DNA from: Amycolatopsis tolypomycina
GTDB taxonomy: Bacteria > Actinomycetota > Actinomycetes > Mycobacteriales > Pseudonocardiaceae
NCBI RefSeq assembly: GCF_900105945.1
Contig: NZ_FNSO01000004.1
Span: 2,790,001 to 2,854,000 of the forward strand
DNA: 64,000 nt
Direction: 5' to 3'
Positions 1-64,000 of this stretch are shown one piece after another (position 1 is the first letter of the stretch; the number at the start of each line of letters is the position of its first letter). A model generated the notes under the pieces. It made no database searches. It was given only the letters and a program-made list of their open reading frames with translations, and was not told the origin of the DNA. The position numbers were made by a program, and so were the translations under genes.

Positions 1-1
1 C

Positions 2-247
2 GACGGCGGTGAAGCCGAGGCGCGGCGGGCGCTGGGCGCGGTGCGCGACGGGCTCGGGCCCGAATTCGGCACCACCGGGTACGTCAACTACCTCGACCCG
101 GACATGCCGGACTGGGCGCGGGCGTACTACGGGGTGAATCTGCCGCGGCTGCGCGCGATCGCCCGGAAGTATGACCCGCACGGGCTTTTCGCCTTCCCGC
201 AAGGGCTTTCCGGGCCCCGCTCGACTGTCCAAAGGGGAGAGTCCTAG
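2..247 (+). CDS. FAD-linked oxidase, berberine-bridge type (C-terminal fragment)
   Basis: The reading frame is open from the window edge to a TAG stop, so only the last ~80 residues are present. They contain the pattern YVNY.DPD..DWARAYYG.NLPRLR....YDP.G.F.FPQ, which is the C-terminal BBE domain of FAD-binding oxidoreductases (vanillyl-alcohol-oxidase/PCMH fold). These enzymes usually carry covalently bound flavin and oxidise alcohols, sugars or alkaloid-like substrates. The flavin-binding half lies outside the window, so substrate and cofactor linkage cannot be judged. The last ~20 residues after FPQ are a family-atypical tail (GLSGPRSTVQRGES). Confidence 0.85.
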   Translation, partial: DGGEAEARRALGAVRDGLGPEFGTTGYVNYLDPDMPDWARAYYGVNLPRLRAIARKYDPHGLFAFPQGLSGPRSTVQRGES

Positions 248-278
248 ACTGCGCCGGATCCGGCGGCAGGAGGCAACG

Positions 279-1262
279 GTGCTCGACCTGGCATTCTCCA
301 CAGAGGACCTGGCGCACACCCGGTTCGCGTTCTCCCCGGCCTGGGAGATCGTCGCGAGCGTCCGCGTCCTGAACTCGCCGGGCCAGCACGCCCTGCACCT
401 GCCGTGGATCAAGCGCGCCACCGCGGCGCTCGACGGCGCCGGCCTCGACATCGGGCTGCTGCGCGACCTCGTCCCGCTGCGGCACCTGCCCGGGTTCCTG
501 GCCGGTACGCCGTCGACGCCGCTGCCCGACCTGGCCGACGAGCTCGCCGACCTGCGCGACGTGCCCGCCCGCCTGGTCCGCCGCGAACTGGACGCGATGG
601 CCGGGCCGCGCTCGCCCGCGCTGGCCCGCCTCCACCGCGACCCCGAGGCGGGCCTCGAGCGGCTCGCGACGCTGATGGAGCGGTACTGGCAGCTCGTGCT
701 GGCCCCGGACTGGCCCCGGATCCGCGCGCTGCTCGAGGCCGACGTGCTGTACCGGTCCCGGCTGCTGGCCCAGGGCGGGGCCGCCGAGCTGTTCAACGAC
801 CTCACGCCGCTGGTCCGCTGGCAGGGCGGCACGCTCACGGTGGCGCACCGGCACCTGCACGCCGCCGTCCCGCTCGACGGACGCGGTCTCGTGCTCGTGC
901 CCTCGGCGTTCGTCTGGCCGCGCGTCTTCTCCAAGACCGACGCGCGCTGGCAGCCGGTGCTGCGCTACCCGCCGCGGGGGATCGCCACGCTGTGGGAGAC
1001 CGGCACGGCCACCGCGCCCGGCGCGCTGGCCGCCGTGGTGGGCCGCGGCCGCGCGATGCTGCTGGCCGAGCTGGCCGCGCCGGCGTCCACCGCGGAACTG
1101 GCCCGGCGCAGCGGGCTGAGCGCCGGCGCGGTGTCGCAGCACCTCGGTGTCCTGAAGGCCGCGGGCCTGGTCAGCGGCCACCGTGCTGGACGTCACGTGC
1201 TCTACGCCCGCACCGCGCTCGCGGAATCCCTGGTCGCGGGCACCGGCGAAGTGGACTGCTGA
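279..1262 (+). CDS. ArsR-like winged-helix transcriptional regulator
   Basis: The protein is 327 aa if started at this GTG, which sits 5 nt after a strong GGCAGGAGG site; a longer in-frame ATG at 171 would run through the end of the oxidase gene and is rejected. The N-terminal ~250 residues (beginning VLDLAFSTEDLAHTRFAF) resemble the uncharacterised effector region found in many actinobacterial ArsR-type proteins (DUF5937-like). The last ~70 residues form a winged helix-turn-helix with the ArsR recognition-helix pattern LAR.SGLSAGAVSQHLGVLKAAGLV. No metal-binding cysteine pair is visible, so the ligand is probably not a metal. It lies 31 bp behind the oxidase gene on the same strand; the target is unknown. 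Confidence 0.8.
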   Translation: MLDLAFSTEDLAHTRFAFSPAWEIVASVRVLNSPGQHALHLPWIKRATAALDGAGLDIGLLRDLVPLRHLPGFLAGTPSTPLPDLADELADLRDVPARLVRRELDAMAGPRSPALARLHRDPEAGLERLATLMERYWQLVLAPDWPRIRALLEADVLYRSRLLAQGGAAELFNDLTPLVRWQGGTLTVAHRHLHAAVPLDGRGLVLVPSAFVWPRVFSKTDARWQPVLRYPPRGIATLWETGTATAPGALAAVVGRGRAMLLAELAAPASTAELARRSGLSAGAVSQHLGVLKAAGLVSGHRAGRHVLYARTALAESLVAGTGEVDC

Positions 1263-1349
1263 GATACCCGCGTACTGGCCTGCTTGAAGGGTCCACCGCG
1301 GACCTACCCTCGGACTCGTCCACCCCCGAACGTGTCGAAAGGCCTCGTC

Positions 1350-2273
1350 GTGTCCGAGCAACAGCCCACCCCCACCAGCGGCACCGTCCAGTCCGTCACC
1401 GGCACCGCGAAGGTGAAGCGCGGCATGGCCGAGATGCTCAAGGGCGGCGTCATCATGGACGTGGTCACCGCCGAGCAGGCCAAGATCGCCGAAGACGCCG
1501 GCGCGGTCGCGGTGATGGCGCTCGAGCGCGTGCCGGCCGACATCCGCGCCCAGGGCGGCGTCGCCCGGATGAGCGACCCCGACCTGATCGACGGCATCAT
1601 CGAGGCCGTCTCGATCCCGGTGATGGCCAAGGCCCGCATCGGCCACTTCGTCGAGGCGCAGGTCCTGCAGTCCCTCGGCGTGGACTACGTCGACGAGTCC
1701 GAGGTCCTCACCCCGGCCGACTACGCCAACCACATCGACAAGTGGGCCTTCACGGTGCCCTTCGTGTGCGGCGCGACCAACCTCGGCGAGGCCCTCCGCC
1801 GGATCACCGAGGGCGCGGCGATGATCCGCTCCAAGGGCGAGGCCGGCACCGGCGACGTCTCCAACGCCACCACCCACATGCGCAAGATCCGCCAGGAGAT
1901 CCGCCGGCTGCAGAACCTGCCCGAGGACGAGCTGTTCGTCGCGGCGAAGGAGCTGCAGGCGCCGTACGAACTGGTTCGCGAAGTGGCCGAGGCCGGGAAG
2001 CTGCCGGTCGTGCTGTTCACCGCCGGCGGCATCGCGACCCCGGCCGACGCGGCGATGATGATGCAGCTCGGCGCCGAGGGCGTGTTCGTCGGCTCGGGCA
2101 TCTTCAAGTCCGGCAACCCGGCCCAGCGCGCCGAGGCGATCGTCAAGGCGACGACGTTCTACGACGACCCGGACGTGCTGGCCAAGGTGTCCCGCGGCCT
2201 GGGCGAGGCGATGGTCGGCATCAACGTCGAGGAGCTGCCGGAGCCCCACCGCCTCGCCGAGCGCGGCTGGTAA
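1350..2273 (+). CDS. pdxS: pyridoxal 5'-phosphate synthase, lyase/synthase subunit PdxS
   Basis: This 307-aa TIM-barrel enzyme makes PLP from ribose 5-phosphate, glyceraldehyde 3-phosphate and ammonia supplied by PdxT. Signature stretches [29 protein letters not shown] and [12 protein letters not shown] are intact. The two catalytic lysines are at K94 ([11 protein letters not shown]) and K162 ([10 protein letters not shown]), with the 68-residue spacing known for the family. The GTG at 1350 is chosen because GAAAGG precedes it by 7 nt; upstream GTG and ATG codons in frame lack good sites. Its partner pdxT is about 10 kb downstream rather than adjacent. Confidence 0.97.
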
Positions 2274-2290
2274 CGCCACCCCGAACGATC

Positions 2291-2325
2291 GAGAGGCCCG
2301 TGAACGGTGTGTTCACGGGCCTCTC
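2291..2325. terminator. bidirectional hairpin terminator after pdxS
   Basis: A perfect 15-bp inverted repeat (arms 2291-2305 and 2311-2325, GAGAGGCCCGTGAAC and its complement) encloses the loop GGTGT. It lies between the convergent pdxS and DUF4190-type gene. There is no T run, as is usual in actinomycetes. Confidence 0.8.
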
Positions 2326-2333
2326 GCATGTCG

Positions 2334-2993
2334 TCAGCGGCCCAGCGGCGCGGTGAACTGCCGGCTCGACGACACCTGCAGCGTGCAGACGGCGTTGAAC
2401 TTCCCGGCCAGCCAGGCCTTCGAGTCCGGGTAGAACACCCCGAGTTCGGCCTCGACCGGCGGCGTGTGGCCGGGCCCGAACTTCGCGGTGCGACGCAACT
2501 CGCAGCCGGTCTTCGCCTGGTCCTCGAGGTAGTCCTCGCCGGGGTACTCGCCCTTGAGATAGCCCTTCAGCGGCACGGTGTCGAACGCCTCGCCGTCGTG
2601 CGGCTTCGCGCAGTCGGCCTTCGTCGCGTCCAGGCCGTAGCCTTCCGGCGTGTTGTAGCACTCGCCGACCTTGAGTCCCACGATCGTGGGAGTCGTGCCG
2701 ATCGTTTCGGCCTTGCCGGCGATGTAGATGACGCCGATGGTCAGGCCGCCCGCCCACAGCAGGCTCAGCACGATGCCGGCGATGGCCATGCCGCGCCCGG
2801 CCTGGCCGGTCCGGCCGATCTGGACCAGCGCGACGATCCCCAGGATCAGGCCGAGGACCAGGGAGAGCCCGCAGACGCCGAGGAAGCCGAGGATCAGCGA
2901 CGCGATCGCGAACCCGTTCCGGCCCGTCGGGACCGGCGGAGCCTGCACCCCGGGCATCCACTGCGGCGGGTTCGGCGGGTACTGCTCGGTCAT
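2334..2993 (-). CDS. DUF4190 membrane protein with septum-formation-like extracellular domain
   Basis: A 219-aa protein. A short Pro-rich N-terminus (MTEQYPPNPPQW) leads to two hydrophobic helices flanking a Gly/Arg loop (GFAIASLILGFLGV... and GMAIAGIVLSLLW...), the DUF4190 arrangement. After it comes an extracytoplasmic domain starting VGLKVGECYNTPEG, with conserved Cys residues and CAKPHDGEAFDTV, which matches the Septum_form family pattern (C..PHDGEVF). The start is the ATG 9 nt after a GGGGGAA-type site (read on the minus strand). It is divergent from the HerA-like cassette and may share its promoter region (2994-3120). Its role is unknown; a cell-envelope function is inferred. Confidence 0.8.
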   Translation of the reverse strand: MTEQYPPNPPQWMPGVQAPPVPTGRNGFAIASLILGFLGVCGLSLVLGLILGIVALVQIGRTGQAGRGMAIAGIVLSLLWAGGLTIGVIYIAGKAETIGTTPTIVGLKVGECYNTPEGYGLDATKADCAKPHDGEAFDTVPLKGYLKGEYPGEDYLEDQAKTGCELRRTAKFGPGHTPPVEAELGVFYPDSKAWLAGKFNAVCTLQVSSSRQFTAPLGR

Positions 2994-3120
2994 GGTTCCC
3001 CCTGAGTGATCGACATCGAGCGGTGGACAGTATGGACAAATCCGGGGGAAAGTGTCACATCGGGTTAGCCCATCCGGCAGAATGGGCCCCCGACACGGGC
3101 GGGCGAGGACCGGAGGCGCT

Positions 3121-5034
3121 GTGCAGGGGCGGGACGTTGTCGTGGCCGGGCGGACGACGGAGATGTGGGAGCGGCTCTTCCAGCCGGCCGAGCGGTGGGG
3201 CTGGGAGTTCGTCAAGCCCGTGCCCGCGGCGGTCAGCCCGGAGGCGGGCACCCCGCCGATCGCGGAACAGGTGTACGCGCCGCAGGACTACCAGCTGCGG
3301 GAGAAGCGCAGCAAGCGAGCGTGGATCGGGCTGCTCGGCTACGTCGTGCTGGCCTTCGTGGTGGCGCTGATGGCCGCCGGGATGGTGCAGGCGGTGGCCA
3401 AGCAGGTGCCCGCCGCCATCGAGGTGACGGGCTGGGTCGTGCTGGGCACCGGCGTCCTGCTGGCGGTCTGGAACCTCCTCCGCACCCGGCGCCGGTTCAG
3501 CGTGATGAAGCGTGACTACACCACCCGCTACAACGGCGCTGTCGAACGCTACAACCAGGCGTACACGTCGTGGCAGCAGCGCGTCGCCGAGCACGACCGG
3601 CGCGAGGCGCGGCGGGTGGCGGAGGCGATGCGCTGGTACCCGGTCCAGCTGACCTCGCGCCCGGCCCGGATCGACGTCTTCGGCGGCACCGAGGACGGCT
3701 GGGCGAGCCTGCTCATGACCGTCGGGTCGACGCAGCTCGCCGCCGGCTCGTCGGTGTTCCTGCTCGACTTCACCGACCTCGCGGTGGGGGACAACCTCGC
3801 GGTCGCGGCGGCGGCCAAGGGCTACCCCGTGGCCGTCCAGGAGCTGCCCCGCGACCTCGCCGAACTCGGCATCATCGCCGACCTCGACGCGACGGAGCTG
3901 GCCGAGGTGATCGCCGAGACCATGCACACGATGAACCGCACCCAGTTCGGCGCGGACCTGCGCGGCCTGCACATCGACCTGCTCACCGCCGTCGGCGAGC
4001 GGCTGAGCGGACCGCCCACCTTCGCCAAGCTCGTCGCCGGGCTGCAGGTGTTCCGCCGGGTCTACGACGCGGGCTCGGACGACACCCTCTCGCCGGACGA
4101 GGTGCGCAAGCTCAACTCCTATGTGGACACCGTCGGCAGCACCGAGCAGACCCGCAACGAGCTCCAGGCGCTCGAAGGCGAGCTGCGCGGGCTGGCCAGG
4201 GCGGAACGCGCGTCGGAGACGCAGACGACGGCGGGGTTCCGCGCGTTGTGGCCGGTGCGCGGCTACTCCGTCGTCGCGACCAGGTCCAAGACCGGGCGGC
4301 ACCGCCGGCTCGTCGAGCACATCGTCTTCCACCGCACGCTGCAGGAGCTGCACACCCGCGAGTCGACCGGCCGCGAGACGCTGATCGTCGCGGGTGCCGA
4401 CCAGATCGGGCTCGAATCGCTCGAGGCCATGGCGCGCCAGGCGCGCCGCGCGGGCGTCCGGCTGATCTTCCTCGTCCAGCACCTGCGCGACGACATGCAG
4501 AAGCTGCTCGGCGCCGCGGGCACCGTCACGCTGCTGATGCAGCTCGGCAACGGCGACGAGGCGGCGAACGCCGCGGAGTTCATCGGCCGCGGGCACAAGT
4601 TCGAGCTGTCGCAGCTGACTCTCCAGGTCGGGCGGACGCTGACCCACGGCACGTCGTCGACCGAGGGGGTGTCCGTGGGCGTGCAACGCTCCCGCGGCTA
4701 CACCTACGGCGGGTCGTCCGGGGGTTCGACCGGGCCGAGCGGCTCGAGTTCGAACTCGAGCAGCTCGTGGAGCACCACCAACACCACCACCCACAGCCGG
4801 GAACGGAACTGGTCGGAGACGGTCTCGCAGTCCGAAGCCGACTCCGAGAACCGGGGCATGACCGCGGCCCGCGTCTACGAGTTCGAGGTCGAGCCGACCG
4901 CCCTGCAGGGGCTCGCGCCGACGGCGTTCGTGATGGTCGAAAACGGTGCGTCGGGCCGTCGGGTGCTGACCGGCGACTGCAATCCGGGCACCGTGCTGCT
5001 CGACCGGGTCGCCGATCGCCCCCGCATCGGCTGA
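3121..5034 (+). CDS. membrane-anchored HerA/FtsK-like protein lacking ATPase motifs
   Basis: A 637-aa protein; the GTG start is preceded by GGAGG at 4 nt. Two transmembrane helices lie at about residues 68-92 and 101-122, followed by a charged stretch. The rest parallels the ATPase encoded next door. The position of the P-loop reads EDGWASLLMT (about 192-200) with no GKS/T, and the Walker B strand reads LIVAGADQ (421-428) without the Glu. A following segment (GVRLIFLVQHLRDDM) matches the neighbour's GIVVAEQIPGKIV region. A Ser/Thr-rich spacer (about 531-560) resembles linkers seen in DUF87/TraG-type proteins. I infer an inactive partner that anchors or scaffolds the active ATPase at the membrane. 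It is the first gene of a four-gene set; the function is unknown. Confidence 0.7.
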   Translation: MQGRDVVVAGRTTEMWERLFQPAERWGWEFVKPVPAAVSPEAGTPPIAEQVYAPQDYQLREKRSKRAWIGLLGYVVLAFVVALMAAGMVQAVAKQVPAAIEVTGWVVLGTGVLLAVWNLLRTRRRFSVMKRDYTTRYNGAVERYNQAYTSWQQRVAEHDRREARRVAEAMRWYPVQLTSRPARIDVFGGTEDGWASLLMTVGSTQLAAGSSVFLLDFTDLAVGDNLAVAAAAKGYPVAVQELPRDLAELGIIADLDATELAEVIAETMHTMNRTQFGADLRGLHIDLLTAVGERLSGPPTFAKLVAGLQVFRRVYDAGSDDTLSPDEVRKLNSYVDTVGSTEQTRNELQALEGELRGLARAERASETQTTAGFRALWPVRGYSVVATRSKTGRHRRLVEHIVFHRTLQELHTRESTGRETLIVAGADQIGLESLEAMARQARRAGVRLIFLVQHLRDDMQKLLGAAGTVTLLMQLGNGDEAANAAEFIGRGHKFELSQLTLQVGRTLTHGTSSTEGVSVGVQRSRGYTYGGSSGGSTGPSGSSSNSSSSWSTTNTTTHSRERNWSETVSQSEADSENRGMTAARVYEFEVEPTALQGLAPTAFVMVENGASGRRVLTGDCNPGTVLLDRVADRPRIG

Positions 5035-5042
5035 GGCCCGCC

Positions 5043-7886
5043 GTGCTGGAGGGGTTCGCGTTCCACGACCTGCTGGCCGTCCCGCGCGGCGACGACCTCG
5101 CGACGGGGGTGGACCGGCCCGACGAAACCGGCGGCCGCGCACCGGCGCAGCTGTTCGCCGCGCTGTCCGCGGCGCACGCCGGCCTGCGGTTCCGTGGCCC
5201 CGACGCGGCCTTCGCCGTGGCGTGGGAGCGGCCGGCGGGCAGCCGCGCGCTGCGGGTGCTGGTCGGTGGCCGCCCGCATTCGCCCGTCGCCCGCGAGGGG
5301 GAAGACGGGGTCGTCCCGGTGCTGTACCCGCCGGGCGGGCTCGGCCGGGCGGCGGACACCGCGGAGATCGCCGCCCGGTGGGCGGCACTGCCGTCCTGGA
5401 CGCGCTGCACGGGCGGCTCGGATCCACTGTGGACACCGCAGTCGGGTGGCGAAGCGCCCGGCCGGGGCGGGTTCGACGACTACGTCGCCCACATGCCCGG
5501 CGCGTTCGCCTGGCTGGTCGTGGCGGAACCCGTTGGCACCGAGGCGGTCGAGCGCGAGCTGCTCGGGCTGGAGACCACGATGCCGCGGCTGCGGCAGCGG
5601 GAGAACTCCGAGCCGGACCGGATCGCTCTGCTGCGCGCGGAAGGCCGGTTCCGGGAGCTGTCACGCGCGCGGCCCGCGGGCCTGTGGAACGTGCACGTCC
5701 TCGTCGGCGGGCCGGACGAAGCGGCGACCCGTGCGGCGGCCGCGTTGCTGTGCAGCGCCAGCGACCTCGACGCGCTGCCGTACGTGCTGACGCCGGGTTC
5801 CGCCTGCGCCGGGTTCGCCGAGGTCTGGGCCAAACCGGTCGAAGACGGTGCGCTGGGCTCGCCGTTCCGGGCGACCGGCGAGCTCGTCGCGGCGCTCGCC
5901 CGGCCGCCGAGACGGGAGCTGCCCGGCATCCGGATGACCGAGCCGCCGCTGTTCGACGTCACGCCCGAACACACCGGCGACGTCCCGCTGGGCACGGTGC
6001 TCGACGACGCCGACCAGCCGGTCGGGGAGTTCGGCGTCGCGCTGGACACCCTCAACCGGCACACGTTCGTCGCCGGGGCCACCGGCTCGGGCAAGTCCCA
6101 GACCGTGCGGCACCTCCTGGAGGGGCTGCACCGCGCCGGGGTGCCGTGGCTGGTGATCGAGCCCGCGAAGGCCGAGTACGCCACGATGGCGGGCCGGCTC
6201 GGCGCCGACGGGCAGGTCACGGTGATCCGGCCCGGCGACCCCACGGCCTACCCCGGCGGGCTGAACCCCCTGGAACCCGTCGAGGGCTTCCCGCTGCAGA
6301 CCCACCTGGACCTCGTCCGCGCCCTGTTCCTGGCCGCCTTCGACGCCGACGAGCCGTTTCCGCAGGTCCTGGCCCAGGCGTTGACCCGGTGCTACACCGA
6401 CCAGGGCTGGGACACCGTGACCGGGCAGGTGCGCGGGCGGGTCGGTCCGGTGAAGTACCCGAGCCTCGGCGACCTGCAGGCGACCGCGATCGAGGTGGTC
6501 AAGGGCATCGGCTACGGCAAGGAGGTCGCCGACAACGTCCGCGGCTTCGTCGACGTCCGGATCGGCTCGCTGCGGCTGGGCACGCCCGGCCGGTTCTTCG
6601 AGGGCGGGCACCCGCTGGACGTCGCGGCGTTGCTGCGGGGCAACGTCGTGCTGGAGATCGAGGACATCGGTTCCGACGCCGACAAGGCGTTCTTCATCGG
6701 GGCGGTGCTGATCCGGCTGTTCGAGCACCTGCGCGTCCACCACCGGCACGGCTCGCGCGGGCTGAAGCACGTCCTGGTGCTGGAGGAGGCACACCGGCTG
6801 CTGAAGCGCGCCGAGCCGGGCAGCCCGGCCGAGCACGCGGTGGAGCTGTTCACCTCCCTGCTGGCGGAAATCCGGGCCTACGGCGAGGGAATCGTCGTCG
6901 CCGAGCAGATCCCGGGCAAGATCGTGCCGGACGTCGTCAAGAACACCGCGTGCAAGATCCTGCACCGGCTGCCGGCGGAGGACGATCGCCAGGCCGTCGG
7001 CGCGACGATGAACCTGAGTGAGGCCCAGTCCCGCCACGTCGTGACGTTGCCCCCGGGCCGGGCGGCGGTGTTCACCGACGGCATGGACCGGCCGCTGCGG
7101 TTGCGGATGCCGCTGAACGAAGCCGCCGAGGACACGGCGCGCGTGTCGAAGTCGCCACCGGTGGCCGCCCGCCGGAGTGCCGCTTGTGGCCGGTTGTGCG
7201 CCGCGTCGCCGTGCACGCTGGGCCGGATCGGCGAGGCTGTGCACCGGGCGGACCACGACCCGAAACTGGTGCTGTGGCTGGAACTGCTGACGGTCTCGCA
7301 CCTCACCGGCCGCCGCGCCCCCGAGCCGGACCAGGGCTGGCTCGCCTCGCTGCGGCGTTCGTTCGACGAGCAGACACTGGAGTGCGCGGTGGCGCACCGC
7401 ATCCAGGCGGCGGTCGACGCGCGCTACGCGGGCATCGCGGAGTACAACGCCCCCGGCGAGTTCGTCGCGCACCTGGCAGGCAGCGCGACGCGCACGCTGA
7501 ACGGCGAGCCCGGTTGCGCCTTCCCGGAAGTCCGGTGGCAGGCAGGCACCTACCGGTGGTTCGACGTCAAGCGGGCCCTGAAACCGCGCGAGGGCCCGGA
7601 CGACGCACCGCACCCCGCAACGGAATCGTGGGCCGCGCGCGGCCTGGAGCTGAGCGGGCGCACCCGGGCCGAGCAGCTCGCGGAGCTGCTCGACCGCCCC
7701 GAGTGCTGGCGCGACGACGACGCAACAGTGCTCGGCACGGTGCGGCCGACGCTGATCGACATCGCGGTCCGGAAGCTCAGCAGGGAAGGAGATCCGGGCA
7801 AGCGCCTGCTGCACGCGGCCGGCTTCCTGAACCTGCCCAACAGCTGGGCGGTGGCGGTGCTCAAGCTGGCGGGGAGGGACCGATGA
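5043..7886 (+). CDS. HerA/FtsK-like ATPase (DUF87-type P-loop NTPase)
   Basis: A 947-aa protein. Walker A is GATGSGKS (residues 345-352) and Walker B is VLVLEEAH (577-584), with the sensor region PGKIVPDVVKNTACKI downstream, all typical of HerA-type hexameric DNA or protein pumps. The ~320-residue N-terminal region before the ATPase core has no family I recognise. The ~240-residue C-terminal extension carries a small Cys cluster (CGRLCAASPC) that could bind metal. The GTG start 8 nt after the previous stop is chosen from position; its ribosome site is weak, and a GTG at 5109 is an alternative. It overlaps the next gene by ATGA. The upstream open frame to 3570 is a shadow of the previous gene. 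Confidence 0.8.
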   Translation: MLEGFAFHDLLAVPRGDDLATGVDRPDETGGRAPAQLFAALSAAHAGLRFRGPDAAFAVAWERPAGSRALRVLVGGRPHSPVAREGEDGVVPVLYPPGGLGRAADTAEIAARWAALPSWTRCTGGSDPLWTPQSGGEAPGRGGFDDYVAHMPGAFAWLVVAEPVGTEAVERELLGLETTMPRLRQRENSEPDRIALLRAEGRFRELSRARPAGLWNVHVLVGGPDEAATRAAAALLCSASDLDALPYVLTPGSACAGFAEVWAKPVEDGALGSPFRATGELVAALARPPRRELPGIRMTEPPLFDVTPEHTGDVPLGTVLDDADQPVGEFGVALDTLNRHTFVAGATGSGKSQTVRHLLEGLHRAGVPWLVIEPAKAEYATMAGRLGADGQVTVIRPGDPTAYPGGLNPLEPVEGFPLQTHLDLVRALFLAAFDADEPFPQVLAQALTRCYTDQGWDTVTGQVRGRVGPVKYPSLGDLQATAIEVVKGIGYGKEVADNVRGFVDVRIGSLRLGTPGRFFEGGHPLDVAALLRGNVVLEIEDIGSDADKAFFIGAVLIRLFEHLRVHHRHGSRGLKHVLVLEEAHRLLKRAEPGSPAEHAVELFTSLLAEIRAYGEGIVVAEQIPGKIVPDVVKNTACKILHRLPAEDDRQAVGATMNLSEAQSRHVVTLPPGRAAVFTDGMDRPLRLRMPLNEAAEDTARVSKSPPVAARRSAACGRLCAASPCTLGRIGEAVHRADHDPKLVLWLELLTVSHLTGRRAPEPDQGWLASLRRSFDEQTLECAVAHRIQAAVDARYAGIAEYNAPGEFVAHLAGSATRTLNGEPGCAFPEVRWQAGTYRWFDVKRALKPREGPDDAPHPATESWAARGLELSGRTRAEQLAELLDRPECWRDDDATVLGTVRPTLIDIAVRKLSREGDPGKRLLHAAGFLNLPNSWAVAVLKLAGRDR

Positions 7887-8086
7887 GGGAGACCGGCGAC
7901 GAGGAAGCCGAGGCCAGGGAGGGCGTCCGAGCTGACTGGGCGGCGGAGGTGGCGAACACGATGGGCGGCGAGATCGCGGAGGCGATCACCCCGATCGCGC
8001 GGGACGTGTACGAGAGCCGGGAACAGGACAAGATCCAGGCTGACGCGCAGCTCGTGCGCCAGTTCGGCAAGAAGAGCGAAGAATGA
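7883..8086 (+). CDS. 67-aa hypothetical protein of the HerA-like cassette
   Basis: A small charged, soluble protein that overlaps the ATPase stop (ATGA) and the next gene's start (ATGA), so it is almost certainly translated and coupled. The sequence is predicted mostly helical (ADWAAEVANTMGGEIAEAI, then DVYESREQDKIQADAQLVRQF). It has no recognised domain, Cys or signal. Its fixed place between the ATPase and the acidic protein suggests an adaptor role, which is inference only. Confidence 0.75.
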   Translation: MRETGDEEAEAREGVRADWAAEVANTMGGEIAEAITPIARDVYESREQDKIQADAQLVRQFGKKSEE

Positions 8087-9783
8087 GCGAGACGAGCGAG
8101 AACCCCGAACCCGCGGACGAGGGCGAGGCCCCGGCCCAGGGCGCCGAAGAGCCGGAACCGTCCGACCAGAGCGGCCCACAGGAAGCCGACGACGAGGACG
8201 ATCCGCCTGCCTCGGAATCTTCGGAATCCTCGGATTCGCCGCCGCCGGACCAGGACAACGCGGAAGAGACGGACACGCAGCCCGCTGATCAAGAGCGGGA
8301 CGGCGAGCCCGCCGCAGGGCCACAGGAAGCCGACGACGAGGGCGACGATCCGGACGACAGCGAGGTTCCTGCCGCCGAGGACGAGGAAGCCGACGACACG
8401 GAGACTGCGGAGCCGGAGCCTGAGGCGGCGGAGGCTGAGGCGGCCGAGACCGAGAGCGCGGAGAGTGAAGCCGCGGAGGTTGAGGCGGCCGAGACTGAGG
8501 CTGCGGAGACCGAGAGCGCGGAGACCGAGGCCGCGGAGGTTGAGGCGGCGGAGGCTGAGGCCGCGGAAGCTGAGGCTGCGGAGACCGAGAGCGCGGAGAC
8601 TGAGGCGGCGGAGGTTGAGGCGGCGGAGGCTGAGGCCGCGGAAGCTGAGGCTGCGGAGACCGAGAGCGCGGAGACTGAGGCTGCGGAGACCGAGGCGGCC
8701 GAGACCGAGGCCGCGGAGGTTGAGGCGGCGGAGACTGAGGCCGCGGAGACTGAAGCCGCGGAGGTTGAGGCGGCGGAGACCGAGGCGGCGGAAGCTGAGG
8801 CCGCGGAGACCGAGGCGGCGGAGACCGAGGCCGCGGAAACCGACGACGCGCAGACCGATGCGGACGACGCGGCTCAGACGGACACGCAAAACCCGCCCGC
8901 GGACGACAACCAGCCCCCACCCGAGGACCACGAACTCGAGTTGGAATTGAAGCCCCGCGGGCCAGGGTGGGATGGCAACTGGTCGTCCCCGGAGTCGAAG
9001 CCGCAGAGTGAGCAGCCCGCCGCGCAGCAGGAAACCGTCGTCACCACTGAGACCGAAAGCGGTGAGGCAGCCGAGCAGCAATCCGGCCAGCAAACCGAGC
9101 GCCAAGCCGAGCAGCAATCCGATCAACAAACCGAGCAGCAAACCGACCAAGAAGCCCAGCAACAAACAGAGCAAGAAACCGAACCCCAGAACGAGCGCGC
9201 CGAGCAGCAAGCCCCCGAGGCGCCCAACCCCTACCGCGGCGAGTTCGACCCCACGACCGGCGAACTGAAACTGGACCGCGACGCGCCCGACAAGCCCAAG
9301 GAGACTCCGCGCGAGCACGAGGCCGGCGACACCGCCGCCGGGCCGTGGAACTCGGATTCCGACAGTGAGGTCGTCGCCCGGTACGAGGACGGGGATGGCT
9401 GGGAGGTCGGTCCGGACACCCCCGCCGAACGTGAGCAGCGGATGGAGGAGATGGCCGAGAAGCTCAAGGGTGACGAGAAGACCGCGGCGGTACTCGCCGA
9501 CAAGGGGCCTGATCTCGCCGAGCCGATCGTCAAGCTCTGGGATGGCGCGGAGGCCAAAGCCGAAGCCAAGAACGAGGCCAAAACCGAAGCCAAGGAAAAC
9601 ACGGACCACACCTCGACCACCCACGACAACAACCCGCACCTCGAGCCGGCCGAGTCGCAGGCTTCCACCCCGGACATGGTCGGGTCCGTGGCCATGACCG
9701 GCGTGGCGCTGGTGGCCATGGTGCGGCAGTGGCTCGCCGACCGGCGCGGCGGCGCGAGCGCTCCCGACGAGGACGACGGGTGA
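8083..9783 (+). CDS. acidic pentapeptide-repeat protein with C-terminal hydrophobic segment
   Basis: A 566-aa protein that is extremely rich in Glu and Asp. Residues 115-254 are 28 tandem AAE(T/V/A)E-type pentapeptides, a pattern compatible with a long single helix or coiled coil. Residues about 330-375 are Gln-rich (QQT/EQQ pairs). A more ordinary region follows, and near the C-terminus there is one hydrophobic stretch (SVAMTGVALVAMV) before a short charged tail. There is no signal peptide. It is the last gene of the ATGA-coupled cassette. It could be a length-variable spacer or tether for the ATPase complex, or a charged mimic of nucleic acid; neither is shown. Confidence 0.75.
   Translation: MSETSENPEPADEGEAPAQGAEEPEPSDQSGPQEADDEDDPPASESSESSDSPPPDQDNAEETDTQPADQERDGEPAAGPQEADDEGDDPDDSEVPAAEDEEADDTETAEPEPEAAEAEAAETESAESEAAEVEAAETEAAETESAETEAAEVEAAEAEAAEAEAAETESAETEAAEVEAAEAEAAEAEAAETESAETEAAETEAAETEAAEVEAAETEAAETEAAEVEAAETEAAEAEAAETEAAETEAAETDDAQTDADDAAQTDTQNPPADDNQPPPEDHELELELKPRGPGWDGNWSSPESKPQSEQPAAQQETVVTTETESGEAAEQQSGQQTERQAEQQSDQQTEQQTDQEAQQQTEQETEPQNERAEQQAPEAPNPYRGEFDPTTGELKLDRDAPDKPKETPREHEAGDTAAGPWNSDSDSEVVARYEDGDGWEVGPDTPAEREQRMEEMAEKLKGDEKTAAVLADKGPDLAEPIVKLWDGAEAKAEAKNEAKTEAKENTDHTSTTHDNNPHLEPAESQASTPDMVGSVAMTGVALVAMVRQWLADRRGGASAPDEDDG
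8425..8844 (+). repeat. 28 x 15-bp in-frame repeat encoding AAExE pentapeptides
   Basis: Every unit is exactly 15 nt, so length changes stay in frame. A higher order of five units (SAETE AAEVE AAEAE AAEAE AAETE, 75 nt) recurs, pointing to expansion by slippage or unequal recombination. Codons vary between units (GCG/GCC, GAG/GAA), so the array is not brand new. Confidence 0.9.
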
Positions 9784-9784
9784 G

Positions 9785-10020
9785 CTACCCCTCGGGGTGG
9801 AAGAGGAACAGCGTGCACCCCGTGACACTGGCGGGCACGTGCCAGGACCCGGCCGGGGCGTGCAGGAACGTCCCGGCCGGATGGCTGCCGGCGCCGTCGT
9901 CGAAGGTGCCCGCGACCACGTAGACCTCGTCCGGAAGGGCCACGGAGCGGCCTACGCGGCCCTGCTCGCGCGGCACGTGGTGCTGCCGCCGCACCGCGAA
10001 GGTGGCCAGGCGTAGTACGC
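9785..10020 (-). pseudogene. decayed ChrR-like cupin gene
   Basis: The minus strand reads LPDEVYVVAGTFDDGAGSH, then PAGTFLHAPAGSWHVPAS, then GCTLFLFHPEG and a stop, which is the second half of an anti-ECF ChrR-type cupin (metal-binding cupin fold). The N-terminal half with the HxH motif is missing, and the upstream sequence is garbled in all three frames (Arg/Ala-rich, typical of a shifted frame). I call it a remnant; a short functional protein is less likely. Confidence 0.55.
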
Positions 10021-10065
10021 GCCGCCGCCCGGCGCGGACGACGGCGAACGGGACGGCCTCCTGGA

Positions 10066-10353
10066 GTGGGCCGGCGCCCGCCTCGGCACGCCGTTGCCGG
10101 TGGGGGGAGCTGGCCGCGCACCTCGACGTCTCCCCGCGCACGGCTGGCCCGGCGCTTCGCCAACCGGCTCGGGACCAGCCCGGGCGCCTGGCTGCCGGCC
10201 CGCCGCTGGCGGCGGCGCGCACGCTGGAGGAGGCGGACCTGCCGGTGAAGCGGTCGCGGTGGCCTGGCCTCGGCGGTCAACCTGCGCCGCCGCTTCCGCG
10301 AGCGCGTCGGCACCACGCCGGGCGCCTACCGGCGGGCGTTCCGGACGCCCTAG
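10066..10353 (+). pseudogene. decayed AraC/GlxA-type HTH gene (C-terminal remnant)
   Basis: Pieces of an AraC double helix-turn-helix lie in different frames: ARRFANRLGTSPGAWL in one frame, AVAVA in another, and SAVNLRRRFRERVGTTPGAY plus RRAFRTP-stop in the third. At least two frameshifts are needed to join them, and the DJ-1-like sensor half is absent. The stop codon overlaps that of the convergent XRE-cupin gene. Confidence 0.65.
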
Positions 10354-10928
10354 ATGTACTCGGAGATCTCGACGCCGTACGTGCCCGGCTCGAGCGCCTC
10401 GAAGATGTGCGGGACGTCGCCGGGGTAGCAGATGTAGTCCCCGGGCAGCAGCTCCTCCGGGGCGTCCGTGACGCCGACGCGGGCCCGGCCCGCGCACAGC
10501 ACGATGTGCTCGACCACGCCGGTCATGTGCGGGTCGGAGCGCCGGGGCGTGCCCGGCTCGCCGCGGACGACGTAGATGTCGCGGCGGGCGCCGGTGGGGC
10601 AGGCCGACAGCAGCGTGCACGCGTAGTCGGCGTGTTCGGCGAAGACGGTCGGCCCCTTGCCCGCGCGGACGACACGGACCTTGGGCCGTTCCGGTTCGAC
10701 CAGCCGGGAGAAGGGCACGTCGAGGGCGACGCCGAGGGCCCAGAGCGTCTCGACGCTGGGGTTTCCGGTGCCCGACTCGAGCTGCGAGAGCGTCGACTTG
10801 GCCAGGCCGGCGCGGCGCGCGACCTCGGTCAGCGACAGCCCCGCGCGGGTGCGTTCGCGGCGCAGGGAGGCGGCGATGATCTCCAGCGGGGCCCCGCCGG
10901 CTTCCTGGGACATCTCTGTTCGCTCCAT
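10350..10928 (-). CDS. XRE-family regulator with cupin sensor domain
   Basis: About 192 aa. Residues 15-70 form a Cro/CI helix-turn-helix (LSLTEVARRAGLAKSTLSQLE), and the rest is a cupin (HMTGVVEHIVLCAGRARVGV, ELLPGDYICYPGDVPHIFE). Such proteins control nearby transport or amino-acid genes in response to a small molecule. The start is either this ATG or the ATG at 10913. It is divergent from azlC across a 54-bp gap with three matching inverted repeats, so it probably represses azlCD and itself. Confidence 0.88.
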   Translation of the reverse strand: MERTEMSQEAGGAPLEIIAASLRRERTRAGLSLTEVARRAGLAKSTLSQLESGTGNPSVETLWALGVALDVPFSRLVEPERPKVRVVRAGKGPTVFAEHADYACTLLSACPTGARRDIYVVRGEPGTPRRSDPHMTGVVEHIVLCAGRARVGVTDAPEELLPGDYICYPGDVPHIFEALEPGTYGVEISEYI

Positions 10929-10938
10929 CGGTCTTCTC

Positions 10939-11002
10939 GTTCGGCTTGACGAACACAGGGCCGTACGTTCACTGTAGAACACATGCGTTCGATATGGCGA
11001 AC
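10939..11002. promoter_or_regulatory. three inverted-repeat operators between the XRE regulator and azlC
   Basis: Three copies of one pattern are visible: GTTCGgcttgaCGAAC (10939-10954), GTTCactgtaGAAC (10967-10980) and GTTCGatatggCGAAC (10987-11002). All have a 6-nt spacer. The third lies inside azlC codons 2-7. The likely binder is the adjacent XRE-cupin protein. Confidence 0.6.
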
Positions 11003-11675
11003 ACTCGATCGGGGCCTCGCCCGTGACGTCGGCCTGGTCTGTCTGGCCGATTGTCTCGTGGGGGTCTCCTACGGCGCCATCGCGGTGAGCTCGGGCTTCC
11101 CGCTGTGGCTGCCGATGCTGATGTCGCTGCTGGTCTTCGCGGGGGCGTCGCAGTTCATGTTCATCGGCATCGTCGCGGCGGGCGGCAACCCGTTCGCGGC
11201 CGTGCTGGCCGGGCTGCTGGCCAACGCCCGCCACCTGCCGTTCGGCTTCGCGATCGGCGACGTGCTGGGCAAGCGGTGGGCGGCCCGGCTGGCGGGCAGT
11301 CACCTGATGATCGACGAATCGGTGGCGTTCGCGCTGGCCCAGGAGGAGGCACACCGCCGCCGCGCGGCCTACTGGGTGTGCGGGATCGGCCTGTTCGCCT
11401 GCTGGAACGTCGGCGTGGTCGCCGGCGCGTTCGCCGGGACGGCGATCAGCGACACGGACGCGTTCGGCCTGGACGCGGCGTTCCCGGCGGTGCTGCTGGC
11501 CCTGGTGCTGCCGTCGCTGCGCGACAAGGCGGCGCGGCTGCCGGTGCTGGTCGGGGTGCTGGTCGCGCTGGCCGCGACACCGTTCCTGCCGGCCGGGCTG
11601 CCGGTGCTGCTGGCGCTGGCGGGCGTGCTGGTCGGCGTGCTCGCCAAGGAGCCGGAGATGGAGGAGGCGCGCTGA
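10983..11675 (+). CDS. azlC: AzlC-type branched-chain amino acid (or azaleucine) exporter, large subunit
   Basis: A 230-aa protein with 5-6 hydrophobic helices and the AzlC signature (GVSYGAIAVSSGFPLWLPMLMS, then FAGASQFMFIG, and NARHLPFG). AzlC with AzlD forms a membrane exporter for branched-chain amino acids and analogues. It overlaps azlD by TGATG. The divergent XRE-cupin gene and its operators suggest ligand-controlled expression. Confidence 0.9.
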   Translation: MRSIWRTLDRGLARDVGLVCLADCLVGVSYGAIAVSSGFPLWLPMLMSLLVFAGASQFMFIGIVAAGGNPFAAVLAGLLANARHLPFGFAIGDVLGKRWAARLAGSHLMIDESVAFALAQEEAHRRRAAYWVCGIGLFACWNVGVVAGAFAGTAISDTDAFGLDAAFPAVLLALVLPSLRDKAARLPVLVGVLVALAATPFLPAGLPVLLALAGVLVGVLAKEPEMEEAR

Positions 11676-11995
11676 TGGACGGGACGGAACTGCTGGTCGC
11701 GACGGCGGTGCTGGCGCTCGGGACGTTCGCGTTCCGGTTCGCGGGCCCGGCGCTGCGCAGCCGGGTGAAGCTGACGCCGCGCGCCGAGCGCTTGATGGCC
11801 CTGGCGGCGGTGGTGCTGCTGGCGGCGCTGGTCGCGGTGAGCGCGCTGACGGAGGGCCACGGCTTCGCGGGGATCGCCCGGCCGGCCGGGGTGCTGGTGG
11901 CGGGAGTGCTGGCGTGGCGGAAGGCCCCGTTCGCACTGGTGGTCGTGGCGGCCGCGGCGACGGCGGCACTGCTGAGGCTGGCCGGCGTCCCCTGA
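11675..11995 (+). CDS. azlD: AzlD-type exporter small subunit
   Basis: A 106-aa protein with three or four hydrophobic helices. The family pattern TFAFRFAGPALRSR near the N-terminus and a central ALVAVSALTEG are present. The ATG overlaps the azlC stop, so the two are translationally coupled. It is required with AzlC for export in characterised systems. Confidence 0.88.
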   Translation: MDGTELLVATAVLALGTFAFRFAGPALRSRVKLTPRAERLMALAAVVLLAALVAVSALTEGHGFAGIARPAGVLVAGVLAWRKAPFALVVVAAAATAALLRLAGVP

Positions 11996-12029
11996 CTCGG
12001 GTGCACGTTGTTGTCCGGTCGCCAGCGCC

Positions 12030-12136
12030 CCAATGTGGCGTTGGGTGCGTTGGACGCACCGAACGCCACATTGGGTGCGTTGGACGCACCGAACGCCACA
12101 TTGGGTGCGTTGAGCGCAACCAAGGCCACCTTGGGG
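12030..12136. repeat. tandem 30-bp extragenic repeats with internal palindromes
   Basis: Roughly three and a half head-to-tail copies of a 30-bp unit. Each contains GGTGCGTTGGACGCACC, a 7-bp inverted repeat with a 3-nt loop, and the alternating CGCCACATTG half. The last copy is diverged. All frames are open here only because of composition, so no gene is called. The array fills the azlD-pdxT gap and could act as a terminator cluster. Confidence 0.75.
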
Positions 12137-12242
12137 CGCTCGGGGCCAGGTGCGGCGGAGCCGGGCGGGAGCGGGCCTGACCTGCCGGTCAGCCGCCGAG
12201 TCAGTACGTCTAGGCTGGTGGGAAGGTCTTTCGGGAGGTCGG

Positions 12243-12860
12243 GTGTCGTCGGAACCACTCATCGGGGTGCTTGCCATGCAGGGTGCCGTGCGGGAGCACG
12301 TTGCCATGCTGGCCGAAGCCGGGGCGCGTGCCGTGCCGGTGCGGCGGGCCGCTGAGTTGTCCGAAGTGGACGGTCTGGTGCTGCCCGGTGGCGAGTCCAC
12401 CACCATGTCGCGGCTGCTGGAGAGCTTCGAGCTGCTGGAACCCCTCCGGGCGCGGATCGCCGACGGGCTGCCTGCCTTCGGCTCCTGCGCCGGGATGATC
12501 CTGCTCGCCCGGCAGACCCTCGACGGGCGGCCCGACCAGCAGCAGCTCGGCGGGCTCGACGTCGTCGTGCGGCGGAACGCCTTCGGCAGGCAGGTCGACT
12601 CCTTCGAAGCCGACCTCGACTTCGGCGGGATCGACGACGCAGTGCACGCCGTCTTCATCCGCGCTCCCTGGGTCGAGAAGGCCGGTGACGGCGTCGAGGT
12701 GCTGGCCACCGTCAGCGGCGTGCCCGGCGTGGACACCGGCACCGCTAGGATCGTCGCGGTCCGGCAGGGGGCGGTGCTGGCGACCGCGTTCCACCCGGAA
12801 CTCACGCCCGACGTGCGGGTGCACCGGCTGTTCGTCGACCTCGTGCGAAAGGCTGCCTGA
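12243..12860 (+). CDS. pdxT: pyridoxal 5'-phosphate synthase, glutaminase subunit PdxT
   Basis: A 205-aa class I glutamine amidotransferase that releases ammonia from glutamine and channels it to PdxS. The oxyanion motif [15 protein letters not shown] is present, and the triad is Cys82 (FGSCAGM), His184 and Glu186 (FHPEL). The GTG start follows GGAGG by 4 nt. It precedes yebC by 41 bp, the usual actinobacterial order. Confidence 0.96.
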
Positions 12861-12901
12861 GACGCGGTGCCCGGCCGGGGTACGGAACAGATGGAGGAGA
12901 G

Positions 12902-13657
12902 ATGAGCGGCCACTCCAAGTGGGCCACCACGAAGCACAAGAAGGCCAACCTCGACGCGAAGCGCGGCAAGCTCTTCGCGCGGTTGATCAAGAACATCGAG
13001 GTGGCCGCCCGCACGGGCACCGGTGGTGGCGACCCGGACGGCAACCCCACGCTCTACGACGCCATCCAGAAGGCGAAGAAGAACTCGGTTCCGCAGGACA
13101 ACATCGAGCGCGCCCGCAAGCGCGGCGCCGGTGAAGAGGCCGGTGGTGCCGACTGGCAGACCATCACCTACGAGGGTTACGGCCCGAACGGTGTCGCCGT
13201 CCTGATCGAGTGCCTCACCGACAACCGCAACCGCGCGGCGTCGGAGGTCCGCACCGCGCTGACCCGCAACGGCGGCTCGCTCGCCGACCCCGGCTCGGTG
13301 GCCTACCTGTTCAACCGCAAGGGCGTCGTGCTGATGCCCAAGGGTGACGCGGCCGAGGACGACGTCCTCATGGCGGTCCTCGACGCGGGTGCCGAGGAGG
13401 TCAACGACCTCGGCGAGAGCTTCGAAATCGTGTCCGAGGCGACCGACCTGGTGCCGGTCCGCAAGGCGCTGCAGGACGCCGGCTTCGAATACGAGTCGGC
13501 CGACCTCACCTTCCTGCCCTCGGTGAGCGTCCCGCTCGACGCCGACGGCGCGAAGAAGGTCTTCAAGCTCATCGACGCCCTCGAAGACTGCGACGACGTC
13601 CAGAACGTCTACGCCAACTTCGACGTCTCCGACGAGGTGCTCGCCGAGGTCGGCTGA
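12902..13657 (+). CDS. yebC: YebC/PmpR/TACO1 family protein
   Basis: A 251-aa protein of normal family length. It starts [20 protein letters not shown] and contains the family block [11 protein letters not shown] followed by [14 protein letters not shown]. Members have been described as DNA-binding regulators, and more recently as ribosome-associated factors that relieve stalling, so I give no single role. GGAGG lies 5 nt before the ATG. In many genomes it sits directly before ruvC; here two small genes intervene. Confidence 0.95.
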
Positions 13658-13695
13658 TTTTGCTGCGTCGTTTTCCCTTGCGCCGCAACGCTTTC

Positions 13696-13727
13696 GTGCC
13701 CGGGCCGGAAATTTCCGGCCCGGGCAC
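13696..13727. terminator. palindromic hairpin after yebC
   Basis: A perfect 32-nt palindrome (GTGCCCGGGCCGG, AAATTT, complement), 38 bp after the yebC stop and before the next gene's start. Confidence 0.75.
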
Positions 13728-13763
13728 TGGGCTGTGGCGGGCTCGTCAGGCAGAATGTGCGCC

Positions 13764-14306
13764 GTGACCTCGACGACCCCCGCCGCTGCCGCCGACATCA
13801 CCGCCGAACTGTCCGCGGAAGAACTGCGCCTCATCGAATGGATCGAGGGGCAGGCGAAGGAACGCGGCAACGCCGTCATCAACGTCGCCGGTGACGACGA
13901 AGGCGCCGGCTACTCCTTCACCGCGTGCGCCTGGGCGCTGCACAACGTGCCGGAGGCCGTCGTCGTCGGGCTGCCCGGCACCATGGGCCAGGTGCTGCTC
14001 GACGCCTACGTCGACCGCGCGGCCAACGGGGAGATCTTCGAGGTCGGCAAGCGCTACGACGACTTCTTCGAAGGCGTCCCGGTGGTCCTCGAGCGCGTCA
14101 ACAAGGGGCACTACCCCGAGTTCTTCGGCACGGCCTTCCTCATCTACCCGGACGGCGACTTCCCGGCCCTGCAGCTCATCGTCGCGACGCCCGAGGGCAA
14201 GTTCCCCTGGCACCCGGACGCACCCGAGGGCTTCGACCGGTGGCAGCCGGTGCTGACCGAAAGCGGTGATCCCGAGAGCTGGACCCCCGGGGTCGACGGT
14301 CCCTAG
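13764..14306 (+). CDS. DUF4262 domain protein
   Basis: A 180-aa soluble protein. Its core ([19 protein letters not shown], then [12 protein letters not shown], later [23 protein letters not shown]) matches the DUF4262 layout of unknown function. The GTG start is chosen because the upstream ATG at 13755 has no ribosome site; that ATG would add three residues and could serve a leaderless transcript. Its TAG stop shares the CTAG tetramer with the convergent cupin gene. Confidence 0.75.
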
Positions 14307-14743
14307 AACTTCCGCAGGTCGGCGGCCGCTTCCGGGTACTTCGACGCCAGCTCCGCAGCGGGCGCGAATTCCACGCAGTCGTCGGTGTAGGGCGGCACGA
14401 CGACCGTGCCCAGCAGGCTCCACTCGCCCCGCGTGACCGTGGCCTGCCAGGTCCCGGCGGGCACCACGACCTGCGGCCGCTCTCCGGCGGCGACGTCGGT
14501 GCCCAGCACCGGCCGCTCCACCGAGCCGTCCGGGTGCAGCAGCAGCATCTCCGCCGGCGCACCCGCGTGGTGGACGTACACCTCGACGCGGTCCAGCCGG
14601 TGCGGCGCGGAGAACTCCGGCGCGACGAGCAGGTAGTAGATCGCGGACCCGGCGTCGGAACGCCAGCTCTGCGCCCACCGCCCGCCTTCGACCGGGAGCG
14701 GCTGGAGACCCAGGTGGGTGACGAAATCGGCGGGCTGCGGCAT
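14303..14743 (-). CDS. DUF985 (Cupin_5) family protein
   Basis: A 146-aa cupin with the family order [31 protein letters not shown] and [11 protein letters not shown], ending [14 protein letters not shown]. Members bind small polar ligands, but no reaction is established. The start is this ATG (preceded closely by GGAGG) or the ATG at 14752. It converges on the DUF4262 gene with stop codons overlapping. Confidence 0.85.
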
Positions 14744-14818
14744 GTCCTCCATCCTGCCGCAGGCGCGCCCAGTAGCCTGCAAGCTCGAACTGGTGTTCGC
14801 GGCGGGAAGGAAAAACGG

Positions 14819-15403
14819 GTGCGGGTGCTCGGGGTCGACCCCGGTCTGACCAGGTGCGGCCTGGGGGTGGTCGACGGCGGCAAGGGCCGGGCCGTCCGCT
14901 GCGTCGCCGTCGACGTCGTGCGGACGCCGGCGGACGCCGACCTGGCGCACCGCCTGCTCGGCATCTCCGACGAGGTCGAGCGGTGGATGGACAAGTACAA
15001 GCCGGCCGCGGTGGCGGTCGAGCGGGTCTTCGCCCAGCACAACGTCCGCACCGCGATGGGCACCGCGCAGGCCGGCGGCGTGGTCGCGCTCGCCGCCGCG
15101 CGCCGGGGCCTGCCCGTCGTCTTCCACACGCCCAGCGAGGTCAAGGCCGCCGTCAGCGGGTCGGGCCGGGCCGACAAGGCGCAGGTCACCGCCATGGTGA
15201 TGCGCCTGCTCAACCTCGAGGTCGCGCCGAAGCCCGCGGACGCCGCCGACGCGCTCGCCCTCGCCATCTGCCACCTCTGGCGGGAGCCGATGCGGGCCCG
15301 GCTCGCCGAAGCCGAAGCCCGCGCGGCCGAGATGGCCCGCACGCACAAAGCCCGCCTCGCCGCGGCGGCGAAACAAGTCAAGAACCCAGGAGCAGCACGA
15401 TGA
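14819..15403 (+). CDS. ruvC: Holliday junction resolvase RuvC
   Basis: A 194-aa endonuclease that cuts Holliday junctions symmetrically. The RNase-H-like fold begins [16 protein letters not shown] with catalytic Asp7. The second acidic residue is in VAVERVF, and the final pair is in [12 protein letters not shown]. The GTG start follows GGAAGG by about 8 nt. A ~30-residue Ala/Arg tail is common in actinobacteria. It overlaps ruvA by ATGA. Confidence 0.96.
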
Positions 15404-15996
15404 TCTCGTCGGTACGCGGAGAAGTCCTCTCGGTCGGTCTCGACCACGTCGTGGTCGAGGTCGGCGGGGTCGGCTTCGCCGTGCAGGCCACCCCGGCGAC
15501 CCTGGCCACGCTCCGCCGCGGCGAAGAGGCCCGCCTGCACACCGCGCTGGTCGTGCGCGAGGACTCGCTGACGCTGTTCGGCTTCGCCGACGCCGACGCG
15601 CGCGAGCTGTTCGGGCTGCTGCAGACGGTGTCCGGGATCGGGCCGCGGCTGGCGCTGGCCACCCTCGCCGTGCTCGACCCGGACAAGCTGCGGGCCGCGC
15701 TGGTGGAAGGCAACATCACCGTGCTCACCTCGGTGCCCGGCATCGGCCGCAAGGGCGCCGAGCGGCTCACCCTCGAACTGCGTGACAAGGTCACCGCGCT
15801 GGCCGGCGCCGGCGACGCGCCCGCCGTCACCGCGCCGGGTGCCCTGCGCGCCGAGGTCGTCGAGGCCCTCGCCGGGCTCGGCTTCCCGGCCAAGCAGGCC
15901 GAGCAGGCCGTGGACAAGGTCCTCGCCGACGGTGACGGCCACACCACGTCCAGCGTGCTGCGTGCCGCACTGGCCACCCTCGGCCGGAAGCGGTAG
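15400..15996 (+). CDS. ruvA: Holliday junction DNA helicase subunit RuvA
   Basis: A 198-aa tetrameric junction-binding protein that loads RuvB. It has an OB-fold N-terminus ([13 protein letters not shown]), two helix-hairpin-helix motifs ([17 protein letters not shown] and [15 protein letters not shown]), and the C-terminal RuvB-binding domain ([17 protein letters not shown]) after a flexible linker. It is translationally coupled to ruvC and 9 bp before ruvB. Confidence 0.97.
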
Positions 15997-16005
15997 GCGC
16001 GGGGA

Positions 16006-17073
16006 GTGGAGTATGAGGCGGTGGACGAGGAAGAGGCCCTCTCGGCGTGGGCCCAGACCGGCGAAGAGAACGTCGAGGGCACCCTGCGCCCGCGCAAGCT
16101 CGACGAGTTCGTCGGCCAGCCGCGCGTGCGCGAGCAGCTGGAGCTGGTGCTGGAGAGCGCGCGCCGCCGCGGGGTCCCGCCCGACCACGTCCTGCTGTCC
16201 GGCCCGCCCGGGCTCGGCAAGACGTCGATGGCCATGATCGTCGCCGCCGAGCTGGGCGCGGCCATCCGGATCACCTCCGGTCCCGCGCTCGAACGGGCCG
16301 GCGACCTGGCCGCGATGCTGTCCAACCTCGCGCCCGGCGACGTCCTGTTCATCGACGAGATCCACCGGATCGCCCGGCCCGCCGAGGAGATGCTCTACCT
16401 GGCGATGGAGGACTTCCGGGTCGACGTCGTCGTCGGCAAGGGCCCGGGCGCCACCAGCATCCCCCTCGAAATCGCGCCGTTCACGCTGGTCGGGGCCACC
16501 ACCCGGTCCGGCTCGCTGACCGGCCCGCTGCGCGACCGGTTCGGCTTCACCGGCCAGATGGAGTTCTACACCGACGCGGAGCTGGAGCTGGTCGTCCGCC
16601 GCGCCGCGACGATCCTCGACATCCCGATCGACCGCGAGGGCTGCGCCGAGATCGCCCGCCGCTCGCGCGGCACGCCCCGGATCGCGAACCGGCTGCTGCG
16701 GCGCGTCCGCGACTACGCCGAGGTCCGCGCCGACGGCAAGGTGACCCGCGAGGTCGCCCGCGCCGCGCTGGCCGTCTACGACGTCGACGAGCTCGGCCTC
16801 GACCGGCTCGACCGGGCCGTGCTCACCGCGCTGACCAGGTCGTTCGGCGGCGGGCCGGTGGGCATCTCGACGCTGGCGGTGGCCGTGGGGGAGGAGGCGA
16901 CCACCGTGGAAGAGGTCTGCGAGCCCTACCTCGTGCGCGCCGGTATGCTCGCCCGCACCCCGCGCGGCCGCGTCGCGACCGCGTCCGCGTGGGAACACCT
17001 CGGCATGGTGCCGCCCGCGGACCTCCCGGGGCGCCCGGACCAGGGCGGGCCGTCGCTCTTCGAACAGGATTGA
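16006..17073 (+). CDS. ruvB: Holliday junction branch migration ATPase RuvB
   Basis: A 355-aa AAA+ motor. Walker A is GPPGLGKT (66-73), Walker B is LFIDEIH, sensor 1 is in LVGATTRSG, and the arginine finger region is [10 protein letters not shown]-terminal winged helix follows. The GTG start is 9 bp after ruvA with GGGGA directly upstream, so the site is tight. The ruvCAB set is complete and co-directional. Confidence 0.97.
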
Positions 17074-17192
17074 GCGGCTCGTACCGGCGGGTGGGTGTCG
17101 GCGTCCGCGCTGGTACCTGGCACACTCGACAGGAGCACATACCCAAAACCGGACATTTCGGCAGGGCCCGGGTGTCCGTCGAACGGAGAATC

Positions 17193-17597
17193 ATGCAACA
17201 GCTATTGCTGCCCCTGCTGCTCGTGCTCGTCCTCGCCGTGCCGCTGGTGATGAGCACCCGCAAGCAGAAGAAGCAGCAGGCCGCGCAGCAGGAACTGCAG
17301 AGCAGCCTGGCGCCCGGTGACCGCGTGATGACCACGTCCGGTCTGTACGGCACCGTCGCCGACGCTTCGGGCGACACCACGATCGACATCGAGATCGCCC
17401 CCGGTGTCGTCACCACGTGGCTGCGGCTGGCCGTCCGCGAGAAGGTCGAGCCGGTCGTCGAGACCGAAGAAGACGCCGCCGACGAGGTCGAGGAGACCGT
17501 CGAGGAGCCGAAGGCCGTCGAGGCGACCGCCGTCAAGACCGACGAGCCGCAGACCACCGCGCAGGTGGCGCCGCCGCTGGAGCACGGCAAGAAGTAA
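17193..17597 (+). CDS. yajC: preprotein translocase accessory subunit YajC
   Basis: A 134-aa protein with one N-terminal membrane helix (LLLPLLLVLVLAVPLVM), then RKQKKQQAAQQELQSSLAPGDRV and TTSGLYGTV, the YajC core. The C-terminal ~45 residues are an acidic, low-complexity tail. It associates with SecDF at the membrane. The start is an ATG behind CGGAGAATC. Confidence 0.93.
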   Translation: MQQLLLPLLLVLVLAVPLVMSTRKQKKQQAAQQELQSSLAPGDRVMTTSGLYGTVADASGDTTIDIEIAPGVVTTWLRLAVREKVEPVVETEEDAADEVEETVEEPKAVEATAVKTDEPQTTAQVAPPLEHGKK

Positions 17598-17665
17598 CCC
17601 CCGCGGCACTCCTGGGCGAGGCCGGGAATCCCGACGAAAGTCGGTATGACCTCGCACGCCGGGCT

Positions 17666-17699
17666 CACGCAGCACCGAGTAGTGTCTCGGTGCTGCGTG
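17666..17699. terminator. hairpin between yajC and secD
   Basis: Perfect 14-bp stem (CACGCAGCACCGAG and its complement) with a 6-nt loop. It lies 69 bp after the yajC stop and 115 bp before the secD start, so it may attenuate or separate transcription of secDF. Confidence 0.6.
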
Positions 17700-17814
17700 C
17701 GTGTCCGCCGTCATACCCGTGCCCGGGAGTGAATCGCACACAGTCCCTCCCGGTAACCCTCCGGGCGGGCACCGCAACTTTGGGGTCCACCCCGTCCGAG
17801 GAGACCGAAGCACC

Positions 17815-19623
17815 GTGGCAGCTTCCGCCGGGCATCTCCGCCCGGGACGCTATCTCGCCCTGTTCGCCCTGATCGTGATCGTCTTGTACGCGCTGGTGTT
17901 CCTCACCGGCAACCACAAGCCGACCCCGAAGCTGGGTATCGACCTGCAGGGCGGCACCCGGGTCACGCTCACCGCCCGCACCCCCGACGGCGGCCAGCCG
18001 ACCCGTGAGTCCCTGAACCAGGCCCGCCAGATCATCGAACGGCGCGTCAACGGGATCGGCGTCAGCGGCACCGAGGTCCTCCTCGACGGCAACAACGTCG
18101 TGATCACGGTCCCGGGTGAGCAGGGCGACCAGGCGAAGAACCTGGGCAAGACCGCGAAGCTGGGCTTCCGGAAGGTCGTCTCCGCCGCCACCCAGCCGGT
18201 GGTGCCGCCGCAGCCGACCACCCCGCCGCCCGCCACGGGCACCCCGACCTCGGGTGCGCCGAACTCGGGTGCGCCGACCTCCGGCGCGCCGACCTCGGGC
18301 ACCAAGCCGCCGGCCACGTCGACCGCGCCGCCGACGGCAGGCGGCGGTGGCGCCGCCGGTGCCCTCGCGCAGCAGCAGAGCACCACGCCGGCCGCGCCGA
18401 GCAGCAGCGCCCCGCCCGCGTCGACCCCGGCGCCGGCTCCCGCGCCGTCGGACGGCTCGGTCGACGCGCAGACCGCGCAGGAGATCCAGGCCGCCAAGGC
18501 CCTCCGGCAGAACCCGCAGCTGATCGGCGCCGACGGCCAGCCGAACCAGGAGCTCGTCGCCAAGGCCATGGCGGCGCTCACCTGCGCGCCGAACGCCAAG
18601 GACCCCCTCGAGGGCAACGACGACCCGAAGCTGCCGCTGGTCGCCTGCGGTGACAATGACACCGCCAAGTACCTGCTGGAGCCGGAGTTCCTGCCGGGCA
18701 CCGAGATCGCCGACTCCACCTCGGGCTACGACCAGCAGCGCGGCCAGTGGGTGGTGAACCTCAGCTTCAAGAGCGAGGGCACCAAGACCTGGGCCGACTT
18801 CACCTCGAAGAACCAGGGCCAGCAGGCCGCGTTCGTGCTCGACACGCAGGTCGTGTCCGCGCCGAACATCCAGGTGGCCATCCTCGACGGCAACACCCAG
18901 ATCACCGGCAAGTTCACCCAGACCGAGGCGAAGAACCTCTCGGACATCCTCAAGTACGGCTCGCTGCCGCTGTCGTTCGCCTCGTCGGACGCGACCACGG
19001 TGTCGGCGACCCTCGGCCTGGCCTCGCTGGAGGCCGGCCTGATCGCCGGCGGCATCGGCCTGCTGGTCGTGTTCATCTACTGCCTGTTCTACTACCGGCT
19101 GCTCGGCGTGCTCACCATCCTGTCGCTGGCCCTGTCCGGCGCGCTGGTGTTCGCGGTGCTGGTGCTGCTCGGCCGGTGGATCGGCTACACGCTGGACCTC
19201 GCGGGCATCGCCGGCCTGATCATCGCCATCGGTATCACGGCGGACTCGTTCGTCATCTACTTCGAACGGCTCAAGGACGAGATCCGGGAGGGCCGGACCT
19301 TCCGGTCCGCGGTGCCGCGCGGCTGGGTCCGCGCCCGGCGCACCATCCTGGCTTCGGACGCGGTGAGCTTCCTGGCCGCGGCCATCCTGTACGTCATCGC
19401 GGTCGGCGACGTCCAGGGCTTCGCGTTCACCCTCGGCATGTCCACGGTGCTCGACCTGGTCGTCGTGTACCTGGTGACGCACCCGCTGGTGGCCATGGTG
19501 TCCACGTCCAAGAACAGTTTCCTGTCCAATCCGAGGCACCTGGGCCTCGGCGCCGTGCAGCAAGTGGGTTCGCAGCGTAAGAAGTCGACCTCGGTCGGCC
19601 GCGCGAACGTGAAGGAGGCCTGA
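17815..19623 (+). CDS. secD: protein translocase subunit SecD
   Basis: A 602-aa RND-like membrane protein that uses the proton gradient to pull exported proteins across the membrane. TM1 (YLALFALIVIVLYALVFL) is followed by the SecD signature LGIDLQGGTRVTL, the P1 domain, and five C-terminal helices with AGLIIAIGITADSFVIYFER. Between the P1 halves (about residues 127-215) is a Pro/Thr/Ala/Ser-rich spacer with repeated TSGAP units, longer than in E. coli but of a type seen in actinobacteria. GTG 17815 is chosen after GAGGAGACC; the earlier GTG at 17701 would add a non-conserved leader. Confidence 0.95.
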   Translation: MAASAGHLRPGRYLALFALIVIVLYALVFLTGNHKPTPKLGIDLQGGTRVTLTARTPDGGQPTRESLNQARQIIERRVNGIGVSGTEVLLDGNNVVITVPGEQGDQAKNLGKTAKLGFRKVVSAATQPVVPPQPTTPPPATGTPTSGAPNSGAPTSGAPTSGTKPPATSTAPPTAGGGGAAGALAQQQSTTPAAPSSSAPPASTPAPAPAPSDGSVDAQTAQEIQAAKALRQNPQLIGADGQPNQELVAKAMAALTCAPNAKDPLEGNDDPKLPLVACGDNDTAKYLLEPEFLPGTEIADSTSGYDQQRGQWVVNLSFKSEGTKTWADFTSKNQGQQAAFVLDTQVVSAPNIQVAILDGNTQITGKFTQTEAKNLSDILKYGSLPLSFASSDATTVSATLGLASLEAGLIAGGIGLLVVFIYCLFYYRLLGVLTILSLALSGALVFAVLVLLGRWIGYTLDLAGIAGLIIAIGITADSFVIYFERLKDEIREGRTFRSAVPRGWVRARRTILASDAVSFLAAAILYVIAVGDVQGFAFTLGMSTVLDLVVVYLVTHPLVAMVSTSKNSFLSNPRHLGLGAVQQVGSQRKKSTSVGRANVKEA

Positions 19624-19624
19624 C

Positions 19625-20851
19625 ATGGGGGTCGAAGAACTGGACACGGACGCCGAGGGCAACGCCAAGGTGGCGGCCAAGCCCGGCAAGAAGGAAAGCG
19701 TCTTCCACCGGCTCTACGTCGGCACGGGCGCGTTCGACGTCGTCGGCAAGCGCAAGCGCTGGTACGTCTTCTTCGGCGCGCTGGTGCTGGTGTGCCTCCT
19801 GTCGATGATCATCCGCGGCTTCAACCTCGGCATCGAGTTCGAGGGCGGCACGCAGATCCAGATGCCGGCCAACGGCACCCACGGCGTGATCACCGAGGAG
19901 CAGGCCAAGGAGTCGTTCCAGAAGGCACTCGGTCACCCGGCGACGGAGACGCAGAAGGTCGGCACGGGCAACGCCTCGACCATCCAGATCCGCACCGAGA
20001 CGCTGAACGCGGCCGACGTCGCCAAGCTGAAGCAGACCCTGTTCCAGGACCTGGGCCCGATCGGCAGCAACGGCCAGGCCAGCGTCCAGGCGATCAGCGA
20101 CAGCGCGGTGAGCGCGTCCTGGGGTGGCGAGATCTCGCAGAAGGCCCTGATCGCGCTCGCGGTGTTCCTCGTCGCGGTGGTCATCTTCCTCGCGGTCTAC
20201 TTCGACCTGCGGATGGCCGCGGCGGCGCTGGTCTCGCTGCTGCACGACATCCTGGTCACCGCGGGTGTGTACTCGCTGATCGGCTTCGAGGTCACCCCGG
20301 CGACCGTGATCGGCCTGCTGACCATCCTCGGGTTCTCGCTGTACGACACGGTGGTGGTGTTCGACAAGGTCCGCGAGAACACGCGCGGCCTGCTCGGGCT
20401 GACCCGCCGCACCTACGGCGAGGCCGCGAACCTCGCGCTGAACCAGACCCTGATGCGGTCGTTCAACACGGCGTTCATCGCGCTGCTGCCGATCCTCGGC
20501 CTGCTGGTCGTCGGGTACATCCTGCTCGGCTCGGGCACGCTGCAGGACCTGGCGCTGGTGCAGCTCACCGGTACCCTCGTCGGCGTCCTGTCGTCGGTGG
20601 CACTGGCGACGCCGCTGCTGGTCGACTTCAAGATGCGCGACCCGAAGTACAAGCAGCAGGCCGAGCGGGTCCGCCAGCGTCGCGCCAGCCAGGAGCGCAA
20701 GGCGGCGGGCGAGGACTTCGACGCCTCCGACGACGACGCCCTGGCGAAGGAACTGCGCAAGGAGAAGGCGTACGCGGCCGCGGCCAGCGTCCCCGCCCGG
20801 ATCCAGAAGCAGCGCCCGGCCGGCAAGCCCGCGGGCAAGCGGAAGCGCTGA
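19625..20851 (+). CDS. secF: protein translocase subunit SecF
   Basis: A 408-aa partner of SecD. It has TM1 (WYVFFGALVLVCLLSMI), the motif FNLGIEFEGGTQIQM, a periplasmic P domain, and five further helices with the conserved GLLTILGFSLYDTVVVFDKVRE. The C-terminal ~80 residues are a charged cytoplasmic tail. The ATG lies directly behind the secD stop, so the pair is co-translated. Confidence 0.95.
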   Translation: MGVEELDTDAEGNAKVAAKPGKKESVFHRLYVGTGAFDVVGKRKRWYVFFGALVLVCLLSMIIRGFNLGIEFEGGTQIQMPANGTHGVITEEQAKESFQKALGHPATETQKVGTGNASTIQIRTETLNAADVAKLKQTLFQDLGPIGSNGQASVQAISDSAVSASWGGEISQKALIALAVFLVAVVIFLAVYFDLRMAAAALVSLLHDILVTAGVYSLIGFEVTPATVIGLLTILGFSLYDTVVVFDKVRENTRGLLGLTRRTYGEAANLALNQTLMRSFNTAFIALLPILGLLVVGYILLGSGTLQDLALVQLTGTLVGVLSSVALATPLLVDFKMRDPKYKQQAERVRQRRASQERKAAGEDFDASDDDALAKELRKEKAYAAAASVPARIQKQRPAGKPAGKRKR

Positions 20852-20852
20852 C

Positions 20853-21371
20853 GTGGAGCTCGACGAAGCCCTCGGCCTGATCGCCGAGGTGCCGGACTTC
20901 CCCGAGCCCGGCGTGCTGTTCCGCGACTTGAGCCCGCTCTTCGCGGACGCGGGTGCGTTCAAAGCGGTGACCGACGCGCTGGCGGGCACCCTCGACCCGT
21001 CGGTCGAGGCGCTCGCCGGCGTGGAGGCCCGCGGCTTCCTCCTCGCCGCGGCCGTCGGGTACGCCCGCGGCCTCGGCGTGGTGCTGATCCGCAAGCCGGG
21101 CAAGCTGCCGGCCGTGGCGGGCCGCGTCGACTACGCCCTGGAGTACGGCACGGCCACGGTGGAGCTCCCGGCCGGCGTGGTCCGGCCGGGCCAGCGCATC
21201 GCCGTCCTCGACGACGTCCTGGCCACCGGCGGCACGGTCGCGGCCACGGGCAAGCTCCTGGAGGACGCGGGCGCGGTGGTCGACAGCGTGTCGGTGGTCC
21301 TGGAACTGGCCGCCCTCGGCGGCCGGGGCGTCCTGGGCGACCGCAAGATCCACGCCCTCCGGACCTGCTGA
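20853..21371 (+). CDS. apt: adenine phosphoribosyltransferase
   Basis: A 172-aa type I phosphoribosyltransferase that makes AMP from adenine and PRPP. The PRPP loop VLDDVLATGGT is intact, with ARGFLLAAAVGYARGLG and the flexible-loop region RKPGKLP upstream. The GTG start is 1 bp after the secF stop. secD-secF-apt-rel is a conserved actinobacterial order. Confidence 0.94.
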   Translation: MELDEALGLIAEVPDFPEPGVLFRDLSPLFADAGAFKAVTDALAGTLDPSVEALAGVEARGFLLAAAVGYARGLGVVLIRKPGKLPAVAGRVDYALEYGTATVELPAGVVRPGQRIAVLDDVLATGGTVAATGKLLEDAGAVVDSVSVVLELAALGGRGVLGDRKIHALRTC

Positions 21372-21384
21372 ACCCGTAACTGGC

Positions 21385-21495
21385 GTGATCCAGCCCGGAT
21401 CTCGCGTGATTGGGGCCGTAACTCACGAGTTACGGCCCCAATCACGTGAGTCACGGCTTCAATCACGCGGGTCACGGGTTCAATCACGCGAGTTC
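21385..21495. repeat. extragenic repeats with a 19-bp terminator stem
   Basis: A perfect 19-bp hairpin (arms 21405-21423 and 21428-21446, loop CACG) follows apt and is a good terminator. Around it the short element CGCGTGATTG, or its complement, occurs three times. The same element recurs near 35.4-35.5 kb. Confidence 0.75.
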
Positions 21496-21604
21496 GTGCT
21501 GGTGACGGGCCCCACATCCCCCTGAACGGGCGCACCCGACAGGGCTGCGAGGCGCAACGGCTACCCTGGTGGTCCGAAGGCCGCACGAGCAGCAGGAGGT
21601 GCGG

Positions 21605-23959
21605 GTGAGCCAGGAGCTCGACGCCGCGGTGCCCGCGAAACAGGGCGCCCAGCAGAACGGGCAGGCGGCGGCACAGCCCGCGCCGCCGAAGCCGAACGGT
21701 GCGGCGCCGAACCCGTCCGCGACCCGGCGGGTCCGGGCGCGCCTCGCCCGGCGGATCACTGCGCAGCGCGCCGCCCCGGTCAAGCAGGTCCTCGAACCCC
21801 TGGCCGTCATCCACCGCGAGCTGCACCCCAACGCCGACCTCGGGCTGCTCCAGCGCGCCTACGACGTCGCCGAGGAACTCCACCGCAACCAGCGGCGCAA
21901 GTCCGGCGACCCGTACATCACCCACCCCCTGGCGGTCGCCACCATCCTCGCCGAGCTGGGCATGGACACCACCACGCTCGTCGCGGCGCTGCTGCACGAC
22001 ACGGTCGAGGACACCGGCTACGCCGTCGAAAGCCTGAAGGCCGACTTCGGCGAGAAGGTCGCCGAGCTGGTCGACGGCGTCACGAAGCTGGACAAGGTGC
22101 AGCTCGGCTCGTCCGCCGAGGCCGAGACCATCCGCAAGATGGTCATCGCCATGGCCAAGGACCCCCGGGTGCTGGTCATCAAGCTCGCCGACCGGCTGCA
22201 CAACATGCGCACCATGCGCTTCCTGCCGCCGGAGAAGCAGGCCCGCAAGGCCCGCGAGACCCTCGAGGTGCTCGCCCCGCTGGCCCACCGGCTCGGCATG
22301 GCCACGGTCAAGTGGGAGCTGGAAGACCTCGCGTTCGCGATCCTGCAGCCCAAGAAGTACGACGAGATCGTCCGCCTGGTCGCCGACCGCGCGCCGTCAC
22401 GGGACATCTACCTGCGCTCGGTCATCACGGACCTGACCAGCAACCTCGTGTCGTCGCGGATCACCGCGAAGGTCGAGGGCCGGCCGAAGCACTACTACTC
22501 GATCCACCAGAAGATGATCGTCCGCGGCCGCGACCTGGACGACATCCACGACCTGGTCGGCGTGCGGATCCTGGTCGAGGACGTCCGCGACTGCTACGCG
22601 GCGATGGGTGTCGTGCACGCGCTGTGGCAGCCGGTGCCCGGCCGGTTCAAGGACTACATCGCCCAGCCGCGGTTCGGTGTCTACCAGTCGCTGCACACCA
22701 CGGTGATCGGCCCGGACGGCAAGCCCCTCGAGGTGCAGATCCGCACCTACGAGATGCACCGCACGGCCGAGTACGGCATCGCCGCGCACTGGCGCTACAA
22801 GGAAACCAAGGGCACGCACAGCGGCAACGCCATGGACGTCGACGAGATGGCGTGGATGCGCCAGCTCCTCGACTGGCAGCGCGAGGCCGCGGACCCGGGC
22901 GACTTCCTCGAGTCCCTGCGCTACGAGCTGGCCGCGCGCGAGATCTTCGTGTTCACCCCGAAGGGCGACGTCATCACGCTGCCGGTGGACTCGACGCCGG
23001 TCGACTTCGCCTACGCCGTGCACACCGAGGTCGGCCACCGCTGCATCGGCGCCCGCGTCAACGGCCGCCTGGTCGCGCTCGAGCGCAAGCTGGAAAACGG
23101 CGAAGTCGTCGAGATCTTCACGTCGAAGGCGGAGAACGCCGGCCCGTCGCGCGACTGGCTGCAGTTCGCGGGCTCGCCGAAGGCCCGCGCCAAGATCCGT
23201 CAGTGGTTCGCCAAGGAACGCCGCGACGAGGCCATCGAGGGCGGCAAGGAAGCCATCACCAAGGAGATCCGCAAGGTCGGCCTGCCGATCCAGCGCCTGG
23301 TTTCCGCGGAGTCCATGGGCGCGGTGGCCACGGAGCTGCGCCACGCCGACATCTCATCGCTCTACGCGGCGGTCGGCGAGGGCCACACGAGCGCAAAGCA
23401 CGTGGTCCAGCGCCTGGTGGCCCTGATCGGCGGCGTCGACGCGGCGGAGGAGGAGCTCGCCGAGCGCGCGACACCGTCCACGGTGACCCGCCGCCGCGGC
23501 TCCAACGACGTCGGAGTGGTGGTCAAGGGCGCCAGCGACGTCTGGGCGAAGCTGGCCCGCTGCTGCACCCCGGTACCGGGCGACGAGATCCTGGGCTTCG
23601 TCACCCGCGGCGGCGGCGTATCGGTCCACCGCACGGACTGCACGAACGCCGGCGACCTGCAGTCCCAGCCCGAGCGCCTGGTCGAGGTCGAGTGGGCACC
23701 CTCGGCATCATCGGTGTTCCTGGTGGCGATCCAGGTCGAGGCACTGGACCGCCACCGCCTGCTCTCGGACGTGACAAAGGTGCTGGCGGACGAGAAGGTC
23801 AACATCCTGTCGGCATCGGTGACGACGTCCCGCGACCGCGTCGCGGTCAGCCGCTTCTCGTTCGAGATGGGCGACCCAAAGCACCTGGGCCACGTCCTGA
23901 AGGTGGTCCGCGGCGTGGAGGGCGTCTACGACGTGTACCGGGTGACGTCGGCTTCCTAG
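21605..23959 (+). CDS. relA: bifunctional (p)ppGpp synthetase/hydrolase Rel
   Basis: A 784-aa stringent-response enzyme. After a ~55-residue Ala/Pro-rich leader comes the HD hydrolase domain with intact HDTVED (131-136), then the synthetase domain ([32 protein letters not shown]). The TGS domain ([14 protein letters not shown]), a zinc-finger-like region ([12 protein letters not shown]) and a C-terminal ACT domain complete it. Both catalytic centres look active, so it is the single long Rel type. The GTG start follows AGGAGG by 5 nt. Its stop shares CTAG with the convergent gene. Confidence 0.96.
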
Positions 23960-24357
23960 AAGAGCGCCGCAACCAGCGCACCAAGCGGTGGCATCGCCTG
24001 GGCCAGCGCGCCACCGCGGCCCGCCCCGCGCGGGCGGCTGAGAGCCAGCACGTCCGACACCCCGAGGGCGATCCCGGCCAGCACCATGAACCCGCAGCAG
24101 TAAAGAACCAACCACCGCCCGGCCTCGACACCCCCGGTATGCAGCAGGATCAACCCAAGCACCGGCCCACAGGCAAGAAACAAGTTATAAAACCCCACAT
24201 TGAACGACCACAGCCGAGTAGCGGGCAAATTCACGGACGGGATCCGAAAAATGCCCTCGTGCACCCCCGGCCGTTCGAACAGCACAACCTCCCAGACGAA
24301 TGCCAGCAGGTGCACCAACACCGCCACCCCAGCGAAAACCTGCGCAACGACGTTCAC
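23956..24357 (-). CDS. DUF1304 family membrane protein
   Basis: A 133-aa protein with four hydrophobic helices. Family landmarks are W near [30 protein letters not shown] in the second helix, and a short Arg/Gly loop before the last helix. The function is unknown. The GTG start overlaps the upstream cupin stop by GTGA, so the two are co-translated. Confidence 0.82.
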
Positions 24358-24767
24358 GACACAAGCTCGATCCCGTGCTGCCCGGCGATCTCCGGAATCC
24401 GCTCGGGAGCAGCCTGGTCGACGGCCCGGAAGAACCGCCCCATCCCGTCCGTCAGGCACACCGCAAGGAACTGCGCAGACGGCGTGTGCACCGTGAAGGT
24501 GTTGGCCGCACCGGCCGGAATACTGATCGACGCACCAGGGACGAGGTCGTGCAGCTCGCCGTCCACGTACACCGTGATGCGCCCGTGGAGCACGTAGAAG
24601 CTCTTCGCCCAGGGCTCGGTGTGCGGCGGGACCGACGGCCCGCGCGGCGCGTCGACCTCGAACACCTCGTAGGCGCCGCCGGTGTGCTCCGCGCCGACCT
24701 TGACGGTGATCCGCGCGTCCTTCGAATCGAGTTCCGGGCCTTCGCCCGGGGCGCTGAAGTGGGTCAT
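24354..24767 (-). CDS. small cupin protein
   Basis: A 137-aa single-domain cupin: PPHTEPWAKSFYVLHGRITV, then VPGASISIPAGAANTF, with two conserved His-containing motifs. The fold commonly binds metal and a small substrate; the reaction cannot be inferred. It is the first gene of a two-gene unit with the DUF1304 protein, and divergent from a LuxR-type gene 90 bp away that may control it. Confidence 0.82.
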   Translation of the reverse strand: MTHFSAPGEGPELDSKDARITVKVGAEHTGGAYEVFEVDAPRGPSVPPHTEPWAKSFYVLHGRITVYVDGELHDLVPGASISIPAGAANTFTVHTPSAQFLAVCLTDGMGRFFRAVDQAAPERIPEIAGQHGIELVS

Positions 24768-24856
24768 GCCGACAACGCTAGGAACCCGCGAGCCCGGGGG
24801 ACCATCCCGGAAAGGTGGGATACCCGCCGGGCGCACCGGCGGCGCATACTGCGTCC

Positions 24857-25879
24857 GTGTGGGACGGCCGGGCACAGGGAGTGCGGCGGGACGTCGCCGC
24901 GCTCGCCACGGCGGGTCTCGGCGTCGCCGAGCTGCACGCCGCCGCCATCGAGCTGGTCGAGCGGGTGGTGCCCGCCGAGCTGACGTGCTGGGCGTCGCTC
25001 GACCCGGACACCGCCGTGATCAGCTCGATGACCAGCGGCCGGGCCCGCATCCCCGGCGAGTACGAGCCGCTGCTGGCCACCTACGAGTACGACGGCGCCC
25101 AGCCGCACACCTTCGCCGAGCTGGCGCGCAGGCCGGTACCGGTGGCGCGGCTGTCCGACCTGCCGCGCCGGGCTGTCGAGCGCAGCGGACGGCTCACCGA
25201 GGTCTGGCGGCCGCTCGGGCTCGGGCACGAGCTGCGCGTGGTGTTCCGGGTCGACGGCACGGCGTGGGGCGCGGCCGGCCTGGTGCGCCGCGGCGAGTTC
25301 GGCGACCGCGAGGTCGAGTTCCTGACGTCGGTCGCTCCGGCGCTGGCGGCGGCGACGCGGGTGGCCGCCCGCATCCGCCGTGCGGGGGAGCGGGCCGAAC
25401 CGGCGATCGTGGTCGTCGGCGCGGACGGCAGGCAGCGGGCGGCCACCGCGGCGGCGGAGACCTGGCGCTCCGAGCTCGACGAGATCGCCCCCGGCCGGTT
25501 CGCGGTCATGGTGCGCGCGGTGGTGACGGGGGCCCGCGCGGCGGCGACGGGGACGTTCCGGGCCCGTGTCCGCGACGCCCACGGCGGGTGGATCGTGGTG
25601 CACGCCAGCCGGCTGGTGGCCGGGGAGGACGACGGCGAGACGGTCGTGACGTTCGACCGCGCGTCGGGTGCCGAGCTGCTGGGCGTGCTGCTCGCCGCCT
25701 ACGGCCTGACCGCCCGGGAGCGCGACGTCTGCCGCGAGGTGCTGGCCGGACTGTCCACAACGGACATCGCGGCCCGGCTGGCGATCTCGGCGCACACGGT
25801 GCAGGACCACCTCAAGTCGGTGTTCGGCAAGGTCGGCGTCCGCAGCCGTGGGGAACTGACCGCGGCACTGTTGCACTGA
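24857..25879 (+). CDS. LuxR-family regulator with GAF-like sensor
   Basis: A 340-aa protein. The N-terminal ~230 residues resemble a GAF-like domain (ELTCWASLDPDTAVISSM, LGHELRVVFRVDGTAWGAAGLVRR), and the C-terminal 65 residues are a LuxR helix-turn-helix (GLTARERDVCREVLAGLSTT, HTVQDHLKSVFGKVGVRSR). There is no phosphoacceptor domain. The GTG at 24857 is the likely start; its transcript may be leaderless. It is divergent from the cupin/DUF1304 pair. Confidence 0.85.
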   Translation: MWDGRAQGVRRDVAALATAGLGVAELHAAAIELVERVVPAELTCWASLDPDTAVISSMTSGRARIPGEYEPLLATYEYDGAQPHTFAELARRPVPVARLSDLPRRAVERSGRLTEVWRPLGLGHELRVVFRVDGTAWGAAGLVRRGEFGDREVEFLTSVAPALAAATRVAARIRRAGERAEPAIVVVGADGRQRAATAAAETWRSELDEIAPGRFAVMVRAVVTGARAAATGTFRARVRDAHGGWIVVHASRLVAGEDDGETVVTFDRASGAELLGVLLAAYGLTARERDVCREVLAGLSTTDIAARLAISAHTVQDHLKSVFGKVGVRSRGELTAALLH

Positions 25880-25970
25880 GGTTGCGGAGGCGGAATTACC
25901 GCCCCGTGGCTCGCGGCTGCATGATACGGTCCGCAACTTGCGGGGGAGCCAGCCTGACAAGGGGGGCCGG

Positions 25971-27626
25971 ATGGCCGACGACACCACGCGCTACCTCTGT
26001 GCGGCGTCCTACCTCGATCCCGCCTACGGCAAGCGGGCCATCACGGAGTTCCTCGTCGAACCCACCCGGCCGGTCCCGCCGTCGACCGGGCTCGACGCGG
26101 GTGTCGTGCTCACCGAGGCGGTGCGGGCGCGGGCGCGCCGCAAGAACTACGACGGGCTGCTGGTGCTGCTCATGGCCGTCGTGCTCGGGCTGCTGTGGGA
26201 CAACCCGTTGCTCTACGCCTGGATCGTGGTGTCGCTGGTGCTCGTCGGCGTGCGGATGGCGCGGAAGGCGTCCGCGCCGGAGAAGCCGGTCAACCCGAAG
26301 ATGATGATCATGCTGGCCGCGGCGATCGTCGTCGCCTGGCTGCTGCTGTCCTATTCGGACGAGATCTTCGACTCCGGGAGCCGGTACTCCTCGCGCTACT
26401 ACGACGACGTCGAATACGACGACTCGTCCGGTGGCGACACCGCCCGCGCGGTCATCGGCATCGTGCTCGCGGTGGTCGTGGGCGTGGTGGCGACGATCGA
26501 GCGCTGGTCGCTGTGGAACCTGGTGACGACGCGCTTCCGGCGGTTCGCCCGGCCCGCCGACGGCGGCGGCAGCCTCACCGGGCTCCTCACCGAAGACTTC
26601 CGGGGGCAGCTCGCCCGCTTCCGGGGTGGCGAAGAGACCGCCGAGACGCCGGGAGCACCCCTGGTGGTCTACCGCGGGTACAACCCGTTCGTGGGCGCCG
26701 GGTACCGGCGTGACGCCTGGTCCATGGCGGTCCCGCTGGAGCGGGTCGAAGACGGCGAAGGCCGGCCGCAGCTGACGACCGAGGCGTTGTACGACGGCAT
26801 CCGCGAGGCGATCGCGAACCTGCGTCACGCGAACGCGCTGACGCCCGACAACCGGCTCGGCGCGCTGACCGTGACCGAGGCGGTGTTCACCCCGGCCGCC
26901 GCGCTGATCGACCACCTGGGGGAGCCGGACGCCGCGACCTACCTGCCGGACGTCACGCACCCGCCGCACACCCGGCTGTCCCCGGACGCCGTCGCCCGGC
27001 TCCGCACCGAACCGAAGGAATGGGCGCGCTACTACCTTTCCTTCCAGGTCGAGACCTGGGACCGCGAGCTGGTGCTCACGACGTTCCTGCACGTCGCCGT
27101 GGACGACACGACGCTGTACGTCGAGTGGACGCCGTTCATGCTGCCGCCGATCCGGGCGGAGTACCGCGTGGTGGACAAGATGCGGCCGGACTCGCTGCGC
27201 CCGCTCGGCCAGGGACTGCTGGCCTGGCTGGAGATGCCGGCGAGCCTGCCGGGCCGGATCCTGAACCTGGTGTCGTGGATCCGGCACCCGAAGCGCGAGG
27301 CCGGCGTCCTGGACCCGGACCGCTACGGCGCCGCGCAGACCCTGCGCGAACTCGGGTCGCTCAACCTGTTCACCGACTACTTCCAGCTCCTCGACATCGA
27401 ACGGTACGAGAAGATCCTCGAGAGCCGGCTGCTCCCGGCGATCGGCAAGCTGCTGGACGAAGCCGGCTTCTCGACGGCGAAGTTCGAGGAGCAGGCGGCG
27501 GTCGTGATCAACAACGACATCACGATCGGCGGCGACAACAGCGCCCCGATCACCCAGACCGGCGTGCGCGGCGCGCGCCGGCGCCCGCCGGCGGCACCCG
27601 GCAGGCGGACCAGGACGGAGGCCTGA
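25971..27626 (+). CDS. multi-helix membrane protein with C-terminal RHIM-like motif
   Basis: A 551-aa protein. Four hydrophobic helices lie at about residues 61-75, 79-96, 111-128 and 160-178. A large soluble domain follows (about 190-505) that I do not recognise (LVVYRGYNPFVGAG, LVLTTFLHVAVDDTTLYVEWTPF). Near the end, residues 514-532 read NNDITIGGDNSAPITQTGV; the core I-T-I-G-G-D-N fits the (I/V)x(I/V)Gx2N pattern of RHIM-like amyloid signalling motifs. The next gene carries nearly the same motif at its N-terminus and overlaps by TGATG. I infer a membrane-bound partner in a homotypic signalling pair. Confidence 0.7.
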   Translation: MADDTTRYLCAASYLDPAYGKRAITEFLVEPTRPVPPSTGLDAGVVLTEAVRARARRKNYDGLLVLLMAVVLGLLWDNPLLYAWIVVSLVLVGVRMARKASAPEKPVNPKMMIMLAAAIVVAWLLLSYSDEIFDSGSRYSSRYYDDVEYDDSSGGDTARAVIGIVLAVVVGVVATIERWSLWNLVTTRFRRFARPADGGGSLTGLLTEDFRGQLARFRGGEETAETPGAPLVVYRGYNPFVGAGYRRDAWSMAVPLERVEDGEGRPQLTTEALYDGIREAIANLRHANALTPDNRLGALTVTEAVFTPAAALIDHLGEPDAATYLPDVTHPPHTRLSPDAVARLRTEPKEWARYYLSFQVETWDRELVLTTFLHVAVDDTTLYVEWTPFMLPPIRAEYRVVDKMRPDSLRPLGQGLLAWLEMPASLPGRILNLVSWIRHPKREAGVLDPDRYGAAQTLRELGSLNLFTDYFQLLDIERYEKILESRLLPAIGKLLDEAGFSTAKFEEQAAVVINNDITIGGDNSAPITQTGVRGARRRPPAAPGRRTRTEA

Positions 27627-27967
27627 TGGGACACCGGATCAGCAACAAGGTCAGCATCGGCGGCGACAACTCCGGCGCGATCACCCAGACGGGCATCGAA
27701 GCCGGCGGCGCCGAGACCGCGCTCCCGGCGTTGCTGGAGCTGGTCGAGCGGCTGAGTTCCGAGGTGCGCGGCCGCGACCTGGCCAAGCAGGAGGTGCTGG
27801 AGGACACGCTGACCGACCTGGCGGCCGACCTGAGCGCGGGCGAGGCCGCGGAGCCGGCGGTGGTGCGCAGCCGCTGGGAGAAGGTCAAGGGCCTGCTGGG
27901 CGGGGTGGCGCAGTTCTCCGAGCTGGTCGCCAAGATCTCGGAGCAGGTGCAGAAGATCTTCGGCTAG
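27626..27967 (+). CDS. 113-aa helical protein with N-terminal RHIM-like motif
   Basis: Residues 7-24 (NKVSIGGDNSGAITQTGI) match the C-terminal motif of the upstream membrane protein at 12 of 18 positions (S/T-I-G-G-D-N-S, I-T-Q-T-G). The remaining ~90 residues are predicted helical and amphipathic (LPALLELVERLSSEVRGRD, then a C-terminal GLLGGVAQFSELVAKI). There is no known enzymatic domain. It overlaps the upstream stop by TGATG and is almost certainly co-expressed. It may be a small effector or adaptor; this is inference. Confidence 0.75.
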   Translation: MGHRISNKVSIGGDNSGAITQTGIEAGGAETALPALLELVERLSSEVRGRDLAKQEVLEDTLTDLAADLSAGEAAEPAVVRSRWEKVKGLLGGVAQFSELVAKISEQVQKIFG

Positions 27968-28797
27968 AGGAACTTCCGCAGCAGGGCGTTGACCTCCGCC
28001 GGCCGTTCCATCGACGGCAGGTGCCCGGTGCCGGCCAGCTCGACGAACTCGGCCTGGGGCAACGACTCCGCCAGGTGCGCCGACAGCTCCACCAGCCCGC
28101 GGGCGTCCGCCGTCCCGACCACCACCAGCGCGGGCGTGGTGATCTCGGCGAGCCGGTGCCGGGTGTCCGGGATCCGCTCCGTCCACTGTGGAGCCGTCCA
28201 GTCGTGGCGGTACACCTGCTCGCACATCTCCCGGACCAGCGCGACCATTTCGCCCGGCAGCACCGAGACATCGCGTGCCGGTCCGGCGACCAGGTACCGG
28301 ATGTTGGCTTCCGCCATGGCCCGCACGTCCGCCGGGTCGACGTCGCCTTCGCGGGCCTGGTAGCGGGCGAGGCGGTCGGGCGGGAGGATCGCCGCGGTCA
28401 GTTCCGCGATGTCCGCCTGCATGTGGTCCGGCCAGGTGTGCCCGGTGAGCCCCGAGCCGAGCAGCACCAGCCGGGTGATCCGCTCCGGTGCGGCGAGGGC
28501 GGCGTCGAGCGCGCACGCCCCGCCCATCGAGGCCCCGACCAGCGCGGCCCGCTCGAGCCCCCGGGCATCGAGCAGGGCGAGCAGGTCCTCGTAGTGGGCG
28601 TGTTCGCCGCTTTCGCCGCCGGTTTCCCCGAACCCGCGGCGGTCGTAGCGGATCACCCGGTGGGTGGCGGCGAGCTCGGTGAACTGCGCGTCCCACATCC
28701 GGCGGTCGCCCAGTGCGGCGTGCAGCAGCACGACGGCGGGCCCCTCTCCCGCTTCGTCGTAGCCGAACGCCGTCCCGCCCACCTCGATCGCCGCCAT
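27964..28797 (-). CDS. alpha/beta hydrolase
   Basis: A 277-aa enzyme of the alpha/beta hydrolase fold. The nucleophile elbow is VGASMGG with Ser90. The acid is probably the Asp in VVVGTADARG, and the base is the His in LAGTGHLPSMERP near the C-terminus. The oxyanion region is LLHAALGDRR. The substrate is unknown; 3-oxoadipate lactonase-like and esterase members share this pattern. It converges on the preceding small gene with a shared CTAG. Confidence 0.88.
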   Translation of the reverse strand: MAAIEVGGTAFGYDEAGEGPAVVLLHAALGDRRMWDAQFTELAATHRVIRYDRRGFGETGGESGEHAHYEDLLALLDARGLERAALVGASMGGACALDAALAAPERITRLVLLGSGLTGHTWPDHMQADIAELTAAILPPDRLARYQAREGDVDPADVRAMAEANIRYLVAGPARDVSVLPGEMVALVREMCEQVYRHDWTAPQWTERIPDTRHRLAEITTPALVVVGTADARGLVELSAHLAESLPQAEFVELAGTGHLPSMERPAEVNALLRKFL

Positions 28798-28870
28798 GGC
28801 CCCAAACTAGCCACACGACCGCGTCACACACCGCCGGTTTCGCTGAGGGCGAGCAGTTAGTGTGCGGGGC

Positions 28871-29650
28871 ATGACCGACGGATTCGACCTGGCGCGCGAC
28901 GGCGAAGTCGCCCGCCTGACGCTGACCCGGCCGGAGAAGATGAACGCCATCACCTACGGCATGTGGGCGGCCATCCCGGATGTCGTGGCCGAGGTGGAGG
29001 CCGATCCGGCGCTGAAGGCCCTGGTGATCGCCGGAGCCGGCAAGCACTTCTCCGCCGGTGCCGACATCAGCGAGTTCGGGGAGCTGCGGACCACGGCCGA
29101 AGGCGCGGCGAGCTACGACAAGGCCGTCGAGGGCGCGGTCGCCGCGCTCACCGCGATGCGCAAGCCGTCGGTCGCGATGGTCCAGGGCAACTGCATCGGC
29201 GGCGGCTGCCAGATCTCCGTCGCCTGCGACTTCCGGTTCGCCGCCGACGGCGCGCGGTTCGGCATCACCCCGGCGAAGCTCGGCATCGTCTACCACTTCG
29301 ACTCGACGCGCCAGCTCGTCTCGCTCGTCGGCCCCGCGCACGCCAAGTACTTCCTGCTCTCCGGCGAGCTGATCACGGCCGCCCGGGCCCGCGAGATCGG
29401 CCTGCTCAACGACGTCTTCCCGGCCGCCGACCTCGAAGCCTCGACGCTAGCCTTCGTCGCAACGCTCTGCTCTCGTTCCCAGGCGTCGGTCCGCGGGATG
29501 AACCGGATCATCGAAAAGATCGTCGCCGGGCAGGAAACCCCGGACGCCGAGGTCGAGGAGATCCGCGCGGAGGCCCTGCACGGCGAGGACTACGCGGAGG
29601 GCGTCGCCGCGTTCCTCGAGCGGCGCCCGCCGCGGTTCACCTTTCGCTGA
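28871..29650 (+). CDS. crotonase-superfamily (enoyl-CoA hydratase-like) protein
   Basis: A 259-aa crotonase fold. The oxyanion-hole pieces FSAGADISEFG and GNCIGGGCQISVACDFRFA are clear. The two acidic residues used by true enoyl-CoA hydratases are not seen: Gln114 sits where the first Glu is expected (GGGCQ), and Ala135 or a neighbour replaces the second (FGITPAKLG). A different CoA-ester reaction is therefore likely. The ATG follows GCGGGGC, and the message may be leaderless. Its 3' end overlaps the next convergent gene by 14 bp. Confidence 0.85.
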   Translation: MTDGFDLARDGEVARLTLTRPEKMNAITYGMWAAIPDVVAEVEADPALKALVIAGAGKHFSAGADISEFGELRTTAEGAASYDKAVEGAVAALTAMRKPSVAMVQGNCIGGGCQISVACDFRFAADGARFGITPAKLGIVYHFDSTRQLVSLVGPAHAKYFLLSGELITAARAREIGLLNDVFPAADLEASTLAFVATLCSRSQASVRGMNRIIEKIVAGQETPDAEVEEIRAEALHGEDYAEGVAAFLERRPPRFTFR

Positions 29651-30215
29651 CCTCGACGTCCAGGTAGGCGTGGAAGTGCTCGGCGACGAGGTCGGTGACG
29701 CCGGCCGGGTCGAGCTTGCCGTCGATCTCGATGACGCGGATGCCGCGGTCCCGCGCCGCCCGCACGGCGTGGGCGGCGAGCATCCGGTCGCGCGTCAGCC
29801 GGGTGCGCTGCTCTGGGATCGCCGGCGCGTCCGGCCGGTGCCGGAGCTGGTGCTGGCGGAACAGCTCGGTCGGCACCAGCACCACCATCCTGCCGGGTGA
29901 GTCCACGAGCGGGGCGACGAGCTCCGGCCGCAGCCCGCGGCCTTCGGCGACGACCGGCCGGGGCGAGGCCAGCGCGCGCAGGTCGTCGAGGGCGCGGCGG
30001 AAGCGGCTCCCGAACTCGGCCATCATCGCGCTCAGCTGGTCGCCGGCCGGGAGGTCGTCCGGCAGGGGAGTGCCGGGCCGGACCCGGTCGTCGTGGTGGT
30101 AGGCCGTCAGGCCGTGCCGCTCGGCCAGCAGCCGCGCGACGGTGGACTTCCCGGTCCACGGGGCGCCGCCGATCCACAGCGCCTTCTGCAGGGTGCCGAA
30201 CGGATCCGAGGTCAT
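29637..30215 (-). CDS. P-loop kinase-like protein
   Basis: A 192-aa protein with Walker A GGAPWTGKST near the N-terminus and a following helix ARLLAERHG, the layout of small nucleoside/shikimate-kinase-like proteins. HDDRVRPG could be a substrate-binding or DxD element, and RTRLTRDRMLAAHAVRAARDRG may form the lid. The substrate is unknown. It is convergent with the crotonase gene. Confidence 0.75.
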   Translation of the reverse strand: MTSDPFGTLQKALWIGGAPWTGKSTVARLLAERHGLTAYHHDDRVRPGTPLPDDLPAGDQLSAMMAEFGSRFRRALDDLRALASPRPVVAEGRGLRPELVAPLVDSPGRMVVLVPTELFRQHQLRHRPDAPAIPEQRTRLTRDRMLAAHAVRAARDRGIRVIEIDGKLDPAGVTDLVAEHFHAYLDVEVSER

Positions 30216-30310
30216 GCGACGACTATTGCGGGCCCGGCGGCCCGCTGGCCAGTGTTCGGGCGCCGGTTGATCCGTTCAGCGCAGAGTGACCCGGCACGTA
30301 CCGCCCGGGG

Positions 30311-31135
30311 TCAGGACCGGTCGGCGTCGCCGTCGATCACGAGCACGGTCGGGGAGTCGGCGAAGTCCGGTTCGGGGCCGATCCGGAAGTGGAACCGCGA
30401 GCCGGGCCGGACCGCGGCGATCACCTGGGTTTCGGCGGTGTCGAGCACGATGATCGCGAGCTCGGTCGTCTTCGGCTCCGGGCGGAACACGACGTCGGGA
30501 CGCGGTTCGGGGACCACGATCGGCAGCGGCAGGGTGCCGCTGACCGAGCCGGAGCCGAAGTCCTCCTCCGCGGGCGCGGGCGGCTCGAACGGGGCCGGCG
30601 GGAGCAGCTGCGGCCGCCGTCGCCACCAGAGCCCGGCGAGCAGGCCGGTCAGCAGGCCACCGGTGCCGCTGACGACCGAAGCCAGCCCGACGCCGAGCCC
30701 GGACGGCTCACCGGCGGCGGGGACGGGAGCGGGCGCCGTGGCCGGGGTGAGGGGCGGGGTGGCCGGCAGCGGCCCGTACTGCACGCCCGGCTCCGGGGCG
30801 GCGTCGTCGGGCAGCTGGAGCACCTGGCCGGGCTCGATCGCGGTGGGATCGGTGAACGGCGTGCCGTCGGGCCGCGGCCTGCCTTCGTTGAGCCGGAAGA
30901 TCTCGGGGAAGCGCCGCCCGTCGCCGAGCGCGCGTTCGGCGATCTTGAACAGCGTGATGTCGTCGGGGTTGTCGGCGTGCGGCACGATGAAGTACTTGAC
31001 CGGCGGCGGCTGCGGCGGATCGTCCTGCGCGAGCGCGGGACCGCCGGCGAGCACGGCGAAGAGGACACCGGCGCAGCCGGCCTGGCCGGCCCGCCCGAGG
31101 ACGCGGCGGACCGCGGTGATCCGGTTTTCGACCAT
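30311..31135 (-). CDS. secreted/membrane LysM-domain protein
   Basis: A 274-aa protein. A signal peptide (VRRVLGRAGQAGCAGVLFAV then AGGPALAQ) is followed by a LysM-like domain (YFIVPHADNPDDITLFKIAE, RRFPEIFRLNEG, IEPGQVLQLP), a Pro-rich spacer, one membrane helix (ASVVSGTGGLLTGLLAGLWW), and a cytoplasmic Pro/Glu-rich domain. LysM binds peptidoglycan, so a wall-linked role is inferred. The ATG follows GGGAGAGG. Confidence 0.78.
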   Translation of the reverse strand: MVENRITAVRRVLGRAGQAGCAGVLFAVLAGGPALAQDDPPQPPPVKYFIVPHADNPDDITLFKIAERALGDGRRFPEIFRLNEGRPRPDGTPFTDPTAIEPGQVLQLPDDAAPEPGVQYGPLPATPPLTPATAPAPVPAAGEPSGLGVGLASVVSGTGGLLTGLLAGLWWRRRPQLLPPAPFEPPAPAEEDFGSGSVSGTLPLPIVVPEPRPDVVFRPEPKTTELAIIVLDTAETQVIAAVRPGSRFHFRIGPEPDFADSPTVLVIDGDADRS

Positions 31136-31238
31136 CGTCGCACCTCTCCCCGGCGACCCTCGGCGGGTCTGGCGGTGTCACCTCTGACACGGGGCGGGTG
31201 CGGGCGTGGTTCAGATCTTGCGCCCGGCGGACACGAAA

Positions 31239-31271
31239 CAGCCCGTCCCGGATCTCGTCCGGGACGGGCTG
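31239..31271. terminator. hairpin downstream of the cyclophilin gene
   Basis: A perfect 14-bp stem (CAGCCCGTCCCGGA and its complement) with loop TCTCG, 13 bp beyond the cyclophilin stop on the minus strand and upstream of the LysM gene. Confidence 0.75.
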
Positions 31272-31283
31272 TGCCGAGTCGTG

Positions 31284-32156
31284 CTACGAAACGGTGACGC
31301 CGGTGAATTTCACCTGTTTGGTGGGCGCCCCGGTGCCGTCCTGCGGGTTCGGGTTCCCGATGCCGGCCTTGGCGACCGCGTCGAGCACCTTCAGGCCCTC
31401 GTCGCTGATGCTGCCGAACACCGAGTAGTCCGGCGAGAGGCCGTCGGCGTTGCCGTAGACCATGAAGAACTGGCTGCCGCCGGAGTTCGGGGCCTGCGTC
31501 TTCGCCATGGCGAGGATGCCGCGGCCGTACTTGATCTCCGGGAACGCCTCGTCCGGCATCGTGTAGCCGGGGCCGCCCTGGCCGTCGTTCGCCGGGTCGC
31601 CGGTGGCCGCCGGGTCACCGCACTGCAGCATCTGCAGGCCCTCGGTGCCGAGCCGGTGGCACATGGTGCCGTCGTAGAAGTTCTGCTTGGCGAGGCTGAC
31701 GAAGCTCTGCACCGCGCAGGGGGCGAGCGCGCGGTCGAGCGTCAGCGGGATGTCGCCCGCCGTGCTCTTCAGCGTGACGTTCACCGTGCCGGTCGACGGC
31801 ACGTTCTTGCCGTCCGGCAGGTTCACCTTCTTCGGCGCCTTGCCCGTCGTGTCGGCCTTGAAGTCGCACGTCGTCGGGTTCGGCAACGGCGTCGCGCGCT
31901 TCGGCAGCGCGGTGCGCTGCGTGGGGATCTGGAGCTCGGTCGGCGGCGGGGCGGCCGAGGACGACGCCGCGGCGTCGGTGCCGTCGCTGCTGTTCGCGCT
32001 CACGATCCACACCACGACACCGGCGACGACGAGGACGGCCACGCCGACTACACCAGCCCCGATCATCCGGCGTCGCTTCTGCTGCTCCAATCGGCGCTCG
32101 AGCTGCCGCTCGAGTTTGCGCTTCGCAGCTTCGCGGCGCTGCTGGTTGGTCGCCAC
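31284..32156 (-). CDS. membrane-anchored cyclophilin-type peptidyl-prolyl isomerase
   Basis: A 290-aa protein. An Arg/Lys-rich cytoplasmic start (QQRREAAKRKLERQLERRLE) precedes one membrane helix (MIGAGVVGVAVLVVAGVVVW) and a Ser/Pro linker. The cyclophilin domain follows (FYDGTMCHRLGTEGLQMLQC, GRGILAMAKTQAPNSGGSQF, VFGSISDEGLKVLDAV). Such enzymes assist folding outside the membrane. GTG start behind GGAGG. Confidence 0.9.
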   Translation of the reverse strand: MATNQQRREAAKRKLERQLERRLEQQKRRRMIGAGVVGVAVLVVAGVVVWIVSANSSDGTDAAASSSAAPPPTELQIPTQRTALPKRATPLPNPTTCDFKADTTGKAPKKVNLPDGKNVPSTGTVNVTLKSTAGDIPLTLDRALAPCAVQSFVSLAKQNFYDGTMCHRLGTEGLQMLQCGDPAATGDPANDGQGGPGYTMPDEAFPEIKYGRGILAMAKTQAPNSGGSQFFMVYGNADGLSPDYSVFGSISDEGLKVLDAVAKAGIGNPNPQDGTGAPTKQVKFTGVTVS

Positions 32157-32304
32157 CCCGTACCCTCCAGGTTTCCGCTCGTGTCACACGTCTGAGGTAG
32201 CGGCAGTGTATGGGCACAGCCTGTGAGGACCATGTACAGGGCCCGCTAGTCTCAACCCGATCGTGATCGGCGCCATCCGGCGCGGAAGTCCGGGGAGGCG
32301 TTCG

Positions 32305-32871
32305 GTGCTCGTCGTCGGGTTCGGCAGCGGCCCGCTGCAGGCCAACTGCTACCTGCTGGCGGCGGCCGCCGGCGGGCCGTGCGTGGTCGTGGATCCTGGC
32401 CAGGAGGTGGCCGCGCCGCTGGCCGCCGCGCTCGCCGAACACCGGCTGGTCCCGGCCGCGCTGCTGGCCACCCACGGCCACCCCGACCACGTCGCTTCGG
32501 CGGCCGGGCTGGCGGCCGAGCACGGCGTCCCCCTGCACCTGCACCCGGACGACGCGCCGCTGTACGACGGCGCCAGCCTGCCGCTGGCGCCGGGCACGTA
32601 CGCGGGCCTGGACGTCGACGTCCGGCACGTGCCGGGGCACACCCCGGGCTCGGTGGCGCTGGGCCTGGCGACGCCCGAGGGCGGGCGGCTCGCGCTGACC
32701 GGCGACACGCTGTTCGCCGGGTCGGTCGGCCGCGGCGACGTGGCAGAGGCCGTGCGTGACCTGCTGGCGGCGTTCCCGGACGACACGGTGGTGCTGCCGG
32801 GCCACGGCCCGGCGACGACGATCGGCCGGGAACGCGCGGGCAACCCGTTCCTCGCCGGGACGGGGGCATGA
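32305..32871 (+). CDS. metallo-beta-lactamase fold hydrolase (glyoxalase II-like)
   Basis: A 188-aa enzyme. The metal-binding motif THGHPDH is followed by a His in VRHVPGHTPGS, an Asp in LALTGDTLF and a His in VVLPGHGPATT. The sequence order is that of hydroxyacylglutathione-hydrolase-like proteins; actinomycetes lack glutathione, so the thiol ester is probably another one. The GTG at 32305 follows GGGGAGG by 6 nt and starts right at the conserved first strand; the earlier GTG at 32263 is less likely. Confidence 0.88.
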   Translation: MLVVGFGSGPLQANCYLLAAAAGGPCVVVDPGQEVAAPLAAALAEHRLVPAALLATHGHPDHVASAAGLAAEHGVPLHLHPDDAPLYDGASLPLAPGTYAGLDVDVRHVPGHTPGSVALGLATPEGGRLALTGDTLFAGSVGRGDVAEAVRDLLAAFPDDTVVLPGHGPATTIGRERAGNPFLAGTGA

Positions 32872-33503
32872 CGGTGGCCGAACGCATCGCGTTGTTCGAG
32901 GAGGACCCGCGCGGCCGTCGCCGGCGCGGCATCTCGGGCCTGATCGGCGTGGTGATCGTCGCGGCGGCCTTCGGCGGGATCGCCGGCCTGATCGGCGGCA
33001 CGGTGACCGGCCTGGTCGTCGCCCTGGTGATCGCCCTGCCGCTGCTGTACGTGATGGCGGTCAGCATCCGGCGCCGCGTCTGGCTGGAGGGCTCGACGCT
33101 GCTCGTGCGCACGTGGGGGCTGCGCCGGGTCGACCTGGTGACCGCGACCCGCCTCGACCTCGTCGTCGGCGACGTCCGGGGCAGCCGCACGGTGAGCCTG
33201 CTGGTCAACGCGGGGCAGCGCGGCAAGGTGGCGAAGGTCGACCTCGCCGTGTTCTCCGGCACGGGCGGGCGCGAGCTGGGCATCCTGCCGCTGCGGAAGC
33301 TCGCGAACGCGCTGATGAACAACACGGAGGCGAACGGCCTCGTGTTCGGCGAGCTGCTGGTGGCCGAGCTGAAGGCGGAGGCCCGCGGCGCCGGCGTGGC
33401 GGAGCGCCCGCTCTACCGGCTGGCGTCGGTGGCGCCGTCGGGCAAGTACGTGCAGCGCTTCACGATGGAGGCCGTCAGCCGGTTCGTGGCAACGCTGGAC
33501 TGA
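32868..33503 (+). CDS. two-helix membrane protein of unknown function
   Basis: A 211-aa protein with an ATGA overlap with the hydrolase. Two adjacent membrane helices (about residues 23-45 and 47-67) are followed by a soluble domain starting RRRVWLEGSTLLVRTWGLRRVDL, which resembles a PH-like fold of bacterial membrane proteins. No family is assigned. Its 3' end overlaps the convergent YibE/F-type gene by 29 bp. Confidence 0.7.
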   Translation: MTVAERIALFEEDPRGRRRRGISGLIGVVIVAAAFGGIAGLIGGTVTGLVVALVIALPLLYVMAVSIRRRVWLEGSTLLVRTWGLRRVDLVTATRLDLVVGDVRGSRTVSLLVNAGQRGKVAKVDLAVFSGTGGRELGILPLRKLANALMNNTEANGLVFGELLVAELKAEARGAGVAERPLYRLASVAPSGKYVQRFTMEAVSRFVATLD

Positions 33504-35292
33504 GGTGTCCCGCGGGCTCGCGGGAGGCGATCAGCGCGGCCAGGACGGTGGTCACCGGGACGGCCGCGACGATGCCGACGCTGCCGGCGAGCGTCCGGAT
33601 GATCTCCTGCGCGATGTCCTCGCTGCCGAGCAGCGCGCCGAGCCCGACACCGGAGATCGACGAGTACAGCAGCACCGGCAGCGCGGCCCCGGCGTAGGCC
33701 ATCACGAGGGTGTTGACCGCCGAGCCGACGTGGTCGCGCCCGATCCGCAGGCCGGAGTTGTAGAGCTCGCGCCAGGTCAGGTCGGGGTTGGCGCGCCGGA
33801 GCTCCCAGACGGCGCTGGTCTGGGTGACGGTGACGTCGTCGAGCACGCCGAGGGCGCCGATGACGACGCCGGCGAGCAGCAGCCCCCGCGCGTCGATGCC
33901 GTGGCCGAGCGAGCCGATGAGCGTCGAGGTGCTGTCGTCGAGCCCGGTCAGCGAGGCGGCGGCGGAGAAGATCGCGGACAGCACGCCGATGAGGGCGAGG
34001 CTGACGAGCGTCCCGAGCACGGCGGCCGAGGTCCGCGCGGACAGGCCGTGGGTCAGGTAGAGGGCGATGAACATGATCGCCCCGGCCCCGGCGATGGCCA
34101 CGACCAGCGGGTTTTCCCCGGCGAGGATGGCCGGGAGGATGAACAGCGCGATGACGACGAAGGAGAGCCCGAGCGCCACGAGCGCGGCCACGCCCTGCCA
34201 CCGCCCGAGCACCAGGACGGCGACGGCGAAGAGGGCGGCGAGCACGAGCAGGGGAGTGCCGCGCTGGAAGTCGACGAGCTGGAAACTGGCGGGATCGCCG
34301 GGGTTGCCGTTGTTGTAGGCGAGCACGACGGCGTCCCCGGCGGCGAAGCGCGGGGTGCTGGGCTCGATCGGGACGGTGAGGCGCAGCGGTTTCCCGGCGG
34401 CCGGGCCGTCGGTCATGGTGAGCTCGACGGTGAGACAGGGTTTCGCGTTCGGGTCGGTTTGGTCGCCGACCTGCACCTGGCCCTGCGCGAGACAGGGCCC
34501 GGTGGCGGTGGTCCTGATGTCGGCGTGCACGGGCGTGCCCTGCGGGACGACGCTGGTGGGCGAGGCCTTGCCCCAGGGGTAGAGGACGACCATGCCGACG
34601 ACGGTGGCGAGCGCCAGGGGGGCGAGCAGCCAGATCAGGAGGAGCCGGACCCGCCGGGACGCGGGGGCGGCGGGGCCGTGTCCGTGGCCGTGTCCGGTGG
34701 GGGGTTCCGGGGGTTCGGGGGTTTTGCGCCGGGGACGGGCGTCGGTGGCTCGCTGGGGTCCGGTGTCCCCGCGGCGGGTGCGCGGGGTGGCTGCGTCGGT
34801 GGCCGGTTGAGGTCCGGTGTCGCCGCGGCGGCGCGGTGAGCCGGCCTGGTCGCCGCCGGCCGGGGTCGGCTGGGGTCCGGTGTCCCCGCGGCGGGTGCCG
34901 TTCTCGGTGACTCGTTGCGGCCCGGTGTCCCCGCGGCGCCGCGGAGTCGCGGGCTGGTCGTTGTCGGGCACTCGTTGCGGCCCGGTGTCGCCGCGGCGCC
35001 GCCGGGCCTCGGTGCGCTCGTTCTCCGCCGGAACCGGCAGCGATCCGGAGTGGGCGGCGCGCGGTCCGGCAGCGGATTCCCCCGCCGGAACCCGCTGGGC
35101 GCCGGTGTCGCCGCGGCGGCGGGCGGGGTCGGCCGCCCGGCGGGTGCCCTCGGGGGGCGTGCGGCGGGCGGGCTTGCGGGGCGTTCCCGGCGTTCCGGAC
35201 GTGCCGCGGGCCGGAGAAGGGGACACCTCGTCCGTGATCCGGCGAATCGGGCCGGTTGCGTCGTCGTCCAGGTCGGGGCGGTCCACCCACAC
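33475..35292 (-). CDS. YibE/F-like multi-pass membrane protein with RGDTGPQ repeats
   Basis: About 605 aa. The first ~195 residues are disordered and contain six copies of an RRRGDTGPQR-type unit separated by 10-30 residues. One membrane helix, an extracytoplasmic domain (VPQGTPVHADIRTTATGPCL) and about eight helices follow, with LTHGLSARTSAAVLGTLVS and LGVLDDVTVTQTSAVWELR, the YibE/F core. The GTG at 35292 or 35286 is the likely start. The function of YibE/F proteins is unknown. Confidence 0.8.
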   Translation of the reverse strand: MWVDRPDLDDDATGPIRRITDEVSPSPARGTSGTPGTPRKPARRTPPEGTRRAADPARRRGDTGAQRVPAGESAAGPRAAHSGSLPVPAENERTEARRRRGDTGPQRVPDNDQPATPRRRGDTGPQRVTENGTRRGDTGPQPTPAGGDQAGSPRRRGDTGPQPATDAATPRTRRGDTGPQRATDARPRRKTPEPPEPPTGHGHGHGPAAPASRRVRLLLIWLLAPLALATVVGMVVLYPWGKASPTSVVPQGTPVHADIRTTATGPCLAQGQVQVGDQTDPNAKPCLTVELTMTDGPAAGKPLRLTVPIEPSTPRFAAGDAVVLAYNNGNPGDPASFQLVDFQRGTPLLVLAALFAVAVLVLGRWQGVAALVALGLSFVVIALFILPAILAGENPLVVAIAGAGAIMFIALYLTHGLSARTSAAVLGTLVSLALIGVLSAIFSAAASLTGLDDSTSTLIGSLGHGIDARGLLLAGVVIGALGVLDDVTVTQTSAVWELRRANPDLTWRELYNSGLRIGRDHVGSAVNTLVMAYAGAALPVLLYSSISGVGLGALLGSEDIAQEIIRTLAGSVGIVAAVPVTTVLAALIASREPAGHLSPALPRTG

Positions 35293-35341
35293 ATCCTGAC
35301 AGCGGGATCCGCCACCCCGCGCGAGGGGCCGCCGACGGCCC

Positions 35342-35525
35342 GGTTCGTCCCGAAGCACCGTGTCGTCCCCCCAAGCACGCGTGTCGTCCCTGCAATCACG
35401 CGTGTCGTCCGCTCCAGCACGGCGAAGCCCACGTGACCAGACCCGGAACTCACGTGATCAGAACCGCATCTCGCGTGATTGGGCGCGTATCTCGCGTGAT
35501 TGGAGGGGCATCTCGCGTGATTGGG
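35342..35525. repeat. extragenic short repeats (CGCGTGATTG family)
   Basis: Three direct copies of TCTCGCGTGATTGG, spaced 21-24 bp, lie at about 35470-35525. Preceding them are degenerate copies of a CACG-TGTCGTCC element (35350-35415). No gene is visible in the 247-bp gap between the YibE/F and GlxA-type genes, and no clear promoter was seen. Confidence 0.7.
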
Positions 35526-35539
35526 AGGTCGACACGGCG

Positions 35540-36517
35540 TCAGCCGTAGGACTGGCGGACGTGGACCCGGCGGTAAGCCGACGGTGGCGTGTCGAAGTGG
35601 TCGAGGAAGGCCTGGCGCAACGTCTCCGTCGAGCCGAAGCCGCAGCGGCGGGCGATCGTCGCCAGGGGGAGGTCGGTGCCGGACAACAAGCGCGCCGCCT
35701 GCTCCGTGCGGATCGTGCGGACGTACCGGCCCGGCGTGGTGCCCAGGTGGGCGTCGAACAACCTCGTCAGCTGGCGGGTGCTGATCCCCGCGCGGGCCGC
35801 CAGTGCCGGCGTGCCGAGGTCGGCGTCGAGGTGCTCGGTGATGTACGCCGTGAGGTCGCGGACCTCGCGGTGCTCCGGCGGCGGCCCGGCCAGGAACAGG
35901 CTCACCTGGGCCTGGTTCCCGGGCCGCTGCAGGTACGTGACGAGCATCCGGGCCGCCTCGCGGGCCAGTGACGGGCCGTGGTCCGCCTCCACCAGCGACA
36001 GCGTCAGGTCCAGCCCGCTCGTCACGCCCGCCGCCGTGTAGACGTTGCCGTGGCGGACGTACAGCGGCACCGAATCCACCGTCACCGCCGGGTAGTCGCG
36101 GGCCAGGCGCGCCGCGTAGCGCCAGTGGGTCGTCGCGCGGCGGCCGTTGAGCAGCCCCGCCGCCGCGAGCACCTCCGCGCCCGTGCACACCGACGCCACC
36201 CGGCGGCTGGTGCGGGCGAGCCGCCGGACGTGGGCCAGGACGCGCTCGTCGGCCGCCGCCGCGGTGCTGCCCCAGCCACCCGACACGACCAGGGTGTCCA
36301 GGTCGCCGGCGACCTGGTCGAGGCGCAGGTGCGGCTGCAGCGTCAGCCCGGAGCCGGTGGTGATGGCGTGGCCGTCGACCGAGGCGAGCCGGAGTTCGTA
36401 CGGCGGGCGCGCGCCGAGCCGGTTCGCCGCGTCGAACACATCGGCGGGGCAGGCGATGTCCAGCAGCTCGGCGTCGGCGTACCCGACGATCACGACCCGT
36501 CTGGGTGACCCTGGCAT
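35540..36517 (-). CDS. GlxA-family AraC-type regulator
   Basis: A 325-aa protein with a DJ-1/PfpI-like sensor (VVIVGYADAELLDIACPADV, VASVCTGAEVLAAAGLL) in the first ~190 residues and a double AraC helix-turn-helix at the end (LAARAGISTRQLTRLFDAHLG, ARRCGFGSTETLRQAFLDHF). The nucleophile-elbow Cys (SVCTGA) is kept, though sensors of this type are usually not enzymes. It is divergent from a DJ-1/PfpI enzyme 99 bp away and probably controls it. Confidence 0.9.
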   Translation of the reverse strand: MPGSPRRVVIVGYADAELLDIACPADVFDAANRLGARPPYELRLASVDGHAITTGSGLTLQPHLRLDQVAGDLDTLVVSGGWGSTAAAADERVLAHVRRLARTSRRVASVCTGAEVLAAAGLLNGRRATTHWRYAARLARDYPAVTVDSVPLYVRHGNVYTAAGVTSGLDLTLSLVEADHGPSLAREAARMLVTYLQRPGNQAQVSLFLAGPPPEHREVRDLTAYITEHLDADLGTPALAARAGISTRQLTRLFDAHLGTTPGRYVRTIRTEQAARLLSGTDLPLATIARRCGFGSTETLRQAFLDHFDTPPSAYRRVHVRQSYG

Positions 36518-36616
36518 GGCCGAACGCTAGCAGTCCCGCCCGGCACTCGGACGTGGTTCGCAGGAATTCGGACATCCGGGCCGCCCGCCGTCCGCGGCTT
36601 GCCCAAGCTCGAGCCC

Positions 36617-37321
36617 ATGACCGATGAGCAGAAGACCATCGCCTTCGTCGTGTACCCCGGCCTGACGCCGCTCGACCTCGTGGGCCCGCTGCAGGTGCTC
36701 AGCGCGCTCGGGCAGCTGGACCCGCGCTTCCGGACCGTCGTCGTCGGCGCCACGAAGGACACCGTCGGCACCGACACGCCGCTGCGGGTCGCCCCGAGCC
36801 ACACCTTCGACGAGGTGCCGTCGCCCTTCGCGGTGCTCGTGCCCGGCGGCACCGTCCCGACCCTGCACGCGATGGCGGACGAGCGCCTCCTCGCCTGGCT
36901 GCGCACCGCGGCCGTCTCCGCGGAGCTGCTGACGTCGGTGTGCACCGGCTCGCTCGTCCTCGGCGCGGCCGGGCTCCTCGACGGCCGCGAGGCGACGACG
37001 CACTGGATGTTCCGCGACCTGCTGACCGGCCTCGGCGCGACCCCGGTCGCCCGGCGCTGGGTCGAGGACGGCCCGGTGATCACCGCGGCGGGCGTCTCGG
37101 CCGGCATCGACCTGGCCCTGCACCTGGTGGAACGGCTGGCCGGCCGCCAGGTCGCGACCACCATCCAGTTCGGCATCGAGTACGACCCCGAGCCGCCGCA
37201 GGGGGCGCTGGACTGGGCGAACCAGCCCTACGGCGACCTGAAGCCGCTGCGGGAGCACACGCTGCGCGAAGGCCTGAAGGAGCACCCGGAGCTGCTGGAG
37301 AAGCTCCTCGCGCACGTCTGA
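36617..37321 (+). CDS. DJ-1/PfpI family protein (isonitrile hydratase-like)
   Basis: A 234-aa protein. The elbow is LLTSVCTGSLVLGAAGLLDG with Cys, and an upstream Asp/Glu in YPGLTPLDLVGPLQ matches isonitrile hydratase (InhA) and ThiJ-like members. Isonitrile hydratases convert isonitriles to N-formamides. Close relatives have other or unknown roles, so this is a likely family but not an assigned reaction. It is divergent from the GlxA-type regulator. Confidence 0.82.
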   Translation: MTDEQKTIAFVVYPGLTPLDLVGPLQVLSALGQLDPRFRTVVVGATKDTVGTDTPLRVAPSHTFDEVPSPFAVLVPGGTVPTLHAMADERLLAWLRTAAVSAELLTSVCTGSLVLGAAGLLDGREATTHWMFRDLLTGLGATPVARRWVEDGPVITAAGVSAGIDLALHLVERLAGRQVATTIQFGIEYDPEPPQGALDWANQPYGDLKPLREHTLREGLKEHPELLEKLLAHV

Positions 37322-37426
37322 GGCGAACGTCGTCGGCCATCCGGGTGAGCGGGGTTCGCCGAACGCCCGGGACGGTTAGATTCGGCTCGCTCGATCAGGT
37401 GATCTCGCGGGTGGGGTGTGGTAGCC

Positions 37427-40372
37427 GTGCGGTTCCAGGTCCTCGGGCCGGTGACGGCCTCCGTCCCGCTGCCGTCGGCGGCCCAGCCGCGGCGGCTGCT
37501 CGCCGTCCTCCTCGCCCGCGCCGGCCGGTTCGTCGGCCGCGACACCCTCATCGACGAGCTCTGGCCGGACGGCGCCCCGCCGAGCGCCGCGGCGATCGTG
37601 CAGGTCACCGTGTCGAAGCTGCGCAAGACGCTCTCGCCCGGCCTCGGTGCCGCCGAGGCCGGGCAGCGGCTGCGCTCCGGACCGCGGGGGTACGCCCTTT
37701 CCGTCGAGCCGGGGGAGCTGGACGCGGACGACTTCCTGGCGCTGCTCGGCTCGGGCGCCGACGACCGGGCGCAGCGCCGCCGGACGCTCGACCGGGCGCT
37801 GGCGTGCTGGCGGGGCGACGCGTTCGCCGACGTCGCGGGCGGGCCGCTGCTGGAGGCGCACAAGCTGTGGCTGGAGGACCGGCGCTGCGCGGCCCTGCTG
37901 CAACTGGTCGAGCTGGAGCTGGCCGACGGCGACGGTGAGTCCGTGGTCGAGCGGCTCGCCCCGGTGGTCGCCGCCCGGCCCGCCGACGAACGGTTCGCCG
38001 CCCGGCTCGCGGTCGCCCTCGGCGCCGTCGGCCACCGCGAATCGGCACTGGAGGTGCTGCGCCGGACCCGGCGCGCGCTGTGGGACGAGGCGGGCGTGTG
38101 GCCGGGCGCCGACCTCGTCGCGGTGTACCGCCGGATCGCCGGCACGGAGTGGACGACGCCGGGGCCGCCCGCCCAGCTCCCGCCCGCGGTGCCCGACTTC
38201 ACCGGCCGCGCGGCCGAGCTCGCCGACGTCGGACGCGCGCTGCGCGGCCCGGCCCCGGTCGTGCTGCACGGGGCCGCTGGGGCCGGCAAGTCCGCGCTGG
38301 CGGTCCAGGCCGCCTGGCGGGCCCGCCGCCGGTTCCCCGACGGCCAGCTGACCGCGTCCCTGCGCGCCCCGGACGGCACCCCCGCCGAGCCGGCGACCGT
38401 GCTGACGGGTTTCCTGCGCCTGCTCGGCGCCACCCCGGCCGAACTGGCCGACCGCGCCGGGCTGGCCGGGCTGTGGCGCGGCTACACGGCCGACCGGCGG
38501 CTGCTCGTCCTGCTCGAGGACGCCGCGTCGGAGGCCCAGGTGCGGGCCCTGCTGCCCGCCGGGCCCGGCTGCGCCACGCTCGTCACCGCCCGCCGCGAGC
38601 TGCCCGGGCTGTGCGGGGCGCGAGCGGTCCCGGTGCCGCCACTGTCCACAGAGGACGCCCGCGCGCTGCTGGCGGCGATCGCCGGGGAGTCGCGGCTGAA
38701 GGCGGAACCCGAAGCGGCGCAACGGCTTCTCGGGCACGGCGCCGGGCTCGCGCTCGCCGTCCGGATCGCCGGGGTGAAGCTCGCGACGCGGCCGAACCTG
38801 CGCGTCGCCGACCTCGCCGCGCGCCTGGCCGACGACCGCCGCCGGCTCGATGAGCTGACCGCCGGCGACCTCGGCGTCCGTGCCGTGGTGACGTCGGCGC
38901 TGCGGGAGCGGTCCGCCGCCGAGGTGTCGCTGCTGCGGCTGCTCGCCGCCTTCGGCGTCCCCGTCCCCGAGTGGGGTGCCGCGGCGCTGCTCGACCGGTC
39001 CCTCGCCGAAGCCCGCGACCGGCTGGACGACCTGGCCGCCGCCCACCTGCTCGACCCGGCCGGGACGCGGTGGGCGGTGCCCCCGTTCGTGCGGCTCGTG
39101 CTGGCCGAGAGCCCGGCCGGCGCCGATCCCGCGGCGCTGCGCCGGGCGTGCGAGGCCGCGCTGGCGCTCGCCGACCACGCGCGGGGCCGTCCGGCGCCCC
39201 CGCCCGACCCGGCCCTCGCCCGGCGGATCGCGGCCGACCCGGCGGGCTGGGCGGCCGAGGAGACCGGCCTGCTCGCCGCCGCCGTCCGCCTGTCCGGCGC
39301 GCACGGCTGGCACGAGCTGACCGAACGGCTCGCCGACGCGTGCACCGCGCTGGCGGGCACCCCGTGGCTCGGCCACGCCGCTCGCGCCGTCTCGGTGCTC
39401 GGGCTGGCCGCGGCCCGGCGCCGCCGCGACCCGCGCGCGGAGGCCGGAAAGCTCTACAACCTCGGTGCGGTGCACTGGCAGCACGGCCACTGGCACCGGG
39501 CGCGGAACTACTTCGTCATGGCCGAGCACCGCTACCGCGCCCTGGCCGATCCGCAGGGCACCGGGGAGGTGCTGACCGCGCTCGCCGACGTCCACCTCGA
39601 CGGCGGCGACCCGCACGCCGCCGAGGCCGAGCTGAGGGAGGCGCTGGGCCTGTTCCGCGCGTGCGGGGACCGGCGCGGCCAGGCCGCCGCGGCGGCGCAG
39701 CTGGGCTCGCTGGCCGAGGACGTCGGCGACGTCCGGCGGGCGGTCGAAAGCTTCGAGGCGAGCATGCTGCTCGCCCGGGAGGCCGACGACGGCCGCGGGC
39801 ACGACCAGGCCGCCAAGCGCTACGCCGACGTCCTGCGCCGGCACGGCGACCGGGACCGGGCGGCCTGCCTGCTCGCCGGCGCGCTCGGCGGCGCCGTCCG
39901 CACCCGCGAGCGGCACTGGGAGGCGCACGTCCTGCGCAGCCTCGGCGACCTGCACACCGACGCCGGCGAACCGGCCGACGGGCAGCGTTTCCTGACGCGG
40001 TCATTGGCGCTGTTCGAACGGATCGGGCACCGGCACGCCGCCGCCTACACCCACCGCAGCCTCGCCGAGGCCCGTCGCCGCGCGGGCGACCCGGCGGGCG
40101 CGCGCCGGCACCTGCGGCTCGCGCTGGACGTGTTCCGGGAGCTGCGCGACCGCCGCGGCGCCGGGTACGCCCTGCTCGGCCTCGGGCGGACGGCGGCCGA
40201 GGACGGCGACGGCGGCGAGGCGGAACGGCTGCTGCGCGCCTCGGCGGGGTTGTTCCGGGAGCTCGGGTTTCCGCTGTGGGAGCTGCGGGCCCTGGGCGAA
40301 CTCGACGCCGTCACCAGCGCTTCCCCGGACCGGGACCGGACTCGTGAAGTCTTGGCGAAGATCAGGAGGTGA
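37427..40372 (+). CDS. SARP-type regulator with NTPase and TPR domains
   Basis: About 981 aa (GTG at 37427, with GGTGGGG about 10 nt before it; GTG 37418 is an alternative). An OmpR-like winged helix (RFQVLGPV, FVGRDTLIDELWPDG) and BTAD make up the first ~240 residues. An NB-ARC-type NTPase (P-loop GAAGAGKS, 282-289) and C-terminal TPR repeats (YNLGAVHWQHGHWHRARNYF, AYTHRSLAEARRRAGD) follow. Such large SARPs often control natural-product genes in a nucleotide-dependent manner. No biosynthetic cluster lies next to it here, so its target is elsewhere or is the adjacent secreted protein. Confidence 0.9.
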   Translation: MRFQVLGPVTASVPLPSAAQPRRLLAVLLARAGRFVGRDTLIDELWPDGAPPSAAAIVQVTVSKLRKTLSPGLGAAEAGQRLRSGPRGYALSVEPGELDADDFLALLGSGADDRAQRRRTLDRALACWRGDAFADVAGGPLLEAHKLWLEDRRCAALLQLVELELADGDGESVVERLAPVVAARPADERFAARLAVALGAVGHRESALEVLRRTRRALWDEAGVWPGADLVAVYRRIAGTEWTTPGPPAQLPPAVPDFTGRAAELADVGRALRGPAPVVLHGAAGAGKSALAVQAAWRARRRFPDGQLTASLRAPDGTPAEPATVLTGFLRLLGATPAELADRAGLAGLWRGYTADRRLLVLLEDAASEAQVRALLPAGPGCATLVTARRELPGLCGARAVPVPPLSTEDARALLAAIAGESRLKAEPEAAQRLLGHGAGLALAVRIAGVKLATRPNLRVADLAARLADDRRRLDELTAGDLGVRAVVTSALRERSAAEVSLLRLLAAFGVPVPEWGAAALLDRSLAEARDRLDDLAAAHLLDPAGTRWAVPPFVRLVLAESPAGADPAALRRACEAALALADHARGRPAPPPDPALARRIAADPAGWAAEETGLLAAAVRLSGAHGWHELTERLADACTALAGTPWLGHAARAVSVLGLAAARRRRDPRAEAGKLYNLGAVHWQHGHWHRARNYFVMAEHRYRALADPQGTGEVLTALADVHLDGGDPHAAEAELREALGLFRACGDRRGQAAAAAQLGSLAEDVGDVRRAVESFEASMLLAREADDGRGHDQAAKRYADVLRRHGDRDRAACLLAGALGGAVRTRERHWEAHVLRSLGDLHTDAGEPADGQRFLTRSLALFERIGHRHAAAYTHRSLAEARRRAGDPAGARRHLRLALDVFRELRDRRGAGYALLGLGRTAAEDGDGGEAERLLRASAGLFRELGFPLWELRALGELDAVTSASPDRDRTREVLAKIRR

Positions 40373-40473
40373 CGGCGTCCCGGCCCGGCCGGCGGCGACC
40401 GGAGTTTGGCGAAGTTATGGCCGTCCCGATTTGGCTCCACGGCGTCCGGATCGTCGTACGAGGGAGACAGCTC

Positions 40474-40983
40474 ATGCCGGGACAGCTCATGCTCACGCGG
40501 GTCGCACTGGGACTGGCCGCGTCCGCGGCGACGGCGGTGTTCGCCACCATCGGCACCGCGCAGGCGACCGAGCAGGTCACCAAGCTCACCCAGGCGCAGG
40601 CCGCGTCGCAGCTGTCCGCGGCCGGGGTGACGCGCTCCTCCAGCGGTGGCTGCACGGATCGCTACAACTCGACCTGCACGTCCTACGAGCAGATCAACCA
40701 GAGCACGGTCAGCGGGGTCATCACGCTGAAGCGGGCCAGCGGCTGCGCCGTCAACATCACCGGCGGGACCGAGACCGGGCACGCGTCCGGCACCTACAGC
40801 CACTGGAACGGCTACAAGGTGGACATCTCGCACAACAGCTGCATCGACGCCTACGTCAAGAACAACTTCGGCTACGCCGGCCTGCGCGGCGACGGCTACC
40901 CGCAGTGGAAGGCCGCGTCCGGCAACCTCTACTGCGACGAAGGGAACCACTGGGACATCACGTACTACACCTGCGGCTGCTGA
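40474..40983 (+). CDS. secreted Cys-rich M15-like zinc peptidase candidate
   Basis: A 169-aa protein with a signal peptide (LTRVALGLAASAATAVFATI then GTAQAT). The mature part has seven Cys. The pattern TGHASGTYSHWNGYKVDI gives His110 and Asp117 with the HxxGxxxD spacing of the DD-carboxypeptidase/VanX (M15, hedgehog-like) zinc site. The third ligand and base fit EGNHWD (Glu156, His159). I infer a zinc-binding hydrolase or degenerate binder of cell wall or another polymer. The ATG follows GAGGGAGACAG. It is downstream of the SARP gene on the same strand. Confidence 0.65.
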   Translation: MPGQLMLTRVALGLAASAATAVFATIGTAQATEQVTKLTQAQAASQLSAAGVTRSSSGGCTDRYNSTCTSYEQINQSTVSGVITLKRASGCAVNITGGTETGHASGTYSHWNGYKVDISHNSCIDAYVKNNFGYAGLRGDGYPQWKAASGNLYCDEGNHWDITYYTCGC

Positions 40984-41037
40984 CCGGCCGGTTACCGGGT
41001 GCGACGAAGGGGTACCTCTCCGGGTGGAGGTGAGGAG

Positions 41038-41418
41038 ATGACATCCCACGGCACCCCGGCCGTCCGGCGCCGCACCGCGGTGCTCGGTGCGGCCGCCGGA
41101 CTGGTCCTGCTGGCCGGGCTCTTCCTCGTACTCGCCCCGTGGATCGCCGGTTTCGGTGGCGCGGGCGTGCTTGCGCTCAGCGACACCGTGCTCGGGCTGG
41201 TCCTGGTCGCGCTGGCGATCGCCCGCACGGCCACCCGCAGGCTCGCGCTGATCGGCTGGGTGATCCCGGTCCTCGGCGCGTGGGTGGTGCTTTCGCCGTG
41301 GCTGCTGTCCCAGGCGGGGGACACCCCGCCGTCGGCGGCCGCGATCACCGGCAACGTGGTCGCGGGCGCCGTGGTCGTGGTGGCCGGGGTGTGCTCGGCG
41401 CTCGCGGGCGAGCGCTGA
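41038..41418 (+). CDS. SPW-repeat small membrane protein
   Basis: A 126-aa protein with four hydrophobic helices arranged as two repeats: LVLAPWIAGFGG and WVVLSPWLLSQAG, which show the SPW motif spacing. Function unknown. The ATG follows GGTGAGGAG. Confidence 0.8.
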   Translation: MTSHGTPAVRRRTAVLGAAAGLVLLAGLFLVLAPWIAGFGGAGVLALSDTVLGLVLVALAIARTATRRLALIGWVIPVLGAWVVLSPWLLSQAGDTPPSAAAITGNVVAGAVVVVAGVCSALAGER

Positions 41419-41515
41419 GCACGCTCCGAGTGGACACGCCCGGCCCGGGGCGGGCAGGCTCCGCCCAGGAGCGCGTGCGGGTGGACGGGCCCGCCGCCGA
41501 CCCCTGGGAGGCGCG

Positions 41516-42400
41516 GTGGACCCCGCCGATATCACGACCTCGAACCCGGACAAGATCTACTACCCCGAGGCCGGGCTGACCAAAGGCGACGTCGTCGGGC
41601 ACTACCGGACGGTCGCCGAGGCGATGGTGCCGCACCTGCGCGGCCGGCCGCTGACCCTGCGCCGCTACCCGAACGGCATCGCGGGCCAGACCTGGTACCA
41701 GAAGGAGGCCAGCCCGAAGCTGCCCTCCTGGATCCGCGTCGAGGCGATCCCGCAGCGGACGACCAGCGACGTGCGGCACGTCATCTGCGACGACGCCGCG
41801 ACGCTGGTGTACCTGGCCAACCAGGCGGCGATCGAGTACCACATCTGGTCGTCCACTGTGGACGACCTGGAGCACCCGGACATGGTGCTGATCGACATCG
41901 ACCCGCCCGACCACGTCACCGTCGCCGACCTGCGCGGGATCGCGCGCCTGGTCCGCGACGTCTACACCGCCGCCGGGCTGACGCCGTACCTGCAGGCCAC
42001 CGGGGGGCGCGGGTTCCACGTCGTCGCGCCGCTCGAGCCCAGCTTCACCTACGACGAGGTCCGGGACCTGGCCAAGGTCGCGGCCGAGGTGCTGGCCCGG
42101 CTCGACCCCGACCGGCTCACCACGGCCGTGCGGAAGAACCAGCGCGGCGACCGCGTGTACCTCGACATCCTGCGCAACGGCTACACCTCGACGTTCGTGG
42201 CGCCCTATTCGCTGCGCGCGCGGCCGTCCGCCGGGGTCGCGACGCCGCTGGACTGGCACGAGCTCGGCAAGGCGGAACCGGACGGCTGGACGCCGAAGCG
42301 GATGAAGGACCGCCTGGCGCGCAAGGCCGATCCGTGGGCCGGGATGGCCGACCACGCGGCCTCCCCGGCGCGGGCGCTGGAGCTGCTGAAGGCGCTTTAG
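41516..42400 (+). CDS. ligD: LigD-type polymerase domain (NHEJ primase-polymerase)
   Basis: A 294-aa stand-alone LigD POL of the archaeo-eukaryotic primase superfamily. Catalytic Asp127 and Asp129 lie in VLIDIDPP, and the GGRGFHVV His168 and the third acid in VYLDILRNG are present. These enzymes add preferentially ribonucleotides during end-joining. No ligase or phosphoesterase is fused; a separate phosphoesterase module lies at 44.0 kb and Ku at 56.5 kb. GTG start after CTGGGAGGC. Confidence 0.92.
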   Translation: MDPADITTSNPDKIYYPEAGLTKGDVVGHYRTVAEAMVPHLRGRPLTLRRYPNGIAGQTWYQKEASPKLPSWIRVEAIPQRTTSDVRHVICDDAATLVYLANQAAIEYHIWSSTVDDLEHPDMVLIDIDPPDHVTVADLRGIARLVRDVYTAAGLTPYLQATGGRGFHVVAPLEPSFTYDEVRDLAKVAAEVLARLDPDRLTTAVRKNQRGDRVYLDILRNGYTSTFVAPYSLRARPSAGVATPLDWHELGKAEPDGWTPKRMKDRLARKADPWAGMADHAASPARALELLKAL

Positions 42401-42526
42401 CGAAACCGCATGCGGGAAGAAATCGCTGTGCAATCCGGAGGAAGGTGACTGCCCCTCCTCCTCCGTACGGTCGACGCAGACCTACGGACCGCGGAGAAAC
42501 GCCGTCTCCGCTCGAAGGAGAGAGCA

Positions 42527-43993
42527 GTGAACGTCGCCCAAGCAGCTCCCGCATCGGTGGCGTCGGGTCTCGACCCGCGCCGCTGGAAAGCCCTCATTCT
42601 GCTCTGCACGGCCAACTTCATGGTGATCCTCGACGCGCAGATCGTCATCATGGGCCTGCCGTCGATCTCGGCCGACCTCAAGCTGTCCCCCGTCGCGGCG
42701 CAGTGGGCCCTCTCGGCCAACCTGCTGACCTTCGGCGGGCTGCTGCTGCTCGGCGGCCGCGCGGCCGACCTGCTCGGCAGGCGGAAGGTGTTCATCGCCG
42801 GCACGGCGCTGTTCCTGCTGGTGTCCTTGCTGTCCGGGTTCGCCTGGAACGCCGAGGTCCTGCTGGTGGCCCGCGCCCTGCACGGGGTTTCGGCCGCGCT
42901 GATGGCGCCGACCGCGTTGTCCATCCTGACCAACACCTTCCCCGAAGGCCGGGAGCGCAACAAGGCGTTCGCCGCGTGGTCCGGGATCGCCTCCATCGGC
43001 GCGACCGTCGGCCTGCTGCTCGGCGGCACGCTCATCGACTGGCTGGGCTGGCAGTCGATCTTCTTCGTCAACGTCCCGGTCGCGCTGCTCATGCTGATCC
43101 TGAGCCCGGTGCTGCTGCGCGAGAGCAAGGACGCGGGCAAGCAGCGGACGTTCGACCTCGCCGGGGCGGTCGTCAGCACGGCCGCGCTGGGCCTGCTCGT
43201 CTACATCCTGGTCGAGGCGCCCGCCAAGGGCTGGGTCAGCTTCCACACCCTCGGCCTCGGCGTGGTCTTCCTCGTGCTGGTCGCGCTGACGCTGGTGATC
43301 GAGAAGCGCTCGGCGGCGCCGCTGGTGCCGCTGCGCCTCTTCCGCTCGCCCGCGCTGGTCGGCGGCAACGTCGTGACGGCGATCGTCGCGGCGCTCGCGT
43401 TCGGCATGTCCGTGGCGATCTCCCAGTTCTCGCTGGGCGTGCTGCACTACACGGCGCTCGAGTTCGGCCTGAGCCAGTCGGCGATGCCGATCGCGGCCGT
43501 GGCCGGCGCCTACCTCGCGCAGGCCGTGCTCAACCGTATCGGCATCCGCGTCGTCGCGGTCACCGGCGTGGTGCTGCTCGGCGCCGGCTGCTTCCTGCTG
43601 ACCGGCATCTCGCCGACGGGCACCTACTGGGCCGACGTCTTCCCGGGCCTGGTCCTGTTCGGCCTGGGCCTCGGCGGCGGCCCGGTCGCCCTCGCGGCGG
43701 CGGCCCTGAACGGCATCGCCAAGCGCGACGCGGGCATCGCGTCCGGGTTCAACACCGCGGCGTTCCAGGTCGGTGGCGCGATCGGCGTGGCGATCGTGTC
43801 GACGATCATCGCGTCGCACATGGCGCAGGCGGCGACCAACCCGGCGGCGGTCATCGAGGGCTTCAGCCAGGGCTTCGTGGCGTGCGTGATCTTCGCGGCC
43901 GTCGGCCTGGTGCTGGCCGTGGCGCTGCTGCGCAAGCGCGGTGGCGGGCAGCTGCAGGTGGTCCCGGAGCAGCGGACGCCTTCGGCGCACTGA
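42527..43993 (+). CDS. MFS exporter, DHA2/EmrB-type
   Basis: A 488-aa protein with about 14 membrane helices. The family motif IVIMGLPSISADL in helix 1, LLLLGGRAADLLGRRKVF (loop 2-3) and GVSAALMAPTALSIL (motif C) are present. Such transporters expel hydrophobic drugs or natural products with protons. The GTG start follows GAAGGAGAGAG. No regulator gene is adjacent, but a 126-bp leader precedes it. Confidence 0.9.
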   Translation: MNVAQAAPASVASGLDPRRWKALILLCTANFMVILDAQIVIMGLPSISADLKLSPVAAQWALSANLLTFGGLLLLGGRAADLLGRRKVFIAGTALFLLVSLLSGFAWNAEVLLVARALHGVSAALMAPTALSILTNTFPEGRERNKAFAAWSGIASIGATVGLLLGGTLIDWLGWQSIFFVNVPVALLMLILSPVLLRESKDAGKQRTFDLAGAVVSTAALGLLVYILVEAPAKGWVSFHTLGLGVVFLVLVALTLVIEKRSAAPLVPLRLFRSPALVGGNVVTAIVAALAFGMSVAISQFSLGVLHYTALEFGLSQSAMPIAAVAGAYLAQAVLNRIGIRVVAVTGVVLLGAGCFLLTGISPTGTYWADVFPGLVLFGLGLGGGPVALAAAALNGIAKRDAGIASGFNTAAFQVGGAIGVAIVSTIIASHMAQAATNPAAVIEGFSQGFVACVIFAAVGLVLAVALLRKRGGGQLQVVPEQRTPSAH

Positions 43994-44005
43994 GTTCCGG
44001 CGGTG

Positions 44006-44037
44006 ACGGCCTCCCCGGTTCCGGCCGGGGAGGCCGT
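44006..44037. terminator. bidirectional hairpin terminator
   Basis: A perfect 13-bp stem (ACGGCCTCCCCGG and its complement) with a 6-nt loop and TTTC on the plus-strand 3' side. It lies between the convergent MFS and LigD-PE genes. Confidence 0.8.
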
Positions 44038-44038
44038 T

Positions 44039-45109
44039 TCACGTCCGGATCCGGAGCCAGTCGCCGTCGGCCTTGCCCGGGCGGTACTCGCTGTCCGCGC
44101 GCTTCGCGTAGATCCCGCCGAGGCCGTGCTCCCGCGCCGCGGCGAGCACGGCCTCGCCGCCGCCGTGGAAGTAGCGCGGCACCTGCCAGTTGCCGCCGGA
44201 GAGGCCGAGGTCGGCCAGCATGTCCCGGCGTTCGAGGTAGGGCAGGTCCAGCGTCGACCGGCCTTCGTAGTGGAGCAGGTCGTAGGCGAAGAAGAACGCC
44301 GGGCAGTGCTTGGCCAGCCGCTTGGCGTCGGTGCCGTCGGCGCGGCCGCGCCGGACGAGCCCCGCGGGATCCGGGCGCCCGTCGCAGACCACGACCATCT
44401 CGCCGTCGAGCAGGACCTCCGTCGAGCCCAGGGTTTCGCCGAGCTTGTGCAGCTCCGGCCAGCGTCCGATGACGTCGGCGCCGGTGTCGTCGTGCGCCGC
44501 GATGCGGCCGCCGGAGACGCACAGCATCGTGCGGGCGCCGCCCCAGTCGAACTCGTAGGCCCAGTCGGCGTCGTCGGCGGGCAGTTCGCCGTCGACCGCG
44601 GCCATCGGCTCGAGGAACTCGGGGGAGTCCTCGTGCCCGGGCTCGGCCGGGTCGAGGCGGCGCAGCGTCCAGTCGCCTTCGTCCTCGGGGTTGTGCCGGT
44701 TGAGGAAGAGGTACTTGCCGTTCGCCTTGCCGCCGTGGAAGACGATCTCGACCTTGTGGTTGTTCCAGTGCAGGGTTTCGTAGCGGCCGGTGTCCCAGAT
44801 CGCCATCCACCCGCCGCCGTACTCGCCGGCCGGGATCTCGCCCTCGAAGTCGAGGTACTCCATGGGGTGGTCTTCGGTGTGCACCGCCAGTCGCGTGACG
44901 CCGGGGGAGAGCGGCAGGCCCTTCGGCACCGCCCACGAGACCAGCACGCCGTCGCGCTCCAGCCGGAAGTCCCAGTGCAGCCGGGTGGCGTGGTGCTCCT
45001 GGATGACGAACAGGTCGTCGTTGCCGGGTTGCGGCGGGCCTTCCGGCCACGGCTCGGGGGTGCGGGAGCGACGCCGCTTGCGCCGGTACTCGTCGAGTCT
45101 GTCGGCCAT
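44039..45109 (-). CDS. LigD phosphoesterase domain with inactive ligase domain
   Basis: A 356-aa protein. The N-terminal 3'-phosphoesterase module has the full metal-site pattern HHATRLHWDFRLERDG (His40, His45, Asp47, Arg49) and HTEDHP. The second half aligns with an ATP-dependent ligase adenylation domain but has lost the catalytic lysine: the KxDGxR position reads EFDWGGAR (Asp188 for Lys, Gly190 for Asp). The later motif GIYAKRADSEYRPG is kept. I infer an active end-trimming enzyme with a binding-only or structural second domain. Confidence 0.88.
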   Translation of the reverse strand: MADRLDEYRRKRRRSRTPEPWPEGPPQPGNDDLFVIQEHHATRLHWDFRLERDGVLVSWAVPKGLPLSPGVTRLAVHTEDHPMEYLDFEGEIPAGEYGGGWMAIWDTGRYETLHWNNHKVEIVFHGGKANGKYLFLNRHNPEDEGDWTLRRLDPAEPGHEDSPEFLEPMAAVDGELPADDADWAYEFDWGGARTMLCVSGGRIAAHDDTGADVIGRWPELHKLGETLGSTEVLLDGEMVVVCDGRPDPAGLVRRGRADGTDAKRLAKHCPAFFFAYDLLHYEGRSTLDLPYLERRDMLADLGLSGGNWQVPRYFHGGGEAVLAAAREHGLGGIYAKRADSEYRPGKADGDWLRIRT

Positions 45110-45155
45110 GGGCGCCCCAGTACCCCTTTCGCTCGAAGAACTTCCAGGGTACCGG

Positions 45156-46061
45156 TCACGGCGTCGCGACGGTGGCGGCCAGTCCGGCGATCCCGGCCGG
45201 GCCGACGCGGCAGCAACCCCCGATCAGCCGGGCGCCGGCGGCGACCCAGCTCCGGACCTCCGCCGGGGCCCAGCTCGCCCGGCCGGTCCACCGGCGGGCG
45301 GCGGCGTCCCACACCTCGCCGCTGTTGGGGTAGGCGACCACCGGTTTGCCGGTGGCCGCCGCGGCGAGCGCGGCGGCGGCCGGGACGTCTTCCGGTGCGC
45401 TGCAGTTGACCCCGGTGGCGATCACCTGCGGGACCCCGGCGGCGAGCGCGAAGGCCTCGCCGAGCGGCTGGCCGGCCCGGGTCGAGGTCCCGGCCACGGT
45501 GTAGGACAGCCACAGCGGGAGGTCCAGCTCCGCGGCGAGCCCGACGAGGACTTCGGCCTCCTCGACGTCCGGGATCGTTTCGACGGCGAACAGGTCCGGC
45601 CCGGCCTCGGCGAGCACCTCCAGCCGCGGCCGGTGGAACTCGCGCAGCCGCGACGCGCTCAGGCCGTACCGGCCCCGGTACTCCGAACCGTCGGCCAGCG
45701 ACGCGCCGTACGGCCCGACCGAGGCGGCGATCCACAGTGGACGCTCCGGGCCCGCGTACCGGTCCCGGGCCGTCCGCGCGAGGGAAACGCTGCGGCGCAA
45801 CAGGTTCGCGGTCTCCCCGGCCGGGATGCCGTGGCGGGCGAAGCCGGGGAAACTGGCCTGGTAGCTCGCGGTGAGGACGACGCTCGCCCCGGCCGTGAAG
45901 TAGGCGAGGTGCGCGTCGGCGACGGCCTCGGGATCGTCGCGCAGGAGGCGCGCGGTCCACAGCTCGTCGGACAGGTCGTGCCCGGCGGCCTCCAGCTGGT
46001 TGGACAGCCCGCCGTCGATGACGACCGGGCCACGGGACAACGCGGTTTCGAGAGACGGCAC
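45156..46061 (-). CDS. mmuM: homocysteine S-methyltransferase
   Basis: A 301-aa TIM-barrel enzyme that methylates homocysteine from S-methylmethionine or S-adenosylmethionine. Zinc-binding cysteines lie in ATGVNCSAPED and the CC of LIGGCCRVGP, and the GGL....E start (VIDGGLSNQLEAAG) is typical. It is divergent from an amino-acid permease 101 bp away that could supply a methylated amino acid. GTG start. Confidence 0.9.
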   Translation of the reverse strand: MPSLETALSRGPVVIDGGLSNQLEAAGHDLSDELWTARLLRDDPEAVADAHLAYFTAGASVVLTASYQASFPGFARHGIPAGETANLLRRSVSLARTARDRYAGPERPLWIAASVGPYGASLADGSEYRGRYGLSASRLREFHRPRLEVLAEAGPDLFAVETIPDVEEAEVLVGLAAELDLPLWLSYTVAGTSTRAGQPLGEAFALAAGVPQVIATGVNCSAPEDVPAAAALAAAATGKPVVAYPNSGEVWDAAARRWTGRASWAPAEVRSWVAAGARLIGGCCRVGPAGIAGLAATVATP

Positions 46062-46161
46062 GCGTCGAATGTAGTACTCCCACTCCGTGGGAGCCGGGGT
46101 TCCCGCCTCGTAGGATCCCGCTGAACGTCCACAAGGGACGTCCCAGTCCGGAAGAGTGAGC

Positions 46162-47502
46162 ATGACGTCGAACACCCCCGCCGAACCACCCGCGAAACGC
46201 CGGTTCGGCCTGCTGACCGCTGTGTGCCTCGTCACCGGCAACATCATCGGCGGCGGGGTGTTCCTGCTGCCCGCGACGGTGGCGCCGTACGGCACGGTGA
46301 GCATCGTCGCGCTGGCCGTGCTCACCGTGGGCGCGGTGGCGCTGGCGGTGCTCTTCGGCAGGCTCGCCGCCCGGACGCCGGTCACCGGCGGGCTCTACGT
46401 CTACCCGCGCGAGGCGTTCGGGGATTTCGCCGGGTTCGTGTCGGTCTGGTCGTACTGGACGATGACGTGGGCCAGCAACGCGGCACTGGCGGTCGCGGCC
46501 GTGGGGTACCTGCAGGTCCTGCTGCCGGTGCCCGGGGGCGCCGGCTGGCAGGCGCTCCTCGCGCTGGCCGCGTTGTGGCTGCCCGCGCTCACGAACTTCG
46601 CCGGGCTCAAGTACGTCGCCGCCGCCCAGATCGTCTCGACGGTCCTGAAGTTCCTGCCCCTGGCGGTCGTCGCCCTCGTCGGGCCGTTCTTCGTCCACGC
46701 GGGCAACTTCGGCCCGTTCGACGCGACGGGCCAGGGGGTGGTGCCGTCGATGTCGGCGGCCGCGGCGATCCTGCTGTACTCCTACCTCGGGGTCGAGTCG
46801 GCGGCGGTCAGCGCCGGCGAGGTGCGCAACCCGAAGCGCACCGTCATCCGGGCGGGCGTGCTGGGCACGGTCGCCTCCGCGGTGGTCTACCTGCTGGGCA
46901 CCTTCGCCGTGTTCGGCCTGGTGCCCCACACCGCGCTGGCCGGGTCGTCGGCGCCGTTCTCCGACGCGCTCAACGCGATGTTCGGCGGCACCGCCGGCGG
47001 GGTGGTGATGGCGGTCGCCGCGGTGCTGTCGATCGTCGGCGCGCTCAACGGCTGGATCCTGATGAGCGCCCAGATGCCCTACGCCGCCGCCGTCGACGGG
47101 CTCTTCCCGCGGGTGTTCACCCGGACGCGCCGGGGCGTGCCCTGGGCCGGCGCGCTGATCGGCGTCGTCCTGGCCTCCGTGCTGATCCTCTTCAACTACC
47201 TCGGCGGGACCGGGCAGGTCTTCCGGGTCCTCGTGCTCATCACGAGCTTCACCGCAGCGGTGCCGTACCTGCTTTCGGCGGCCGCCCAGCTCCACTGGCT
47301 GGCGCGCGGAGACCGCGAGAAGGTCCGCGGCGGGCGCCTGGCCCTGGACGTCACCGTGGCGGGGGTCTCGTTCGCCGTGTCGCTGTGGCTGATCGCCGGC
47401 GCCGGCTACGCCGCTGTCTACCAGGGCACGCTGTTCCTGGCCGCGGGGCTGCTCGTGCACGTCTGGCTCTCGGCCCGGCGGCGCGTCCCTGCTACGTCAT
47501 GA
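46162..47502 (+). CDS. amino-acid permease (APC superfamily)
   Basis: A 446-aa protein with 12 predicted helices and the APC helix-1 signature GNIIGGGVFLLPATVAPYG. GVESAAVSAGEVRNPKRTVIR is the conserved loop. ATG 46162 follows GGAAGAG by 5 nt; GTG 46156 is an alternative. The divergent homocysteine methyltransferase suggests transport of a methionine-related amino acid, though no residue proves the substrate. Confidence 0.88.
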   Translation: MTSNTPAEPPAKRRFGLLTAVCLVTGNIIGGGVFLLPATVAPYGTVSIVALAVLTVGAVALAVLFGRLAARTPVTGGLYVYPREAFGDFAGFVSVWSYWTMTWASNAALAVAAVGYLQVLLPVPGGAGWQALLALAALWLPALTNFAGLKYVAAAQIVSTVLKFLPLAVVALVGPFFVHAGNFGPFDATGQGVVPSMSAAAAILLYSYLGVESAAVSAGEVRNPKRTVIRAGVLGTVASAVVYLLGTFAVFGLVPHTALAGSSAPFSDALNAMFGGTAGGVVMAVAAVLSIVGALNGWILMSAQMPYAAAVDGLFPRVFTRTRRGVPWAGALIGVVLASVLILFNYLGGTGQVFRVLVLITSFTAAVPYLLSAAAQLHWLARGDREKVRGGRLALDVTVAGVSFAVSLWLIAGAGYAAVYQGTLFLAAGLLVHVWLSARRRVPATS

Positions 47503-47548
47503 ACGACTCTTTCCTGACGTTGGACGTCAGGAAAGAGTCGTTCATGAC
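47496..47548. terminator. 25-bp perfect hairpin at the permease stop
   Basis: Perfect 25-bp arms (47496-47520 and 47524-47548) around loop TGG; the permease TGA stop lies inside the left arm. It separates convergent permease and ABC exporter genes. Confidence 0.85.
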
Positions 47549-47565
47549 ATCCGGGAGCGCTCGGG

Positions 47566-49575
47566 TCAGTCCGTCTCCGCCATCGCCTCGGCGAACTGGG
47601 CCGCGTACAGCCGCGCGTACGCACCCCCGCTGTGCAGCAGCGTTTCGTGGTCGCCCTGCTCGACGATGCGGCCGTGTTCCATCACCAGGATCACGTCCGC
47701 GTCGCGGATCGTCGACAGGCGGTGCGCGATGACGAAGCTCGTGCGGCCGCTGCGCAGCGAGTTCATCGCCCGCTGGATGAGCACCTCGGTGCGGGTGTCG
47801 ACCGAGCTGGTCGCCTCGTCGAGGATGAGGATGACCGGCTTGGCCAGGAACGCCCGCGCCACGGTGATCAGCTGCTTCTCACCCGCGCTGACCGTGCCGC
47901 CCTCGTCGTCGAGCACCGTTTCGTACCCGTCCGGCAGGGTGCGCACGAAGCGGTCGACGTGCGTCGCCTTCGCCGCTTCGACGATCTCCTCGCGGCTCGG
48001 GTCGTCGGCGCCGTAGGCGATGTTCTCCGCGATCGTGCCGCCGAACAGCCAGGCGTCCTGCAGCACCATCCCGGTCTGGTCGCGCAGCTCTTCGCGGTTC
48101 ATCTTCGCGATGTCGACGCCGTCGAGGGTGATCCGCCCGCCGTCGAGCTCGTAGAACCGCATGAGCAGGTTGACCAGCGTCGTCTTCCCCGCACCGGTCG
48201 GGCCGACGATCGCCACCGTCTGCCCGGGCTCGACGGTCAGCGAGAGGTCGTCGATCAGCGGCTTGTCCGGCAGGTAGCGGAACGAGACGTCCTGGAACTC
48301 CACGCGTCCCCGGACCACCGCCGGCCGCTCCGGCGAAGCCGGCTCCGGTGCCTGCTCCTCGGCGTCGAGCAGCGCGAACACCCGCTCGGCCGAGGCGACG
48401 CCGGACTGCAGCAGGTTCGCCATGCTGGCGATCTGCGTCACCGGCTGGCTGAACTGGCGCGAGTACTGGATGAACGCCTGCACCTCGCCGAGCGTGAGGT
48501 TGCCCGACGCGACGCGCAGCGCGCCGATCACCGCCACCAGCACGTAGCTGAGGTTGCCGATGAACATCATCGCCGGCTGGATCATCCCGGAGATGAACTG
48601 CGCCCGGAAGCTCGCCTGGTACAGCGTCTCGTTCTGCTTGTCGAAGATCGCCGCGGACTCCTCGCGGCGGCCGAACACCTTCACCAGCGAGTGCCCGGTG
48701 TACATCTCCTCGACGTGGGCGTTGAGCTTCCCGGTCGTCGACCACTGCTTGATGAAGTTCGGCTGCGCCCGCTTCCCGATCTTCGCGGCCAGGATCGCCG
48801 ACGCCGGCACGGTCAGCAGCACGATCACCGCCAGCAGCGGCGAGATCAGGAACATCATGATCAGCACGCCGACCACCGTCAGCAGCGACGAGACGATCTG
48901 CGAGAGCGTCTGCTGCAGCGACTGCGCCAGGTTGTCGATGTCGTTGGTGACGCGGGAAAGCACCTCGCCGCGCGGCTGGCGGTCGAAGTACTTCAGGGGC
49001 AGCCGCGCGAACTTGTCCTCGACCTCCTGGCGCAGCCGGTACACCGCCTGCTGCACCAGGTTCGTCGTCAGCCGGGCCTGGATGAGCCCGAAGAACGACG
49101 AGACGACGAACAGCGCCAGCACGATCAGCAGGATCCGGCCGACCGCGTCGAAGTCGATGCCGACGCCGGGCACCAGGTCGACCCGGCTGTAGATGTCGGC
49201 GAGCGTGCTGTCGCCGCGGGCCCGCAGGCCGGCGACGATCTGCTCCTTGGTGACCCCCGGCGGCACCTGCTTGCCGAGCACGCCGGCCAGGATGAGGTCG
49301 GTGGCGTGGCCGAGGATCTTCGGCCCGATGACGGTCAGCGTGACGCTGGCCGCGCCGAGCACCAGCACGCCGATCAGGGCGGCCCGCTGCGGTCTCAGCA
49401 GCTGCAGCAGCCGCTTGAGGGACCCCTTGAAGTCGAGGGCCTTCTCCGGCGGCGCGCCGCCCGCCATCCACCGGCCGGGCCCGCTGGTGGCGTTCCCGGT
49501 GTTCTTCTGCCGCTCGGCGGTCGGCCGTTCCCCGGCTTCGGTGACGGCGGCCTTGGCGGATTCCGTGGTGCTCAC
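47566..49575 (-). CDS. ABC exporter half-transporter (active catalytic Glu, altered signature)
   Basis: A 669-aa fusion of six membrane helices and a nucleotide-binding domain. Walker A is GPTGAGKTT, Walker B is LILDEATSSVD with the catalytic Glu, and the H-loop is IAHRLSTI. The signature is VSAGEKQL rather than LSGGQ. A ~50-residue polar N-terminus precedes the helices. It overlaps the partner gene by GTGA. It forms the second half of a heterodimer with the protein at 49572-51305. Confidence 0.93.
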   Translation of the reverse strand: MSTTESAKAAVTEAGERPTAERQKNTGNATSGPGRWMAGGAPPEKALDFKGSLKRLLQLLRPQRAALIGVLVLGAASVTLTVIGPKILGHATDLILAGVLGKQVPPGVTKEQIVAGLRARGDSTLADIYSRVDLVPGVGIDFDAVGRILLIVLALFVVSSFFGLIQARLTTNLVQQAVYRLRQEVEDKFARLPLKYFDRQPRGEVLSRVTNDIDNLAQSLQQTLSQIVSSLLTVVGVLIMMFLISPLLAVIVLLTVPASAILAAKIGKRAQPNFIKQWSTTGKLNAHVEEMYTGHSLVKVFGRREESAAIFDKQNETLYQASFRAQFISGMIQPAMMFIGNLSYVLVAVIGALRVASGNLTLGEVQAFIQYSRQFSQPVTQIASMANLLQSGVASAERVFALLDAEEQAPEPASPERPAVVRGRVEFQDVSFRYLPDKPLIDDLSLTVEPGQTVAIVGPTGAGKTTLVNLLMRFYELDGGRITLDGVDIAKMNREELRDQTGMVLQDAWLFGGTIAENIAYGADDPSREEIVEAAKATHVDRFVRTLPDGYETVLDDEGGTVSAGEKQLITVARAFLAKPVILILDEATSSVDTRTEVLIQRAMNSLRSGRTSFVIAHRLSTIRDADVILVMEHGRIVEQGDHETLLHSGGAYARLYAAQFAEAMAETD

Positions 49576-51305
49576 GCCGCCTCCTGTTCGGTCAGCTGGG
49601 ACAGCACGATCTCCCGGTAGGTCTCGTTGCCGTCGAAGAGTTCGTGGTGGGTTCCGGTGCCGACGACGCGGCCCTCGTCGAGGACGATGATCCGGTCGGC
49701 GCCCCGGATCGTGCTGACCCGCTGCGCGACGATGACCACCGTCGCGTCCTTCGTCTCCGCCACCAGCGCGCGGCGCAGGGCCGCGTCGGTCGCGTAGTCG
49801 AGCGCCGAGAACGAGTCGTCGAACAGGTAGATCTCCGGCTTGTGCACCAGCATCCGGGCGATCGCGAGCCGTTGCCGCTGGCCGCCCGAGACGTTGGTGC
49901 CGCCCTGGGCGATCGGGGCGTTCAGGCCTTCGGGCATCGCCTCGACGAACTCCTTGCCCTGCGCCACTTCCAGCGCGTGCCAGAGTTCTTCGTCGGTCGC
50001 GTCCGGGTTGCCGTAGCGGAGGTTGCTCGCCACCGTGCCGGCGAACAGGTACGGCTTCTGCGGCACCAGCCCGACCGCGCGGGCGAGCACGTCCGGATCG
50101 AGGTCGCGCACGTCGACGCCGTCGACCTGCACCGTGCCGGCGGTGGCGTCCATCAGCCGGGGGATCAGGTTGAGCAGCGTGGTCTTGCCGGTGCCGGTCG
50201 ACCCGATCACGGCGGTGGTCTCACCCGGCCGCCCGATCAGCGAGATGTCGCACAGCACCGGCTTCTCCGCGCCGGGGTACCGGAATTCGACGCCGGAGAG
50301 CTCCAGGTGCCCGTGCACCGCGCCGGGCCGGATCGGCGACACCGGCGGGCGGACGCTCGACTCGGTGTCCAGCACCTCGCTGATCCGCTCGGCGCTGACC
50401 TCCGCGCGCGGCACCATCATGAACATGAACGTGGCCATCATGACGGCCATCAGGATCTGCAGCAGGTAGGACAGGAACGCCGTCATGGCGCCGATCTGCA
50501 TGCTGCCGGAGTCGATGCGCTGCCCGCCGAACCACAGCACGGCGACGCTGGAGGCGTTCATCACCAGCATGACGATCGGGAACATCAGCGCCATCAGCCG
50601 CCCGACCCGCAGGGAGACGGTGAGCAGCTCGTCGTTGGCGACGTCGAAGCGCGCTCGTTCGCGGGAGTCGCGGACGAACGCCCGGATGACCCGGATGCCC
50701 ATGATCTGCTCGCGCAGGATCTGGTTGATCCGGTCGATGCGCTCCTGCATCAGCCGGAACGCGGGGCGCATCTTCGCGATGATCGTGCCGACGGCGACGG
50801 CCAGCACCGGCACGATGACCAGCAGCAGCGACGACAGCGGCACGTCGAGGTTGAGCGCCAGGATGATCCCGCCGACGCACATGATCGGCGCGGACACCAT
50901 CAGTGTCAGCGTCATCAGCACCAGCATCTGGACCTGCTGGACGTCGTTGGTGGTGCGGGTGATCAGCGACGGCGTGCCGAACTGGCCGACCTCGCGGGCG
51001 GAGAAGTCCTGCACGCGGTGGAAGACGCCGGCCCGGATGTCCCGGCCGATCGCCATCGCGGTGCGGGCGCCGAAGTACACCGCGCCGACCGAGCCGGCGA
51101 TCTGGGCCAGCGTGACGGCGAGCATCACCGCGCCGACCCGCAGGATGTAGCCCATGTCGCCCTTGATCAGGCCGTCGTCGACGATGTCGGCGTTCAGCGT
51201 CGGCAGGTAGAGCATGGCGACCGTCTGCACCAGCTGGAGCGCGACGATCACCCACAAGGTGCCCCGGTACGGGCGCAGGTGACTGCGCAGGAGCTTGACT
51301 AGCAC
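49572..51305 (-). CDS. ABC exporter half-transporter (degenerate catalytic site)
   Basis: A 577-aa membrane-NBD fusion with Walker A GSTGTGKTT and a good signature (NVSGGQRQRLAIAR). Its own Walker B reads IYLFDDSFSALD (Asp for the catalytic Glu) and its H-loop reads IVAQRVSTI (Gln for His). It complements its partner, whose signature is altered, so one ATP site is degenerate and one is active, as in heterodimeric exporters such as TM287/288. GTG start after GGGGGAA; the tetR stop overlaps its first codons. Confidence 0.93.
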   Translation of the reverse strand: MLVKLLRSHLRPYRGTLWVIVALQLVQTVAMLYLPTLNADIVDDGLIKGDMGYILRVGAVMLAVTLAQIAGSVGAVYFGARTAMAIGRDIRAGVFHRVQDFSAREVGQFGTPSLITRTTNDVQQVQMLVLMTLTLMVSAPIMCVGGIILALNLDVPLSSLLLVIVPVLAVAVGTIIAKMRPAFRLMQERIDRINQILREQIMGIRVIRAFVRDSRERARFDVANDELLTVSLRVGRLMALMFPIVMLVMNASSVAVLWFGGQRIDSGSMQIGAMTAFLSYLLQILMAVMMATFMFMMVPRAEVSAERISEVLDTESSVRPPVSPIRPGAVHGHLELSGVEFRYPGAEKPVLCDISLIGRPGETTAVIGSTGTGKTTLLNLIPRLMDATAGTVQVDGVDVRDLDPDVLARAVGLVPQKPYLFAGTVASNLRYGNPDATDEELWHALEVAQGKEFVEAMPEGLNAPIAQGGTNVSGGQRQRLAIARMLVHKPEIYLFDDSFSALDYATDAALRRALVAETKDATVVIVAQRVSTIRGADRIIVLDEGRVVGTGTHHELFDGNETYREIVLSQLTEQEAA

Positions 51306-51964
51306 AACGATTCCCCCAGAGGAGTGGTGGTGGTGTTCGGTTCGGGGTTCGCGGCCGCGCCGATCAGGGTCGGCATCCCGGCGGCCAGCTCGTCCAGCAG
51401 CCGCTCCAGGGTCGGCAGGAGCGGTTCGCCTTCGGTGAACCAGTTGACGAAGGCGACGCGGACGGCACTTTCCACCGAGGAGGCCATCAACCGGCACAAC
51501 AGGTGGTCCACACCACCCACCCGCTTCGCGATCGTTTCGGCGAGGACCCGCTCGACCGCCGCGTGGGCGTTCAGGAACTCGCCACGCAGCATGAGCTGGC
51601 CCATCAGCTCCCGGATACGCGCAACATACGCGCGATCCGGCTCGCCATCACGTGAATATTGCTCCAGCACCGCCTGCTTGACCGACTCCCAGAGCGGCTC
51701 GCCCGCCGGCCGGGCGAGCAGGGCCTCCCGCATCCCCTCGTGCCGGTCGACGACGACCGAGCAGACGGCCTGTTCCTTGCTGGAGAAGTAGTTGTTGAAC
51801 GTCCGCGGGGAGACCCCCACCTCGGTGGCGATGTCCTCCACCCGCACGTTCTCCAAGCCCCGTTCCAGCGTCAGCCGCAGCGCGGCTTGCGCGAGCGCGC
51901 GGCGGGCCTCGCGCTTCTTCCGCTCGCGCAGGGTCAGCTGCTTCGGTGGTTCTTCCGGCGGCAT
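51299..51964 (-). CDS. TetR-family regulator of the ABC exporter
   Basis: A 221-aa protein. The N-terminal helix-turn-helix is VRVEDIATEVGVSPRTFNNYFSSKEQAV, and the C-terminal half is an uncharacterised ligand domain. It is the first gene of a tetR-ABC-ABC operon, its stop overlapping the ABC start by 7 bp. Two palindromes upstream are its probable operators, giving auto-repression and drug-induced export. ATG 51964 is the best start. Confidence 0.92.
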   Translation of the reverse strand: MPPEEPPKQLTLRERKKREARRALAQAALRLTLERGLENVRVEDIATEVGVSPRTFNNYFSSKEQAVCSVVVDRHEGMREALLARPAGEPLWESVKQAVLEQYSRDGEPDRAYVARIRELMGQLMLRGEFLNAHAAVERVLAETIAKRVGGVDHLLCRLMASSVESAVRVAFVNWFTEGEPLLPTLERLLDELAAGMPTLIGAAANPEPNTTTTPLGESLC

Positions 51965-51985
51965 GTGCAGAGTGTAGCGAAAAAG

Positions 51986-52020
51986 TTGCGTGGCCCGCAA
52001 AAATTTGCGTGGCACGCAAA
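51986..52020. promoter_or_regulatory. two palindromic TetR operators
   Basis: TTGCGtggccCGCAA (51986-52000) and TTTGCGTggcACGCAAA (52004-52020) share the same core and lie 21-56 bp upstream of the tetR start. They are the only strong palindromes in this region. Confidence 0.7.
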
Positions 52021-52472
52021 GTTGGGACGAATCGGGCGCAGCGGGGACTGGCCGGGGAGGGTCACCCGGAGTGAGCTGCGACGACGGCCGCCGTGCGGTG
52101 GTCTGGGTGAAGCCTGCCGGTTCGGCCGCGTTCGCTCAGAGCCGACCGGTCGCGGTTGTTCCCGCTCGCGCAGGCCCTGGCCGGGTCGTGGGAACTCGGC
52201 GCACGGCGTCTCGATGGTCGGCGCGGATCGCGACCGAACCATTCGGCCGTGTGCGCTCTGTTGCGGGGCGCAATTTGCAAAATTGAACCGAATGGCCTAA
52301 TCCACTGCGCTCACCAGCAGCGACGCAGCGAATTCGCGATCACGCACCGCGATCGTCCGGAGACCGCGTGTGGACATCCCACGAACCTTTCTGCTTGCAT
52401 GTCCCGCATCGCCGCCGGGGGGCGGCGCAGCACGGTTGTTTTCGAATCCGATCAAGGAAGAAGTGGGACCAC
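52021..52472. other. intergenic region before the conservon, with a promoter
   Basis: About 450 bp without a supported gene; the small frames here have no ribosome sites. Around 52262-52303 the composition drops in GC. A good sigma-70-type promoter is TTGCAA (52275-52280), 17 bp, TAATCC (52298-52303). CCATTCGG (52238-52245) and its complement CCGAATGG (52288-52295) bracket the -35 region and could be a regulator site. Confidence 0.55.
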
Positions 52473-53729
52473 ATGGCGAGCCGGGCCCGGGAACTCCTGG
52501 ATCGATCACGCGTCCTGCTGGACCGCTCGCGCGTCGCCGCCGGGCAGTTTCTCACCGCGCCGCCGAAGCACCCCGGTCACGTGCCCGCGGCCGGGCCGGC
52601 GTTCGTCGAACTGACGCGGCCGGAGCCGGTGGCGGCCCCGGCCGACGAAGGCGTGCTCGCCGAGATCTGTGCCAGCGTTGCCCTGCGTGACCTCAACCTG
52701 CTCGACCAGCTGCTCGCCCGGCTCGAAGAACTGGAGGCGGGGGAGGAGGACCACCGCCGCCTCGCCGAGCTCTACCAGCTCGACCACCTCGCGACGCGGC
52801 TGCGGCGCAACGCCGAGAACCTGCGCGTGCTCGCCGGGCAGGACACCGCCGACGACGCCGCCCGTGCCACTTCGGTGCTCGACCTGATGCGCGCGGCGAT
52901 GTCGTCGATCAACCACTACGCCCGGATCACCATCGGCCGCGTGGTCAACCTCGGCGTGGTCGGCTTCGCCGCCGAAGACCTGGGCCGGGTGCTGGCGGAG
53001 CTGTTCGACAACGCCGCCAACCAGTCGTCGCCGAGTTCGCCCGTGCACGTCAGTGCGCACCTGACCGAGCAGGGCAGCGTGCTCGTCCGGATCGAGGACG
53101 AGGGCATCGGCATCCCCGCCGACCGCATCGGGGACCTCAACGCGCGCCTGGCCGCGGGCGGCGACCTCGACGACGCCTCGGCGCGGCACATGGGGCTCGC
53201 TGTCGTCGCGCGGCTGGCCGCCCGGCACGGCGTCACCGTGCGGCTCGACCGGCGCAGCCCGCACGGCACGGTCGCCACCGTGCTGCTGCCCACCGGCGTC
53301 GTCACCGAACTTGCCGAGAACGCCTGGTCGGGCACCAGGACCGTCACGGCCGAACCGGTCACGACCGAGGCCGGCCCCGAGCCGGCCACGGTCGGCGGGC
53401 TGCCGCGCCGCCGCGCGGGCGCCTTCTCCCGGGCGACGCCCGAGCCGCTGGCGCCGCGCAAGCCCACCCCGCGGCCCCGTCCGGTCGCCGAGGGGACCGT
53501 CGGCGGCACCACGGCGAACGGCCTGCCGCGCCGCGTGCCCGGCAGCATCCGCGCGGCCGCGCCGGAACCACCGCCACCGCCGCCTTCGGAGTCCGACACC
53601 GCCCCCGACACCGCCGCCGGGCACGAACGGCTGCTGGCCGACCTCGGTGCGTTCGCCGACGGCGAGCAGGCCGCGCTCGCCGAGCACCGCACCCGCCAGG
53701 ACGAGACGCCCGGAGGAACCGCCTCGTGA
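52473..53729 (+). CDS. conservon sensor-kinase-like protein CvnA
   Basis: A 418-aa protein with no membrane helix in this reading. A helical N-terminal half (RDLNLLDQLLARLEELEAGE, LDHLATRLRRNAENLRVLAG) is followed by a GHKL ATPase domain: N box ELFDNAANQSSPSS, G1 RIEDEGIGIPADRI, G2 MGLAVVARLAARHG. The C-terminal ~120 residues are Pro-rich and disordered. Unusual for CvnA, the N-terminal membrane sensor part is absent, unless it starts upstream. It is the first gene of the conservon. Confidence 0.85.
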   Translation: MASRARELLDRSRVLLDRSRVAAGQFLTAPPKHPGHVPAAGPAFVELTRPEPVAAPADEGVLAEICASVALRDLNLLDQLLARLEELEAGEEDHRRLAELYQLDHLATRLRRNAENLRVLAGQDTADDAARATSVLDLMRAAMSSINHYARITIGRVVNLGVVGFAAEDLGRVLAELFDNAANQSSPSSPVHVSAHLTEQGSVLVRIEDEGIGIPADRIGDLNARLAAGGDLDDASARHMGLAVVARLAARHGVTVRLDRRSPHGTVATVLLPTGVVTELAENAWSGTRTVTAEPVTTEAGPEPATVGGLPRRRAGAFSRATPEPLAPRKPTPRPRPVAEGTVGGTTANGLPRRVPGSIRAAAPEPPPPPPSESDTAPDTAAGHERLLADLGAFADGEQAALAEHRTRQDETPGGTAS

Positions 53730-54163
53730 GCGCCCCGCACTCGGCCACGGCGAACTTCGCGTGGCTGCTCGACGACTTCGTGCACAAGGTCCACGGCGTC
53801 AGCCACGCGCTGATCATGAGCGTGGACGGCTTCCCGCTGACCGCCTCGGATTCGGTCGGCGAGGCCGAGGCCGAACAGCTCGCCGCGATCGCCAGCGGCC
53901 TGCTGTCGCTGGCCGGCAACAGCGCGGCCCTGTTCGGGAAGGGCGCCTGCGAGCAGATCATCATCCGGCTCACCCACGGCTACTTCCTGTTCATGGGCAT
54001 CGGGTCCGGTGCCGGGCTCGCGGTGCTGACCTCGGGCGACGCGGACATGAAGGTGGTCGCCTACGAGATGACCCAGTTCATCACCAACGCCGGTCACGCG
54101 CTCACCCCCGAGGTGCGCGCCGAACTGCGCCAGGTGCTGACCGCGCGCCGTCCTCGGGGTTGA
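53726..54163 (+). CDS. Roadblock/LC7 family protein CvnB
   Basis: A 145-aa Roadblock/LC7 domain (FAWLLDDFVHKVHGVSHALI, SVDGFPLTAS, GEAEAEQLAAIASGLLSL, GYFLFMGIGSGAGLAVL). Members regulate small GTPases, here CvnD. It overlaps cvnA by GTGA. Confidence 0.93.
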   Translation: MSAPHSATANFAWLLDDFVHKVHGVSHALIMSVDGFPLTASDSVGEAEAEQLAAIASGLLSLAGNSAALFGKGACEQIIIRLTHGYFLFMGIGSGAGLAVLTSGDADMKVVAYEMTQFITNAGHALTPEVRAELRQVLTARRPRG

Positions 54164-54168
54164 TCGAA

Positions 54169-54561
54169 GTGCCCGACAAGGATGTGATGCCCGTGTCCGA
54201 AAAGGACACCGCACTGCCGCGGCGCAGCCGCCGGATCCGGGCGTACGCGCTCACCGGCGGCCGCACCGGCACGCGCCACCAGCTGCTGGTGGAGACGCTG
54301 ATCTCGGTGCCGCGGTACGACCCCGCGCTCAGCGACACGCTGATGCCCGAGTCGCGCTCGCTCTACGAACGCGCCCGGGTGCGGTGCTCGGTCGCCGAGC
54401 TGTCGGTCGGGCTGGACCTGCCGCTGGGCGTCGTGCGGGTGCTGCTCGGCGACCTCGCCACCCAGGGCGCGGTGTTCGTCCACCCCACCGCGCACGCCTA
54501 CCACCACGACACCAACGTGCTCGAGAGGATCCTTGATGGGCTCAAGCGGCTCCCCGCCTGA
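54169..54561 (+). CDS. DUF742 protein CvnC
   Basis: About 130 aa. The DUF742 core is RRIRAYALTGGRTGTRHQLL, with RVRCSVAELSVGLDLPLGVVR resembling a helix-turn-helix. Start options are TTG 54160 (TTGA overlap with cvnB), GTG 54169 and ATG 54187; the GTG is chosen for spacing to GGGG. It overlaps cvnD by 26 bp. Confidence 0.9.
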   Translation: MPDKDVMPVSEKDTALPRRSRRIRAYALTGGRTGTRHQLLVETLISVPRYDPALSDTLMPESRSLYERARVRCSVAELSVGLDLPLGVVRVLLGDLATQGAVFVHPTAHAYHHDTNVLERILDGLKRLPA

Positions 54562-55162
54562 GGGCGATCTGCTGACGATCTCCGCGAAGATCGTCGTCGC
54601 CGGGGGCTTCGGTGTCGGCAAGACCACGTTCGTCGGCGCGGTGTCGGAAGTGCCGCCGATGAGCAACGAGGCGTGGATGACGGAGGCGGGCGAGGGGATC
54701 GACGAGATCCCGCCCGGCGGCAAGTCGACCACGACCGTCGCGATGGACTTCGGCCGGATCACCCTGCGCCCGGACCTGCTGCTGTACCTGTTCGGCACGC
54801 CGGGGCAGGCGCGGTTCTGGTTCCTCTGGGACGACCTGAGCCGCGGCGCGCTCGGCGCGGTCGTGCTGGTCGACACCAGCCGGATCGACGAGTCGTTCGC
54901 GGCGATCAACTACTTCGAGAACGACTCCGAGCTGCCGTTCGTCGTGGCGGTCAACCAGTTCGAGGGCAAGCCGGTGCACGACCTCGACGAGGTGCGCGAC
55001 GCGCTGGCCCTCGACCCGGCCGTCCCGCTGGTGACCTGCGACGCCCGGGACCGCGCGTCGACGATCGCCACCCTGACCGAGCTGGTCGCCCACACGCTGT
55101 CGCTGGCGGTGCTGTCCGGTCCGGCGGGCCGGCAGCTCGCCGGCACCGCCCCGCACGCCTGA
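54536..55162 (+). CDS. conservon GTPase CvnD
   Basis: A 208-aa MglA/Ras-like GTPase. The P-loop is GGFGVGKTT, the switch II region is LYLFGTPGQARFWFLWDD, and a base-recognition motif is in AVNQFEGK (N-x-F rather than N-K-x-D), as common in this group. Its activity is probably set by CvnB and CvnC in a membrane-linked switch. Confidence 0.93.
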   Translation: MGSSGSPPEGDLLTISAKIVVAGGFGVGKTTFVGAVSEVPPMSNEAWMTEAGEGIDEIPPGGKSTTTVAMDFGRITLRPDLLLYLFGTPGQARFWFLWDDLSRGALGAVVLVDTSRIDESFAAINYFENDSELPFVVAVNQFEGKPVHDLDEVRDALALDPAVPLVTCDARDRASTIATLTELVAHTLSLAVLSGPAGRQLAGTAPHA

Positions 55163-55179
55163 GAAGGAGAACGAGCTCC

Positions 55180-56406
55180 ATGCGCAAGGTCCTGGTCGTG
55201 GGCGCCGGGCAGTCCGGTCTGCAGCTGGCTCTCGGGCTGCAGGCGAAGGGCTACGACGTGACCGTGATGTCCGCGCGGACGCCGGAGGAGATCCGGACCG
55301 GGCGGGTGATGTCGACGCAGTGCATGTTCCACGACGCGCTGCAGCACGAGCGCGACCTCGGGATCAACCTGTGGGAGGCGGAGACGGTCGATGTCGAGGG
55401 CCTCGGCATCTCGGTGGCCGCGCCGGACGGCGGCCGCGCGCTCGACTGGTTCGCCGAGCTCGACCACCCCGCCCAGTCGGTCGACCAGCGGGTGAAGATG
55501 GCCGGCTGGCTGGAGCTGTTCGAGGACCGCGGCGGCAAGCTCGTCATCCACGGTGTGATGACGTCCGAACTGGACGCCCTCGCCCGGCTCTACGACCTGG
55601 TGGTCATCTCGGCGGGCAAGGGCGAGCTGGTCCAGCTGTTCGACCGGGTGCCCGAGCGGTCCCCGTTCACGCAGCCGATGCGGGCGCTGTCGCTGGTCTA
55701 CGCGCACGGCGTGGGCCGCCGGCCGGAGCACCCGGAGAAGGTGGGGGTGCGGTTCAACATCGTCCCCGGCGTCGGCGAGCTGTTCATGATCCCGGCGTAC
55801 ACGCTGAGCGGGAACTGCGACATCCTCTTCTTCGAAGGGGTGCCCGGCGGGCCGCTGGACTGCTTCGCCGACCGCCCGGGCCCCGACGAGCACTTCCGGC
55901 GCGTGCTGGACCTGATGCGGCAGTTCGTGCCGTGGGAGTACGAGCGCTGCCGCGAAGCCGAGCTGACCGACGGCAAGGCGACCCTGGCGGGCGGGTACAC
56001 GCCGGTGGTCCGCCACCCGGTCGGCACCCTGCCGGGCGGGGCGATCGTGCTGGGCATGGCCGACGTCGTGGTGGCCAACGACCCGATCACCGGGCAGGGC
56101 TCGAACAACGCGAGCCACTGCGCGGCCACCTATCTCGACGCGATCGTGGCCCACGGCGACCGTCCGTTCGACGCCGCGTGGATGGCGGCGACGTTCGAGC
56201 GCTACTGGGAGTACGCCCGGCACGTGACCGAATGGACGAACGCCCTGCTCCTGCCGCCGCCTCCGCACGTGCTCGAGATCCTCGGGGTGGCCGGGCAGAA
56301 CCCGGCGGTGGCCCGGCGGTTCGTGAACGGGTTCATGGACCCGTCCGACTTCCAGCACTGGTTCATGGATCCCGCACTTTGGAAGAAGTACCTGGCAGAG
56401 GTGTAG
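55180..56406 (+). CDS. styrene-monooxygenase-like FAD monooxygenase (StyA family)
   Basis: A 408-aa single-component flavin-binding protein. The N-terminal GxGxxG fold is VLVVGAGQSGLQLALGLQAKG, and the StyA-like features PEEIRTGRVMSTQCMFHDAL and NDPITGQGSNNASH are present. StyA enzymes epoxidise styrene-like substrates with reduced FAD made by a separate reductase, not seen here. It sits 17 bp after CvnD, so it is in the conservon operon in the place often taken by a cytochrome P450. Confidence 0.88.
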   Translation: MRKVLVVGAGQSGLQLALGLQAKGYDVTVMSARTPEEIRTGRVMSTQCMFHDALQHERDLGINLWEAETVDVEGLGISVAAPDGGRALDWFAELDHPAQSVDQRVKMAGWLELFEDRGGKLVIHGVMTSELDALARLYDLVVISAGKGELVQLFDRVPERSPFTQPMRALSLVYAHGVGRRPEHPEKVGVRFNIVPGVGELFMIPAYTLSGNCDILFFEGVPGGPLDCFADRPGPDEHFRRVLDLMRQFVPWEYERCREAELTDGKATLAGGYTPVVRHPVGTLPGGAIVLGMADVVVANDPITGQGSNNASHCAATYLDAIVAHGDRPFDAAWMAATFERYWEYARHVTEWTNALLLPPPPHVLEILGVAGQNPAVARRFVNGFMDPSDFQHWFMDPALWKKYLAEV

Positions 56407-56482
56407 ATCGCCCTGTCGCGGAGGGACGATTCGGGCTACGGTGGTCACGTAGCGTGAAGGCGGAACCCCGGAGGTGCTTGGC

Positions 56483-57373
56483 ATGCGGGCGATGTGGAAG
56501 GGCTCGGTGTCCTTCGGTCTGGTCAGCATCCCGATCCAGATGTACGCGGCCACCGAGAACAAGAACGTCTCGCTCCGGCAGGTGCACGAGGCCGACGGCG
56601 GCCGCATCCAGTACAAGCGGTTCTGCACGATCGACGGCCAGGAAGTGCCGTACGCCGAGATCGCCAAGGGCTACGAGCTGCCCGACGGCGAGATGGTGGT
56701 GATCACCGACGCGGAGATGGCCGAGCTGCCGCTGTCCACCCAGCGCACGATCGACGTGCTGGAGTTCGTGCCGCTGGAGTCGATCGACCCCATCCAGTAC
56801 GACCGGACCTACTACCTGGAGCCGCAGAAGAACGCGGTGAAGCCGTACGTCGTCCTGCGGGACGCGCTGCACAAGTCGAGCCAGGTCGCGATCGCCAAGG
56901 TCGCGGTGCGGCAGCGGGAGAGCATGGCGGTGCTGCGGGTGCACGCCGACGTGCTGGTGATGACGACGATGCTGTGGCCGGACGAGGTCCGCGAGCCCGA
57001 CTTCCCGTTCCTGCGCGACGACCCGCCGCAGATCCGGCCGCAGGAGCTCACCATGGCCGGGTCGCTGATCGACTCGCTGGCCGAGCCGGTGTTCGAGCCG
57101 GAGAAGTACCACGACCACTACCGCGAAGCCCTCGAGCAGATGATCGAGGCCAAGGTGGCGGGCGACGAGACCACCAAGCCCGCGGCGGTCACCGCCAAGT
57201 CCGACGTCGTCGACCTGATGGCCGCCCTGCAGGCCAGTGTGGACGCCGCGAAGAAGTCGCGGCAGGCCGCCGCGACGCCGGCCGCGTCTTCGGGCGCCGA
57301 CGAGTCCGATGAGGACGTCAAACCGGCGAAGAAGAAGCCGGCCGCCCGCAAGCGGGCGCCGAAGTCCGCCTGA
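56483..57373 (+). CDS. ku: non-homologous end-joining protein Ku
   Basis: A 296-aa bacterial Ku that binds double-strand ends as a homodimer and recruits LigD. Signature parts are MWKGSVSFGLVSIPIQMYAA, VHEADGGRIQYKRFC and GYELPDGEMVVITDAEM. The C-terminal ~70 residues are Lys/Ala-rich, a common DNA-binding extension. ATG 56483 follows GGAGG by 8 nt. LigD POL and PE modules are 11-15 kb upstream. Confidence 0.96.
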   Translation: MRAMWKGSVSFGLVSIPIQMYAATENKNVSLRQVHEADGGRIQYKRFCTIDGQEVPYAEIAKGYELPDGEMVVITDAEMAELPLSTQRTIDVLEFVPLESIDPIQYDRTYYLEPQKNAVKPYVVLRDALHKSSQVAIAKVAVRQRESMAVLRVHADVLVMTTMLWPDEVREPDFPFLRDDPPQIRPQELTMAGSLIDSLAEPVFEPEKYHDHYREALEQMIEAKVAGDETTKPAAVTAKSDVVDLMAALQASVDAAKKSRQAAATPAASSGADESDEDVKPAKKKPAARKRAPKSA

Positions 57374-57484
57374 CCCCGCCCGGACGGGTGGTTGTGGCGA
57401 CACGCCGTGCCCCTGCCGGTTCCGGCGGCGCCCCGGTTCTACCTTGGGGGGACGTCGTCCACGAGCGCGGAAAGGCGGCCGGTC

Positions 57485-57694
57485 ATGGAGTGTGCGTCCT
57501 GTGACGCGGGGATCGACCACTGCCACGGCACGCTGGTGGTGCACCCGGAAGGCGGATTCGCCGAGTGCACCGATCCGGCCTGCGCGGACGGCGACCGCGT
57601 CCGCCACGGGCTGATCGTCGACTGCCGGGGAGTCGGCGGCGGGTGCGGCTGTGCCGTCGCGCCGCGCAAGCCCTTGCTGCGCCAGGTTTCCTGA
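57485..57694 (+). CDS. 69-aa Cys-rich protein
   Basis: A small protein with eight Cys and several His: CASCDAGIDHCHGTLVVHP, ECTDPACADGD, then DCRGVGGGCGCAV. The pairing suggests one or two zinc sites. I recognise it as a type found in other actinomycetes but with no known role. ATG after GGAAAGG. It is followed by a terminator. Confidence 0.75.
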   Translation: MECASCDAGIDHCHGTLVVHPEGGFAECTDPACADGDRVRHGLIVDCRGVGGGCGCAVAPRKPLLRQVS

Positions 57695-57698
57695 GCCT

Positions 57699-57735
57699 CC
57701 CGCCAGGATGCGTGCGGGCCTCCCTGGCGGGTTTT
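57699..57735 (+). terminator. terminator with T run after the Cys-rich gene
   Basis: A 9-bp stem (CCCGCCAGG 57699-57707, complement 57723-57731) with a 15-nt loop is followed by TTTT, a canonical rho-independent form. Confidence 0.75.
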
Positions 57736-57805
57736 CCGCTCGCCGGGGAGGCCCTCACCGCGGCAGGACGAGGTCAAGGGCGTAACACGATCGTGTATGC
57801 AGCTG

Positions 57806-57834
57806 TGTACACGGGCTTGGCGATGTGCTAACAC
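57806..57834 (+). promoter_or_regulatory. promoter for a candidate small RNA
   Basis: TGTACA (57806-57811), a 17-bp spacer and TAACAC (57829-57834) match the sigma-70-type pattern. The predicted start is near 57841, at the left arm of the hairpin that follows. Confidence 0.45.
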
Positions 57835-57840
57835 TAACGG

Positions 57841-57888
57841 GGTCCTTCGGCTCTCCCTCCCCCTCGGAGCCGGAGGACCCTTACTTTT
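57841..57888 (+). ncRNA. candidate small RNA with C-rich hairpin loop
   Basis: Downstream of the promoter is a hairpin with two paired blocks (GGGTCC/GGACCC and CGGCTC/GAGCCG) around a C-rich loop containing CCCTCCCCC, ending TTACTTTTCC. The C-rich loop and promoter recall the actinobacterial 6C RNA motif, but only one hairpin is seen and no Rfam search was possible. It could instead be a stray terminator. Confidence 0.35.
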
Positions 57889-57951
57889 CCGGAAGTGACC
57901 GCGTTCGCGGGCGATGTCCAGTGTGGAGACTCGCGGCCCGGACAGGCCGAA

Positions 57952-57992
57952 CGGCCTGGCGCGGCCGGCTTTGCGGCCGGCGCGCCAGGCCG
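57952..57992 (-). terminator. long GC-rich hairpin after the DUF6131 gene
   Basis: About 17 bp of near-perfect pairing (CGGCCTGGCGC... with its complement) around loop TTT. It lies just beyond the stop of the small minus-strand gene. Confidence 0.65.
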
Positions 57993-58008
57993 TGGCGGTG
58001 TCCCGGGA

Positions 58009-58164
58009 TCAGTACCAGTGCGCCCGGCCACCGATCCGGCGGCCCGTGCCGCCCAGGATGGCCAGTGCCACGCCGGCCACCGCGAGAATGATACCGATGG
58101 TGTACAGCACCGGGATGCCCACGATGAACCCGATGACAAGCAGAATCACACCGAGAATGATCAC
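58009..58164 (-). CDS. DUF6131-like small membrane protein
   Basis: A 51-aa protein: starting V-I-I-L-G-V-I-L-L-V-I-G-F, two hydrophobic helices with IVGIPVLYTIGIILAVAGV between, and a basic C-terminus ending RRIGGRAHWY. The GTG start follows AAGGAG by 8 nt. The shape matches the DUF6131 mini-proteins of actinomycetes. The function is unknown. Confidence 0.8.
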   Translation of the reverse strand: MIILGVILLVIGFIVGIPVLYTIGIILAVAGVALAILGGTGRRIGGRAHWY

Positions 58165-58296
58165 TTGACACACTCCTTCGCATGAGACCCGGCCCGGCTC
58201 CGTGCCGTCCGGGCGGATGCGCTCTCGACCGGAGGATGGCCAGTTTCCGGATAAACCAAACTACGGCGAATGGAGCAACCTTGGAGCAGAGCCGGT

Positions 58297-59757
<1,461 letters not shown>

Positions 59758-59823
59758 GCTTCGATGCACTCCGGAGTTCGTCGGCGAAAACGCTCGGGAG
59801 GCCGAAGTCCCTGTGGGACAACG

Positions 59824-59923
59824 AAAAAGGCACCTCCCTCGCGGGAGGCGCCCTTGGAGTCGTGGTGCCGGGCCGAGCGTGGCGGAAGTGGCTTCCGTCG
59901 CAGCGCCTCTCGGCCCGGCACCA
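59824..59923 (-). promoter_or_regulatory. SAH riboswitch with terminator platform upstream of ahcY
   Basis: On the minus strand the leader has a perfect 15-bp stem (arms 59909-59923 and 59863-59877) enclosing GAGAGGCGCTGCGACGG... and closing with CACGCTCGG, close to the SAH riboswitch core (GAGGmGCGCTGCRA and GGCTCG). A terminator follows (59829-59852, 10-bp stem with one G-U, then a five-T tract 59824-59828). Its 5' arm GGCGCCTCCC can also pair with AGGCGC of the core, giving the pseudoknot expected in this family. Predicted result: SAH binding frees transcription of ahcY. Confidence 0.75.
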
Positions 59924-59948
59924 GGATGGCAAAGCCGCCGCGCGGCTG

Positions 59949-60431
59949 TCAAGCGAGCGATCGGGCCATGAGAACGTCGTCGACGTCGGTGCCGTCGAGG
60001 CGGAATTCGCCGCGCAGCACGCCTTCGGTGACGAACCCGCAGCGCTCGTAGACCCGCCGGGCGCCGGTGTTGTGACCCAGCACGCGCAGCGTCAGCTTGC
60101 GGGCGCCCTTCCGCCGCGCCGCCGCCACGGCGGCCTCCACGAGCTGCCGTCCGATGCCGAGCCGCTGCCGGTCCGGGTCGACCGCGAGCCCGCCGATCAC
60201 CAGCACGTGCCGGTGGGCGTCGATGGGGAACCCCGCGGAGAGCCGGACGTAGCCGGCGACCTCGCCCTCGTGCTCGGCGACGAGGAAGTTCCCCGGCCGC
60301 GCGTCCTCGCCGAAGAAGGGGGTGCCCGGCTCGGGCGGGGGAGCCGGGGACACGGCCGAGCTCCAGGTGCGCCGGTCGATCTCGGTGAGTGCGGCTTCGT
60401 CTTCGGGGCGGGCGAGGCGGATGGTGATCAC
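59949..60431 (-). CDS. GNAT-family N-acetyltransferase
   Basis: A 160-aa acetyltransferase. The acetyl-CoA loop is [20 protein letters not shown], with [20 protein letters not shown] before it and [11 protein letters not shown] after it. The substrate is unknown. Its GTG start overlaps the upstream stop by GTGA. Confidence 0.88.
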
Positions 60432-61093
60432 CGGCTGAGTATCGTCCAGGCCTCTTCGAGGATTCCAGCGAATTCCCGCGGGTCGCGGTTGCCCTCGGAG
60501 CTGATGCTCTGCAGGGTCACGGTCAGGTCCGGGCCGGTGTGCTGGCAGACCCGGACCGAAGACCGCTCCGGATCCGGCGCCGACCCGGCGTTCTCCGGGT
60601 CGTGGTGCACCAGGCACTGCACGTCCCCGAACCGCACGAGTTCGGTGCCCGGCGCGGCCAGGCCCAGCGCCTCGGCGTCCTGGTACGGCGCGATGAGCCC
60701 GGGCGAGGGCGCGCGGACCGCGAGCAACCGGACCGAACGCCGGAGCCGGTCGTCCTGGTACTGCTGCACGACCGCGCCGGCACCGCCGTAGGCCGCCGAC
60801 ACGCGGGCCGTGTCCTCCTTGTCGCTCTTGCCGATCCGGTCGATCGTGGCCTGTCCCTTGGCCTTGTCCAGCTTGGCGATCGCGTCCTGCGCGCGGCTGA
60901 GCCCGCCCAGGGTCGGCGGGGCGGTCAGCGGCCCGCCGCTCGGGCCGGCGAGCAGCGTCAGCACCAGCCACGGCACCCCGACCAGGACCGCGCCCGCCAC
61001 GAAGCCGGCCAGGCCGGTCACGGCCGGCCGGGCGAGCAGCGGGCGGCGCGCCGGCGGCCCGGGTGCCGGTTCGAGCGGGGGATCGGCGGTCAC
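60428..61093 (-). CDS. membrane-anchored hypothetical protein
   Basis: A 221-aa protein with one N-terminal membrane helix ([20 protein letters not shown]) and an extracytoplasmic domain with two Cys ([28 protein letters not shown]) that may pair. I recognise no family. It is co-translated with the GNAT gene; no functional link is evident. Confidence 0.72.
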
Positions 61094-61149
61094 CGTGCCA
61101 TCGTGGCGCGGCCCGGAACCGCGCGAAAGGGGAATTCCGCCGTCGGCGT

Positions 61150-62040
61150 TCAGAGCAGGTGCGCGCGCCGCCAGATGCCTTCGGAGCGGCCGCCGATCAG
61201 CCCCGCGTCGCTCAGGAACGGCACGATCTTCTCGGCCATCCAGCGGCGCGTCTCGTGGAAGTGCGGGTTCGCCAGCGCCGCGGCGCGGCCTTCGCGCGGG
61301 GCGATCCCGACGCTGCGGTAGACCCGCGGGTCGACCATGCTGTCGATGACGCCGTACGCGACCAGCGCGGTCCGCAGCCGGTGCCGCCGCAGCCCCGCCT
61401 TCGACAGCTTCGGCGTCTCGCGCAGCACCTCCTCCTTGGCGAACCGGACGTGCCGGGCCTCCTCGACGACGTGGATGCGGTTGACCGAGCGGATCAGCGG
61501 CTGGATGCCGTCGTCGTCCATCATCGACCGCTGCAGCCGGTCCGTGGTCTCCTCGGCGACCAGGACACTGGCGAACATCGACGGGCCGGCGGCGGTCGCG
61601 CCGAACACCTTCGCGGCGCGGTGCACCACCTTCGGGACGCCGTAGCGGGGGACGCCGAGCCGCTGCGCGGTGCGGGCGAACATCACCGAGTGCCGGGTTT
61701 CGTCGCCGATCTCGGTCATCGCGTACTGCGCGTGCTCGGTGCGCGCGTCGAGGTCGAAGACGTACCGGGCGAGCAGCTGCATCAGGACGATCTCGAACCA
61801 CAGGCCGACGCTCATGATGCTGGCGATCTCGTGCTTGGACAGCTCGATCCGCTGCTCCGGCGTGAGTTTCGCCCAGAGGTCCGTGCCGTGGAGGGAGACG
61901 CGCTCGAGCGGCATGTACGCCTTGCCTTCGGCGAGCGGGGCGGCCCAGTCGATATCGACGTACGGGTCGTAGGAGTTCTTCGCGGAGCTCTTGAGCAGGC
62001 GAGCCGCGGTGACGTCCCGGTCCTGGGCCTCGACGCCCAT
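61150..62040 (-). CDS. AurF-like diiron oxygenase
   Basis: A 296-aa four-helix diiron protein. Iron-ligand segments AMTEIGDETRHSVMFAR, VLVAEETTDRL and VNRIHVVEEARHVRFAKEE give the Glu/His pattern of the p-aminobenzoate N-oxygenase AurF family. Such enzymes hydroxylate amines or C-H bonds; the substrate is unknown. ATG after GGAGG. It is divergent from a TetR gene 88 bp away. Confidence 0.85.
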   Translation of the reverse strand: MGVEAQDRDVTAARLLKSSAKNSYDPYVDIDWAAPLAEGKAYMPLERVSLHGTDLWAKLTPEQRIELSKHEIASIMSVGLWFEIVLMQLLARYVFDLDARTEHAQYAMTEIGDETRHSVMFARTAQRLGVPRYGVPKVVHRAAKVFGATAAGPSMFASVLVAEETTDRLQRSMMDDDGIQPLIRSVNRIHVVEEARHVRFAKEEVLRETPKLSKAGLRRHRLRTALVAYGVIDSMVDPRVYRSVGIAPREGRAAALANPHFHETRRWMAEKIVPFLSDAGLIGGRSEGIWRRAHLL

Positions 62041-62053
62041 GGCGGCCTCCGTA

Positions 62054-62095
62054 AAGTAGGGGGTACGCGCTGTACTAGCTACTTCGGCAGCGTAC
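62054..62095. promoter_or_regulatory. candidate operator between the AurF-like and TetR genes
   Basis: GTACgcgctGTAC (62063-62075) is a palindrome, and AAGTAG (62054-62059) pairs with CTACTT (62079-62084); a third GTAC lies at 62092. Either dyad could be the TetR site. Confidence 0.4.
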
Positions 62096-62128
62096 ACCGC
62101 CCGGCGGGTGCCTGAGTAGGCTTTCGCC

Positions 62129-62791
62129 GTGACCAAGGTCGACGGACGGGCGACGCGCTGGGCGGGCCAGCAGGAACGCCGGCGCGCGGAGTTCGTCGAC
62201 GCGGCACTGGCGGCGATCGCCGAGCACGGCCCGGACGTCTCGACCGAGCAGATCGCCGAGCGCGCCGGCGTCGCCCGCACCCGCCTGTACCGGCACTTCT
62301 CCGACGCGGCGGACCTCCGCCGGGCCATCGCCCGGCGGGCGGCCGAGCTGGTGACCGCGGACCTGGCGCCGCTCTGGCACCCTTCGGGATCGCCGAACGA
62401 GATGATCTCCACGGTGATCGCGACGCACCTGCGCTGGCTGACCGAGCACGCCCACCTGCACCGCTACCTGGCCCGCGGCGTCCCGGACGGCCCCGACGTC
62501 CGCGGCGCGATCGCCCGCCACCTCAGCACGCTGTTCAGCGGCTACCTGACGGCGTTCGGGCTGGATCCGGCCCCGGCCGACACGATCGCGTTCGGCCTGG
62601 TGGGCTACGTCGAATCGGCGACGACCCGCTGGCTGGACCACCCGGGCGAGCTCACCCTGGCCCAGCTGACGGCCCAGCTGACGGGCACGATCTGGGCGAT
62701 GCTGGACCACACGCTGCGCGCGGGCGGGGTCGAACTGGACCCGGACCGGCCGCTGCCGCTGCCGGAGGAGGTCTCCCGCGGCTCGTCGTGA
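62129..62791 (+). CDS. TetR-family regulator
   Basis: A 220-aa protein with helix-turn-helix STEQIAERAGVARTRLYRHFSDAADLRRAI and a C-terminal ligand domain of the TetR_C type (LSTLFSGYLTAFGLDPAPAD). GTG start. It probably represses the divergent AurF-like gene and itself. Its stop is inside the 62784 hairpin. Confidence 0.88.
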   Translation: MTKVDGRATRWAGQQERRRAEFVDAALAAIAEHGPDVSTEQIAERAGVARTRLYRHFSDAADLRRAIARRAAELVTADLAPLWHPSGSPNEMISTVIATHLRWLTEHAHLHRYLARGVPDGPDVRGAIARHLSTLFSGYLTAFGLDPAPADTIAFGLVGYVESATTRWLDHPGELTLAQLTAQLTGTIWAMLDHTLRAGGVELDPDRPLPLPEEVSRGSS

Positions 62792-62832
62792 GTGGTAAGG
62801 CGGGGTTCTAACCCGCCTTACCACTCACGACG
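62784..62832. terminator. 21-bp hairpin shared by tetR and dinB ends
   Basis: Perfect 21-bp arms (62784-62804 and 62812-62832) with loop GTTCTAA. Both convergent stop codons lie inside the stem. Confidence 0.85.
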
Positions 62833-63853
62833 GCTCTCGCGGGAACTCGGCCCGCACGCCCAGCAGCCGCACCGCGCGGGTCAGCTCGAACATGCCCAGC
62901 ACCTCCTGCGCCGCCCGGTCGAGCTCCGTCGCGTCCGACGTCGGCTCCGGCAGCGTCACGCTGTGCGTGTGGGTCAGGAACGGCACGAACCGCACCTTGA
63001 CCGCCACCCGCGCGGCCGGACGGCCTTCCTCCAGGACGTCCTGGGCGACGCGCTTGGCCAGCGCCGAGACCTCGGCCGCCATCTCCGCCGGGTCCGTCAG
63101 GTCGCGCTGGAACGTCGTCTCGCGGCTGCGGGACCGGGCCACCCACGGGTTCGCGCTCACCTCGGCGTCGCTGATGCCGCCGCCGAGCAGGCGCAGCCAC
63201 GGGCCGGTCTTCGGGCCGAACCGGGCCGCCAGCTCCGCGGGATCGCCGCCCGCCAGGTCCAGCACGGTGGTGATCCCCAGGGAGGCGAGCTTCTTCGCCG
63301 TCTTGCCGCCGATGCCCCACAGCGCGTCGGTCGGGCGGGCGCCCATCACCGCCCACCAGTTCTCCTGCGTCAGCCGGAAGATCCCGCCCGGCTTGCCGAA
63401 CCCGGTGGCGAGCTTGGCCCGCAGCTTGTTGTCGCCGATCCCGACCGCGCACGACAGCCCCGTCTCGCGTGCCACCGCCTCCTGGATCGCGGCGGCCAGC
63501 GCCTCGGGGTCGTCCGTCTCGGCCCCGACGAACGCCTCGTCCCAGCCCAGCACCTCGACCACCACCGGCAGTTCGCGCACCGCGGCCATCACCCGCGCCG
63601 ACACCTCGAGGTAGGCGTCCGGGTCACTCGGCAGGAAGACGGCCTCCGGGCAGCGCCGGGCCGCGATCCGCAGCGGCATGCCGGACTGGACGCCGAACTC
63701 GCGGGCCTCGTACGACGCCGTCGCCACGACGGCGCGCTCGGTGGGGTCGCCGTTGCCGCCGACCACGACGGGCTTCCCGCGCAGCTCGGGGTGGCGGGCG
63801 ATCTCGACCGCGGCGATGAACTGGTCGAGGTCGACGTGCAGGACCCACTTCAC
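62825..63853 (-). CDS. dinB: Y-family DNA polymerase IV, DinB2-like
   Basis: A 342-aa translesion polymerase. The metal-binding pattern is HVDLDQFIAAVE; the second acidic site reads LGWDEAFVG instead of SxDEAY. The steric-gate residue normally Phe/Tyr (FF in DMDAFFA) is Ile13. Mycobacterial DinB2 with Leu at this position adds ribonucleotides readily, so the same is likely here. Overall sequence (WVLHVDLDQF, VVVGGNGDPTE) is of the DinB2 group. Confidence 0.92.
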   Translation of the reverse strand: MKWVLHVDLDQFIAAVEIARHPELRGKPVVVGGNGDPTERAVVATASYEAREFGVQSGMPLRIAARRCPEAVFLPSDPDAYLEVSARVMAAVRELPVVVEVLGWDEAFVGAETDDPEALAAAIQEAVARETGLSCAVGIGDNKLRAKLATGFGKPGGIFRLTQENWWAVMGARPTDALWGIGGKTAKKLASLGITTVLDLAGGDPAELAARFGPKTGPWLRLLGGGISDAEVSANPWVARSRSRETTFQRDLTDPAEMAAEVSALAKRVAQDVLEEGRPAARVAVKVRFVPFLTHTHSVTLPEPTSDATELDRAAQEVLGMFELTRAVRLLGVRAEFPREPS

Positions 63854-63890
63854 CCCGCCCAGTCTGCCTCAGATCCGGCGCCGCGCGACC

Positions 63891-64000
63891 TCAGATCCTG
63901 TGCCGCGCCACGTGGGTCCAGACGGTCGCGGTGAGGGCGAGGATCCCGCACAGCGTCACGCCGGGGTCGGGCAGGACCAGGCCCAGGACCAGCAGCGTCA
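63891..64000 (-). CDS. C-terminal end of a membrane protein (partial)
   Basis: The frame is open to the window edge and ends TGA at 63891-63893. The visible 36 residues are hydrophobic with a basic end (TLLVLGLVLPDPG, then LALTATVWTHVARHRI). The rest is outside the window, so the family is not assigned. Confidence 0.5.
   Translation of the reverse strand, partial: TLLVLGLVLPDPGVTLCGILALTATVWTHVARHRI

Follow-up and report, generated by a model that had tools for sequence, protein, structure and literature searches.

A membrane protein and its overlapping partner carry matched terminal motifs in Amycolatopsis tolypomycina and its relatives: a candidate NLR-independent signalling pair

The gene pair and its shared motif

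The window analyzed here, a stretch of 64,000 nucleotides from the soil bacterium Amycolatopsis tolypomycina, contains two overlapping genes on the forward strand, one encoding a membrane protein of 551 amino acids (25971-27626; GC3 of 0.95, which is gene-like) and the other a partner of 113 amino acids (27626-27967), for which 38 proteins with E ≤ 1 were found, the partner itself included. The stop codon of the first gene and the start codon of the second overlap by one base (TGATG) and a GGAGG ribosome-binding site (27617-27621) precedes the partner start, the whole element being read from the sequence at 27617-27628 (+). Through this overlap, translation of the partner is probably coupled to that of the membrane-protein gene.

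Upstream of the pair lie secD, secF, a phosphoribosyltransferase-like gene (apt) that scores slightly below the Pfam cut-off, relA and then a LuxR-type regulator, while an alpha/beta hydrolase on the opposite strand and an enoyl-CoA hydratase are found downstream. The pair is hence located between secD-secF-apt-relA (17701-23959) and the hydrolase and hydratase genes, with the region from pair to hydratase spanning 25971-29650. In eight close relatives (loci L009-L014, L016 and L019) the hydrolase and the hydratase are likewise downstream of the pair and, in seven of them, relA is upstream, the contig of L010 starting later. At loci L015, L017 and L020-L058, the window neighbours tested were absent from the flanking DNA examined, save the partner in L015 and L017; locus L018 entered this comparison cut short. 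A Pfam scan of the window's own neighbours between 17.7 and 33.5 kb, leaving aside the ORF at 23956-24459 (-), detected no NB-ARC or NACHT (NLR) domain, and Pfam found none in either the membrane protein or the partner.

For the membrane protein, AlphaFold2 predicted long helices at residues 43-74, 79-100, 109-127 and 153-188 (26097-26534, +), with an acidic loop preceding the last of the four. Hydrophobicity and charge, judged by eye, suggest that all four cross the membrane, and the topology was assigned on the same basis. They are followed by a large, conserved, mixed alpha/beta domain (residues 229-514; 26655-27512, +), which we took as cytosolic; it resembles START and Bet v 1 folds only weakly and is possibly of the START-like ligand-binding kind. 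The model ends in a poorly predicted tail (mean pLDDT of 64 for residues 511-520 and below 50 for residues 520-551). Neither a match to the PADLOC models nor, in the family searches, a sensor family was identified in this protein.

A total of 243 homologues at E ≤ 0.01 were recovered among 7998 candidates scored, the best 120 of which were listed. The distribution of the family is patchy: it was present in 33 of 296 genomes of the class at E ≤ 1e-5, in six of the sampled families, in 65 of 200 genomes of the family at E ≤ 1e-10, and in three of the 11 same-genus genomes listed, that of the window included. In one genome of the genus (G488, C1:8430078-8431794, +) the membrane gene was spread over two frames, either because the gene is disrupted or through an error in sequencing.

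The partner was modelled by AlphaFold2 as a four-helix bundle (helices at residues 28-47, 55-70, 77-91 and 95-112; 27707-27961, +) with a mean pLDDT of 74.1 and a pTM of 0.58. Its sequence suggests a distant DUF5955-like family: the window protein scored 15.3 bits, below the Pfam gathering score of 27.1, a distant relative (L073) reached 27.6 bits, and 20 of 39 members of the partner family matched at E ≤ 1. PADLOC returned one match for the window partner, at E 0.014.

The C-terminal tail of the membrane protein, ITIGGDNSAPITQTG, matches the N-terminus of the partner, VSIGGDNSGAITQTG. The motif comprises residues 513-531 in the membrane protein (INNDITIGGDNSAPITQTG; 27507-27563, +) and residues 5-23 in the partner (ISNKVSIGGDNSGAITQTG; 27638-27694, +), within which the matched stretch covers residues 517-531 (27519-27563) and 9-23 (27650-27694), respectively. 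These positions are close to residues 514-532 and 7-24, for which the initial annotation had proposed near-identity. In a single BLASTP comparison of both proteins, this stretch was the sole significant match (17 of 31 residues identical, E 1e-7), and the remaining aligned pieces had E values of at least 2.6. At the DNA level, the pattern [IMV]x[IMV]GGDN occurred twice in the 10,363,431-base genome, both times in this gene pair, and the reversed control pattern did not occur in it. Similarly, when 32 residues of the tail were searched against the whole genome, the only matches at E ≤ 10 were the tail itself and the partner (E 0.002). Compared with shuffled partner N-termini, the window pair gave z = 11.9, and z = 10.1 with longer segments; the match is far beyond chance.

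Co-variation of the motifs across relatives

To the 51 loci obtained from the scan of named genomes, whole-genome searches added L061-L118; some genomes in L090-L118 repeat those in L009-L059 (e.g., L097 and L045 come from one genome), an overlap for which the dereplicated counts alone allow. The gene following the membrane-protein gene often starts with a motif like the tail of its own membrane protein, even where that motif has wholly changed, as in the pairs of L020 (NFGAFNVGGKVFGDLGGATV with NYGAFNVGGTVKGNLSGATV), L028 (ITGPVISSNIGTTGRARTGKANVG with IQGPVIGSNVGTSGRARTGDVHIG) and the Micromonospora locus L058 (QTGGLSVVGNQAVGTGARA with QSGGVSQVGNQAVGPGAYA). The best adjacent ORF reached z > 5 at 82 of 109 loci, with no such ORF at the other 27, a count that was selected on the motif match and not dereplicated and is thus no independent test.

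In two tests, the partner was chosen with the motif unseen or removed. In the first one, the partner was picked by GC3 alone and one representative was kept per group under 60% identity (n = 44), L018 being dropped because its membrane gene is truncated at the end of the contig and L054 and L089 for having no candidate ORF. Own pairs had a mean score of 59.3 vs. 29.3 for foreign pairs, the own-pair mean being reached in none of 20,000 permutations, and a control in which tails were compared with partner residues 61-120 gave 21.9. The own partner ranked top in 26 of the 44 cases and not top in 18, surpassed the partner of the nearest relative in 30 and lost to it in 14, and had z > 3 in 32. When representatives were taken under 45% identity (n = 25), the means were 57.8 and 27.9 (again none of 20,000 permutations), with the own partner top in 14, above that of the nearest relative in 15 and below it in 10, and z > 3 in 16. 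Among the failures, L027, L061, L063, L075 and L077 had the wrong ORF picked and a better one alongside, and L042, L044, L053 and L087 had no adjacent ORF with z > 3. A natural pair from Lentzea does not match.

In the second test, partners were located with a profile built on 39 partners from which the motif columns had been removed, 30 of these being loci chosen by hand after the pairs had been seen. Since the profile derives from helical partners, the test is restricted to partners of this kind; it located one in 79 of the 109 loci, and the other 30 were dropped. With 35 representatives, own pairs averaged 73.1 vs. 31.9 for the others (none of 20,000 permutations), and the own partner was top in 26, above that of the nearest relative in 28 and below it in seven. 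Tail similarity and N-terminus similarity were correlated (0.55), and a partial Mantel r of 0.43 was retained after removing the relatedness of the protein cores (none of 2000 permutations, n = 35). Under 45% identity (n = 19), the corresponding values were 73.1 vs. 31.6, top in 14, 15 above and four below, with a partial correlation of 0.38. Under 90% identity (n = 65), the own partner was top in 31 and below that of the nearest relative in 21, as expected where relatives still share the motif. Taken together, the motifs are matched, pair-specific and co-evolving over distant lineages. In line with the initial annotation, which had pointed to the C-terminal and N-terminal placement in two overlapping genes, the matched pair is maintained in many actinomycete relatives.

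It could be argued that the likeness is a functionless remnant, left by a DNA duplication at the locus or by gene conversion from one neighbour to the other, given that the copies are adjacent and that identical aligned residues show a slight excess of shared codons (321 of 517, vs. 282 expected from codon use). However, codons agree at 62% of these residues where 55% would be expected, the serine at membrane-protein residue 524 is encoded by AGC and that at partner residue 16 by TCC, and the match persists both in lineages whose motif is altogether different and in those with another partner domain. We consider this explanation hardly credible. With codon sharing this near to expectation, the match is kept mainly through selection at the level of the protein, and the small excess leaves room for some exchange at the DNA level. 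That the tags have changed together in so many relatives suggests that they serve in mutual recognition for the passing of a signal.

Relation to RHIM and BASS3 motifs

RHIM motifs have the core [IVL]x[IVL]GxxN. Both window motifs fit [IV]x[IV]GxxN, which many close Amycolatopsis relatives retain, and the initial annotation had placed the pair with RHIM or BASS3-like motifs. This membership did not find support. Pfam RHIM (PF12721) matched neither protein at E ≤ 1, with search filters that drop most matches above approximately 0.1, and it matched nothing in the whole genome or in the control genomes at E ≤ 0.001; the identical search gave one over-threshold match among the 296 genomes of the class, so it is able to detect the domain. 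That match lies in a genome of the same order (G031, C19:2707-2757, -), in a frame of 125 amino acids.

Within 40 clade representatives, whose segments were selected on the motif match and include one spurious pair (L108), the RHIM-like core was present in four tails and two N-termini and in both members of only one pair, that of the window. Local alignment with the Frankia BASS3 peptide (PMC8086366, Table 2), the one experimentally tested peptide on which this comparison rests, gave z values of -0.13 against the tail and 0.22 against the partner, i.e., shuffle level. Based on the Pfam result, the rarity of the core and the peptide comparison, the RHIM look is, as judged from these sequences, one of several states through which a rapidly evolving motif passes. 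It is very improbable that the pair is a genuine RHIM/BASS3 system sharing ancestry with the RHIM of animals and the PP motifs of fungi, despite the core that the window pair shares with its close relatives, and the lack of an NLR among the scanned neighbours also speaks against it.

The initial annotation had named, as jointly contrary to its reading, the lack of a match to any amyloid motif profile and a motif embedded in a globular domain of both proteins. The former was observed for one profile, RHIM. The latter was not, as both motifs fall in low-confidence ends of the models: in addition to the tail described above, pLDDT was below 50 for residues 1-3 and 6-27 of the partner.

Exchangeable partner domains and a proposed signalling role

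The domain behind the N-terminal motif is not always the helical bundle. In L088, the motif precedes a domain that matched both PNP_UDP_1 (E 6e-19) and a PADLOC 'Effector' model of the PN-superfamily (4e-22), in L078 and L084 it precedes EAD1 (8e-15 and 2e-14), and in L045 and L050 a domain with no Pfam match, these last two proteins being 60% identical. PNP_UDP and EAD1 are domains from known conflict systems. In the GC3-blind test, the motif match of these replaced partners gave z values of 10.1 (L088), 8.2 (L078), 8.7 (L045) and 10.5 (L050), and of only 2.7 for L084. Exchangeable domains joined to an unchanging tag are what one would expect of recruitment by homotypic contacts, and such arrangements have been published for EADs (PMC8195603) and for amyloid motifs (PMC7889193, PMC9815663).

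Neighbouring genes that share matched motifs of the amyloid type are already known as NLR/effector pairs. The BASS motifs found in NLR/Bell gene pairs of bacteria (Dyrka et al. 2020, as described in PMC7889193, PMC8086366 and PMC9815663) resemble those described here in that the genes are adjacent or overlapping, the motif is C-terminal in one protein and N-terminal in the other, the hosts are filamentous actinobacteria, and there are many motif types, sometimes repeated. In the published pairs, as described in PMC7889193, the C-terminal motif belongs to an effector and the N-terminal one to an NLR sensor. Here, by contrast, the scanned neighbours hold no NLR, the C-terminal motif belongs to a membrane protein of 551 amino acids that has a large soluble domain, and the N-terminal motif to a protein that is either a small helical bundle or the carrier of an effector or adaptor domain. 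Compared with RHIM of animals and BASS3/PP of bacteria and fungi, the [IV]x[IV]GxxN core is shared by the window pair and many close relatives, unlike the Pfam match, the general presence of the core and the peptide similarity considered above.

EADs (Kaur et al. 2020/2021; PMC8195603, PMC7159879) are likewise homotypic modules by which one core recruits many effectors, and two of the partners described here carry EAD1 itself; the tag of the present pairs is, however, a short and apparently unfolded motif, whereas an EAD is a helical domain. The L088 partner joins PNP_UDP_1 and a motif, as do the PNP_UDP proteins of fungi that bear the PUASM amyloid motif (PMC9815663), from which it differs in the motif sequence, in the end that bears it (N-terminal here) and in that the other member is a membrane protein instead of an NLR.

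We propose, with somewhat more confidence than doubt, that membrane protein and partner together make up a homotypic signalling pair of two components, in which the membrane tail would nucleate a cross-beta stack and the partner would thereby be switched on. The membrane protein would combine four membrane helices, an alpha/beta domain and a flexible tail whose short motif is rich in Gly, Asn, Ser, Thr and beta-branched residues, and the partner would open with the same motif ahead of its helical bundle. A stimulus would cause the membrane protein to expose or cluster its tails, the clustered tails would nucleate a cross-beta (amyloid-like) stack, and this stack would recruit and template the partner N-terminus, so that partner domains would be brought together and switched on as executioner or adaptor.

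Within this proposal, homotypic signalling is well supported, and direct binding between the two motifs would be its likely basis. Amyloid assembly is plausible by analogy, with the cross-beta form suggested by the likeness of arrangement and by composition: aligned motif segments contain 19.5% Gly and 8.7% Asn, vs. 8.8% and 1.3% from partner residue 71 onwards. Most likely, amyloid-type signalling takes an NLR-free form here, in which the four-helix membrane protein serves as sensor or hub.

The same matched and co-evolving motifs would fit equally well a finite static complex, e.g., paired beta-arches or a short beta-solenoid, in which no self-propagating amyloid forms and the partner is a subunit or regulator. 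The glycine-rich composition of the segments, the overlapping start, which suggests a fixed stoichiometry, and a weak match of one of the 39 partners to a beta-solenoid family (PF18836, E 0.0018) would also agree with it. On the other hand, the domain swaps, the double motif copies and the actinomycete hosts resemble published amyloid signalling (PMC7889193, PMC9815663), and we regard a static complex as rather unlikely.

As to the direction of the signal, the membrane protein would act first. Since the domains that replace the helical bundle are those of effectors or adaptors, we assign this role to the partner and that of sensor or hub to the membrane protein. The opposite assignment, which differs from our proposal in signal direction only, would make the membrane protein an effector (a channel or a membrane-damaging protein) and the partner a triggering adaptor. 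The C-terminal and N-terminal placement would then mirror that of effector and NLR in PMC7889193, and the membrane protein has no identified sensor family; its large soluble domain is conserved, however, and of the domains that partners have acquired by swapping, PNP_UDP is effector-like and EAD1 adaptor-like, which makes this assignment rather unlikely. The swapped domains and the patchy distribution suggest that the pair may serve in defence or in the regulated death of the cell.

More broadly, and as a tentative view that we hold with less than even confidence, this could be a widespread, NLR-independent form of amyloid-type signalling in actinomycetes, in which a membrane sensor templates interchangeable partners through a lineage-specific motif code that would insulate pathways. 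If so, the sensor would carry a lipid- or ligand-binding domain, its interchangeable partners would be a helical bundle, a PNP_UDP phosphorylase, an EAD1 adaptor and an unclassified domain, and the code of each lineage would stay in step between both proteins and keep them insulated from other amyloid pathways of the same cell.

The present pair differs from the known ones in that no NLR was found in the stretch scanned and that a membrane protein takes its place. No description of the gene pair appeared in the titles and abstract openings of the matches listed from the open full-text literature, in which subscription journals are mostly absent. A review of 2021 (PMC7889193) poses the question of whether NLR-independent signalling amyloids exist in bacteria and fungi; the present family offers a concrete candidate of a size that would allow reconstitution, and its approximately 40 diverged natural pairs could reveal how sequence sets motif specificity.

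Several further arrangements were observed. The partners of L074, L077, L081 and L085 apparently carry two motif copies ahead of the C-terminal domain, and a metagenome protein of 708 amino acids (P0143) fuses the membrane protein, two motif copies and a helical bundle, a fusion of which a search yielded no second example. In L065, L066, L068, L070, L076 and L080, all from one genus (g24, family f20), a third gene follows the pair; its product starts with W-N-x-x-[TSA]-Q-x-W-E, mostly continues with a proline-rich part, and is possibly a third component. In Saccharothrix, a protein (L122:904-1647, -) has an N-terminal stretch, NEVGGVVNGPVLQAGTITGNVHV, weakly like the membrane tail of its own genome (E 2.6). 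Lastly, an unlinked Crossiella protein (L120:1480-2241, -) resembles in a C-terminal stretch the membrane tail of its own genome (E 0.13), and one of its domains is akin to that of the L050 partner (E 3e-11); it may be the missing partner of Crossiella.
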